A stretch of DNA of 64,000 nucleotides from Apostichopus japonicus. Taxonomy: Eukaryota > Echinodermata > Holothuroidea > Aspidochirotida > Stichopodidae. Made by a program: the position numbers and the translations under genes. Below the pieces are notes generated by a model. The model was not told where the DNA came from. It ran no database searches and was given only the letters and a program-made list of their open reading frames with translations. Below, piece by piece: positions 1 to 64,000 of this stretch (position 1 is its first letter; each line of letters starts with the position of its first letter). The stretch spans positions 21,466,499 through 21,530,498 of the forward strand of contig NC_092565.1 of assembly GCF_037975245.1 (NCBI RefSeq), written 5' to 3'.

Positions 1-533
1 TTATTCATCCCTACAGGCACTGCAAATATCTGTTTTCCTAATGTATACCGGAAGATAGAAAGACTTGGTAATGTACACCCCGGTCATTTGATTCGTTTAC
101 ATTTTGCACGCATTGGAAGACTTTAGCACAAATATACATTCAGTTGTGCTGAAACAAAGTCATCGAATCTCCCACGTTTAAAGAAAGGACAATGATCCAT
201 TTTATTAACGCACAATGGCAATATCTGAAACATGCAAAATTCCAAGCTTTATGCTTTAATCCTACCATAGCGTAATTTGGAAACAGAAAATAGCGTTTTG
301 ATAAAACTTGGTAATTTCTCTGAAGTGATTTGGCTTATTTCCTGTTTTAGGATCAGAAAAAATAATGAAGAGTATATTGTATGGAATATATTACCAATAA
401 CTTTTAAGGTCCACTGATAAAATGCCGAGTGGAGCTTAATAAATTAAGTGGCTTGTTAAAGCATCATTTATGGGTAAAGTTTCCTTCAGGATGATCGGAT
501 TAGCTTCAAGTGATAAATGTACAGAATAATGAC
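1..533. other. AT-rich non-coding stretch
   Basis: No open frame, tRNA-like box or clear repeat could be supported here. It is ordinary AT-rich sequence at the left edge and may belong to the 3' flank or a distal intron of the minus-strand TAPP-like gene. Confidence 0.5.
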
Positions 534-680
534 TAAATCAAATAGAATTGACCCGAATCAATTAAAACTGACCCGAATCAAATAGAAATGACTGAATCAA
601 ATACATTGACGGAATCAAATACTATTGAATGAATCAAATAGCATAGAATGAATCAAACAGTATTGAATGAATCAAATACA
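534..680. repeat. Degenerate ~20-bp tandem repeat (GAATCAAATA core)
   Basis: The core gaatcaaata recurs about every 20 bases, separated by short variable segments such as gtattgaat or gaaatgact. Roughly seven diverged copies are visible. No coding potential. Confidence 0.7.
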
Positions 681-824
681 AACATACTCTTTATTCCACT
701 TGTCAAAATATCACACAATAAGCAAAAATAGTATTTAAAGCAAAAAAAGATCCAGTTTTGAATGAATATTATACGAGTATGTTCCAAATTTACTTCATAC
801 AGGGTGGCTATGATCAAGTACCAT

Positions 825-990
825 GAAAGCCAGGCGGCTTTGTGATTCGTTGCAATATTATTTTCTCAAAGTTCCACATGACCAAAGCAGAGCCTGTGAA
901 GTAAAATTTGTCCAACTCACTTGTGGGCATCAACCATTCCATTCACTGGGTAAGGATTTTACAATATAGAATTTTGTCCAAAATGTTCAC
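825..990 (+). repeat. Dispersed repeat, related to element at 44736-45561
   Basis: The block around ggctttgtgattcgttgc, followed by aaatttgtccaa, cacttgtgggc and ggattttacaat, matches in the same order a block at 44733-44935. This is an older, decayed copy of the same interspersed element; its right end is not defined. Confidence 0.55.
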
Positions 991-1092
991 TATCCGGAAA
1001 GAACGTACTTCCTTTGTGGAATATAGACACACACAGATGTTCTACATATGGGCACATGGACATTTCTTTTACCAATTTTGAGCTCGCAAAGC

Positions 1093-1406
1093 TACGGAAG
1101 ACTAATGCGGCCATTTGCAAAAAAAAACAAAAAAAAAAAACACGGATATGTATATAGAAGAAAACAAAATTAAAACGAAAAACAAATTTTTACTACGAAT
1201 TTTTTTTGAAACGAAGAACAAAAATTTGTTTTTCGTAGTAAAAATTTCGTTTTTCGTTTTGAAAATTTCGTTTTTCGTTTAAAAAAAATTGTTTTACATA
1301 GTAAAAATTTCGTTTTTCGTTTAAAAAATTTAGTTTTTCGTAGTAAAACTTTTGTCTTGTATATATATCCGTGTATTTTTTTTCATGGCCGCATTAGTCT
1401 TCCGTA
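1093..1406. mobile_element. Foldback MITE with 22-bp terminal inverted repeats
   Basis: The left end (1093-1114, beginning tacggaagactaatgcgg) is perfectly reverse-complemented at the right end (1385-1406). The direct repeat caaagc lies immediately outside both ends (1087-1092 and 1407-1412), consistent with a 6-bp target-site duplication. Inside, cacggatatgtatat pairs with atatatatccgtg, and the centre holds several copies of aaaatttcgtttttcgtt, so much of the element can fold into a long hairpin. No transposase is encoded, so it is non-autonomous; its superfamily is not clear from the termini. Confidence 0.8.
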
Positions 1407-1472
1407 CAAAGCAGCTCTGTCCAACTATCCCTGTAACAATGATGTTATTTAATGAAAGAGTAACATGACATT

Positions 1473-1598
1473 GGAAAGGACCTGAGCGCGAAAACTAAAC
1501 AACCGAACGACTGGTCCTCTCTCAGCCCGTCCTTGCATCGAGACTGTGACTGTGTGATCATCGTCAGGTGTGTATCACGATTTCCCTGGAAGGGGAAC
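1473..1598 (-). ncRNA. Unidentified small-RNA-like repeat, copy A
   Basis: This segment aligns along its whole length with 62588-62731. In the block ccttgcatcg...tatcac (about 48 bases) I count only three mismatches, all transitions. Read on the minus strand both copies begin with the same potential stem (TTCCC...GGGAA with a 6-8 base loop), followed by a second small hairpin. I do not recognise it as tRNA, 5S, U1-U6, U11/U12, 7SL, 7SK, Y, vault, RNase P or MRP RNA. Copy A has no clear A-tail or target duplication and is probably the older copy. It could be a retropseudogene or a SINE of unknown source RNA. Confidence 0.5.
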
Positions 1599-1624
1599 AT
1601 AATATGCTACATCTTAGCCCCCCA

Positions 1625-1880
1625 AAAAAGCCGAAAAACAATCTACATGTACTCAGTATAAAGTTCAACAAAGAAGTGCTTCTTGATTTATTGTTTACAA
1701 AGGTTATCAGACTTTGACTCATGTTGACCTCCAATGACCTTTGACCTCTACCAATTTAAATAGGGTTCTTTTAATAGGGTTCTTCACCAACTTCCTGGAT
1801 GCACATACTAAGTATATGAAATTCAACAAAGATGTAAATTTATATCAAATCAAAGAATACGTATGAGGGGGATGGGCACA
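1625..1880. repeat. Dispersed repeat with nuclear-receptor half-sites
   Basis: Contains ttgacctccaatgacctttgacct and then a weakly conserved block (accaatt, agggttctt, aagtatatgaaattcaac). Similar blocks occur at 15890-16110, 43600-43850 and 45100-45470. At 1735-1747 lies tgacctttgacct, the complement of a perfect AGGTCA DR1 element. Probably the body of an old transposon shared by these loci. Confidence 0.6.
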
Positions 1881-2935
1881 AAAGATGAAGAACTTCTGTT
1901 TATCTTTTTTCTTTCATTCATGTTACAAACGAACAACAACAATAATAATAACAACAACATATACAGAAAACCTAGACATGAATCATTACTATAAACTATG
2001 GATATTGCGTCTCTGAACAATTATAAAAAAATTAAGTTAAACTTTATCAATGGATATGTAAAGATGTATTTCATAACATATTTTTGATACCGACTTGTTT
2101 CGGTTATATTTCCATTTATTACTTTAATAGTGCGACAAACATTAATTACAACAATGTCCAAATACAATTGTTAGCATGATTACAAAGCACGTGTAAAATA
2201 ATCTTTACACAGTATTAAAGAATAAATGATATAACTTCAATAATTTCTTGAAAGCAACAGATATTTTTAAAGGATTAAAAAAAAATTAATAGCTATACAT
2301 AATTGTCTCTAGATGATTCGTCCACAGCTGATACAGTCCTCCAAACTAGACTGCTGAAATTCTGAATCTGGTCACCCAAAATAAGCAATGATCAATGGAA
2401 GATATCCATGAATTAAACACCACAGTTAAAATTCATCTCCAATCATGAACAAAATATGTTTCACCGATCTGCACAAGGATGAATAATTTGGTTATCACAG
2501 AAGGGAAAGTCTGCGTGATGTTGAAATTTACGGGTCGAGTCAACTCAAAACACTTGAAAGTTGACCAGACTTTCTGTACCCGGCCATATTTTTGCTCTGT
2601 TTGTCAATTTCAGAGTTAAAGCCACTCATATAGTTTATTGTGTAGAGTGTTTTAATCTTCATAAATATTACAAAGTAGTTGGTCATACTGGTAATAACCA
2701 TTCAAACAAATTTAGGATGGATTGTGGCTAGAAGATTTCTGCACATCAGCCTGATAAAGAAGTATGGGTAGGTTACTGAAATAATACATGATAGAATTTA
2801 TAATTCAAGAAAGAAAGAAAAAAGATACACAAAAAACATACACACAGAAATATGCTGTTTTTATTTTTAAACAAAGAAGTTCTCTAAAGGATTTTGTTTC
2901 TTTTGAACAAGCAATTGTTTCAACAGAAAAATATG
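1881..2935. other. No gene seen
   Basis: AT-rich sequence with a short AAC/AAT-rich run near 1935-1960. Read on the minus strand, an AATAAA lies near 2860, about 75 bases beyond the candidate terminal exon; in such AT-rich DNA this alone means little. Confidence 0.4.
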
Positions 2936-3190
2936 TCAACCGTTATGGATGACTACTAAACGATGGTTCCCGAAATGACAAACCAACCCCCAAACTTCCA
3001 TGCACGTATATCTCTCTGACTGTGACATCTCATTTGTATTAATTTTAAAACTTTGTGAGAGGGTCCTTTTTCTTTTGTAGCTTCTGCCAAATGCTTGAAA
3101 TAAACAACATTCGCTGAAATGTTTGGGCTCTTCAGGAAATGTTTTTGTTTGCTTCCCACCACAGTCGCTCTTGAAACCGATTGGTATAAA
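2936..3190 (-). CDS. Candidate terminal exon of the TAPP-like gene (speculative)
   Basis: On the minus strand a pyrimidine-rich acceptor ending GTTTTGCCAAG (AG complement at 3191-3192) opens an 84-codon frame ending in TGA. Its phase-0 start fits the phase-0 end of exon 10, and the joined protein would be about 399 residues, close to the 404 and 425 of human PLEKHA1 and PLEKHA2. An AATAAA lies about 75 bases after the stop. Against it: the peptide lacks the C-terminal S-D-V PDZ ligand of the vertebrate proteins, shows no recognisable similarity to their tails, and sits 9.8 kb from exon 10. It may simply be a chance open frame. Confidence 0.22.
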   Translation of the reverse strand, partial: FIPIGFKSDCGGKQTKTFPEEPKHFSECCLFQAFGRSYKRKRTLSQSFKINTNEMSQSERYTCMEVWGLVCHFGNHRLVVIHNG

Positions 3191-3397
3191 CTTGGCAAAA
3201 CAGGAAGCGAATATCAAACTATTCAGGATATTATTATGAGTTTAACAAGAATCTATGCATACAACAGTAATAACCTTTGCGTAATACGTAGTGTTTCCTC
3301 AATTCACTTATAACTACCTTTCAAATCCAAGACATACTGCTATTTAACTTGACTTTAAAGATATATATGAAATATTTAAATCATTTAGGTACACGAT

Positions 3398-3640
3398 GTA
3401 GACACAACACTGCCGTCTCCGGGTCGTATTTCATTTAACACTTTCAATTTTAAGAAATGACCGTATTGGGAGCTGCGGCTCATCGGTTAAAGTGACTGGG
3501 TTATAAAGTCTAACACACAGACCCATTAGATCAGTCACTCAGATGCAACACAAAACTCAATGGGAGTTACATGAAATTATATATGGTTCCAAGTAACACT
3601 TTACAAATGTTTTAAAACAAAAACAATTGTCAAGAATAAA
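3398..3640 (+). repeat. Dispersed repeat family E, copy 1
   Basis: Shares with 11880-12075, in the same order and orientation, the blocks atttcatttaacacttt, aaagtgactgg, cattagatcagtcactcagatg and acacaaaactcaa. Two diverged copies of an unclassified interspersed element. Confidence 0.65.
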
Positions 3641-3791
3641 TGGTGTTGAATGTCATCTAAGGAAGCTCTGTTGTTTTGTATAGAAGTTAAAAGACCCATT
3701 TTTGATCGAGTTAATTAGAATTAATATAAGACAATGGTTTAACTTTAACATACCAATGCCTGAACAAAGGAGTTGACATCATCAACCAGTG

Positions 3792-4095
3792 CTGTTGCCG
3801 AGTGGATCAAGGCTATGGTCATTTTGAAGCAATGAGGCTTAGAAATCGGGAGGTTCTGGGTTCGATACCCGGCGGGGTCATAGTAAGGTGGGTTTTTCAT
3901 CCAAAGAGCAATCTAGAGTTTTCCCATCTGAAATGACCTTCTTAATTGAAAAGATTCCAAATTTGCGCTAAAATGTTGAATTGGAAGCCACCCGACGTGT
4001 AAGTTGTAATCCATAAGCCCTTGCAAGTTTCTCCCACATTTGTTGTCGATTACGCGTCGTAAACATAACTACTGATTATTATTATTATCATCGAT
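3792..4095 (+). mobile_element. tRNA-derived SINE
   Basis: The head resembles a type II tRNA (Leu/Ser-like). TTGCCGAGTGG fits an internal A box, and GGTTCGATACC a B box about 60 bases later, followed by a pairing arm (ctgggttcgatacccgg). An unrelated body of about 200 bases follows and ends in (ATT)n near 4078-4090, a typical SINE tail. It is not a functional tRNA gene because the acceptor stem and anticodon arm are not intact. Confidence 0.7.
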
Positions 4096-4104
4096 TTAGT
4101 CTTA

Positions 4105-5125
4105 AAGGAGCATTCCAGCGAGTAATAGCATAATTTAAAAATGGATATTCTGAAAACCAGAAGGAGCTATAGAAACATTTTGATCACTCAGGTTTTTCTT
4201 ACTTTTAAAACTACAATATATTTAAACAAAAATTCTGACTGACGTCATCCTTGATAGGGATAATCCGGTGGCATGCAGTGTAACACTTTATCTTAAAAAA
4301 GAGAGAATAATCCACACTGGTTAGTTGTGTATTAACTCACATCTCTATACATTGTACCTCACCTCAACATATGGTCGATTGACTTTAACTGAATTTTGAC
4401 AAGCCAAGACCTCCATTATTCAAGGGAGTGGATCAAAGCGATGTCATGACGGTAGTCTTTAGTCAACATTGCAACAGACTTGGCATCTAAATGATCCCTA
4501 TAATCCTTGAGTATGGGGTCTAAGCACAGGTGGGCAAAATGCAGTCCATAGACAAGCTTTATGTTCCCCACCAAAAGGCTTTCAAAGCCCTCTTAATATT
4601 ATTTTTCTGGTGGCTGAAGTTGATTGCTTAATAACAAAATTGCTGAAATTTTTCTGAATATTAAGGTATAAAACCACATCTTTGTAGTATTTTTGTATCA
4701 AGAATATATGAACTTTGTAAAATGTATCTGGCAAAAACGATAATGGATGATGTCATCTAGGCACTTCAGCTGAAAATGCCATTTGTTCTTCATTATAATT
4801 TGTCAATTATTTATCCACAGAGGAGAAAGGATATTTCTACAAAAACAGATACATTTGGATGAAATTCTAAGAGAACTTTGACAGCTAAGCAAACTTTCCA
4901 AAATGTTTCTCGTTTCAACATTTTGAGAATGCAATATGCTTAGTAAAGTTTTCCAAGAGCATTTGCCCAGATGACATCACAGACCCCCTACTGTGATCCA
5001 ACTTCCTGGAGTAGCGGAAGGTTCATGCAAGTCAAAATAGCTTAGATTCGACCGGCCATACCTTGGAGTTATGGGCAAGATATTGTGATGTGGGTTTCAA
5101 CTAGCAGTGTGGAATATTTTTCCCA
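4105..5125 (+). repeat. Dispersed repeat family F, copy 1
   Basis: Begins with ttaaaggagcattccag. It contains cagctgaaaatgcc, ttatccacagaggaga and atttctacaaaaac, and ends around caagatattgtgatg...agtgtggaatatttt. The same blocks recur at 43400-44480 (same strand) and 19335-19510 (opposite strand). The start is complementary to the end of the 43.4-44.5 kb copy (ctggaacatccctttaa), so this may be a DNA transposon family with TTAA-flanked ends. Confidence 0.6.
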
Positions 5126-8100
5126 TAATATAAGTTTCACGTTGTTTGTCACCAAAATATCATTTGAATATGAATTGATAAATTGCTTAATCAATGTTTG
5201 GGAAGTTCTACTTGATGTGAGGGGTTACAGGTTTATAAAAGGGAATATTTAGGCGACCATATGAGAACTTCTTTAGAGGCCTCCCATTTTGGACTCAAAA
5301 ACACACAATAAGTGTGTGTGTGTCAAATTTCTTATTGATTGTCCCACTATTAAAAAGGAAGGGTTTTCTTACAGACCTTCCCTTTCGCCAGTAGATGACA
5401 TAAACATGGCCTGCATTCACAATCTTTCATTTTGTTGGACTACCAAATATCACAAATGAAAATTTTGTCTGGAATCATCCTTAAATCAGGTCACTTCATA
5501 AATCCATTTTTACATTCGTTATAAAGGGTAGTTGGAGCAAAATAACAGATCATAAGTGAGTATCTTCCACACAATCAAGACTGGTGGTGTTTTTTTGCTG
5601 TTGAAATGAAGAAAAGAAAAAGTTAACCAGTTTTAAAATGTTAAAAATGGGACAAATTTGTTGGGATTCATTTTATTAGTAAAAAGGGGTGGGGGGGAGG
5701 GGGATGGAGATGGGGTATGTGGGATAGACTTAAAGGGGATGGAAAAGAGGTTTGAGGTTCCTCATCTAACCAGTTTGAGAACTAACTCTGACTAGTGCGA
5801 GTTCTAGAACAAACTGAACAGGTTCTAGACCTAACCGGTTTTTGGCTCCAGATTTAACCGGTCTGGGGGAGGGGGGGGGTGGTGGGGGGATAGAGCTAAC
5901 ATAACCTAGAAATGGGTAATAAACGTTTTCCTTTCTTTCTTTTAAACTTTGGACTGACTAGAAATGAATGATTCTGAAGCATGCACTTACCAAACGTAAA
6001 TTAAACTTGAAATGGGGGCAAGGATTAACTTGTTGTGAGTCATGCAAAAAAAGACAGAAAGATAAACAAGAGTTGTCAGATGAAAAAAAAATAATATGAG
6101 TTTAAAATTAAACATGAAATTACACAGCGAACAAAAAGTTGATTACATATATGTTATCATACTTGAGTTATCATATCACAAGAAAACTGATTTACAGTAA
6201 CTCCAAAGTTAGAACACTACTAACGAAAAAGTCGTCTCTGAGGACTTAAAGAATTGTGATTTGACTATAATGCAGTAGATATTTTCCATATTCACTCTCG
6301 GACGTCATACGTAAAGAACCCCCCCCCCCCCGAAATATTGCATAAATTAATAAATGAGAAGGACCACATTCCCTTTTGTCTACAGCCCTGTCATATAAGT
6401 AAAATAATAAATATGATAATTCAAAAAAGACCACATAACAGGAAGAAGGGCTGAAAAGAGCTGTAAATCCAAACTTAATTCTGGGAAATTTTTTTTTTCT
6501 TTCTATAAAACAGTTATCAGATTCATGTATATTCTATATTAATTTTTTTTTCTCTAAATTTGATAAAATGATTATTCAAAGAAAATTTAACTATTTTAAA
6601 ATTTATAAATAAACTTATGTGGGGGAAAAAACCTTTCCATTTTTCCCAATTTGAAGAAGGAGCATCAATCATTCTGCAAAAAAGGTTGTATTTTTCTTCA
6701 CAAACTTAAATTAAATCCAAATTAATTTTCTTTTAAGTTGTGTGAATTGACATAGAATATAAATAACTGTCAACTGATTATGCACTTTCAGCTATAAAAA
6801 ATTGGAAATGTTTACATATAGTTGCTATAGAAAGACAGAGACTTTTATAAGATTTTAAATGATAAATTTGCAGCTTACATCCAAGAGAGGCTATACACAA
6901 TGAATAGAGGTGAAATCACACAGTTCCAGTTGAAGCACGTTTCAATCGAGTCTGTAAGTTGTAAGTAAAACAAAATAATACAAACAAAAAATGGAAAAAT
7001 GAAAAAAAAAAGAAAAAAGAAGAATATAATGCTGATTATTAAAAGCAAAGAAAAATATGAATATTTGCATTATTACTTTATACAAGGAAACATGCTGTTC
7101 ACTGCATGAGAACTCAAATATGCATATGTTACAAGCTATATCAGAAGAATGAACAGAATTGCCTCATGAATTCAGCTTGATGAAACATCCAATATTTCCT
7201 CTCGTTTTTTTAAAACACTTTTGCATTTAGTAATTATGATTTGCATAATCTGTAGGACTGAAGTGTAGAATTGTCTGAGCAAATATGCAGAAAAGCCGGA
7301 CGTTACAAAATGCAGTGATGAATTCGCAATTTGGTCAGCGACAAACTTGACTGCTGCCAACAGGCATTGCCAAGATAAAATCAATTTGCTAGTTGAAGAA
7401 AAGAAAATGTTTCAAAAATGTTACTACAAATGAGGGAGAGAGAGCCAAGACCTGCCCTCTGATTAAATGTTTCATCATGAATATTCATGTTAAATGTTCA
7501 TGTTTGGGTTAGTTTTATGTTTCTGGCAACAACAGACAACAATAACATCTAGTACATTGTAGATGAAATGGAAGATATGAAATACTTGTTTTTATTTATA
7601 TTATGTAAACTTATTTGTTTAACAGAAAGAAAATGAAGTACTATTAATCCAAATTTATCTTCTTCATGAATCTCAAAAATTTCTAATGCACCAAATTCTA
7701 CAATTAAGGAAATCATATGTAGCCATCAACCTTCAACGGCAACTGAATAAAATTATGAAAAAAAGAGATCAAATATCTCAAATGTGTGACACATTTGTCC
7801 TAATGATATCACCAAACATCAACTAGATACATTCATGAGGGTTAACCTGACATGAATCTTGCACATTTTAGGAATTTTTTTGGTGACCGACTAGTGCAAT
7901 GAAAGTTGTAAACAATGGAGCATACCACATTTTAAACAAGACATCACAAAAACCAGAAAAAATGAAATGTAAGGCTGTAATGTAAGGCTGTTGTCCAATG
8001 TTGATGATGATGATGATATAACCACATGAATTAATACACATGCATAAGGTACAGTTGGCAAAAGTAACCTGGCAACAACCTTATCTAATACTAGGCAATA

Positions 8101-10924
8101 GGTAATAAGATGGCAATTTCAAATAGCACAAGGCAAATGATCTTTTCTTTTCCACAGGTGTTGCATTTTAGATCACAAAATGAAACCTTTTACACACTGG
8201 CATTACTTTCAAGTTAATTCTTTCGTCGATGCAAAACTTCTCGTAACCGCCCCTCCCCACCCCTACCCCACAAGAGTACACGTAATATTCAAATTTGTAA
8301 CGTATATGACAAAATATGCAATTTTTGAGTCATTAAGTGCAAACTGTGCCAGAGAACTAAATGGTGGAGCAGTGCAAAGTATAAGGTTACATATTGTATT
8401 TCCTTTGTCATGCATTAAGTTAAAAATGCCCTTTACAAGTTTGTGTACATAGCTCATTGTTTAGTATGTTTACATCTGCACCCCTCTCACCCCTCCAAAC
8501 CCAACCCAACCCATCATTAATCCACACTTCCCCCTTTTCTAAAATCAGTGTAAGAGGCCCTGAAAAAACTGTGAATGGAATGTAAGATTTTGTTTTTACT
8601 GAATGATCATGCCATCTTCTTTCTTTCAAACCCTACCCCCATCCCCATCCCCACCCCTTTTAAAACCCATCAAGAAAGAAATTCCAAAAAACTGACCTAA
8701 ATAAGTGTGTGTGCAGGCAATGCATATTGTATAAAGCCAAGGTACAAGGGTAAGACAGTTTAGGTGTTTGTTCCTCCACAACACAGAATGACTGATAACT
8801 GAACATGTAGTGTTTTCCGCCACAGGCAATCAGCAGTGTGCGGAGGTTTACAACTAGACTACAGTTTTAAGAAATGTACCCAAATCACGGGAAAGTCATT
8901 TTGCGGTGACCTTAGAGAGAACTGGTCATTCAAATCAAAGAGTTGTTGTGTACTAGGCAGGGGTGGGGTGGGGCTTGGGGTTAGTTGTAAAACCATGGGT
9001 CTTCAGGACTATCTAAAACTGGACCACGACGGTTGAGTTGAGTTGGATGGCTTTGGTCAGGGCAGTTTGCGGCCCGCATTTAAGAAAGATCACCAGCAAG
9101 GAGAACATTTCCTCAAAACGCAGCACCCATTTTATCTTTACTAAAGTTCGCTGGGTTGGATCCAATACTTTATATAAGAGGGGAGGTGGCCCTAAAAGTC
9201 ATGTATGGCGCAGGGTTCTGGGAACATCCTCCCCATGAAAAAATTAAAATTGTGTAAATAACTACATTTTACCCCTTCCCCTAAAATCCCTGTCTGGATC
9301 TATAATGTAAAGAGAGATATAAAAGAAAGGTCATTTCACTTTACATTTATGAGGAAGTTTAATATTTTGCATCGATAACAATATTTTAGCCATTTTTCCC
9401 CATTTGTTTTGGAAATGATACTTGACATTCAATCATAAAACAAAAATGAGATGATATCTATACAATCTTTCTAAGACTCCTACGCAGATTCCCAAGCAAT
9501 TGTTGACAGGATAAAAGGGAACATTAGACTAATTTTCAGGAAAGAATTCTGCTGACTTCTAGGAGAATCTGCCCACGCATTTTTACAGTTTTTGTAACAT
9601 TTGGTTTTTATCGTCGAGGAAATGTAATTGCAAGTGGTTAACTATTACAAGAGGGCAGTAAATAGAATATTAAGCATTGAGATATGTCCCTGCAGTTTAT
9701 TTGTGCAGATATAAACAGCCAGCGCCTTCTCTTGTTTTTTGAAAGGAAGGGACGTCTGTATGGTTTCATGAGGAAGTGACATTTATCCAGACTACGAAAT
9801 TGTGTGACACATATATTATATTTATGTATTGTATAATATTGTAAGGTAAACAGTTTAATGCTAATGGCTGCAAATTTCAAAACTGTATTTTCACTTCTGG
9901 ACATAATTTATTATCAAGTTTAATATTCCAAAAGTGTAATGCAGTGAATAATACAGTGTGCAACATTTTGTGCAGCAGTCTTGAACGCTCTAAACTCTGT
10001 CTCACATAGAAATAGAATGTTTACTGTGTAAAAAAAACTGCGCACTTGTATAGCATGGTTTGCCCATCTTACGTAGATGTTTGTGATGCGGTACGGGATA
10101 AATTGTGCTCTTTTATGTCCCATAAATAATTCCACGAAGTGATTTGTTTTGTCCGCAGTGATGTAATTAGCAGGTAAGATGCCGTTATATATGCTGGGTA
10201 GGCGAAATTTAAACATTATACGACCACGATGGTTAAAGTCTTACAGAAATGTTGAATGTTTTCTTCATGAAAATAAGAGATTTTGTGAAGATTTTAATCC
10301 TCTGCTGTGACATTTTTGGTGCAGAAAACTGCTGACAATAGTATTTCTGGTTCCACTGAATGCTAACACTGAGAGAAAAAATTGCATAATATGATCACAT
10401 GCAGATGCCATAAGTGAGGGATGAATAGTTGTGAGTGAAAAAAGGAAATATATAAATAAATAACATCCAAAAATGATAGGCGGCCTGCACACTCAGGGAA
10501 AGGATGACTTGCAGAGGAGGACAGTGCAGGTCAAGCTCAGTAAAGATTTGATTCTGTTAGAGGTTGGAAGTTTCTTTTCACTGATCTAGAGTTTACAGAT
10601 TAATGGCGTGAAACACGATCCACCAGAAAGAATTTCACTCACTAGAAAAATAAGGTGGTCTGATGTTCCGATCCTAGCAGGATCTTCTTCAAAGGATAAA
10701 TGGCAAGTAACAGTAACAGACGGGACATAAACACGCACAGAATACAGACAGGTTAATGAGCAAGGTGAACACAAAGAGATAGATGTAAGGGGATTAGTAG
10801 ACACTTGATTAGTAGATCACTAGAAACTTGTTAACATTAAAGAACTTAAAACTAGATGTTTGATGTTACAAAATTTGATTTTTGGTTTTGTGTTTTGGTT
10901 GTATTGCTTGTAACAAATATAAAG
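5126..10924. other. Non-coding stretch, no gene seen
   Basis: AT-rich DNA with no supported exon. It holds G-rich runs at 5685-5715 and 5865-5895, a C10+ run near 6319, a small GAT run near 8006 and a C-rich pyrimidine tract at 8480-8660. Several short open frames are present, but none shows recognisable protein similarity or a convincing pair of splice sites. Confidence 0.45.
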
Positions 10925-11027
10925 GTGGCTTGATATGGCAAAAAAACAAAACAGACATATTCCACGTTTACCCAAAGACCCTGAACCAGGAGAGAAGAAA
11001 AAGAAAATGTTAGATGACCCCGAAGCT
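10925..11027 (+). CDS. Candidate plus-strand coding exon, unidentified
   Basis: A frame of 34 codons reads with protein-like composition (its middle is PRLPKDPEPGEKKKKMLDD) and ends exactly at a good donor, GCT|GTGAGT. An AG acceptor (tataaag|gtgg) could precede it, or the ATG at 10935 could start it. No partner exon was found and I do not recognise the peptide. The AAG/AAA codons read as a pyrimidine tract on the other strand, so a minus-strand acceptor near 10991 is an alternative reading of the same bases. Confidence 0.2.
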
Positions 11028-11477
11028 GTGAGTATTGGTGAATGAAATTTCTGAAACAATTTTAAGAGAATCACATCGGATTTACTTAACAAAAAAGAAG
11101 AACCTTATCATAGAATAATAAAAAAGTAATATGATAACATCTATTCCAAAGGTACTTTATTTGGAATGTAACAACCATGTACTGTTCTTATCATGGCACA
11201 TGATGAGATGATAATCACAAAATCAAATTCAATTTTTCACAGTTATATGTTGCCATAAATGAATTTAAAACTTCCTTCACCTATGCCTTGTTATTTATCG
11301 GGCCACAGGTCTAACATTTGTCAGCAGGGGAACAAGCCTCATCTTGGGAGGCACACAAATTTGTCAAGGAATGCTTGATGTGTCAATCCCACCCCTCCCC
11401 CACCACCATCTAGCACCAATTAAATGGTGGATTCAGGCAAAAAAGAAATTTGTTGATATGTTGTAGACCATCTAAAC

Positions 11478-11846
11478 CTGGGGTGGGCAACCTACGGCCC
11501 GCGGGCCACATGCGACCCGCCAGTGATTTTTTTGCGGCCCGTGAGATGTCTCAAGAAAAAGAAAGAAAATCAATCTATTTTACATCATCACAAAAAAACG
11601 AGCTAGCTGCTTAGAATTTATCGGCACTAATGATGCTGTCAGGTAGGCCTATTATCCCCATTAATTATCAACTGTACTGTATTGACATTATGTTTTTGTG
11701 AATACAGATTAAGTACACACCTATCGCTTGAAAGTCCTTGGAATAAAGGGTTTGAAATCAACAGCAGGTCGTTGGGTAGGTGCGGCCCAGTCAATTTGTC
11801 ACTCCTTATATCTGGCCCATTCATTCATAAAGGTTGCCCACCCCGG
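11478..11846. mobile_element. hAT-type MITE with perfect 8-bp target duplication
   Basis: The left end CTGGGGTGGGCAACCTACGG and the right end GGTTGCCCACCCCGG form an inverted repeat of about 15 bases with one mismatch. atctaaac occurs exactly outside both ends (11470-11477 and 11847-11854), the 8-bp duplication diagnostic of hAT transposition. Sub-terminal tracts rich in gcggcccg and ggcccat are typical of the widespread CAGGGGTGGGCAACC hAT termini. The 369-bp interior encodes nothing, so it is a non-autonomous copy. The intact duplication argues for a fairly recent insertion. Confidence 0.92.
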
Positions 11847-11879
11847 ATCTAAACAGATTGCTACCAGTCCAGGCTGTAT

Positions 11880-12075
11880 TCATATATAACACTTTTAATT
11901 TCGAGAACGACCCTTTAAACAAGTCAGGTTCATTCATGAAAGTGACTGGAATACTTAGTCTAATATATAGGTCATTAGGTCAGTTACTCAGATGGACACA
12001 AAACTCAAAAGTTAAAACATAAAGTTTTCTATGGCCTCAAGTGACATGTTTACAATAAATTACAAAAAAAGAATT
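11880..12075 (+). repeat. Dispersed repeat family E, copy 2
   Basis: Diverged copy of 3398-3640 (see there for shared blocks). It starts about 35 bases after the hAT MITE. Confidence 0.6.
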
Positions 12076-12950
12076 TTTTATTTGGTGATAATGATGGCAT
12101 GCAGTGTGTATGGAACTTTGTGATCAACATCACACAGATATGTTAAGATTTGCCTTAAGCAAGAAAATCATCTTTTTTTTCGCAGGGGACAGTTAATACA
12201 AATTTGTTTAGATTCACTTCTGAATCTTGCCAATTTAAAGTAGTATATCTCATCAATGTTAGTGAACACACCAAACTGATCTCTCTCGAAGAAAAATATT
12301 TTGACACTTGATGAAAAAACTATACCATTATATGTTGAAATATTTACCAATTTATTTGTTATATGTGGAATAGTGATGATTATTGGCCATTCATTATTCA
12401 ACTGAAAAGAATTTACTTTTCAAACAAAAGCAGATTCATTGAATAAAATCACAAAACTATGGCAAGAATATGTTCTTCAAAAATATATATTAACAAAATG
12501 AAAAAAAGAAAAGAAAGAAGAAGAATGATAAAATAAAGCAACAATGAATGAAGTACTTAATAAAGTAAAGGACAAGACCATGATGATAATGATAATCCTG
12601 GATAGCTGTTAGTCATGCACTAGTAGATAGGTGAGTCCGTTTTTTTATAAATGTCTATTAAGGTTCAACAAAAGGAGGTCAAGTTGCTCGGACTCTGCGC
12701 ACGGATAAGAAGGAAAAGTTCCTACAAGAATCGAAATAATAACATCGTCTCTCATTTTGGACAGATTTATCGAGAAAAAAACAAGGTATGCCTGTAACGC
12801 ATCATTAACGGTTTGTTGAAAGTTCTTGCTTTTTCCTTCTTTTTTGTCCTGTTTGATTATACATAAACCCGAAGATTGATTCATAGTATAAACTATTCTG
12901 ATGTTAGTGGCAGGCAATGGCATGCAGAAGAAGAAGAAGGAGAAGGAGAA
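12076..12950. other. Non-coding 3' side of exon 10
   Basis: Minus-strand sequence downstream of exon 10. An 80-codon open frame ending near 12645 follows a poor AG acceptor near 12845 and could in principle be an alternative terminal exon, but composition and similarity give no support. A GAA/GAG-rich run occupies 12927-12950. Confidence 0.35.
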
Positions 12951-13012
12951 GCACAGAATGACTACACCAGTGTTACAAGTCGAGAACCACAACCGTGTGA
13001 GTCTGGACTCAC

Positions 13013-13099
13013 TTCTGATTTGGAATTTCCCTCTGTATCATGGATGATCCTGCTGGTTATTGCCGACACCCAGGCCTGCATTTCCTCTGGTGTATATGC
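13013..13099 (-). CDS. TAPP-like exon 10: end of PH domain 2
   Basis: 29 codons, residues 287-315, phase 0 at both ends. Begins AYTPEEMQAWVSAI, matching human ADSPEEMHSWIKAV, the C-terminal helix of PH2 with its invariant Trp (residue 296). Acceptor ...TTTGGGCAG, donor GAA|GTGAGT. The rest, ending NSKSE, leads into the variable tail. Read-through of the donor would add 16 codons and stop at a TAG (see findings). Confidence 0.92.
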
Positions 13100-13143
13100 C
13101 TGCCCAAATGGATGGAAAGAAAATTTGGAATGCTCATCACTCT

Positions 13144-13440
13144 GAGATTTGTTGAAGGGGGTGGGCAGGGGAGGGTAAAGGAGGGCGGGTACATTTGAGG
13201 GTGCGGAATATGACTGCCATATGGGTGTTATTACTCGTCTGAGACTTGTTGAAGGGGGTGGGCAGGGGAGGGTAAAGGAGGGGGGGGGTTAGGTTTGACT
13301 GTGTCGAATATGCTACCAAATGTTCAAAAAGTTGGACACAGTAGCATTCTGTCTGTTATTTGTAAGGGAAGTATAGGCAATGGGGGGAGGCCAGAGGGTG
13401 GGTTGACAGGGGAGGGATGAGTGAGGGAGGGGGAGGTTGA
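13144..13440 (+). repeat. G-rich tandem duplication next to exon 10
   Basis: The ~105-bp unit at 13146-13245, with ttgttgaagggggtgggcag and then gggagggtaaaggaggg, is duplicated at 13250-13315. More G-rich sequence (agggtgggttgacagggg) follows at 13380-13440. Each unit holds at least four runs of three or more G, so it fits the G-quadruplex pattern. In the pre-mRNA of the minus-strand gene it is a C-rich tract starting 45 bases upstream of the exon 10 acceptor. Confidence 0.8.
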
Positions 13441-13994
13441 GGCTAGGCAACAATTTGCAAGTTCATTACAGAACAGACTTTACTGACTAGAGTTTTGAGT
13501 TCATCGACGAGAAGTTCAATTGGTAAATGATAAAGCAGAGCAAAAAATATTATTGTTATTGAGTGAGAAAGGTAGCGAGGAGAACATGATAACATTCTAA
13601 TCCAAAGTCCAACGTTATAGGAATCACGTAAACAGCAATTTGACAGTTTTCGAATCCAAAGTTTGAACATTTATTCATTAGCAAGAAAACTATTTCTTTT
13701 GGTAGAGAGATTCCAATTTATAAGTTTAAGAGATACAAATTATCGATTTGGACAAGAAGCTAGGAGCAGATTTTGCCTAAACTTGTGACCACGAAAATTT
13801 AACATATTCAACAGTGAACAAACTGAATTTGAGTTTACGTACACGGATACATGAACTGTGCTTGACTCTATATTTTCACCTAGAGTATGGTATATCAACA
13901 TCAGATATTTCTGCCTCAAACAATAGACATTAGAATGGATATACTTCCAAAATAAGACAGGGAAAAAAGAGAGCTATGGCCTAGAGGATCTTAC

Positions 13995-14058
13995 CTGTAC
14001 AAAAAATGTTCTAGCAAAACAATTGATTTCAAATAGGTTGTCTCTTTGAAGAGCAGAC
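13995..14058 (-). CDS. TAPP-like exon 9: PH domain 2, strands 5-7
   Basis: 64 bases; with two bases from exon 8 it gives residues 265-286. Contains LQRDNLFEINCFARTFFVQ, matching human MMRDNLFEIVTTSRTFYVQ. Acceptor CTCCCGCAG, donor CAG|GTAAGA. The RDNLFEI core is a strong family signature. Confidence 0.95.
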
Positions 14059-15540
14059 CTGCGGGAGAAAAAGGAAAGTGACTTTTATTGGTCATTTTGT
14101 TTCTGTAAAGTCGTACTTTTACTTCCACAGTTTTTATTTCTTTCTCCTGGTAGTGGATGGCTATTAATTAATCAGAACATACCTCTAATGATCTGGTTAC
14201 ACCGTGGGCTTTGTCAGTAAAGAAAATGAACTTGAAACATTGTGTGTTGAGAGAAAAGAGGTTTTTGTGATAAAGCTTTGATAGAACTTTGTGAGACTAC
14301 CAGTATGTTCATTGCAGATGTACAACAGTGAAGTATGCAAACACTTGTTAACTACCATTCAAACATTGTGATTTGAGTTTACGTTAAAGTCGAATATGTC
14401 TTAGTTTACTATGTGCGTTAAGGCCAAATTGGTCAAAATGAAAAGTAGAACAGAAAAGTAAGAAGAAAACCTGCAATGATACTTATCTGCTTCAAGCAGC
14501 AACTTGTCCACATGAAGAACTTAAAATATTGACTTGTTTTCATAAGACTTTAGAATTGTGATCATAAATATTGACCTCGGGGATACAAAACCATATAACA
14601 AACAGTACTATCAAGTCCTACCTCAGAATTAGACTGTTAATCATTTTTGTGCTTCATCAGAAGTCACGGTAACTTGAATACAGCGAAACCAAGAATCACA
14701 GAATTTAATACAGCCTCTACGGCCAAAAAACAAACAATTAAAGTTCAAGTACAAAGTCTGGAGATATTATGTTTTTGGAATGCAGCTGCACTGCCAGTTT
14801 TATTTTTGAAAAATTTGAACTTTTTTTTATGGAACTTAACCAATTTTTCTTTTCAAAGCAATACATTTTCTTTGGGTTTGGGGAAAGGGATGTAGATATC
14901 CTTACAACATTTTTGATATATATTACAAATATTAAAATATTACATTTATGAAAGTAAACAAAGCTGCATTGAGCTTTGAAAAAATTAATTCTTCTTTAAG
15001 TTCAAGTTTGCTATCAGTTTAGAAAAGTATAATTATTTAAGAAGACTTTCTCAGAGAAGAAAAATAAGGTCGCTGATGTGGAGTTGTTTCATGCCTTCTC
15101 CAGTTATTCTTCTGATTTGTCTAGATAGTCTTTTGTCTATTTCATACGCTTGGTGTGGGTAAAGTTACGTTGTCAATTTTTTTGACTGTCGTCAAATATC
15201 CTTTCTATATTTATTAATCAGAAAATGCCTAGTAATTTAATATAGAACTTATAAATAAATGGAGAGAACCTCCCCCCCCCCCAAAAAAAATCACATCCAC
15301 ACGATAATTCACACAAGCCTAGATTTTGGCAAAGTAGGAACATTTTGAGACAATTCAGTCTATTTTTTTCTTGAAATGTCACTGTAAGTAATGGTAAAAA
15401 ACAGAAACTGTTCAAGAATTTAACAGACATGTTGAAAGAAGCAGTGAAATATGTTTTTGTCCAACAAAAAAAATCACGATCTTTTCTGCTATATGAATCA
15501 TAATAACTGAATCAGAAGTGAAACATTGAATAGTCCTTAC

Positions 15541-15605
15541 CATTGTCCTGAGACCTTACAATTCGATATTTCTGAAAGTGCTATGGTCCTAATGGGGACT
15601 TTGTC
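15541..15605 (-). CDS. TAPP-like exon 8: PH domain 2, strands 3-4
   Basis: 65 bases, residues 244-264 plus two bases. Reads DKVPIRTIALSEISNCKVSG against human EKEPLRVIPLKEVHKVQEC. Acceptor TTTCTTTAACAG, donor TG|GTAAGG, ending in phase 2 and matched by exon 9. Confidence 0.93.
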
Positions 15606-15889
15606 CTGTTAAAGAAAGAAAAGAAAGGTTCGTTAAGTAACGCTACTTTTCCTGAAATATGTTGCGGTTTAAATGTGGAGGATTCCCCTTCAAATCAGAC
15701 CCTGGTTTTTATCATCGATAAAAATTATGGACGGGGTCAAAGTTAAAGGAGTCACAAAGCCAAGCAATTTGTTAAATATTCTGTGGAGTTTTAAAGTGAT
15801 CAACAATGATCTTGTCCTAGCTCTCCACTATGAAGTTCATTTCAATCTGTATTTAACAGGTGTTCGAATGCCTGCAAGGTTTTCAGACC

Positions 15890-16130
15890 CTGACCTCTGT
15901 TGACCTCAAGTGATCTTTGACCTCCACCAATTTCTATAAGGTCCTTGTACTCACTAATGTGCATATCTTACATACCACAATTGAAGTTTGTGCCAATCTT
16001 TCCTTTTGCAGATTATTAATCTTGTTTACAATATTTGCAGGCTTTGACCTCAGTTGAACTCTTTTGACCTTTCACCTCCAAAGAAAACAACTGGGTTTCA
16101 TCCTTACTTTGTATAAAGTTGCTTCATATT
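15890..16130. repeat. Dispersed repeat with TGACCT motifs (intron 7)
   Basis: Contains ctgttgacctcaagtgatctttgacctcc and, further on, gctttgacctcagttgaac, plus the accaatt...aaggtccttgtactca block shared with 1740-1790 and 43590-43740. Decayed copy of the same family. Confidence 0.55.
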
Positions 16131-16224
16131 TGTGCAGCAGTGTGACTGATTAACTTATTAATTACTCAGGGAAAGCTAAGCTTTCCCTCAGAAACTGAAT
16201 TAGCAACCCTTACGAAAAAAACCT

Positions 16225-17783
16225 GGGGTACATGTTCCCCCCCCCCCCCCCCCCAAAAAAACAAGTGAAAACCTGTGATTTACCCTGAAAACCGAAGGGG
16301 TTTTGCATGAAAATTTGTGATTTGGACACACATTTGCAACTTTTCACCCTTTGTCACATATTGTCACACGGTTTTTATGCTGAAAATGTGTGGGAATCCT
16401 AGAATGCAGGTTGAATCTGTGACAACCTGTAGTAAGAAATCTGATACGTGAAAATGCTAATTCTAGGAAACAAATTTCATGTGACACAGAATGTTCAAAG
16501 ATATATACTTTTTTTTTTTAGTGAGTTGAATTGTAACAGATTTTCCACAGGTTGTAAACACATATTATCAGGCTTTGTAATGTGTGTCAGAGGCCACAGG
16601 TGTTTCACACATTTTCCAGACAAAAGTGAAAACACATGAAAGCAAGTGATTTCACCCGTGAAATTTGTTCCAAAACCACAGCTTTACCACGCCCTGTGTT
16701 TATGCATGTTTTAGTTTCTGTTTGTATTGTTTTTGGAATTTTGCCACAAGGTTTCTTTTTCTCATTAAGGATGTACCGGCTTGCCTTTCGTTCATTTGAC
16801 CTTTAAAGGTCTCTGTACACATTTGAAGGGAAAATTTTTCTCGACGAAGCCTAGCAAGCAGTCTAAGATTGATATTTAGGACAAACAATTACCATGTGGG
16901 GATGAAATGAAAGTTATGGGCATATTTTTCCTGTTAGACAATGCTGATGTCTTTTATTTCACCACAAAGGTCTTATTATCTTTGTGAAAGACAACCTCAA
17001 ATGCATTATCTCGTTTTTTACAACGCAGAATGAATGTAGTCGGTGTAATTACAATGCAAATCTTAGCATTTCACTTTTGCTTTCACTTATATATAATAAC
17101 TTATAAGGTTAACTCTATCCATGAATTATACAACGTTTCTATTTTGTTGATGTGGTATCTGTTTGTGAATTTCCTTTGCAAATGTCTTACAGTCTAGTTC
17201 AGTAGTATTTCCCAAGGGTTAGGAAGCCAACAAAAGCTCCCATCCGTTTGATGATCGTGATTAAACACAGGCTATAAATAAGCTTTCTTTTCAATGAGAG
17301 ATCATAAAATCATGGGGAACGCGTGTCATTGTGACACTCATAACTGCCGTTGGACCACCAGTTAACAAACATTTGAAGGATGGGAGTGTACCTCAGCAGC
17401 TGACCAATTTCTCAAATACTGAGGGAGGTCAAGGCATCCTATTCCTCATCGCCGTAGTACAGCTTATGGTGAATGAAGGACGTTGCTTAGAAACCATTAA
17501 AACAACAGTACTGAGCCCCAGTTTCAAGTTTGAAAACCATGAATACCAAATCCAGGGAAGACTCCTCTTAACAATGGCACAAAGCAGCAATTCAAAACAG
17601 ATCAAGGCAATTTATTTTTTATTTAGAACCTAATGATTGGGGGAGGGGGGTTGAGGGGGCAGACACAATAACCTCTACACCACACCTTCACCTAACAAAA
17701 AAAAAACATTGAAATTTTGAATCTGAATGAAAATCGTTACTGCTGGTAAGATATATATAAATCCTAATAGGAGCGATACTCAC
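16225..17783. other. Remainder of intron 7
   Basis: Holds a C16 run near 16238-16254 next to an A-run. A 100-codon plus-strand open frame at 17331-17633 has no recognisable similarity and no splice context. Otherwise unremarkable AT-rich intron. Confidence 0.4.
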
Positions 17784-17852
17784 ATTTTCTGACTTGAAGT
17801 ATGAAACACCATGCTCAGTTAGAGCAAAGTACCTTCTCTTCCAGTTTTTCCT
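17784..17852 (-). CDS. TAPP-like exon 7: phosphoinositide-binding strand of PH2
   Basis: 23 codons, residues 221-243, phase 0. Reads [20 protein letters not shown] against human [20 protein letters not shown]. This carries the basic WKRRYF segment; in human TAPP1 the Arg in this segment is required for PtdIns(3,4)P2 binding, so binding is predicted to be kept. Acceptor TGTTCATAG, donor AAT|GTGAGT. Confidence 0.96.
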
Positions 17853-18521
17853 CTATGAACAAAAGCCCAAATAAGACAAATTAACAGTAAGGTATGGAAA
17901 AGTATCGAAATGTGGCGAAAAATGGGAGAAAAATGTCATGACAAATTTGAGAACTGTCGTATTGTAAAACAGACATTGTACTACAAGATATCCAATATTG
18001 GGAGAAATTCTGTCATTCAAAATTTCATTATTGTTCTCTCCACAAAGTGTGCTTGCTTATCAGATAACAAAGCATGAAAAATATGAACTGCCTTACTCCT
18101 CTTGTTTCCCACCCTCTTCTTCTCCTCTCCTCCATCCTCTTCCAACTGAACTTTCATTGATGATAACATTCTCTACAAAGTAATGTCTGATGCAACTGGG
18201 ATTGCTTGAACCTGATAATTACCAGGATCAAGTACCTCTGGCTAAAGTATCTGTGCTTAAATGTGACCTTTGACATTGCATCACTATGACGACACACTTT
18301 CCTTAGTCCTATTTTAAGTTGGTTGCCATGTTATATATCAACAACCAAAATTATTGCACAAGACAGTATTAACGAAAATGCCACCTCTCAATCCAGCCTC
18401 ATATTCTGTCTACCAATACTGTAAAATAACATCTTGTTTCAAGTCTCATTTCTAGACTGAGAAAAGAATTAAACCTCCTCTAGATTTTACAGGTTTTAAT
18501 ATTATCAAACAAAACCCTTAC

Positions 18522-18725
18522 CACTGCACCCTGCTTCACACACCAGCCTTCTACAATATTTTTAGAGGATGAGGATAAAGTTGTGGGTATCGTTGTTTTA
18601 GATTGTTGCCCTAGGACAGGCAGGCTTCTCCTATCATGGTGGTGATCTTCATCACTATCGCTGTCACTCATCTGGGGAGCACGGGTCATTCCGCCTGTTG
18701 TCGTGGGAATGGTTCCAGCCGATGT
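18522..18725 (-). CDS. TAPP-like exon 6: linker and start of PH domain 2
   Basis: 68 codons, residues 153-220, phase 0. The first 55 codons are Thr/Ser-rich low-complexity linker, with the acidic serine run SDSDSDED followed by three His; the serines fit acidophilic kinase (CK2-type) consensus. The last residues, EGWCVKQGAV, start PH2 and match human AGYCVKQGAV exactly at the variable-loop lysine. Acceptor CAATCAG, donor GTG|GTAAGG. This linker is not alignable to vertebrate sequence. The 12.8-kb intron before it could hide a further small exon, though phases already fit. Confidence 0.92.
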
Positions 18726-19334
18726 CTGATTGTGAGGGGGGGAGTAGAAGAAAAAGAAAAGTTTTACATGGCGTCCTTTAGTTAACAACCAAGTTAACTT
18801 GTTTTTTTTTTAATTAAAATAATCTTATGCTTAATGCCAATCTCATGGGTAGATTTAAAGGGGGAAATATCCTCCCACCCATCTTAAACCAGAAATCCCA
18901 TTGGCCTAGTGGTTCCTTGACACTTTCTGTATTCAATAATGTGGATCTACAAACCAAGTATGAAGTGGCAATGTTTCTCTCCAGAATATCCTTGCCAGAT
19001 GTCATCTTTAATTAAGGTACATTGTAGCAGCACTGGACAATGTAAGACTTGAATTAAAGATAAACATAGTTGACTCTGTTAGTTGAAAACCTCATCTCAA
19101 TTTCTTAATTTCCCTATCCTTAATTCCATGATTTGAAATATGGATGACTGAATGTAAACTACTGTATTTTGACCGGGTACACCCTTGATTCTTCTCTGGA
19201 TTCTATCACCAGTAGGTGGTCTGTGTGGTCATCTAGACTATTGATCTTCAAGAGCTTTAATTACTTAAACTTAATGTAAATCTATTAAAATCTTCTTGTT
19301 GATTTATCCTCGAAACCTCATAAATTTGGAATAG

Positions 19335-19700
19335 TTGCTTAGCAATCATTGTTCTCTGTAAGTTTTAGCAATAGAATTTCATCAAAATGCTAAATTGTAC
19401 TTTTTTTTTGTAGAAATGTTTTCCTCTGTGGATAAATGATTAAACACATCGCAAAGAAAACCAAAGACATTTTCAGCTGAATTGCCCTAATTACATCATT
19501 GATTCTTCTGTTGCCAGAAGGATAATTTGCAAAATATCACCAAATTAAAAACAAATTCACATCTTCTTGATACAAAATGCTATGAGGTTTTTGACCTAGG
19601 GATGGAGACAATTGGCTCCTCTTTTTCTTAGCCAATTCCTTTATTGCATAATTTAGTTCAGCACACATTAATTTCCTTTAAAGGAGTACTTCTCTACATT
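19335..19700 (-). repeat. Dispersed repeat family F, inverted copy (intron 5)
   Basis: On the minus strand it carries caattcagctgaaaatg, ttatccacagaggaaaa and atttctacaaaaa in the order seen at 4770-4850. ttaaaggag at 19678 resembles the family's terminal sequence. Confidence 0.6.
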
Positions 19701-21084
19701 AAATACTTCAAAATGATGTCATCAAACCATGTTAAGTAGCTAATTGAATTTCATGATTAAAGATTGTTCTTCACGGATGTGATGCCAGGAAGCATTTCTA
19801 ATTGTTCAAAAGGAGGTTGCAGTTGGAGGATGGTCACTAGCCTTTAACAGTCTTATATGCACTGAAGGCTGGAGTTTACAGGTACAGTACTGTATATGCG
19901 CTATGATATGAAACAAACATGTTCTACAGTAGGATTAGGATAGAATCTGAACAAGCATTAATAGTTTGTAACGACGAATAGTAACAAGTGCCTTCGAAAT
20001 ATTAAAGTGGTTAATTGTAACAAAGACAGCATTTTTCTAATAATAATTGTAATAACATATATTATAGCGTTTCACATAAAAGAATCACAAAGCACTTTAC
20101 ATGGGACTATAGTCAAATCTTAAGAAGTACAAACATAAGTAATATACATACATATACACAAACACACATACACACATACCCACATACAATCACACATACA
20201 TACAGAGTAATACAAGGAATAAAGTAGTCAAAGCAAAATCAGAAAATCAATAAAAAACCTTAATAAATGAATGAAACTAATATAAACGAGGTTAAGACAT
20301 ATGAAAACAAGATTAATCATCAAAGTACATGATGAAAAGGGTCATCTATAAATAATATTTTATGCCAGGAGTGAAACATTTCTTTGTAAATATAAGTATC
20401 TGCTATAACTAGTATAGTATGCACTTAGACCATTTTAGAACTGTGAAGGTTCATTTGTCATTTAAGGATGTACCATATTATAAGGATTCCTATCAACATC
20501 CTGTTACAAAATCAGAATAGATTTAATACAAATATCAATCACTGGAGGTTCTAACGGTAAGTCATCTTTGACCCGAATAGGCTAAACTATTCTTGCAGCT
20601 TGCATTTAACTTGTTACAGGTCCACAATTTTCAGGCATATGGCGACTAGTGCTGTATTTGGCCATTTTGATAATAACGGTTATGGTGGTCCCAGAGAATG
20701 TATATGGTACTGTCCAGGTCATATTTAGAAGCCTGGACCCTGGTGGGACTGCTCCCACATTGACAGCGGGTGCCCCTTGTAGATTTTGATGACACATTTC
20801 CAGGTGGGGCCCCTTTCCCAGGATACAATCCTCTGTGGCTTGTCATCGTAAACTATTTCTGAAGTTCCTTTTAAGTGAAGCTAAATCTGTATCATATAAC
20901 CCTTAACCCAGTTTGATCATATATCCAGTCACAGATATCAATTTTTTCTTCTCAGTTATGACTTACTGATATTTAAATTATTGGTTTGGCAGTTATTCAT
21001 TATATGCTAATGACACCACATGTGGCTGTAGGGTGGTGGAGCACCCAAGGCCCAAAGGTACTGTACCACTTAAATCTGATATTG
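19701..21084. other. Intron 5 segment without exon
   Basis: AT-rich; a CACATA-type microsatellite occupies about 20150-20205. No open frame with splice support was found. Confidence 0.4.
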
Positions 21085-21330
21085 TACAGTATGATATGAT
21101 ACGATATGATATGGCATGGTATAGCATGGCATGGTGTGGCATGGTATGGCATGGCATGGTGTGGCATGGCATGGTATGGCATGAAATGGTATGGTACTGT
21201 AGGGCACAATATGGTATAGCATGATATGGTATAGCACGGCATGGTGTGGCATGGTGTGGCATGGCATGGCATGGTATGGCATGAAATGGTATGGTACTGT
21301 AGGGCATGATATGGTATAGTATGGTTTGAT
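21085..21330. repeat. Pentameric satellite (ATGGT/ATGGC)
   Basis: Tandem mixture of atggt, atggc, gtggc and atgat units. The block gaaatggtatggtactgtag occurs twice (near 21183 and 21283), indicating a ~100-bp higher-order duplication. The open frames across it (MPCHTMPCH-type) are artefacts of the 5-base period. Confidence 0.85.
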
Positions 21331-22139
21331 GACATGGTATATTTTAGTTTTGGTGTGGTTGGTTTGGTATTTTGTGAGATAGTATGGAATGGTCCTGCAA
21401 AGCACAGCACAGTGTTATGTAGTCCAGGACGGTGTGCAGTGTACATTAGTGAATGTTTAAACTTAGTAGGGCTGCAAAAGCAATCATTCTTAAAATTTCT
21501 ACAACAAAATTTGAAAAGAGTGTAGCGATATGTACAGTATCGTTATCATACATTGCGCCATCATTCTTGAGTAAAAACCCCATTGTCTGGTAATTAAATA
21601 AACCAAGATCCCCTCAAATAAAGTAGCATAGATAAGACTGAAATACTAATTAATAAATACTGTAGTGCATCCCACAAATCTGTTCTGCATTAGACAATTA
21701 GTTCTGATCCGGCCATTGCTAATTAACTTGTCTTGTAACGAAGACTCATTGTCCGACAATAATTTCAAGGTATAAAAATATTTGACAGCACAACTTTTCA
21801 AACAGCTGTAGACAACAATGTGGTTCCCTTTTCACTTTCATCCAGACATGACTATTCTTCACAAGTTCAGAGAACCTATTTTCTGTATCGAAATAACATT
21901 AACAACAATTTTTGAATACCTGGTAAAATGGTTATGAATAAGGAAATCTATTTTTAAATAGGTCTGATAATTTTTGCTGAAAACAGATAGAAAAGGAAGT
22001 ATGGTAGTATGGTTCCTAATTTGTTGTCATTGTGGAGTGTAGTTTTAAGAGACACATAAGTGTTGCCTGTAAGATCTATGTTATGAACACTGAAGAGTTG
22101 ATTAGGAAGTAGGAACCAAACACTGTACCATAGCTTTAC

Positions 22140-22345
22140 ATTGACAAACACACTGGGTAAGAAGGCTGTAGAATTTGACAAAATCTATTGTCAACAAAAA
22201 TTGAGAAGGTTTGAGGAAATTTACAGTCTTACAGAATTGATTGACAAACATATCGGTAAGACTGTAGAATTTTACAGTTTTTACAGAATTAATTGGCAAA
22301 CACATCAATTGATAAGTTTGTAGAATTTACAGAATCTAGTGAAAC
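22140..22345. repeat. Degenerate ~65-bp tandem repeat
   Basis: The blocks tgtagaatttgac/ttac, tacagaattgattgacaaac and acat-ggtaag recur about three times with substitutions and indels. No coding support. Confidence 0.55.
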
Positions 22346-22597
22346 ATGAATCAAAATATGGATTGAGAAGGTCGTCTCTTTTAAGAATAGAAAATTTTAG
22401 TCATGTAGATGTGACAAAGTTGATAAGCCTAGCAACAGACATAAAATAGCTGTTACGTGCCAGGAATGTACGGTCTGAATAGGACCCTGGAAATTAATCA
22501 TGATTAATCAGGAACTAGAAATTCACGTCGTAGGCCAGAGTCGCAAAAGCATGCTAAACAGGTTATTACACATAATATTTAGTTTCACATATATATA

Positions 22598-22611
22598 TAG
22601 TTCATATAAAT

Positions 22612-22640
<29 letters not shown>
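22598..22640. repeat. (TA)n microsatellite flanked by ATATAGTTCAT
   Basis: A (TA)n run lies between two copies of atatagttcat (about 22598 and 22642), suggesting slippage or expansion inside a duplicated segment. Confidence 0.7.
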
Positions 22641-22645
<5 letters not shown>

Positions 22646-23984
22646 GTTCATCTAACACAAACAAACAGGTATGTCTAATGCCACTTTAATGTTTGGAAAA
22701 TATACTTTATGAATATTTTATGATTCAAAATTACATTCACTGAGCTACTGTTAGCAGCAGAAGAGATTTCTTTCTTCCAAAAGCAAATAATTTAAAAAAA
22801 AAAAACTATCACGCATGTATGGAATTATACAGGTGTAAGTATTTAAAACGTGTCATCTCGCCGCATGTGTAATGGAGGTCGGAAATGATATAGAACTAGC
22901 AAAAGAGAATATATGTGAGCAATGCAAAATTGAAGAACAAACAAAGTGAGTTGAAAAATCTTCCAAACGATCCGAAATATATGTGAATACGAGGTCATAT
23001 TTAACGTAAAGCAGCCCCATTGCCATACAAATGTTGACCTTTGACATTGATAAATTTCATCATCTTATATTGGTCACACATTCTGTTCAGGCTCTGGAGT
23101 TTCTTTGAACTGATAACCTTAATTAATTTAAATTTTTTTTAATTTTGAAGCATTTACTTTTCAGTAAATTTAACTTCAGTATTATCCATCTGGCAAATTC
23201 CAAATGAATAATACTCAGTCTTGCTGTACATGAAAGAATGATTGCAGCCTCACCAGTACATGAAGTAACTCCACCCCATTCTAATATCTGCAGTAGGTTG
23301 GGTCTACATATATCACTTCCCCAAGAAAAACAATTCAAGGTTAGAATGGTACCATTTGGTTTTGCGAAGTAAAAAACAGTAAAAACTAAGATTTTCCAAC
23401 CCTTTAGCACAAGGGTATAGAGTACTAGGTGATAAATATAAATGTACTATGTGGAATACAGGGAGCAGCACAAGCAGAGAGATATTATAATGAGACAGGC
23501 TTGAGAAAGAGCATTCAGCAATCTATATAGGGCCAAAAAAAACTACAACAAAATACAAGTTTCATCTTTTCCTCTCATCATCTTTTTTTTTTCACCAAAT
23601 TATATAATTTTTATGGTTTGTCAGAGTTGCACATGACTTTTGGTCCATGTCATATTTTTGCAAGAAAAAAAAATTGAAAAAAAATGGAAGGGCACCACCT
23701 TAAAAGTTTATTGAGAGAAAATTGACTTGATTTAGCAATTTCCAACTGAATCACAACCAAACTGACAGTTGAATCATGAATTGTTGAAGTGAAGATGGAA
23801 CTCAGAATAATTCTTTTGTGAGGATAGAAGGGTTGAAAGTCTATTTCAAATTTTTAGCTATTTGCTTTTAGGCGCTCAAAATAGGGACCAAAATGTAGGC
23901 TCATGACAGTAATTTGCATTTAAATTGGCATTTCTATTTAACATGGATGAATGTTTCAATAACAGGAACAGTTTACATTGTTTG

Positions 23985-24275
23985 CCTTGTGGGTGATCTG
24001 CACCCTCACACAACTCCCAGTGGATACATCCACTAGATACAATGCCAGTGGATACACCCACTAGCAAGAAGGTAGGGTGGATGGATGATCTGCACCCTAA
24101 TACAACTCCCAGTGGATACACCCACTAGATATAAGGTAGGGTGGATGGATAATCTTCACCCTAATACAGCTCCCAGTGGCTACATCCACTAGAAATATGG
24201 TAGGGTGGATCTGCACCCTAATACAACTCCCAGTGGATACACCCACTAGATACAAGGTAGGGTAGATGGGGTGGA
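23985..24275. repeat. ~85-bp tandem repeat, about 3.5 copies
   Basis: Each unit reads ctgcaccctaatacaactcc, then agtggatacacccactaga, then aggtagggtggatgga. The element gtggatacacccac can fold on itself. Short minus-strand open frames here are repeat artefacts. Confidence 0.85.
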
Positions 24276-26213
24276 ACAGAGGGGAGAAGCAGATGGATGA
24301 TAACTTTACAATTAAATATTCAGTTTTTAATATCTGAGGAAATTTGAACTCTTTATCAACTAGTTTTATCAACTTTCTGAGTCAACATTCATGTTAGAAT
24401 TACAATTGATTGGGAAGAATTGATTACTTCTTTAAGAGGAAATCAAATGCATCTAATTGGTTTTGTTCAAATGCTAAAATGTAACACATTTCCATGCTCG
24501 GAAAAAAAGCTGTTGCTATATATAAATACTAACTTCCTCATGCACACATACTTTTATACAACTGTGATAATTGACTATTGGCCTACACTCTTGATGTGCC
24601 AGAAACTTGTGTAGTAGGATATTAAGTGGTAGGTACCATATAGAATGGTGAAATGTCTGCGTAGAAAGGAACATGGAGAATTAGAATAATCATCATTAAC
24701 CTTAATTATAGTGACTTAATAACTTAAATAAGTAAATAAATAAATTATAAAAATTAAATGCTGAAGTTGTATGGAGGACATGCAGTTCTTAATAGACAAC
24801 CACTTCTGGCTGTATAACCATTTTAGTTCACGCATATGAAGGAAAACCCGAAACAATATCACACACAGTAACAGAAGATAAAACAGTTTTTATAAAGATT
24901 GCAAACTACACCAGCAAAGTCTTAAGTCATGGGTTTTCCACCAGTGGTCAATGGACCCATAGCATGCCATGGAGAGGTTTCAAGGGGTCCATTGAAGGTG
25001 GCAGGTGGGGGGGGGGGAGAGTTTGGTGTGTTTGATAGTGAATGCATATTCAGCATTTTGGTATAAAGCAGTGTTTCAAAGATTTCATCAAAATTCTAAA
25101 CAAAACTGTAAAAAATTACTTGTGCAAGGGCAAAGTAAAACCACTATTCATTAAAAATTCTGTAATAATCATATTTTAGATGATATTTAGTGATCTCTCT
25201 TGAAATTGCATTTAATATCTTTAAAAGGTGATTGCTAGTAGCTCCCAAAGATATACTACAATGCTCTGACCATCAATGGGTATCACAGATCTTTGTGGGA
25301 ATTAGCTCAAATCACACAGGCCTCAAAATTTGGGCAAATTACCATCTAAATGCCAGTGAAAATTCCCTGCTTTGCCAGTAGGATAAAAACACTCTAGATC
25401 GCATTTTTCTGTCTGGACATAAAGAATACAACCGCATGTAAGTCAGTCAAAATATCGCCACTATTTCCATAAGTAACCTAAGCCCTATATAACTGCTTAT
25501 TAGTAACAAGTATTCTTGGGTTACACCCATAAACCTGCAATGTTAACTCATATTTGTCAATTGTAATTCAGGAAATTGAAAGTGAGAACTTAACTTTAGC
25601 CAGAAGATTTTTTTATATTTATTGTGGAGGGGGGGGGGGGAGAGGGGATTCGTGGTCTGTCTCCAATTAAAAAGTTTCCAAGGGTGAAAATGTGTTGATA
25701 CAATACTTTTAATTAACTTTATTTCCTAACAGTATCACTTGAGAAAATAATTGTTTGAAGTAAACTTCACTCTCTTTCCCTTATACTTTCTGATTTGATT
25801 GTTTGAAAACTTACCACCACTCTTATAAAATAACAACATACAAAAAAAGTCTTCTTAACTCTTAACATCTGTTCCAACCTCCCCCCCCCCCCTTTTCTTC
25901 CAAAAACAGATCTCCCCTATCCAAAAAAAAAAGCCCTGAGTTGCGCAATTGGTTTCGAAACCAATAATCTACCTTGTCATTCCATAGATGACATTCATGA
26001 TCTGTGTTATATAAGCTTTCATATTTTTTAAATTTCCTGCTACATTGCGCACTTCTGTATCAAATGACACTATATGTCAGTTTATTATTGAACCTCCCCA
26101 GAATGTGGACGGAAAGATCCAAGAATTGTCTTTTGTTTTCGAATCTATATATAGGACACAGGATAGCCAATGTTTCCTTTACCTGTCACTTTTACTCCAG
26201 TCTATATCTTACA
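24276..26213. other. Intron 5 segment without exon
   Basis: AT-rich, with G-runs near 25005-25018 and 25627-25645 and a C12 run near 25878. No exon could be supported on either strand. Confidence 0.4.
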
Positions 26214-27478
26214 GACTACTGTACTGTACTCAGTGTACTGTACTATACCGTGTTCTATACCCTGTACTGTACTATACCGTTTAATGTACTTAACCGTTTA
26301 CTAAACTGTACCGTGTACTGTACTATATTGTGTACTATACCATAACCTGTACTGTACAATACCGTGTACTGTACTTTGTACTGTACTGTGCACTGTATTG
26401 TACTGTGTTTGTTATGTACTGTACTATACCATGTACTGTACTGTACTATACAGTGTACTGTACTATACCCTGTACTATACTATACTGTGTACTGTACTAT
26501 ACTGTGTACTATACTATAACCTGTACTGTACTATACCATGTTCTGTACTGCACTGTGCACTGTGTTGCACGTTGTACCGTACTGTACTTTACTATACCGT
26601 GTACTGTACTATACCGTGTACTGTACTATACCGTGTACTGTACTATACCGTGTACTGTACTATACCGTGTACTGTACTGTACCGTGTACTATACTATACT
26701 GTGTAATGTACTATACCGTGTACTATACTATAACCTGTACTGTACTATACCGTGTACTGTACTATAACCTGTACTGTACTATACAGTGTACTGTACTGCA
26801 CTGTACACTGTATTGTACTGTACTATACCGTGTACTATACTATAACCTGTACTGTACTATACCGTGTACTGTACTATACCGTGTACTATACTATACCGTG
26901 TAATGTACTATACCGTGTACTATACTATAACCTGTACTGTACTATACCGTGTACTGTACTATACCGTGTACTGTACTATACCGTGTACTATACTATACCG
27001 TGTAATGTACTATACCGTGTACTATACTATAACCTGTACTGTACTATACCGTGTACTGTACTACTGTATAACCTGTACTGTACTATACCGTGTACTATAC
27101 TATAACCTGTACTGTACTATACCATGTACTATACTATACCGTGTACTGTACTATACCGTGTACTGTACTATACTGTGTACTGTACTGTACTGTGTACTAT
27201 ACTGTACCGTGTACTATACTATACCGTGTACTGTACTATACCGTGTACTATACTATAACCTGTACTGTACTATACCGTGTACTATACTATACCGTGTAAT
27301 GTACTATACCGTGTACTATACTATAACCTGTACTGTACTATACCATGTACTGTACAGCACTGTGCACTGTGTTGTACGTTGTACCGTACTGTACTATACC
27401 ATGTACTGTACAATACCGTGTACTATACTGTACTGTGCCCAGTATTGTACTGTACTCTACTATACCGTGTACCATACT
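26214..27478. repeat. 17-bp satellite (TGTACTGTACTATACCG), ~1.27 kb
   Basis: About 74 units of the 17-mer tgtactgtactataccg and variants (tgtactatactataacc, tgtaatgtactatacc). Because 17 is not a multiple of three, each frame cycles through the same 17-residue peptide, giving open frames of up to 241 codons that are not genes. The variant taatgtactataccg recurs near 26704, 26901, 27003 and 27297; one interval is 102 bp (six units), hinting at higher-order amplification. It lies in intron 5. Confidence 0.93.
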
Positions 27479-28779
27479 TTACTTGATCTGCAGTACATAC
27501 CATTGCATATCGTCTTTGAAAAACAACCAACAGTTGATGCAAACAAGCATACAAATTACAGAACAACTCAGCCAGCGATCGAGTACTAAAGTCTGCAGAG
27601 AGTAACCATAAATATAGTTTACAACAACAAAATGAATCGTTGTGAATTTATATTGACCCTTCACATGGATGGAAGGCTACACAATCCCTTTGACCATCTT
27701 GTTTTGTAGACTCATCGTATGCACCAGTATTCACCTTAAATCCAGCTCTAACAATGGGAAGGGGGAGGGAGGAGTGTGGGTCAAGGGTGGCCAAAGTCTC
27801 CGCGCTTGGGTCACTTAATAGACTTAATAGGGGAAATATCGGACCATGAATTTACGCATTTTTCATTTCTTTAATACACTTAAGGAAAAGACTTCAACAG
27901 GAGCTCCAGTTATATATGCCTGGTTTTAATTTTAATTGATCGTACTAAACAAGAAATCTTGGTTCCCCTTTTTTAATTGTGTTGATCCAGATATACCGTA
28001 TCTGTATACTGTACGGGACAGTGCAGAGCGCTGCACAGAAAGTGTTCACACAATCGTTGTTGTACTCAATGCCATTTAATGTTCACTGAATTGTTTATCT
28101 CGAAAGCCAGCATAACTTTGAACAAACTTCATTTGCCTAGCACCTCATTCTATGTCAACCTGTTTTGAGTGGTTTTGCTTTAAATAGGGAAATGTTGATC
28201 AAAGAAGATTGCTCTCTGTGTGTGCATGTGATGCAACACATTTCTACAGAAAGACTTTTGCTGTTTCTTTTATTAGAGTTTCAAAACAGATAATCAGGAG
28301 GGAGTCTGTAATGTATGTCTGAAATATTTCTCCCAGCATACAGAAATTTCGTTTTTGTTTTGCCTAGTCCAGTGGTGAAGGAAGAGTACTGAATTGGGGG
28401 GGCGGGGGAGCCAACTTTGTAGGGCAGTGGGACTTATGCCACCAAAGGGCACTTCAATATACAGGAAAGGGCATTCTTTATAGAATTTTCTCTCTGAATT
28501 GAGGGGGAGCACATCCCTCCTGTGACAACTGCACCCCCCTCCCCAATCTCCACCTCTCCTGTTTTTGACAGATGGCTACTTTTATTTGACCAAAATAGTA
28601 GCCTACTTTTCATTAACCAATTGACATGAGAACATTTAAACAATTACAATAAAAGGGCAATTGGTACTTTCCATTAACAAACAGGACAATTTTATTTATA
28701 GAAAGGGATACTTTTAAGGGTTTTTCACAAATTGCTGCACTCCTTTAACTCATCCAAAAGTGCACATTTAGGCTTTTGT

Positions 28780-28930
28780 ATGAAGTTGTGGGGTACATGC
28801 CTCTCCCCCACCCCTCCCACTTACAGTTCTGTTCTGCCATTCCATGGTCTAAGTATATGAAGGTGTGGGTACATCCCTCCCCCCCCCCCCCTCCCCTCCG
28901 TTCTGTTCTGTCACCACATGGACTACGCCT
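28780..28930 (+). repeat. ~75-bp tandem duplication with C-tracts
   Basis: The first copy (agttgtggggtacatgcctc ... ttctgttctgccattccatggtctaagtatatgaa) is followed by a second (ggtgtgggtacatccctcc ... ttctgttctgtcaccacatggactacg). The C-tract differs in length between them. Confidence 0.65.
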
Positions 28931-29914
28931 TTCACTTTTTCATATTAAATGTACTAAGACTATTATCAGCAAAGAACAGACGAGAACAGTGTCACTTATT
29001 TTGAATAATGCAGCTCAGATGACTTGAAGGATGACTAAAAGGCTTGATTTTAAGTCTCGATACGTTATATATTCCAAGAGAAAAGAAAAAAAACTTGAAT
29101 TCTAGTAAAGTATCTTCAGCTGCTATTCCTTCAAGATATTCACCTGTAATGTCATTTGAGGTGACAAAATATACGTTTTCCATGAGAGTTGCAGCTTAGG
29201 AAGTGACCCTAATAGTCTTTGCAATAGTAGACTAAGTAGTCCAGTCACTTAAATTAATGAACCTCAACTGCTCAGCGGGTCATTTCTCAAAAACTAAATA
29301 CAATCTGGAACTGATAGTAGTGTTTTTTTTTTTAACAGCCTACAAAATAATCAAATTAATTATGTGTCTAAAGTCACCATTAAAGTGGGAAGTATCCCAG
29401 AGCTTTTAATGTAATTTTGGTAATCACAACGCAGCACGTTAGTAAAGCAACAGCTTTATGAATGTCAACATTTATAGGTCATTTCCATGGCAACACATCC
29501 ATAGGCTGCATACTGTAGTACTATATTACATGGATGCTAGGAGGAACTATAATTATACAATGTACAGTACTGGTTTGAGTAAAATTATCGATGGTGTACA
29601 GCGGGGCAGTGCACTATCTCTTAAAATGCTAACTGAAAGTAAACAATTTATTATTAAGGTCAAATTAAATCGAGTCCCAACACCCAGTTTATATCCTGCT
29701 TTTCTTGGTTCATTTGGCAACACATTAATGTAGCTTATTGCATTTATACTTTTCACACAGCTGAAAATTAAAAACCAAGCAAGTGAACATTACAGCTCAT
29801 CAGTCAACCAATTTCACGATCACATTTAATACACGACGATCATCCCAAAATGGATTGTATACATTAACTTGCAAATTATGGCCACATATTTGTTTAATGC
29901 ATGTCCATATATGT

Positions 29915-30635
<721 letters not shown>

Positions 30636-30697
<62 letters not shown>

Positions 30698-30698
30698 A
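30636..30698. repeat. (TA)n microsatellite at the LINE truncation point
   Basis: Nearly pure TA run with one atacat interruption. It separates the LINE fragment from the tRNA-like SINE head to its right. Confidence 0.9.
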
Positions 30699-30734
30699 AT
30701 GAAAATCGTAATGAGTTGGAAAATCAAGAACAGT

Positions 30735-30850
30735 GAAAAAACTTCCAGCCTCCACCCGAATTCGAACCAAGGCCTCCCGCTCTGTATGCGGACACCCTAA
30801 CCAACTAGGCTATGGACGCTGATTGTGTGTCCAGAGGTTCGAAACCGGTA
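30735..30850 (-). mobile_element. tRNA-derived SINE head
   Basis: On the minus strand TAGCCTAGTTGGTTAGG fits an A box and GGTTCGAATTC a B box, about 35 bases apart, within a tRNA-like segment (gcgtccatagcctagttgg ... gagcgggaggccttggttcg). The distal pairing is imperfect, so this is a SINE or tRNA pseudogene rather than a tRNA gene. It points toward the LINE fragment, so the two could be parts of one SINE/LINE-tailed composite. Confidence 0.65.
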
Positions 30851-31487
30851 AGGAAGGTCGCAATTCCACTGTAGGCGTTTGTCACCTGTATGGAACAATA
30901 CTAGTTCTGTTTTTGGTGACATATTTTGCCTTACTCTAGAGATCAAACATAATGCTCACCAACTCGAAATCATTTGTGATTCCTAAAGCCGGATCTCGAA
31001 AGAGATACTTTGAACAGACTTTATATATATATATATATACAGATTGACACAGGGGGTACAACACTAATGACAAGAACTGAGCACAAAATATATATTTTTA
31101 TATGTACTGATTATGAGTCTGCTAAAGGTAAGCTGCACAAAAATTTTCAACATGACATTTTTTTTTATGGGGGGGGGTGGAGAGGGGATGTATGGATTAA
31201 GGGTTAGGAAGGGGGATTGAGGAAGGACAAGGAGTGGAGAAATAGATCTGTTCATAGATTAGTCAGCTACTGCAGACCAGATTATTTACACTTCAAACTT
31301 ACCTGTATATAATATCCCATTATTATTATTATTATTATTACTAGGTATTTCATAGAGTGCTCTACAAAAAGATCGCAGCATTGCAAACACTTTACATGTA
31401 ATAACACTTTATGCAAAGGAGTCTGAAGTATTTTTTTTTTTTTTTACAAATGCACAGTAATATTTAGACGACGAGTCTTGTACTTAC

Positions 31488-31601
31488 ATTTACTGGTGTT
31501 CTCATAACGACCCCTCCTACAATTTCTGTTCGGTAACTCAGTTGGTCAGTTTTGCCTTCTCCGATGCTATGAGTGGGTGATTTAGGGGCTTTGGAAGGCA
31601 C
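31488..31601 (-). CDS. TAPP-like exon 5: conserved inter-PH linker
   Basis: 38 codons, residues 115-152, phase 0. Starts VPSKAPKSPT, matching the VPK that follows PH1 in human, and contains SYRTEIVGGVVMRTP, aligning with SYRTDIVGGVPIITP in PLEKHA1 and YKTEIIGGVVVHTP in PLEKHA2. Acceptor GACTTCCAG, donor AAT|GTAAGT. Retention of this linker peptide suggests a short functional motif outside the PH domains. Confidence 0.95.
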
Positions 31602-33199
31602 CTGGAAGTCAAGAGAATTTGTTGGACACCGTGTGAGATTAACTGAAAAACTAATCGCAACTACCAGAAAGCATCTATAAGGCAGATAAAAATGCAGACT
31701 ATCATATGTTAACCGTTAGCATAGCCAAGAGGTAAAGGCAGGGGAGCACAAGCAGCAGTTTTAACCCTGTTGTACACTCCGTCTCTTTCCTTTGCTTCCA
31801 CTGTTCTGTTTTTTGGTCAACACCTTTCCTTATTATACAATTAGCAAGAAGTAACATTAGCTTTTTTGACTTTGTGTACAATCTGTGCCTCTCACCCGCA
31901 CTTTTCAAGCATAGAGAAACGTCCTCCCAATCCCCCCTCCCCCCTAGGGGTGGATTGGCCTACCGCTATTCTGACTCCTAGGTCAGATTCGACAAAGGTG
32001 TCACCAGCTTGAGTTGGTGTCGGTGGCGATTTTATTTCATTCACGAAAAGGTGCTAGTTTTTCCAAAGTGCAAAATACATTATCATTTGTGTAGGCAGCA
32101 ATTCATGTCCCAGTCTGTTTCTCTCCTGCCACTCACTCCTCAAACTGGACAGCTTTGCGCTTTGGGGGGGGGGTGGGGGTGGGGGGAGTGGGGGATGCTA
32201 ACATTGAGAACCAAATCCATAAATGAATCAATGCTAACATATTAACACACACAGTGAAACTTAACCTCCGACCCCTGTTTTTGTTTCCAATGCTACTGAG
32301 CACTGACAATGTGCATCAAAGATCAGAAAACCTTTTCTTCTTACAAAACTTTGCTTCATTGATAAATCAATTTGTGAAAAAGGGGACACTGGAACACAGA
32401 AAAACTCCAAACTGACTTTGAACCATTGAACTTGTGAACCTGTCAAAATCACACATATAGGATTAGCCTTAGCAATCGACAGCATTAAAGTATTAGAAAA
32501 CTGGATTGTAGCCAATAAAAAATGATTCCTGGTCATATTTAAATATAAATCCACCCAGAGGGCCTGTTTACTATACAAAGATTATTATAAAGGATCTGCA
32601 CACACTGCAGGTAGAAAAGTTCAAATAGCTTGCAGTTATATATGTCAAAGTTAAATAGAAACCATAATCGTTGGATTTGTTTAGTGGAATATTTTCAGAT
32701 AACGAATCGCGGATTGCTACTGACATGAAGAGCCACTTATGAAGTGTTCATTTTGTGAGAAAAAAAATCTAAGCAGTTGGTAAGGTTGGTAAAATTACAA
32801 AAAATGTGTTTTAATATCAATTGTGACCCAGAACCACCCAGATGTAATTAGTCAATGCTGTTAATGCTGTTAGAGTGCCAATTTTTATCCCTCTGAGTAT
32901 GCCACTAATCAGGCATGGATCCACAGGGGAGGGGTGTGTGTGGTGTGTATACCATCCCCCTTTTCAACCCCACACAAAGAATTGACGGGTATTTATTAGC
33001 ACAACATTGCATGTAGATGTCATTATAAATCTTATTAATATTCTAAATATACCTCAAACTGTATCACTTCATGTCTGATAGCTTTTTTTTCTCTGAGGTA
33101 GGACCCCTCCCCCCTTCCCATGTGAGTCGGATCCTCAACCCCCTTGCCGCCTTCTTAAAATCCGAGATCCACCCTCGCTAATAGAGGCTGTTGACTTAC

Positions 33200-33297
33200 T
33201 GTGACTTTGCAAGCATTGTTAACTTTAGTAATCCAATCGTCTTTTTCTTCTTGGTTATCAGCTTGAAAATAGTAATTTCTCTCTGGTGTTGATATTA
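33200..33297 (-). CDS. TAPP-like exon 4: end of PH domain 1
   Basis: 98 bases; with the last base of exon 3 it gives residues 82-114. Contains NYYFQADNQEEKDDWITKVN against human [20 protein letters not shown], including the PH-helix Trp (residue 103). Acceptor GCGCACAG, donor ACA|GTAAGT. Confidence 0.95.
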
Positions 33298-34182
33298 CTG
33301 TGCGCAAGACAAAGAACAGAACAAAGATTTGAATAAATTAAGAAGACAAGAACAGACAACGGTTAACCCCCTCCCCCCCCCCGGCCTCTATTACTCCTAC
33401 ACTGAAAAAAACACCATACTTTCTATACAGGTTCTGTGTATTTATTGCAACGACAAATTCAAAGTAAATTACTAATCCAAATTTAATTTAGAGATGCAGG
33501 ATTACCCTAAAACATTAATACCAGAATGTTAATGAGAATTTTTGGCTGTGTAACTGTCGAAAACAAATCTCTATGAGATTTACGAACTAATTAACGTTGT
33601 AATCCAATTAACAATTGTAGAGATGCGAGTGAGAAACAGGGGATGGACGGGGGGGGGGGTTGAGGGGGCAGGAGAGCTACTAAGCTCACTTGTAGACATG
33701 AACCAATGAAAGTGACTGAAAGGACTTTACAACATATTTAATATTTTGGTTACATTTCACTGTCCTAAATAAGGCTATAGGGGCCACCTTTAAGTTTTAC
33801 ACTGAAGGGTATGTTATACCTAGGTTGGTGGAAGCAGGTGCATTCTGGGTGGGCAATATTTCAAACAGAAGCGGGACATGTGAGGAAGTAAAATCATGCT
33901 ATTGATAAAAGTTCCCATAGTTTCTTAGAGGTGTATGAGTTGGAAGTCGTTTGCCATAGTGGTTTACTGAATTGGCCTGGAATGGAGTTATCATGAAAAA
34001 ACCCCTAAAACAGCCACATCTGTATGTGGGAGATGCTGCATGGTTTAGGACTACCACTTTAAGTTGACCGACTATCTATCAAATTTTCAGTTATTCACTC
34101 CGCATTCCGGCCTTTCAGATCTTCATATAGCACTGGTTTCTATGGTGACTGAAATGAACTAACTGCTCATCTTCTTACTCAC

Positions 34183-34228
34183 CAAAGCAAAGTTCTACTT
34201 TTGGTCTCTGTTTGGATACATCTCTGGC
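34183..34228 (-). CDS. TAPP-like exon 3: PH domain 1 core
   Basis: 46 bases, residues 67-81 plus one base. Reads ARDVSKQRPKVELCF against human SDATKLRPKAEFCF. Acceptor TTTACAG, donor TTTG|GTGAGT (phase 1). Confidence 0.93.
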
Positions 34229-34564
34229 CTGTAAATCAGACAAGAAAACAAAAATCAACTGAGAAGTTTGAAACCAGAACAATCAGATTATCATGAAAGA
34301 TTTGTCACAAAAACTCAGTGTATGCAACAGAAAAGATAACCCTCATTATACATGCATATCTGTACAGTCACAAATGGGATTCCTGTTTGGATTTAATGGA
34401 ATGTGGGAGGGGTTGTGGCAACTTGTTTTGACTAGTAAAAAAAAGGTGAGAGGGTATAACTGCTCAACCATCCCAACACTCATTTCACTATTCATGTAAT
34501 GTTAAAGCTGACATGTCCAGTCATGGCAGAGATATCAAAACATTGATTGTTACTACTTCAATGT

Positions 34565-34648
34565 TGTTGATGAAGATGACGAGGATGATAGTGATGATGT
34601 CGATGATGATGATGATGATTTCAATGTTGATGATGATTTCAATGTTGT

Positions 34649-34701
<53 letters not shown>

Positions 34702-34708
34702 ATGGTGG

Positions 34709-34802
<94 letters not shown>
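34565..34802. repeat. (GAT)n trinucleotide microsatellite
   Basis: About 240 bases of GAT/ATG repeats with GTT, GGT and TTC interruptions clustered in the first half and a pure run of about 90 bases in the second. Open on both strands as poly-Met, poly-Ile or poly-Ser, which is not coding evidence. Intron 2. Confidence 0.92.
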
Positions 34803-34885
34803 ACACCTACAGACACTTCTCTTCATACAAATCAGACTATTCCTACAGCACTAATGTTACTCATGTACAGTGAAAGTGCTTTAAA

Positions 34886-35824
34886 GTACAATAGCTCCAC
34901 TACTACTAAAGTACAGCAGCTCCACTAAATACTAAAGTACAATACAGTAGCTCCACTACTACTAGAGTACCGTAGCTCCACTAATACATAAGTACAGTAG
35001 CTCCACTAATACATAAGTACAGTAGCTCCACTAATACATAAGTATAGTAGCTCAACTACTAATAAAGTATAGTAGCTCCACTAATACATAAGTTTAGTAG
35101 CTCCACTAATACATAAGTATAGTAGCTCCACTAATACATAAGTATAGTAGCTCCACTAATACATAAGTACAGTGTAGCTCCACTAATACATAAGTATAGT
35201 AGCTCCACTTATACATAAGTACATTAGTTCCACTAATACATAAGTATAGTAGCTCCACTAATACATAAGTACAGTAGCTCCACTAATACTGTACATAAGT
35301 ACAGTAGCTCCACTACTAATAAAGTACAGTAGCTCCACTAATACATAAGTATAGTAGCTCCACTTATACATAAGTACATTAGTTCCACTAATACATAAGT
35401 ACAGTAGCTCCACTACTAATAAAGTATAGTAGCTCCACTAATACATAAGTATAGTAGCTCCACTAATACATAAGTATAGTAGCTCCACTAATACATAAGT
35501 ACATTAGTTCCACTAATACATAAGTACAGTAGTTCCACTAATACATAAGTACAGTAGCTCCACTAATACATAAGTACAGTAGCTCCACTACTAATAAAGT
35601 ACAGTAGCTCCACTAATACATTAATACAGTAGCTCCACTAATACATAAGTATAGTAGCTCCACTTATGCATAAGTACAGTAGCTCCACTAATACATAAGT
35701 ACAGTAGCTCCACTAATACATAAGTACAGTAGCTCCACTAATACATAAGTACAGTAGCTCCACTACTAATTAAGTACAGTAGCTCCACTAATACATTAAT
35801 ACAGTAGCTCCACTAATACTAAAG
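34886..35824. repeat. 25-bp satellite (AGTAGCTCCACTAATACATAAGTAC)
   Basis: About 37 units. Each has agtagctccactaatacata followed by agta and a C or T. Recurrent variants are the tac/tat end, agttcc for agctcc, and a shorter unit ending ctactaataaagtac. The shorter unit is spaced irregularly. Intron 2, about 1 kb upstream of exon 2's 3' side in plus coordinates. Confidence 0.93.
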
Positions 35825-36423
35825 CACATAGACTTTGTAAAAGACTGCTGTTACACTAACCGAAATGAACTATCTGTGTCTCTCTTTGTGTGTTTCATCG
35901 GCTTGGCTGGGTGGGGTGTGTGACGGGGACGGGAATAGGGACAAAGAGAAGTGACATCAAAGGTACTTTTACATCACAAATTCAGTCCACTAACTTGAAA
36001 TTAGCTGCAGCACAATTTGAAGGTTGTCTGGAGCATCATGACTTTTAAACTTCAGTGAAATTGTAAGTCATGCACAAGATAGGAAATTGACCAAATTATA
36101 GGGAAATGCTACTAATTAGGTGTAATAGCACCTGGCATGTCATAAGTCCCTTCAAAGGTTATTTGTTCCTGTAATTGTCTGTGGTACTATGGGATGTGCT
36201 CTTCAATGTCAAGAATGATGATGAATGTTTAATACACACTTTCCTTCTACGGAGGTGCTTGCTGAGGGCAAGAAATTTGAAAGGGCAAATATGCACCTGT
36301 ATGAAGTGCATATCACAGTCACAGGGGAAAATGTTGGGTGTTGGGGAGCACATAGCAACTCCCCACCTCCCTCATCCCACACTTTATTAGTGAACCAAAT
36401 TTAATTTAGAGAATCCCCTACTA

Positions 36424-36735
36424 GTGGTCCAGGGAGAAGCACCTACTAGGGGTCCAGGGGAAGCCCCTACTAGGGGTCCACGGGAAGCCCCTACTGGACT
36501 GAAATTACAAACCCTGTTATATTTAGTTAAAACACTGTTAGGAGGCAGAAATTACATAGACTGTCACACGTTAAAACACTGCTATGGGACTGAAAATTAC
36601 ATAGACTGTTACACTTTAGTTGAAAAAACACTGTTACGGTACAGACATTACAGAGGCTGTTAAATTTTATTTAAAATACAGTTACGGGACTGAAGTTACT
36701 GTACATAGACTGTTACACTTTCAGTGACCAATGTA
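36424..36735. repeat. Two adjacent minisatellites (27 bp and ~58 bp)
   Basis: 36418-36497 holds three copies of ctactaggggtccaggggaa-gccc. It runs straight into about four copies of a ~58-bp unit (gggactgaaattac ... atagactgttacacttta ... aaaacactgttac) from 36497 to 36722. The two share the junction gactgaaattac. Intron 2, ending about 140 bases from exon 2. Confidence 0.75.
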
Positions 36736-36873
36736 CAATTGTACTATGTAATTAATTATACGAAAAGACACACCATTAGTTCTCAATCTAAAAAATCCTT
36801 TTATGTCATTTACAAACAACTACATCTATAAAAAATGATAAAAAAACATCCCCAAAACAAGCAAGCAACTTAC

Positions 36874-36930
36874 GTTGGATATGATTGATAAACTGATCCG
36901 CATCAACGGTTTTGATCCCTCTGGTAAATT
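36874..36930 (-). CDS. TAPP-like exon 2: PH domain 1, strands 3-4
   Basis: A 57-base micro-exon of 19 codons, residues 48-66, phase 0. Reads NLPEGSKPLMRISLSIISN against human NLPSGSSRVGAIKLTYISK. Acceptor TTTCCTTGCAG, donor AAC|GTAAGT. Confidence 0.95.
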
Positions 36931-38016
36931 CTGCAAGGAAAAAGAAAAGTTGTATGTAGGATAGTAAATTGATCGTGAGAAATTTATGGAAAGGTTGCAA
37001 AATTCATATTCAAATATTGGGCAGTTTTCGAAAGATTTGAATCCACTACGAAAACGCATGAGTAAACACTTTGGATGGTAGAATGAGCAGGAAGGGCATT
37101 GACCGGATAGGACCGGTTACTGGGGGTGCACAGTGTTAAAAGATTACCAGGGCATACTAAACACGGTAGAATGAGGTGCTAATGTTGTGGGGAGACAGGT
37201 AAGCCGGGAACGAAGTAAATATTGGAATATTCCATATTTTAAAGGAGCGAATATAGTAAATGAACCTAGGAAAGTAAAATCTAGGAGGATGTATGACTAT
37301 ATGTTAATTGAGAGGTAAAGATATATTTTCTAGTAATGGCTCCACACAACATGAGTGATTTTCATATCATATCAAATCAAAATATAATTATAGCAGAGAA
37401 ACAATGGCCTGACGTTTCCCGAATATGGTCAAGCTACGAGAGTCGTTTCCAAGTCATCTAACACTCGCGAAGCAAACGGAGAAGTGGTTCCTTGTCAACT
37501 CATGAGATGATAACTGGTAATTAAATGTTAAGTAAACTGAGTCATACATCTTGTTGACCATTGTTCATGCAAATTCAATTAAAAAATTAAATTTGCTCTG
37601 TTTTTCTCTGAATGAACAATACCTTTGGAGTAATTATGTTAATTCTTAGGCCTCCGTCCTTCTTTTGAGCTCCCATGACCTCAACCAAAAAACAAGTTCT
37701 TGGACTTACTGATCGGAATCAAGACACCAAACTGTTCAACCAAGCTTTTACTGGGGTCCCTTTATTTTAGACATTATTGATTTACAGTATGAAACACCTG
37801 AGCTCCCCCCTTTCCTCCCTCTCCCACGTAGTCCCCTTCCAAAGGTATTTACGGTAGGTACTATTAACAATCACAAAAATTATTTTAATCTCAATAATGA
37901 TTTTTTTCCTGCAAAGATCACGAAAGGAGCTCTACAGCTAAACAACGAAACAAACATTGGTATTGGTTATCATTGTCATGGTTGTTTTGATACATTTAGA
38001 CAACTAGAGATAATTT

Positions 38017-38470
38017 GGGAGGGCGTTGTGGTCAAATGGTTAAGGCAGTGGACTTGTGATATAAGGATTACAGGTTCGAGCCCTGGCCAGACAGGGTGAC
38101 TGTGCTGAGCCAGTGAACAATCCGTGCATTATTCCTTTCCTACTTCCTCCATATGACGCTCCAGCACTGTCTGACTTATATTTAGACAAAATTTATCGTT
38201 TTTCTGGAATTTAGTGTGTCATCACCGAGCTGTTGTGCTATGTCACAGTTGGAATGTTGAGACTAAGGCATGACAACACCAATTGATACTGCAATATATT
38301 TATGCACACTAGTCACTACACGACACACATAATGTTAATTCTATGTGCAGTGGCGGTCACCACAGCGTGACTGTGATGAGCCAGAGAAGAAATCTGTGAC
38401 ATTATTCTTTTCTTACTTCCCTCCATATCAGGAGGTTCTATCTGGCTAGCATGTGGGCAACAGTTATTGT
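38017..38470 (+). mobile_element. tRNA-derived SINE with partial second copy
   Basis: At 38021-38095 TTGTGGTCAAATGG fits an A box and CAGGTTCGAGCCCTGG a B box. The 3' body (gggtgactgtgctgagccag ... cattattcctttcctactt) continues to about 38260. A decayed copy of the body only (gcgtgactgtgatgagccag ... cattattcttttcttactt) follows at 38368-38420, so two 5'-truncated or nested insertions are present. Intron 1. Confidence 0.7.
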
Positions 38471-39756
38471 TTTTCTAGAAATTAGTTTTATTACTTTATG
38501 CAAAAAATATGACTTAAGTTTATTATACATTTCTAATTTATTGTCTTTTTTTCTGAGTTTGTGTATTTTGATCGGTAATCATTTGTCAATTATTCCGTGA
38601 TGGACTATTGAAAAAGGATTCTGTTCTTTCTTAGTTCTCCAAAATTCCCATTGGTTGCATACATGGCATATAAAGTTTGTTTCCATAGAGCCTGTGTGCC
38701 ATCTCCTCTGACTTCACAAGAACAATGTAAGATCCTTTCTGAAGAAAACTTAGCAAAATGGATATATAGTTTTTTTTTTATTGTACTCTCTTGATTCTCT
38801 CAAAATCAAATCATTAGAAGCCATTTCAACACATATCTATTGTCCTTGAAAGGGGAAGTTACAACTTTGTCGTAAAGCAATAATCCCCATCCTGACCAAC
38901 TCAGTGCTGTGTATGACAGTAAGAGGGGAATACCCTTGCAATACGAGAAGGACAGTTTCAGTATTAATTGGAGCTAATACATGGGATCAAACATTCACTG
39001 ACATCTTTCCTATCATGATAAATGGGGTGGGCCAGGGTGGGAGGAGGGAGGGGGGAGGGGTAACATTCTCAATCATGAAACCAAAAATTCATCTATAACA
39101 TTGCTATGCTCATGCATTAATTGTGTTCTAGATATCGTTATGCAAATACAGAGAGTAGAATAAAACACGAGTTAGTGCATTATCATGTTTTGATTAATGT
39201 TACCTTGAGTACATTAGAAAGTGAAAACTGATGACCTAAGCAAAATATTGGCTCACAATGGCAACTAGACAAAGATCTGAAGTATTACAGAAGTCTAGAT
39301 ATGAACAATAGGGCTCTCGAGTAACACCTAGAATAGAGGGCGCTGTCATATCTACGTATGTTATTCTGCCAAACTTGACAAGCCGCAGTATATATGACTG
39401 CTAATCATAACAGTATGTCTCAGTGAGTTGATCAGTTATATATATGCAATTTCCTCCGTACTTATAACAGAAAAGATCTTTTGAAACACAGCTGTGAAGT
39501 TTCCCGAGCTGCGAGTTTATCGACCATGTTTGCATGCCTGTGAACACTTTCACACGATCATCATGTTAGTCTTAATCACAGATCTGTAAAACATAACATA
39601 TCAAGAACACTAGGAGATCTATATATGGCTGTACCCTCTGTGGAAACATTGGAGGACCTTTATTGACACTGGTACGTATAAACAGGGTTTGTAAAATGTT
39701 GGAAACATGATTACTATGGTAGTTGAGATTTGAGTTGGAAGAGGAAAAAGAGCCCT

Positions 39757-39903
39757 AAGTCCTCTTACAAAAACTACATTTCAGAATTGAGCCAATGCAC
39801 AAATAGGAACAGAGAGTGTATAGAATCACACAGTAGGATGAGGAAAAAATGTCCTGGTACAAAATCTACATTTCAGTATTGAGAAAATGTGCAAATAGGA
39901 ACA

Positions 39904-39969
<66 letters not shown>

Positions 39970-40229
39970 TAAGAGTTGGTTGGTTGGCATCTATCTTGGC
40001 ACAGAGTGCTCTATGTCCGGTGGACAGAGCGGAATATATGTTGAGACTAGTTGAGACTAGTGGAACACTAGTAGTTGTAACTCAGAGTTTCACGCGATCA
40101 TCAGACAACTGATCAGTTGTCTGATCAGTTGTCTGATGATCGCTCAATGCGTGAAAAATGACCAGGGTCCTGGTACAAAATCTACATTTCAGAATTGAGA
40201 AAATGTGCAAATAGGAAGAGAGAAACAGT
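39757..40229 (+). repeat. Three copies of a ~65-bp repeat around a (TA)n tract
   Basis: The block tacaaaatctacatttcag...ttgag-aaatg-gcaaataggaa occurs at 39767-39812, 39857-39902 and 40175-40220. Copy 2 is cut by a 60-base (TA)n run (39906-39966). Copies 2 and 3 are nearly identical. Confidence 0.8.
40096..40141. repeat. Perfect 21-bp inverted repeat (hairpin)
   Basis: gatcatcagacaactgatca plus g, then a 4-base spacer ttgt, then its exact reverse complement. Outside it, ttcacgc and gcgtgaa extend the pairing after a short gap. It can extrude as a cruciform; its role is unknown. Confidence 0.9.
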
Positions 40230-41046
40230 GCTACTGATTGCACACAGATTACTATATAGTGAGAGTGCTGGGAGCGCTTAGCATTCTAAAGGTACAGTAT
40301 CTTCTGGTGGACCTACGCAGCTGATGCTGAACAAACTTGCTTGTACCAAAAACCAAAAATGTAAAGAATATATCACAAAATGTCAAGATTTTGATGAAAC
40401 AGTCGTAGGTTCGAGAAGAAGTGGCAAATTCTCAATACAAAAGACACATACTGCAGAGACAATAAATGCTAGAAGCTTTTTATATGCAATGAAAACTCAT
40501 GTTCAGTTCTCTCAAAACATTTAATCATTTTAATATTTTGCAAAATGGAAGCCACAATCAAACATTTCTTTGATCAAGTACTGTTGGAGATTCTGTGAAT
40601 AGAATGTCAATTGTCCACTTACTGTAGGATCTTGGACTTGTTTTAAGTGCCTTGGTACGTAGCTCTTCTTCAGAAAGGTCATTCTCTTGAGGGTGCTTTC
40701 AACCAAAGTTAATCTTTTACTCTTTTATACAATTAAATGCTTTGTTAATATTGAAATCACTTTTACTTTCTGTTTCCCACAGTTGAACTGTAAAAGTTAT
40801 CCTCATTTTTCAGTGAACTTTTCATTCATTAAATATTTCTTTAAATTTCAATGACAATGTCTGGCTTAAACAAAAAGTAAAGAAAGATTGATGCATGCAT
40901 GCGAGGCTTACAGTATACAAACTCTATGAAGCTATCACACACTAGAGTATTAATCAACTAGTTTGGCATGATATTTTGTACACAAACTAAACTTCAATTT
41001 TAGATAGAGCTTGCAAGTGTGTCTGTCTGTAAGAATTCATGTTTAG

Positions 41047-43318
41047 AATCGAGGCTAAATACAAATACAGTAGCTTTCAGACCCTGATAGAATCGAGGCT
41101 AAATACAAATAGCTTCCAGGCCCTGATAGAATCGAGGCTAAATACAAATAGCTTCCAGACCCTGATAGAATCGAGGCTAAATACAAATAGCTTCCAGACC
41201 CTGATAGAATCGAGGCTATATACAAATAGCTTCCAGACCCTGATAGAATCGAGGCTAAATACAAACAGCTTCCAGACCCTGATAGAATCGAGGCTAAATA
41301 CAAACAGCTTCCAGACCCTGATAGAATCGAGGCTAAATACAAATAGCTTCCAGACCCTGATAGAATCGAGGCTATATACAAATAGCTTCCAGACCCTGAT
41401 AGAATCGAGGCTATATACAAATAGCTTCCAGACCCTGATAGAATCGAGGCTATATACAAATAGCTTTCAGACCCTGATAGAATCGAGGCTAAATACAAAT
41501 AGCTTCCAGACCCTGATAGAATCGAGGCTATATACAAATAGCTTCCAGACCCTGATAGAATCGAGGCTATATACAAATAGCTTCCAGACCCTGATAGAAT
41601 CGAGGCTAAATACAAATAGCTTCCAGACCCTGATAGAATCGAGGCTATATACAAATAGCTTTCAGACCCTGATAGAATCGAGGCTAAATACAAATAGCTT
41701 CCAGACCCTGATAGAATCGAGGCTATATATACAAATAGCTTCCAGACCCTGATAGAATCGAGGCTATATACAAATAGCTTCCAGACCCTGATAGAATCGA
41801 GGCTATATACAAACAGCTTTCAGACCCTGATAGAATCGAGGCTAAATACAAATAGCTTCCAGACCCTGATAGAATCGAGGCTATATACAAATAGCTTCCA
41901 GACCCTGATAGAATCGAGGCTAAATACAAATAGCTTTCAGACCCTGATAGAATCGAGGCTATATACAAATAGCTTCCAGACCCTGATAGAATCGAGGCTA
42001 AATACAAATAGCTTCCAGACCCTGATAGAATCGAGGCTAAATACAAATAGCTTTCAGACCCTGATAGAATCGAGGCTATATACAAATAGCTTCCAGACCC
42101 TGATAGAATCGAGGCTAAATACAAATAGCTTTCAGACCCTGATAGAATCGAGGCTATATACAAATAGCTTCCAGACCCTGATAGAATCGAGGCTAAATAC
42201 AAACAGCTTTCAGACCCTGATAGAATCGAGGCTAAATACAAACAGCTTTCAGACCCTGATAGAATCGAGGCTAAATACAAATAGCTTTCAGACCCTGATA
42301 GAATCGAGGCTATATACAAATAGCTTCCAGACCCTGATAGAATCGAGGCTAAATACAAATAGCTTTCAGACCCTGATAGAATCGAGGCTAAATACAAACA
42401 GCTTTCAGACCCTGATAGAATCGAGGCTAAATACAAATAGCTTTCAGACCCTGATAGAATCGAGGCTATATACAAATAGCTTCCAGACCCTGATAGAATC
42501 GAGGCTAAATACAAACAGCTTTCAGACCCTGATAGAATCGAGGCTAAATACAAACAGCTTTCAGACCCTGATAGAATCGAGGCTAAATACAAATAGCTTT
42601 CAGACCCTGATAGAATCGAGGCTATATACAAATAGCTTCCAGACCCTGATAGAATCGAGGCTATATACAAATAGCTTCCAGACCCTGATAGAATCGAGGC
42701 TATATACAAATAGCTTCCAGGCCCTGATAGAATCGAGGCTAAATACAAATAGCTTCCAGACCCTGATAGAATCGAGGCTAAATACAAATAGCTTCCAGAC
42801 CCTGATAGAATCGAGGCTAAATACAAATAGCTTCCAGACCCTGATAGAATCGAGGCTATATACAAATAGCTTCCAGACCCTGATAGAATCGAGGCTAAAT
42901 ACAAACAGCTTTCAGACCCTGATAGAATCGAGGCTAAATACAAACAGCTTTCAGACCCTGATAGAATCGAGGCTAAATACAAATAGCTTTCAGACCCTGA
43001 TAGAATCGAGGCTATATACAAATAGCTTCCAGACCCTGATAGAATCGAGGCTATATACAAATAGCTTTCAGACCCCAGATAGATTCGAGGCTAAATACAA
43101 ATAGCTTTCAGACCCTGATAGAATCGAGGCTATATATACAAATAGCTTCCAGACCCTGATAGAATCGAGGCTAAATACAAATAGCTTCCAGACCCTGATA
43201 GAATCGAGGCTATATACAAATAGCTTTCAGACCCTGATAGAATCGAGGCTATATACAAATAGCTTCCAGACCCTGATAGAATCGAGGCTAAATACAAATA
43301 GCTTTCAGACCCCAGATA
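41047..43318. repeat. 39-bp satellite, about 58 units, in intron 1
   Basis: Unit: gaatcgaggctaaatacaaa then tagcttccagaccctgata. Units are almost identical and differ at three positions (ctaaa/ctata, aaatag/aaacag, ttcc/tttc). Because 39 is 13 codons, one frame stays open on each strand: 237 codons on plus (ESRLNTNSFQTLI repeat) and 445 on minus (SILSGSGSYLYLA repeat). No splice sites or unique flanking coding sequence support translation. Sequence order shows a 4-unit, 156-bp higher-order repeat. First and last units are degenerate, as usual at array edges. Confidence 0.95.
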
Positions 43319-43389
43319 GAAATTAGGGGAACTGTGGTTTTTGTAATAATAGCTCCTACATCTGGGAAGAGGCTATTTCTTTCATTCTC

Positions 43390-44480
43390 ATTATAACATA
43401 TATTTACTAAAGGAATATTGTTATGGCTGAGGTTGATTGCTAAATTAACCAAAATGCAAAATGCATTGAGGTTTCGATAACTTCAATGCATTAGACTTCT
43501 GCTTGTCAGTATAACCAGAACTAGCTACATTACAAAAACACTATGGCATGATAAACACAGATCAGTCTACTTTAGGTGGCTAGATACACACCTCCACCAA
43601 AATCAATTGGGGTCTTGTACTCAATGTTATGAATCCACACACCAAGTATTAGAGGTATCCACGATTTCCATCGTTACATATCATGTAAAAGGTTTTTTCA
43701 GAGTTTGACCTCTGTTGACCTATAGGAGATTTGACCTCACAAGCAATAGGATTCTTGTACTCAATATGGCAAATCCATATACCATGAATGAAAAGTATCC
43801 ATGATTTTTACCATGAGAAATCATGTTTTGAAGGTTTTCAGGCCTCGACAAATATTTTTGAAAGTACTCGCTATTTGGCGACCGTGACTAAAAATCTACT
43901 CGCCAAATTCCACTCGCCACTAGGCCTATGAATGTTGTTCAAGTCTCCGAAGTACAGATCTGCAACATCAATACTTTCTATGAACAAAAGTTAGGCAAAT
44001 GAGATAATGCTGGAAATGTTTTGCATCTTTAGGACAAGACCATATTCTCATGGCATTTTGTATGGCAAAAATATCATTTTGTTTCCTCAAATTTGCTGGT
44101 ATTTTGTAATTGCATATCTGGCAACAACAAAGTAAATGACATTATCACAGCAATTCAGCAGAAAATGTTTTTTTGTTTTTCTTTGACTTACTTTTTCACA
44201 GAGGAAAATAATGTTTCTGCAAAAAGTTGGATTTTGATCAAAAAAAAATTTAAAAAATGGGGTTTAATGAAATATATTTCTGTCATGACATCTGTGATCC
44301 ATTCCAGGGAAGAATATAGTGTACAGCTAATCAAATAGTTTACATTCAATTAACCATATCTTGAGTTATGAACAAGATACTGACAAATATATTGAGTTTA
44401 ATTGGGACACAAAATTAAGATTTGAGGTTTATAACTAACAGTGTAGAATATTTGCCTGCCTCTGGAACATCCCTTTAACC
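43390..44480 (+). repeat. Dispersed repeat family F, copy in intron 1
   Basis: Shares with 4105-5125 the blocks gttgattgct, caattcagcagaaaatg, cacagaggaaaataatg and tttctgcaaaaa, and ends aacagtgtagaatattt...ctggaacatccctttaa. Within it, 43590-43850 carries the TGACCT-rich block seen at 1720 and 15900, and 43850-43920 a decayed tract (ctcgccaaat, ctcgccac). Confidence 0.55.
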
Positions 44481-44740
44481 TGCCCAATGTTGGATTCGAG
44501 CATGTCACATGTATGCAGCTTTAAGTGTCAACATTTGAAAACAAAACAAGATCTTTATCAAGTGTTGATCATTAACTCACCAAGGGCGAGCCCCATACCA
44601 AGTATGAAGTTCAACCATCGTGTGTATTTTGACTTATCTTGTTTACAACATACGGTACATTACATACACACACTAACACCATTGCATAAATTTCATTTGC
44701 ACACTACAAAGGGTATTAACCAGAAAGCCTGAAGGCTTTG

Positions 44741-45561
44741 TGATTCCTTGCCACATAATTTGCTCAATTAACTTCTGTAACTATATGACTGATTTAGAGT
44801 AAGTGAGGTAAATTTGTCCAAGAATTAAGTGAGAACCAGAAAAGATTACAGATTTCCAGCTCTAATTTAAATAGCACTCACCTGTGGGCCATCAAATAAT
44901 AATTCCACTGGTAATTGGGATTTTACAATTTATACAATTATAGCAACAGAGAACTCACAGTGGTGCGCCATCATACATCATATACTCTGACCTCTTCAGT
45001 GAACACTGGGGACCTTGTACTTACTCAGGTGGATAAATATACCACATGTGATGTTCATCAAAGTTTTGCTTTTGGGCTTATCAAATTACAAGAATTGTAG
45101 ACCTTTGACATATATTAAACTCAAATGACCTTTGACCTTCCCAATAAAGAAAGCAGCCAAAAACTCACAGGTCCATCAAAGCTAGAATTCTTGAGTTAGC
45201 TGCTTTACAAGGTTTTCGGATTTTGCAGCCTGTTGACCTCAAATGACCTTTGATTTCTAAACAAAACTTGCTCAAAGTATAGTACTCAGTAAGGGACATC
45301 TGCCACCCTACTATGATATTCATCATTGAGGCTGATATTCAAAAACTTTACAAGGTTTTCATGTTATGGTCAATGATGACCTCAAATGGCCTTTGACCTC
45401 GCTCAATAACAAAATCAGCCAAGAATTCACTAAGGGGAGGTTACATACTTTATCTGAACTTCCTACAACCTATGTTTGGGTGTCAAATTAAAACACACAC
45501 CCACACACACACACACGCAATATGCTATCACCATAGTATAGATTCCTTTGGCAAGGAATCA
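44741..45561. mobile_element. ~820-bp element with inverted ends and DR1 motifs
   Basis: tgattccttgcca at 44741-44753 is perfectly complementary to tggcaaggaatca at 45549-45561. The interior contains three TGACCTCAAATGACC-type blocks near 45115, 45235 and 45375, one of which (45126-45138) is a perfect complement of the AGGTCA DR1 sequence. A CA-repeat lies near 45495. No transposase frame was found. No flanking target duplication is certain, so the TIRs may be the inner part of a longer terminus. Confidence 0.6.
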
Positions 45562-46430
45562 TAAACATCACCACATATCTTAGAGGGCCTAAAACATTTG
45601 CTGAGAACAAACTGCATGCTAATTGAATGTTTTATTATTTGATGAGGTGGTCTGGTAAAACTGCTACTGCAACAACCAGCTCCTACAGTATTTGTTCTCT
45701 CCCAGGACTGATGCCAAACATTACATAATTAATTACAAGTGATTTTATGAAATTAAGTGACACTTCCCCCGATAAGGAAAGGAATATGATAAAAGTATGA
45801 ACCGTCACACTGCAGTTGTATTACAACTTCCAGATTCCCTTCAAATCTTTTTTTATTATGTTCTGCTTTAAGAGCTCATCTCTCATTTGACATTAACAAA
45901 CACCTTTCTCAACAGCAGAAGGTCGTTGGCAACCAGGAAATTCATAATTGAAAATATAGTTCTGTTATAATCACAAACACTTTTTACAGCCAACCCAACA
46001 GAAAGTCCTTCTCTGGAAGCATCTGTCAAATCCTGGTATGTATGAGTTATAATTTTATATATTTTTAATGAGTCTAATAATTACTAATAAATTTATTCAA
46101 TTACAAAAAATGAACCACTCTTGTAGTCCCAAAAATTTTCCATGCAATTTTTGTAATTTGAAAATTTTGGGGTGTAAACTTTCATAATCATTTCAATATT
46201 CATCCCAACAAAAGCAAAAATTAAACTGTCAACATTTTCATAGTGTACATCCTCTTATCCTGTGCACAGTGAGGCATTTCACCCGATCAAATTCTAGTCC
46301 ATGGGTCTATAATAAAGTTACAGAGACATTTTTAATTTAAAAGAAAAAGTATATACTGTATATCTGACATTTAGTGCATTCGTCCCAATTAAACTCTTAG
46401 TAAACTAATTTGAAGCATAGTTACTCTTAC

Positions 46431-46571
46431 CGCTGGGCTATCGTGGAAGCTTAGTACGGCTCGTTCTTGACCGGAGATTATGAAATATCGTCTGCCGAAT
46501 CGCCCGCTGTTTTCCTTCTCCTCGTAATTCAGAAAGCCGCAGACCTGCCCCCATCTGTCCTGAAAAGGCAT
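46431..46571 (-). CDS. TAPP-like exon 1 with start codon
   Basis: 47 codons, phase 0 at the 3' end. Starts MPFQDRWGQVCGFLNYEE, matching human MPYVDRQNRICGFLDIEE, which fixes the ATG at 46571; NSGRFGRRYFII matches NSGKFLRRYFIL. An in-frame upstream TTG is not needed. Donor GCG|GTAAGA. A possible acceptor (GTTAG, AG complement at 46617-46618) 45 bases before the ATG suggests that the 5' UTR begins in an upstream exon, but its pyrimidine tract is poor. Confidence 0.96.
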
Positions 46572-46639
46572 CCTGACCAAGGTTGCTTGAAACTGTCTGG
46601 ACCCTCCTCCTTCAGTCTAACGACTAATTTGTTTTCTTG

Positions 46640-47257
46640 ATCCAGACCCTCTCAAATTCTGTGCGGAGAAGAAGAAAAAAATTGATAGAAAATGATACAG
46701 TATGTGCAAAAGGAAATATTCTTTCTATTCATTACAATTGAATATCCAAAAATATCTAGCTTTCCTCAGCTTACAGTACTTCATCTCCAAACTTGCCAAC
46801 AGATAACATGAGATTTCTGGCTCCATACTGGGTTAGGTTTTTGGTGACATGAATTGACACATGCTTTAAAATGACAGAGCGTTAACTATGTGCAGGGGTC
46901 AAAGGAGGTCACTTAAAAATTTCTGTGTTTTGCAAGATTTTTCAAGACATCAGAAAATTTGTCTAATGTTTTATTGAAATATTTTTTATTGAACTTACTG
47001 ATGTATTTAGCCCATGTGAGCTTTCATGCATTCTGAGTATGGATTTCTGAGCAGGGTGGGGGGAGAAGGGAGGGTGGGTGGGCAGGGAATAATATATTAT
47101 TCACATTTTGTGTAGCATTTTTGGCTCTGAGCTTTTTTCTCTGAATGAATACATATAGTTTTTGTGTAGTCAACTGCCATACATCTTTAAAGCTTGTATA
47201 GCAACTTGACCATGTTGTATATATAGCATTTTGCTATGCATGCGATACTGGATTAAT
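46640..47257. other. 5' flank or 5' UTR intron of the TAPP-like gene
   Basis: AT-rich, with a G-rich stretch at 47057-47090 that fits a G-quadruplex pattern. No exon or core promoter could be recognised. Confidence 0.35.
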
Positions 47258-47352
47258 TATGCCCTGGTTGGGGTCTGGCTGGGGCCCTGGTTGGGGCCTG
47301 GTTGGGGTTTGGCTGGGGCCCTGGTTGGGGTCTGGCTGGGGCCTGGTTGGGG
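47258..47352 (+). repeat. Minisatellite (GGTTGGGGTCTGGCTGGGGCC)
   Basis: Four to five copies of a 22-24 base G/T-rich unit alternating tggttgggg and tggctgggg. Purely repetitive with quadruplex-prone G4 runs. Confidence 0.85.
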
Positions 47353-49212
47353 TCTGATGGGTTGTGTGTCAGTCCACAAGGAAGCTTCTGAGTCATGACA
47401 GGTCCAAAAGTTTGCCAATTATTTCTGTAAAATGTTGAAATTTGCTGCTATATATTCTTCCGACCTTGACCATCTGTTTTGAACACAGTTGTAATTAAAG
47501 TTGGAGACGATCAAATTTTCTGCTCAATGCCGCTATGCAGACTAATGCACGTATGAAATTAATTCAAATGATCAACACTTACAATATACTACAGTATACT
47601 GTGTGTTTTGAAATTTAGATAGAACAGATGTTCTAAACTTTGCCCAAAGAAGCCACCCAGCAAACCCTGCAGTTACAGAACCTGTTATATGAATATGACA
47701 TAACTGGCATCACTATTCAAAAACCAAATTAATGTCTATATTCATCTTTTCCCACCAAATTAACTCTATGAGCTCCATTTAATATTTCTATAATCAAAAT
47801 TTTGGAATGCTGAATAATTTATTTTCTAAACTAATGGTACACAAATTTTATCAAAACTGAAAGCAGCAAAATTAAATAAAACGATTTAACACTTGTCGTC
47901 ATCGAGTAGACGAAGAGCTTCGTGAATCGTAGGGTTGCTCGAGAACCAAAACATCAAAGCATTTCTGCTCTCTCTAACAGACCGTGAGCTAACAAATTGA
48001 AACCTTTATCATGATCATAGCTTGTTTACTACGACACTATAAGCAAACACTAACAAGGCTTTGTTTTATTTGTTGACTATTTACAAATTGGGTGGAAATT
48101 CCAAAGGACACAGCTCAATTGATACAGAAAGAACATTTTGACAATGTCATTATCTCAAAATAACCTTTCAAATCTCCCCAGTTAGCGTACAGTAGCGTAC
48201 AGTATGAACAACATTGTTAAAACTCTACAGCAGTATTTTTCAAACATGCCATTCCCTACCATTATAAAATGATCTTTCCAAAACCTTTTAAGAAAATACT
48301 ATGTTTGTGTTCAAAATGTGATTAACTTGATGATAAGCAGACAAACTTGGAACAGCTTTGTGATTTTGTCAATGTAAAATTATTAATCAGTTTATGACTG
48401 GAGAACAAAGGAAATTAATCTAACAAAGCTGACCGCACTGTACGGAAACCCTTTGCGACTCTTGGTCATCTGCTTATGTCACTTTAGCCAGGAAAAGACC
48501 ACACTTTATTGAATCATACCAGAAAAGCAATATTTGAACTGCGGCTAATTACTGGTGTTGAGTACGCAGTAGTTGCAGGACTTTGACATCATGATACTGA
48601 CAAGGGTCATGGCATATATTGAGAACCGACGACAAAGGTCACCTTTGGCATTGGTTTTTTGTCGAGCCTTGATGTTAAAAATCAAACAAGAGTTTGACAT
48701 AACTCAGGAGCAAAATCTGCTTTTTGTGGTGGCTAGGTTGTAAGTTTGTGTGATTTTTGACAAAAGCCGCGCAATATTCTTACGGACACAATGACTGCAA
48801 CTTATGACTTACGATAATCGAAGAGTTAGATGGGGAGAGAAAAACCAATGGGCTGTATCCTAATTAGCAAATTATACATCAATTAGTACAACATAACAAC
48901 AAATGCTTTTGTCCCACAAAGATAAGTAAAAATGTTAATTATATGTTACATAATTTGTAACAAAAAACTACTCTGTTCTAAATTTCATGATTCCAGTCGC
49001 GATTTCCGAGGACAAAAGGAACGACTCATGTTTCCAATATGTAATATAAATATATGTCAAGTTCAAAATGACTGGTCAACAACAATACAATATTTCTGGA
49101 GACCTCCGGATCCAAAATGGATTCACAGTGGTCTTTCAAAGAAATCATAGTATCAGAGATTACCAGAAAGAATCTACTATTTCCAACATGAAATGCACAT
49201 AAAGCGATAATT
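47353..49212. other. Intergenic or 5' UTR intron, no gene seen
   Basis: AT-rich; a less AT-rich island at 47890-47955 contains tcgtcatcgagtagacgaag but no exon could be confirmed. The duplicated gcgtacagta at 48187-48203 is a small tandem repeat. Confidence 0.35.
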
Positions 49213-49934
49213 AATATCACAAAGATTTGACTATCTATCAGTCTTCATCAACTGTTTGAGAAGAAGCTAGCCTCACAATAAGGAGTTACACCAATCATCA
49301 TAAGGAGATTACATATAGTATAAAGGAAGTTCTGCCTCTACAGAGCCAAATTCAGATCCAGGGAGTGAACAATTAATCAGTGGACATTGACCTTTGAATA
49401 AACCTACAAATAGCTGAAGTACAGGATGTTTGAATTCTCTTTTTCTTTTTTCAGTTGTAAGGAGTGAATGGTTTACAACTATGAGACCCTGTATTAACCT
49501 TCTCGTCTACTTAGATTACAATCCATTTCTATGGTGATGAACTTGACGTCCAATAAAAGAGGTGAGGCTATGCTGTAAAATGGAGGGTGAGCTTGCATCG
49601 CAGAAAGACTGCCTTTAAGATCCCATGAACCGTCACTAAATCTGACTTCTGAAATCTCATCGTCAAAGTGGAATCTACCTACTGCAACTTAAACTTGAAA
49701 CACTTGATAGATAAAGATCTGTAGAAGTACTGTACATTTTAGGTTGGCACTTACATTGTGTACGTTTCTGCCAGTAACAGAATAAGGGCGTTTCTATCAA
49801 AATTTATGGCAAGCTTACAAAGTTTAAAATAGCATTTCTTACAACCTCTGCTATTTTTTGATTACAACTTAAATTTTGTGAGGCTAGCCACACATAGATG
49901 AAGACTGATAGATAGTGGAAATCTTTGTGATATT
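49213..49934. mobile_element. ~720-bp element with ~60-bp imperfect TIRs
   Basis: The left arm 49213-49279 (aatatcacaaagattt, ctatctatcagtcttcatc, gctagcctcacaa) is complementary to the right arm 49876-49934 with one small loop. The ends read tatcacaaag and ctttgtgata, so a TA target duplication is possible. The interior codes for nothing recognisable; it is a non-autonomous DNA transposon. Confidence 0.75.
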
Positions 49935-52705
49935 GTTGCAAATGTTCTAATTATTTCATCTTAGAAAGTCCGGTCGATTTTCTTTCAATAAATTTTGTGT
50001 TCTCTTCTATATCAAGATACATAATACATGTATATGTTAAGTGTGCGTAGTTCACACATGAGAATAATTTAGTGGTAAAATTTAGTGCAAAATTTATCTA
50101 TATAGCAGTTTGGAATGCTCTGAATTTTCTTTAATAAAAAAAAGTATGTAAAAAACTGATTACGTCTTTGCAATTGGATAGCAAATAGTAAATATTGAAT
50201 AGCATTTTGAGATGTAATACTGGATGCATTATTCCCTATGCAAATGTGTGTGTGTTGGTCATATGCTACAGTAGAAGCATGTATATAAATGGCTGGATTT
50301 CATTCCTAAATAAATACATCTTTGACTAGATACAATTTAGGAACTACAGCAATGTTTACTACATATACAAATATTCTACAGTACAAAATTCCATCTGGTC
50401 AAAACAGGGTGACTTGGTTAATAAATAATTTAACATTCATCCAGTATGTAGCATATATATTAATTGAACAACTTCAGCCAATAAGGTAGATACATGCTTG
50501 TCCTACTGGCAGGTTGATCTGTTGTGAATTAAGTACTGTTTAAATAGTATAGTGCAGTAATGTATGATCAAGTATGATTAGTTGGAGATATAGCATAAAT
50601 TTGCCATCTAGAGCCATGCATTCTGTATCTTCTATACTGGATCTTATTACAACTTAACATATCTGACTAAGGGTATAGAAGTTACTAACTTTCTTACAGT
50701 ACCAATTACGGGTACTGTATCTGAGCAATCGGGCTAAAGTTCCATGTTGCCATTAATAACTGGAGGGTCGTAACGTTGGTACTTTGCTGCAACTTTGTGG
50801 TTTAGCAAAAAAATTCAGGGGGTTGTAGTGAGTGAATTTTGTCCAGAGGCAGAGAATAAAAGTACTTTGTGAAAACAGAAGCAGCTACTTTTACTCACCC
50901 TGATAAAAAAGTCAACATCGATATCTCTTTATGCAACTATAAAAGAAAAGGCAACATAGATCAGGGAAACTGTATTTATTCAAGAAGAGAAAGGAGGACA
51001 GACTGTCACAACCCGAGGTACTGTTCTAAGTAAAGCCTTAGAAGTAGAGGCTTTAACCTACCTATTTGAAAATGGTACTAGCCTTGAAGTTAAATATATA
51101 TCGTAATCTCAATGTGAGATCAGAACAATTGAAGTCCGACTGTTACTACTGACAATTTAACTTTCAGTACTAAAACTGGAGTACATAAATGTCCAAATCA
51201 TGACAGAGACATTTTACACTGCCTTTGGTTACAACTTTGTAAGAATTCCGACATTTTTCAAAATGTATAATTCCATCGGGAAGCTCACGTGAGTTGTAAA
51301 AAGATTACAAGTCTTGGTGAGTCCAGACATATGGTAACCTTAATCATGATAATTCCTGAGAAGTCGATTCAAAGTTGCTACAATGTGAAAATATAAAACT
51401 TAAGCATTTCTTGATGGTATCGATTCAGTGAAGAAATGCCGTCTGCACACCACTGATATCACCACCATTACGTATTACATCTCACTTGGGCACTTTTGCC
51501 AACAATTTAGTAATGAGTGCAGAAATATTCAGCAATAATGCCATGAAATGTTATTTGTCAGCCTTAATGATATGGAATTGGACAGAAATTTGGGTGATAA
51601 GTTAGTTCAAAATTTAGTAAATCTCTCAGAGTCTTTGCACTTGTAAGCTAGGGCTACGTTCATTAGCTTTATACTTTACTTCCGGGTTTGTGTCCTTTTT
51701 AATCGTGAGGGGTAAAATAACCTAATGCAAGGTATCACATTATGCTTGGGGAATATTCACTATAAATGCAATGATATATACTTCAAATTTGCTAGTACTT
51801 AACGTACCAGTAAATTACAATAACAATACTCTACCATCTTGAGTCTTTCTGCTAAGCTAGGCCAATGAAAATAATTCTTCAGAGCAAGTTTGTAGACCTG
51901 GCTGTGTACTTAGGCTTGATTTGTTATTAAATGTAAGAGACTATCTATTACGGGACAAGCTGTCATGTCATGTTGTGACATAAATTTATTTGAAGTTACT
52001 GCATCAAGCTAAAAACAAGATCGTCTAAAAGTGTATATATGAGGCAGCCATTAACATCAAAAGCCATTATTAATGCGCCTAAATATTCTAAAAGTCAAAC
52101 ATTTTACAGCCAAACACAAGAAAGTTCCCACACATATCCTCCATGTCTGAAGATAATTTGAAACCTTGTGGGCAAAGTACTTTTGAAAAGTCTTACTGGA
52201 AGTCATTGCTAATGACCTTTAAGAAATGGAACCAACTACCTTGACTAACATAATAAGTTCAATACAGTACTTGTGAGGTCAAATCCCCAGGATCACTAAA
52301 ATATTTGGCCTACCCTTTTTATCTATTTCAAACTTTTATGTTACCTTTACACTAGCCACTGTTGTTAAACGTAGACCTTATGTTACGCCAGATATGTAAG
52401 GGTCATCCGAGGTAAATAAATCCAGAGCTCGTCAAGGTTAGGCTGTTTGTTATCAGTGGTGACTATAATGAAACTGATAAAGTGATAAGGACTGTACACA
52501 TCACTTCAGCTAGGCCTATATTGCCTAGTTTCTTCTGTCGCATACAGTGCTGTAACGTTACATTACCCAAACAACAATATCCACTCACAAAGATCTTCCA
52601 GGAATCGGTTGGTTTGCAATGAATGTTTCAGTAAATGACCTCTAGAACCTCTCTGTCAGTAACAATAATGGCTGCATGATGGTAACAAAATTTACTCAAT
52701 AAGAA
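49935..52705. other. Intergenic stretch with an ETS-like motif
   Basis: AT-rich with no supported exon. acttccgggt at 51678-51690 recurs near 52879; in animals this ETS/GABP-type motif clusters at transcription start sites, so one could mark the promoter of the TAPP-like gene. No 5' UTR exon could be confirmed. Confidence 0.3.
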
Positions 52706-53188
52706 ATGATCTCGATAGAAAGCCTTAAGTTTTCAGCAAACTTTACACATACTGGACAGCATAGGCTCATACAGATAAAAATAGACCATATAGGAAGTTG
52801 CTATACCGTGTGCTGTGTAAAGTGCAGCAGCAGCATGCATGCATCTAATGTAAAAGTACCTACGAAGCCTGTTTACGTTACTTCCGGGTTCGCGTGTTTT
52901 TCAAAAGTGTGGGGGCGGAATGAACACAAGCCGTCAGTTTATGCTTGGACAATTCCTATCGCTTTTAAGTTCGTTTCCGCATCTGTAATTCTGTTTTCTG
53001 TGGTATTAAGCAGTATATCAGAAACATTTCCAAGGGGTTTTCAATTACAATGCCGTAAAAAAGAAATGAAGACAAAACGTGCTGTCACACCCAGCCGATC
53101 ACAGAATGGAAAGGAAAGTTGGAATGTTGTTCGATATGTGTGCCATAATAAGACCTACAGAGAATTCGACATCAACATATTATTGTGA
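52706..53188 (+). other. Longest non-repetitive open frame, unidentified
   Basis: 160 codons from ATG to TGA. The product would have one hydrophobic stretch (about residues 80-105, PIAFKFVSASVILFSVVLSS) and a basic C-terminus (RKKEMKTKRAVTPSRSQ). I recognise no domain, signal peptide or family, and the frame is near the length expected occasionally by chance. Its second half is higher in GC than its surroundings and overlaps an ETS-like motif, so it may instead be a promoter region. Confidence 0.15.
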
Positions 53189-53199
53189 CTTGCTACATC

Positions 53200-55700
53200 A
53201 GTCAGACAGGCAGAGTAAGGGGTGGGGGTCAGGGAAATGAGGACACGGTGGGAAAGGAGGGGTAACGTAATGGGGCTGGTAAGCTGATATGTAATGGGAA
53301 GGGCATGAGTGTCATACTGGGATGGGGAAGGCGAGTGTGAGATATCGCGTATAGCTCACATTTATCTGAAAATAGACGAACGTATAATCTTCTTCTAATG
53401 GACAGTATTTTCTTCAACCAGCTGTATTGGGGTAAGCTTGACCCTTCCCCCTTTGGTAACGTCTGAAAATAAAGAAGTTAACATTGTTAACTTGTTTTAC
53501 TGATTGTTCACTTGGTTATAGGCGTGTTACTTAGGGACAGGAGTTATGGAACGGGGCACACACGTGCCCGTGCCCCCAGTTTTGTACACACAAAACGAAA
53601 ACAAACTTCAAAAGTGCCTCTCTTCATAATATGAAAGAACATTTTTGTTAAAAAGCAGCTATTATCCATTATTATAAAAAAAATTGAACTTTGTGTTTTT
53701 TTTAAAATAATTTAGAACTTAGTTACAAAAATTGTAACTAAAAAGTGCCCTGTTATTGAAAGAAACTAAGAAAAGGTGTCACCAAAAAAAAAAAAAAAAC
53801 TTTTGCTGACAAAAAGATGCAAACACGGAAATGCACGGAATTCGTCAAGACGTAACCGTTAGCGTAACTTTGACCACCCCAACAAAACTAGGCAAATTTG
53901 TAGTGATGTCGTGTTATACTATATGTAACACAGTCAGTCACAGTAAATCTCGTCTGTCTCTTCATGATCACCGTTGAATCGAATAAAGTTCATTCCCATT
54001 ATTTGGGGACTGAAGAATTTTGGAAGTTTTTCACTAGGGTTAAGTTCATCAGCAGGCAGCGTTATGAGTCATATATACTCGTCAAAAGTCTTCAAACGGA
54101 AAGCAAAAGCTGTTATGCGTTAACTATTGAAACTCAAACGCTGCGGCTCCGTTATATCTATGATCGTTCTGAAGTCCGCCAATTTCGCGCGTCATTGCAC
54201 TAAACGGGAAGAACATCGAAATATGTAATTTGTATTCAGGATTGTGGTATCATTGGCCTTACGGTACCGATGGTGTGCTCGAGTACTTATAATCTCGAGT
54301 AACTGAACCATGCGTAACGATCTTTTTTACAAAACTGGATGCTGTATCCATTATTTGTGTTTGCAAATAGCAATCGGCACATACGTGTTAAATATATTTA
54401 TTGGAGGATCGAGAAATTATAGTTTCATCCTAAAGGACACCCCCCCCCCATCCTCCCTATGTCTGACGAAAGAGGGAATGAGGTCAGGGAACCCACAACA
54501 ATTTGGGGCGGGGATTATCAAAAAGGGGGACTATTGACATAATTTCCCCGAAGCCCGTTGTGGCCTCCCTCCCTCACCCCCCCCCCTCACCCCTCACATA
54601 CTCAAATTGCAGCACTTTTACCCTTGCCCGTGTTAGCAAACATATGAACAACATTAGCATAGTAATTTCAAGGTAATCAGTAATGGTCCCCACATTTTAA
54701 GCACGTACGAGCTTTGCAAAAGTACTTGAGGTTCTGATTCTTCTCATTGTCCCCATATATTCAGGCTTGTTTCAAAAAACAATTAAATGTCACGTTGTTT
54801 ATCTACATTAGGGGCATCAAAATGCTTGTTGATATGTGATCATGGCTGACCATTATCTGGATATCTAGCATATTTGTGCCCAATACATGATGACCTTAAA
54901 CACGATCACCAATTAAGGCGGTTGTGTATTAGGTACCGTACCACAATTAGTCTTGGTCAAGACGTTCGTTCTATATATAAATATCAGGAACACTACTGAG
55001 GGCGCCCTTCCACAAATCTGTCTGTCAGGGGAATTAGCTTTTGACAGATTTGCAAAAGAAGATGCGAGGGCGCACTTATATTAATTGTAACAGGCAAAGT
55101 AACAGCAGAATGCCAGGGTCTTGAACAAAACTATACCACAATTAGAGTAGTGTACAGCCGCTAGAACGGTTAACCATTGTCGAAAAAACGTTAAAATGAT
55201 CAAATGTAATGCTTGATTTAGTATATAATCAGTCACGATCACTGCTCTGTCTGCCTTTATGGGAGAGAGCATAAATTTTAGGTACAGATGGTGTGAAAAT
55301 AAGGAAAAGTGAAGGACATATAAACCAGTTTATGAATTCTTTCGTTAATTTTGAAATTATTCCGAGCGAGTAGATGAAAGGGTTGGGGTTCAGTACGTTA
55401 AACTTGCTCCCCTTCTAGCTCAAAATCTATATAAACGGTCACGATATGGACACTGGCAAGTGCCATAACAGGCAAGTTGAAAACTTTTATATATGCTTTG
55501 GTGGGCCTTAAAATTGACTGGTTTAGTGTTTAAGTCAATGGAACAAATTAATTGAAGGTACGACACCATTAATGTACTGACCCAACTGGCAAAGAGTAGC
55601 ATATCGCCATAAATCAGTGGCGCTATTTCAGGACGTTGCAAAAATGGAAAGTTACTGAAAATACCATGTAGAGCAGTTCTTCCCAAACTCAAGTTAAGGT
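53200..55700. other. Intergenic, no gene seen
   Basis: Contains G-rich 53219-53340, a poly-A run near 53790, C-runs near 54440 and 54575 and a short segment (53855-53920: cgttagcgtaac...caaatttgtagtgatgtc) repeated at 58850-58915. Short open frames lack support. Confidence 0.4.
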
Positions 55701-58050
55701 ATACAATAATACAACGACGTATTTCTAGACTTGAAGGATGGGACATCCAGTAGACACAATGGATTTGTGACGTAACAATAGCTCCGTCAGCACGGCCCTT
55801 ATATACAGTATATATGTGTACGTAATAATGCATGATGACCCGCGCCTAGAAATCTTCAACACAATATATCCTATATACACGAGGTAACTATTACAGCTAT
55901 GGCGTCAATCCCGACACAAGTCCTTTACATCTATATAACTCTCGCCTAGAAATCGTAGACACTATGGATATGTGACTCAACTATTGTGCTAAATTATGGG
56001 GCAATACCTTCAAGTCTAATCGTTCTCCGTTATATTACAGCAGAAGAAGGTCATACGCATAATATGTATAATGCAGACTTTTCATCTCATATACGTCTGA
56101 ATTTGTTATGTTCAATAACGTTAACGTTATCTCAAATTATTGAGTTTATAGCACATGTGTAGTTATGAGCCACATGTCCTTGCCACCTTCCTTGCAAAAT
56201 TATTTCTCTTTAGCATCAAATGACAGATGTTATACACAACAAAGATATCATTATATAATTTTAAGCAAAAGTACATAAAAACAAGGACAACAACTTTGTT
56301 TTTCTACTTCTGGAGTTAAACTTTGGAATTCACTTGATGAAAAAAAAAAAAGGTAACTCAAGTTTATTTTTATTTTTATGAAGTACAAAAAAAAGCTATT
56401 TGCATCTCAGATGGGTTCCAATTAAGATTCAGGCATTAAGTAACTGCTAGTGAAGCGTATGTGGTTTAAGTCCTATTAATGTGTCTTCTTTCTATTCCCA
56501 TTGATCTCATTGTGTTGTCTGCCAGTGTACAATTTCTTTTTGTGTATATAGTCACATCCTGAGAGTTATTGAGAGGGCGTAGGGGGAAAAGATTTCATAA
56601 ATATTGCACCACTGTTTTCTCCTGTTACATGCAATAAAGGTATTCAATAAGATATAACAATATCAATTAGTAAACATGTAAATATCGTTTGTACATATAC
56701 ATACTGGTCTTTGTAATAATTCTGTACTAGAAAAGATGTTACTTGCTGGAAATCAAAACATGAATGAGTCAAAAATGAATCGGAACTGCATTATTAGTAA
56801 CTTGCGCCAAGATATCTTATATATCTTCAAACACAATGGATGCGAAACGTACAAAACAATACACATGCGACATAGCAACATCTCTGGCTTTATCTGCACG
56901 TATTTACGGTCACACGCGCTACAAAGATCGAAACAATTGATATATGACGTAATAAAAGTTTTTTAATTCGGACCGATAGCTAATATACAATATCTATACA
57001 TAATAAATTAATGGATACCATCGCCCATAGAACTTGATCTAGATCTACACGGTCTGTTTTGTCACTTTACTATAATGATGGCGCACTTCATTGTTATTCG
57101 AACAGCCAACCCCGAGGTGTAAATAAAGTACTGGTTGATATTCGAGATAGTGAGTATACACACACACAACAGCCATCCACGGTCTTAAAGGGTGTGAAGA
57201 CTCGCGCACAAAGAAACTTCTCATGCCGGTAATCTGACCTAGTTTCGAATGAGGTGTAACGGAAGTGTTAGACACCACCATCAATCCCAGAAAATACACA
57301 CACAGCTTGCTACCGTCGGCAAATAGACACTACTGTACAGTCAATACATGCAGCTACGGTCAATACCCACAACACAGTGTACACAGCAGCCTGGACATCT
57401 CAGGTCTAGATAAAAGATAACAAGGTATCACGTTTCAGTACTGTCTGCATTTTGCAGCGACAAGAAGAAAACGTCATTTGCAAGCAACGGAAAGTTAACT
57501 TTTTCAGAGCGCCGCACGCGGTTTGGGGCGAGTCTTCAATGCTATCGACACATTGGAGGTGCGACTGTAACACGACTTTAACGTCTAACCATTAGGTGGA
57601 AGACATTATCCGCATGTTATATTAGTCAGTCGGCCTATAGAAATCTTCAACACAATGGTTGTTTGACGTACCAAGAGCTCTGGCGTCTAGCCAGCCAATA
57701 ATATACATTATCTGTACGCAATGATGATCAACTGCGGCTCAGTATAAATTATCCATACAATAAATATACGAAGCTACAACAGCTGTGGTATCTAGCCCAC
57801 TCCTAATAAATAATATCTGAACATAATAATGGTCACACGCGCCCACCGTAAACCTTGAAACAATAATTGATATGCGACGTAACAATGGCTTTTTTCTTGT
57901 AGCCTGTAGATAGTAGGCAATATCCAGGCCTACATGCAATAATGGTCACTCGTCCATACAAATCCTGCAGACGATAGAGATGCGACTTTAACACGGCTTT
58001 TACGTCTAACCCTGATAGACTTTACAATGACTTTTGGGTGTAACCAAGCT
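55700..58050. repeat. Cluster of degenerate ~100-bp repeats
   Basis: The motif series cgcgcc(ta)gaaatcttcaacacaat, ggatatg-gac, gacgtaacaa-ggc and ataatggtcac recurs near 55740, 55845, 55945, 56810, 56920, 57640, 57840 and 57955 with heavy divergence. The LINE relic 56195-56650 is inserted within it. No coding support. Confidence 0.55.
56195..56650 (+). mobile_element. Decayed LINE 3' end
   Basis: On the plus strand tctggagttaaactttggaa encodes SGVKLWNSL, the C-terminal reverse-transcriptase motif also present at 30241-30633. Upstream codons read RCYTQQRYHY and are interrupted by a stop; downstream there is a frameshift at an A12 run. The 3' region ends atgcaataaaggtattcaat, a typical LINE 3' terminus. 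Older and more damaged than the intron 5 copy. Confidence 0.65.
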
Positions 58051-60200
58051 TAGCTATAATACCTAAACTTCTCCGAGGCTTAAGGCTAAAGGTCCCAAAC
58101 GCACCATAGCAAGCTCAATGCATGCTCCAAGACAAATTCAAATTCAACTTCAAATTATAAAATATATCTTCGGTTTCTGCCTCCTACCTCGAATTAATTC
58201 TACCAGATATGAACATATAGTCTTTTCTTCTCATAAAATCTAACTTTACTCATTATCGTTACCGGGATATTTCCAAGTAGGTTATGCGGAAGCTACTCAC
58301 AGTTTTCGCAATTTTTGGCTTTGGTGGATAATCGCCAAAGCGTGTAGCCCACTGAGAGACCTTCCTGGAACGCCAACTGGAAATGACTGTTGTACTTCTG
58401 TTTGCCCGTAACACCCACTTTTTCATTATTGTTTTTATAGAAATGTCTGATAAAACAGTGCCACGTGATCAGACAGTCATCATACATGACCGTAATACTC
58501 CATGTGAATTTCCCCTATACATCCAGGCCGCCCGAGTCTATGTATTAAACGTATCAACGTTCTAACATGTCAGTTCCCAATGCAAGACTAAAAGTTTGAA
58601 GATATATAACTACCATGATCTTGAAGGGACAGGCGAGTTGTAGACATATACTGTGTTAATATAACATGACAGCACGTCAAAAGTACGATATTTGACGGTT
58701 GTCAAGTAACTACGTGCAACGCAGCAACTGGACAATTTGGTCAAGAAATACAAGTCAGTAGCGTAACTTGTCAACTTGACAAGTATATGATATCTCTGAC
58801 GTGTTGCCAAGTATAAAGTACAGCGCAACAACTCGACAAAGTGACCCTTATCGTTAGCGTAAATCGTTATAACACGACAAAAATATACAAATTTGTAGCG
58901 ATGTCAGGATATACTAACAGGCTATAAGTCTATAACTCGCATGTCCCAAGTTCAGAACCAAGCGCCGTATACAACTCTGTCAACCGCCAAGCGGATATGC
59001 TAACTGCTTGGTTTTATCACCTGTGCTGTCTATAAAAAGATACAGAATTAAAACAAAAAACCCATATGAAGTCTTGAAGGTTAATGTTTATTCAAAATAT
59101 GTACACATTACTCGGAATGGTATTTCAATTGATCAGAGTAACTTATATCCTCTAAAAAGACGACTTTAGGGCATAATTGCATAGTCTTGATATGTTATAC
59201 CAACAAAAAATACAAATTTCATTGCTACACTGTTACAAAAAAGGACAACATTAAAGGTGACATTTTGACGTAATGTTACTGTGGCACGCCGTTTGTACAA
59301 TAAAACAGTGTTTAATGACTAAAATAATAGGAAAACGTGACATAGCATATATACATTCATCGTTAATTACGTTCACTACCTGTTTTGTAAAATAACAGGA
59401 CGGTATGAACGTAAACGTATCACAATATCGTAAATTAAAATTCACACCGTTGGTCGTAGAATAACAGAGAATGCACTACTATACTTATTGCATAACGATA
59501 ATTAAGAATAAACTGTCTTTATCGGTGGGTATGATTACTTGATACCCATTTTTTTTTAACTATGTGTGAGTGCTCAATTACATATTTATTACCGTTTTTG
59601 GTTGTTAGAATATTGCATTTGTTATGAAAGCATGAGTTTATTGCTTGAGTACTGTTGTTGTTTGTTCTCAAAAGAAAATGACAGCGTTCATTATAATCTT
59701 AAATACACAATTAGTCGGTATATATAATTGACTTAGCTCTTAATCAGTTATTTAATAATATAATTCTAACTTTAAAAGCTGTAAATAATCTAACAAATGA
59801 TTGCATAGTTGAACAATTGCGGTAACTATTACATTTGAACGAAATAAGTACCCGATTTACCAATGAATTGAGATGGATGAGTAGGATTTGACGAAAAAGT
59901 AACGTTTCTTTAACGGAATGATAACGACGTGACATTTCACGGTTTGAATGTACCCGTTCAAAAACTTCGCACTCTTGTTTTTAAAGAACAGCTGTAATTT
60001 ACATCTTAGGACAGGCGTCCTGGCCCGTATAAAAATAGTTCTCAACAGTTTAGTACTATTTCTACTGCTGTTTTGGTTCTCAAAAGTTTTCAAGATGAAA
60101 TATGCTAAACCTCTGGAAGATCTCGGTACATTTATCGATAGAGTTTTCTGAGCTCGCCGACGTCTATAATACAAGCTATTTCATATTTACATTCTGAACA
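58051..60200. other. Intergenic or intronic, no secure gene
   Basis: A minus-strand stretch at 58308-58430 ends at a good donor (AAAACT|GTGAGT) and is open in two frames, one giving QWATRFGDYPPKPKIAKT; no family is recognised. Opposed open frames at 59857-60174 are likewise unrecognised. Confidence 0.3.
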
Positions 60201-60204
60201 TCGA

Positions 60205-60612
60205 GTCTCACGGGCTGGTGGGTCGTGGATCTTAATATCGATTCTAAGGGTCTGTATCGGGTTCTGGTGGGTCGTGGCTCTGAGCGTCGGTATAGAGAGG
60301 CTGCATGGGTGTCAAGTGAGTCGTGTCTCTTAACATCGATTCTGAGGGGCTGCATAGAGGTCTAGTGGGTCGTGGCTCTGAGCGTCGATTCTGAGGGTCT
60401 GTATCGGGTTCTGGTGGGTCGTGGCCCTGAGCATCGATTCTGAGGGGCTGTATAGGGGTAGGGGTCTGGTGGGTTGTGGCTCTGAGCATCGATTCTGAGG
60501 GGCTGCATGGGGGTCTGGTGGGTCGTGGCTCTGAACATCGATTCTGAGGGGCTGTATCCCCGGGGGCCTGGTGAGTCGTGGCTCTGAGCATCGATTCTGA
60601 GGGGCTGCATGG
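60205..60612. repeat. ~50-60-bp minisatellite, about seven copies
   Basis: Unit: ctggtgggtcgtggctctga, gc-atcgattctgaggggctg. All three minus-strand frames stay open for 85-116 codons because of the repeat. A very strong pyrimidine tract and AG (TTCTTCTTTGACCTCCATGCAG) precede it on the minus strand, and the frame 60244-60604 would join the exon at 62246-62429 in phase and end at TAG; this is compatible with, but not evidence for, a repeat-coding terminal exon. Confidence 0.75.
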
Positions 60613-60935
60613 AGGTCAAAGAAGAAAGAAGAAGAGAAAAGTAAAACGATTGTCAAAATCTTATATAACAGGGTTGACAAAACGCGGTATTTAACTTACT
60701 TACAATTTTATAACAATATTCGTTCACAAACATGGTCACAAGTCATTTTTTAATAACTTGCAAGAGTTAAAAAAATTATTAATTTCTTTCTTTTAAATAT
60801 TATTATTTACCAGATTTATATAGCGATGTTTTCATGCTTAATCATGTTCAAGAGCGCTTTAAAATGACAACAAAATGACAAAACCCTTAAAATATGATTA
60901 TGAAAAATTCAATGGACGCAGCTTCAATATTAATA

Positions 60936-60941
<6 letters not shown>

Positions 60942-60971
<30 letters not shown>
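60942..60971. repeat. (TA)n microsatellite between direct repeats
   Basis: A (TA)15-type run. The segments on either side (60695-60790 and 61010-61100) repeat each other: acttacaattttataacaatattc and caagtcat-ttttaataacttgcaagagttaa. So a ~320-bp tandem duplication surrounds it. Confidence 0.7.
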
Positions 60972-60974
<3 letters not shown>

Positions 60975-61109
60975 AGGAATAATTTTGCTGCAAAAATGTG
61001 TTATTGTTTAACTTATTTACAATATTATAACAATATTCATTCACATGATCACAAGTCATATTATAATAACTTGCAAGAGTTAACAAAATTATAAAATTTC
61101 TTATTTTTA

Positions 61110-62245
61110 AATATTCCACATTTTGCTGCAAAATGTCAACTAATTATTTATCAGATTTCAATGTATCAAAATTTAACGGCAACTGGTGGCATTTTTTCAC
61201 ATAGAAGTACATGAAATAACTTATTCACTCAAGTTGGACATTTCCGTAACGTTTCGGTATAGGCTATATAAATAACTGAAGGTCATAATGGCGAAATTGC
61301 GCAATGCCAGGAATTTCCCCTTTAAAACCAATGACATACGTTATTATTAGACTTCATTGTTTTTATGCTTAGTATTTTCACAAACTTAAAATAATGGCGA
61401 CACTTCACGATTCCCAGATGCATGCAGGACAAACGAATTGCTTGCCGGAAACTGTTCACAAATCTGTGGTTAGCTTGCCCGTGATCATATTGTAGTGGAT
61501 TGCATCACAATAGTGAGGGTTATGTAAATTTCATGTGATGCATCCAGGATTTGGAATTCCTCCCAATTTTGACTTTTAATCTCAGAAATCAGCAATGCGG
61601 CTACCAAAACCCGACACGGACACGGGTGCGGTGTACCTCCATTCAAACTTTGATCCCCCTCCCTCACCTTCGAAATCCTGTGTACGCCATTGCAATATAT
61701 TAATGTTATGAAACTGAGATGCATCCCAATTTTGGAGTGGGAAATTGTAACTAAAGATTTTGGTGACAAACAGAAAAGAAATTCGTAAGTGTTTCTTTAT
61801 GGCATGACAACCTGTTCGCTTCGAGTTCACCTCTCCCTGTGTCAAACGTATCAACTTTAAATATTCAACATATCTCGAGCACTGCACTTAGGAATTGAAT
61901 GTATATATCACCAGGCGTTCCTCTTCCACTTCCACAGCCATACAAACCGTCTCTGAAATATCCTATTAAAAGCTTCTTATTATTGTCCCACAAAACTCGA
62001 CAAAATAATAATAATCATTATTATTATTATTGTCCCTCATATCATCACCAACTTCATCAAATATTCAATACTCAGGTATGTCAAGAGCCTATACAGTTCG
62101 ATCCACGAGAGAATTATTTATGCCAACGAGCCGCCCATTTGGAAGTCGGAAACTCAGAACCATCAAATACAACACATGTCCAATTGTCATCGCAACAAAT
62201 AGCGGTGTCGTGATATATCCCCCAGCCCACAAATTTCTGATTTAC
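61110..62245. other. Intron or intergenic, no exon seen
   Basis: Contains a decayed repeat near 61690 (ggcgtacacaggatttcgaa followed by a purine run on the minus strand), common in interspersed elements, and an AAT-rich microsatellite at 62005-62030. Confidence 0.35.
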
Positions 62246-62429
62246 CTTAGTTTGGTTTCCTTCCGTTTTATAGCTCCACCCCTCGACTTCTTGAATAGAT
62301 TCCTCTTTGGAGATTCTGTGATATTTTCCTCCGAATCGGAAGATGACCATTTTCTATTTGACTCTGACCCATCAAAATTTCCATCCGAACTAGAATTGTT
62401 ATCATCTGAGCGTAGTGACTGGGCACTAT
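62246..62429 (-). CDS. Probable exon of an unidentified Ser/Asp-rich protein
   Basis: 184 bases between acceptor CATTCTGTTATAG and donor CTAAG|GTAAAT. It completes a codon with the 1-base overhang of the exon at 63451-63508 and encodes 60 further codons: a Ser/Asp/Asn-rich acidic half (SDDNNSSSDGNFDGSESN, SSSDSEENITESP) and a basic end (KRNLFKKSRGGAIKRKETK) that resembles a bipartite nuclear localisation signal. Composition suggests an intrinsically disordered, perhaps nuclear, region. No family is recognised. The opposite strand is also open, so strand rests on the splice sites and phase. Confidence 0.5.
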
Positions 62430-62564
62430 CTATAACAGAATGAAGTAAGCCTAATGATAACATAACACCAAATTCAGTTTGATATGTTATAGATGGGTAT
62501 TAAATCGTAAATGGATCTTGCGGAGAATTTGTACCCAAATCCGTTGGCCGCAACACTTATATCT

Positions 62565-62744
62565 ACAAGTAGGATGTTTTTTTTTTTAAGGAAAAGTCGC
62601 CCAGGAAAGAACATGGGCACGAAAACCAAACTACCAAACGACTGATCCGCTCTCAACCCCAGTCCCCTTGCATCGGGACTGTGACTGTGTGATCATCGCC
62701 AGGTGTGCATCACCATTCCCCTCGAAAGGGAACAAGTAGGATGT
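62565..62744 (-). mobile_element. Retroposed small-RNA-like copy B with A-tail and 13-bp TSD
   Basis: acaagtaggatgt occurs at 62565-62577 and again at 62732-62744. Between them, on the minus strand, lies a ~144-base body (62588-62731) followed by an A-tail of about 10 bases (the T-run at 62578-62587). These are the hallmarks of target-primed reverse transcription of an RNA. The body matches 1473-1598. Its 5' end can form TTCCC...GGGAA, then GGTG...CACC, then a perfect AGTCCC...GGGACT stem. It is not a recognised RNA class. The intact duplication indicates a recent event. Confidence 0.85.
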
Positions 62745-63450
62745 ATCTATGATTATTATGTTATTATGTATTATTATACTATGGTCGAATCCACAAGACC
62801 AGCAAGTCATGCATGCATGCATGCACATAGTCAATATGTAATATTGAAATAGCATTTCACAAGTATGAGTCTATATATACCCCACCATAATGTGAATAAA
62901 AACTTGCATCCAGATTCAGAAAGAAGAAATTTAGATTTTCATTTGATAGAAAACACGGAAACAAATTGTCAGAATGCATGAAATTACACCTGTTTTCTGC
63001 ATGTTCACTTTCGGTACAAAAACATGTCTGCTGCAAAAGATGTTACCTCGAAACTAATACATAGGAATTGTATGCAAATTTCAGCAGGATGCTTAAAATG
63101 TGTTGATTATTCATGAGCCATGAATAAATTTTCCTCGGAGCCATCCTTTCACCAAAAAGATTAATCTTCAGTTTGTATTACAATGTGTAGGACTTTCTCG
63201 CCAAAGCAAATATAATCTTTCTCTCAGATCACTTGGGCAAAGTTGGTTTTTACCTTACAACAACGAGGGACATGTTGCTATTCACACTATATATTACAGA
63301 CAGACAATGTGTGTTACTCCTACCGCCGCCACCTCTCCACACCACCCCCCCCCCACCCAACACCACACCACACCGATAGCCACAAAAGTTTTAATATGAA
63401 ATTCGAGAGGATATAAGTAAGACCCAACTTGACCGCTGTCTCTCTTATAC
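62745..63450. other. Intron of the unidentified gene, no exon seen
   Basis: AT-rich, with a GCAT run (62810-62825) and a C/CA-rich tract at 63325-63380. Confidence 0.4.
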
Positions 63451-63508
63451 CTGGTGATATTCCAGTATCTGAAGACGAGGAGGCGAGGAAGGTCGTCTTG
63501 CTATAATC
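63451..63508 (-). CDS. Probable exon of the same unidentified gene
   Basis: 58 bases between acceptor TATTCTTTTGTAG and donor CCAG|GTATAA, encoding 19 codons (DYSKTTFLASSSSDTGISP) plus one base that joins in phase with the 62246-62429 exon. Ser/Thr-rich, not recognised. The upstream exon is not in the remaining 490 bases, so the gene probably starts outside the window. Confidence 0.42.
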
Positions 63509-64000
63509 CTACAAAAGAATAATAAAATCATGACGTCATAATGGGTCATATTACTATTGTTTCGGTTTGCAGTAGAAATAATCTTGTAATTTGGGAAGGA
63601 CTTACCCCTTGACACCGACAATGTAGTATTTGTCATGTTGCGATTTGATTAAGACATAAATCAGTTACGTATACGGTCATAAAGTATATTGGATTCTAGA
63701 TACTCAGGTTCATTTGCATAATGGTTATGCATACTATGGTAATGAATGGGCTATTGTTGTTCTATTTATAAGTAGCAGTTTTAATCATGCAGCATGGTTT
63801 CTATTCCTTTTCGCCTTATGCTATCTTCAATGGCTACCCTGGACATATGCTAGAAAATCAAGTAGTTTTGATTATGCGGTTTGACAATGTGACACCTTTA
63901 TTGACTTGTTTGTAGGCGTAACCCAGTCGCGTAACTACAGAGATTTCCAGGAAATATTGAAAGGGGGAGGTGGGTGCGGGGGGGGGGGGAATAAGTATAC
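63509..64000. other. Right edge, no exon seen
   Basis: A GTAAGT donor-like site near 63605 on the minus strand does not join in phase with the exon at 63451-63508. Ends in a G-run. Confidence 0.35.

Follow-up and report, generated by a model that had tools for sequence, protein, structure and literature searches.

A U2 snRNA-headed SINE of Apostichopus japonicus that probably inserts into U2 genes

SINEs usually, though not universally, have an internal Pol III promoter made of an A and a B box. The promoter of an snRNA gene lies outside the transcribed part, which makes the transcription of SINEs headed by a Pol II snRNA puzzling. In 2015 Kojima reportedly linked crocodilian SINEU to a LINE of the Tx1 clade, the clade to which Keno belongs, and SINEU is said to prefer a Mariner repeat as its target. 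The class SINEU, which comprises SINEs with an snRNA head, is named in passages of PMC8010984, PMC5753468 and PMC4455052. PMC4640811 describes Keno as a LINE that targets U2 genes with an APE endonuclease, and Utopia, with which Keno has the U2 3' flank in common, as a U2-targeting LINE with a restriction-like endonuclease; several families can occupy one array, and crocodilian Utopia also inserts off target, where the sequence resembles U2, as TAGTATC does. The SIDEs of R2 and R1, according to PMC3414825, are short non-autonomous passengers in rRNA genes that are co-transcribed with their host; they derive from LINEs by internal deletion and carry a ribozyme that cuts off the host RNA.

The element described here, like SINEU, is a SINE whose head derives from the 5' end of an snRNA gene, and on its sequence we class the family as a retroposon, a SINE with an snRNA head of the Repbase class SINEU. 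Unlike SINEU, it is also found inserted in U2 genes, where U2 upstream sequence precedes it. Because its head carries the host's own U2 variant, an origin separate from that of crocodilian SINEU is likely. We consider it probable that the SINE targets U2 genes at the site used by Keno, comes under the U2 promoter there and gives rise to further copies with a U2 head. Jointly with this full model, and with the same good confidence, we interpret the feature at 62565-62744 of our window (the whole stretch of DNA analysed, 64,000 nucleotides) as a 5'-truncated off-target insertion of this snRNA-headed, U2-gene-inserting SINE. The occurrence of the same element within U2 genes suggests how such elements capture the start of a splicing RNA together with its promoter, and one life cycle would join snRNA-headed SINEs, U2-targeting LINEs and SIDE-like passengers of RNA genes.

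The window holds two copies of the family, with the following features:

62565 to 62577, no strand: target-site duplication (TSD) on the A-tail side, ACAAGTAGGATGT on the plus strand, matching 62732-62744 at 13/13 positions
62578 to 62587, minus strand: A-tail of the SINE (a T-run on the plus strand), 10 bases; the genome copies sampled have A-rich tails in the same place
62588 to 62734, minus strand: 5'-truncated U2-headed SINE, 98% identical to family consensus positions 40-195
62732 to 62744, no strand: target-site duplication on the element's 5' side, its first 3 bases overlapping the element
1473 to 1599, minus strand: body of an older second copy of the SINE, 84% identical to the copy above
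1600 to 1637, minus strand: decayed U2 head of the second copy, placed by blastn to the family consensus

The initial annotation had described a perfect 13-bp direct repeat around a minus-strand body with an A-tail, and we found exactly this arrangement, with a body of about 145 bp. A bare 13-bp repeat is not rare: although 30 simulated first-order Markov windows contained on average only 0.47 pairs of 13-mer repeats 80-400 bp apart, the real window has about ten other clusters of exact 13-mer pairs at this spacing, tandem arrays excluded. The weight of the repeat comes from its exact bracketing of a repeat-family body with an A-tail. Because the ACA at 62732-62734, within the right-hand repeat, also belongs to the element (as TGT, U2 nt 41-43), the duplication may be read as 13 bp, or as 10 bp with 3 bp of microhomology at the junction. 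The copy begins within U2 nt 41-45, so that U2 nt 1-40 are missing, and its body is complete. Its A-tail is not followed by GTA.

A second copy had also been reported. It is present at 1473-1599, but its limits had been set too short: the element reaches to about 1637, since the part upstream is a decayed U2 head. Both copies lie on the same strand and are identical at 110/131 positions (E = 8e-35), differing by 12 transitions, 5 transversions and two 2-base gaps; the best block in their alignment is, as described earlier, about 48 bases long with three transitions. With blastn, consensus positions 5-170 correspond to window positions 1637-1473 (E = 4e-39), and the second copy is about 18% from the consensus of the copies, head counted in. 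Rfam does not recognise the decayed head at 1600-1637 by itself. A search for a decayed duplication flanking the second copy gave nothing better than random flanks (0.36 of the null was as good). Its 3' end resembles that of the first copy marginally with the A-tail included (P 0.02) and not at all without it (P 0.36).

The body had further been called structured, with a TTCCC/GGGAA stem at the 5' end in both copies. The motif does occur in both, in the second only through a shift of register, but it is not at the 5' end of the family RNA. As for structure, on the minus strand neither window copy folds better than shuffled sequence (z = -0.36 and -0.06); the plus strand of the 62.6-kb copy gave z = -2.5, and the full-length family consensus folds better than shuffles (z = -3.4).

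We counted the family in the window's own assembly (671,581,487 bases, about 672 Mb, in 35 contigs). A 22-base core, allowing at most two mismatches, had 2,192 matches in the genome (1,140 + 1,052), and the reversed control had none. The genome check of copy number, A-tails and TSDs that had been proposed for the locus thus gave 2,192 core matches, A-rich tails and duplications of 8-29 bp. The density is about one core match per 300 kb, and two copies in a 64-kb window are above the mean; five random 10-kb stretches of the genome contained no copy of the SINE, consistent with this density. Viral, GTDB, plasmid and phage collections held nothing for the exact cores or the element. Six viral contigs had a 17-nt match, which we attribute to chance, there being no extended similarity to the element.

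For a closer description we collected 81 distinct copies, of which 11 lacked the 3' end and were dropped from the TSD and tail counts, leaving 70. The copies were picked by similarity to the two window copies and are not a random sample. The full element is about 187 nt plus a tail: the first 45 nt of the host U2 snRNA, a body of about 142 nt, and the A-tail. A consensus built from 35 near-full-length copies is identical to host U2 nt 2-45 at 44/44 positions, including T30, where host U2 also has T and the Rfam consensus has A. U2 nt 1 is missing from this consensus, many copies beginning at nt 2-5; the start lies at nt 1 in 17/70 copies and within nt 1-5 in 35/70. Divergence from the consensus ranges from 0 to 18% (74 copies), with several copies at just 0-1%; in a similarity-picked sample this is not an age profile of the family.

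Rfam returned only noise for both window copies. U2 (RF00004) surfaced in the fuller genome copies: it matched 8/10 submitted loci at E <= 0.01, seven of them above the gathering score, and in the two alignments displayed U2 nt 1-45 are paired while the rest is passed over. In other words, the source RNA, taken for an unknown small RNA in the initial annotation, is recognisable from the sequence of its head, which comes from the host's own U2 snRNA. This origin was invisible in the window because the 62.6-kb copy, truncated at its 5' end, has no head left and that of the other copy has decayed. The suggestion of a SINE without a tRNA, 5S or 7SL head held up, there being no Rfam match to any of these in either window copy at E <= 5 or in 10 genome loci at E <= 0.01.

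Retroposition, also proposed earlier, was corroborated by the flanks. By our own criterion, 36/70 copies reaching the 3' end have a TSD, compared to 13/277 mismatched flank pairs. At multi-copy loci direct repeats may stem from the cluster itself, and we therefore also counted without these loci: 27/52 copies have a TSD, of 8-29 bp. Head-to-tail clusters of the SINE, spaced about 193-203 bp apart, occur for example at L031 (G000:C19:15491396-15493383) and L029 (G000:C5:10952558-10954108). In these two the SINE may have inserted repeatedly into A(n)GTA tails or may have been amplified locally; L029 and a further cluster, L034, have the look of insertion into such tails.

The host U2 genes are mostly clustered. 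Among the scored genes, 42/46 lie in a tandem array on contig C16 at 645-bp steps, and four places are on C15. All 30 of the host U2 genes fetched (L084-L113) have AUCAUGUGUAGUA where the Rfam consensus has AUCAAGUGUAGUA, just upstream of GUAGUA, which we take to be the segment that pairs with the branch site.

We searched the genome with 150 bp of U2 upstream sequence joined to the SINE. From 2,690 first-look candidates, 40 places were scored; four proved to be SINE-interrupted U2 units, all in the C16 array, with the caveat that tandem arrays can be mis-assembled, and at the remaining 36/40 the upstream sequence and the U2 start matched and nothing further. Three of the four were read: two of the three full-body units and the one with a truncated body. 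All three have the same order: U2 upstream sequence, the 5' part of U2, the SINE, and U2 again from nt 35. The unit at L113 consists of U2 upstream sequence, U2[1-45], the body, a short A-run and U2[35-193]; L092 and L093 are one single interrupted unit of the same layout. In these full-body units the repeated U2 bases, AGTATCTGTTC, form an 11-bp target duplication. A separate unit has U2[1-53], a 5'-truncated body, an A-run and U2[35...], with a 19-bp duplication, and on this structure we regard it as an independent insertion at the same nick position. Two distinct insertion structures, with TSDs of 11 and 19 bp, therefore both resume at U2 nt 35. SINE-interrupted U2 genes appear to be new here. 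A literature search by title and start of abstract found no U2-gene-homing or promoter-capturing SINE, which is a weak negative given that its coverage omitted the SINEU paper and most subscription papers.

LINEs occupy the same array. Reverse transcriptase matches with long open frames lie among its U2 genes, and several LINE 3' ends adjoin U2 nt 35, exactly like the SINE. Two of these nt-35 3' ends contain zf-RVT, CCHC knuckles are present in frames at two LINE 5' ends, and an APE endonuclease (E = 5.5e-18) is encoded by the LINE situated between L112 and L113. This APE-bearing LINE fits Keno, the APE-type U2-targeting LINE of animals, and the U2-site LINEs look Keno/Tx1-like. The likeness to Keno is that an APE-bearing LINE and the SINE of this array both resume at U2 nt 35. 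The SINE itself differs, Keno being autonomous and kilobases long while the SINE is about 187 nt plus a tail, with no common end sequence detected: the body had no clear match among eight LINE end segments (the lowest P, 0.08, was for the L091 5' end), and a comparison with four LINE 3' ends gave no common 3' sequence above shuffles. Recognition of the poly(A) type would need no such common sequence. With Utopia the array has in common that U2 genes are targeted, that several families are present and that off-target insertion occurs at U2-like sequence, whereas the one LINE typed here has an APE endonuclease and not a restriction-like one.

Other LINEs of the array behave differently. The 3' end of another family, also with zf-RVT, adjoins U2 nt 38 at L095, L104, L105 and L108 in the C16 array. 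A different LINE is present at L089 and L090 (G000:C16, about 31.040-31.048 Mb); in L089 its RVT_1 match has E = 1.3e-31. It lies upstream of a U2 gene, seemingly within the spacer instead of at the U2 nt 35 site, and the same frame is in the same position at both loci.

We propose the following life cycle. The SINE would insert into U2 genes by target-primed reverse transcription at nt 34/35, the site of the Keno-like LINE. Because an embedded copy lies behind intact U2 upstream sequence, which contains the promoter, it would be transcribed from that promoter together with U2, as U2(1-45)-SINE-A(n)-U2(35...). The enzyme of the Keno-like LINE would then mobilise this hybrid RNA, copying it into other sites and priming at or within the first downstream U2 nucleotides (GTATCTG). 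Embedded copies would in this way serve as sources, and the outcome would be copies scattered over the genome that begin with a U2 head and end in an A-tail, often followed by a few U2 bases. Like a SIDE, the SINE would be a short, presumably co-transcribed passenger within a multicopy RNA gene; the difference from SIDEs is that the 5' end of the host U2 is kept and spread by the SINE.

The bases after the A-tail bear directly on this model. In the array, the U2 sequence following the SINE is GTATCTG. We counted how many of these bases directly follow the A-run in the 70 copies, and took as background 50 kb of host DNA drawn at random, which contained 708 A-runs. At least 2 nt of GTATCTG (2-7 nt) were present in 46/70 copies against 47/708 background A-runs, and at least 3 nt in 41/70 against 16/708; without multi-copy loci the counts were 36/52 and 32/52. 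The remaining 24/70 copies have fewer than two of these bases. In 14/36 TSD-bearing copies (12/27 without multi-copy loci) GT or more stands between the A-run and the duplication; these bases lie outside the duplication and therefore came with the RNA. In another 7/36 the duplication itself begins with GTA, in keeping with priming through annealing at U2-like sites, so that target preference accounts for part of the tail signal. We lean towards the view that the snRNA head and promoter were gained by insertion into an snRNA gene, not by template switching, and that off-target insertion of the read-through RNA seeded thousands of U2-headed copies, many of them 3'-tagged. With a SINE inside U2 genes, a LINE site and U2-tagged dispersed copies all in one genome, an origin by insertion and hitch-hiking becomes directly testable.

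The main rival is template jumping onto U2 RNA. Here the reverse transcriptase of the LINE would jump from the SINE RNA to U2 snRNA, transcription would start from some other promoter, and the embedded copies would be a by-product. Recurrent addition of U1 and U2 heads to crocodilian SINEU, reportedly described by Kojima in 2015, counts for such jumps, and jumps to an snRNA are documented for R2, with U12 snRNA at R2 5' ends, in PMC3414825. The embedded copies also speak for it to some extent. The two full-body copies read share a short deletion, CCTTAGGG for CCTTTCGAGGGG, which was present in no dispersed locus searched; they are therefore not the exact sources of the sampled copies. Template jumping, however, would not lead one to expect U2 sequence from nt 35 on behind the A-tail, nor copies that sit behind U2 upstream sequence with U2 target duplications. 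The evidence on another promoter is divided. The U2 head contains TGGCTAAG, by eye a candidate A-box core, so that Pol III may transcribe the element, which counts against transcription from the U2 promoter, while in the bodies of both window copies, the only sequences searched for A and B boxes, the best matches were no better than shuffles, which counts against the rival. On balance we judge template jumping to be improbable, and retain insertion into U2 genes as the preferred reading.

The original interpretation of the locus, retroposition of a lineage-specific small RNA of no known kind, is very unlikely. The headless window copy, for which no Rfam family matched, agrees with it, but 65/70 of the sampled copies reaching the 3' end retain some or all of U2 nt 1-40, which refutes this origin for the head, though not for the body, and the 2,192 core matches with one recurring chimeric structure also oppose it. 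That the copies are U2 snRNA pseudogenes or a satellite and not a SINE, as U2 similarity and some tandem clusters of about 200 bp might suggest, is hardly credible, given that only U2 nt 1-45 are present, fused to a constant non-U2 body, in mostly single copies with TSDs and A-tails.

The window contains several other features. A tRNA-like sequence at 30747-30819 on the minus strand (Rfam tRNA, 42 bits; tRNA-Cys by ARAGORN) immediately precedes an (AT)n run and a LINE fragment, and is perhaps the head of a tRNA-type SINE, or else a chimera. The open frame at 30244-30723 on the minus strand resembles, by eye, the C-terminus of a LINE; it has no Pfam match, and its 3' UTR ends in TTGAATTGAT(AT)n. 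Ten open reading frames of the window searched against Pfam gave one sub-threshold GCN1 HEAT match. A minisatellite at 41044-43321 has 58 copies of a 39-bp unit with 95% matches and is open in several frames, and further minisatellites occupy 26217-27472 (17-bp units), 34884-35819 (25-bp units) and 60215-60607 (49-bp units).
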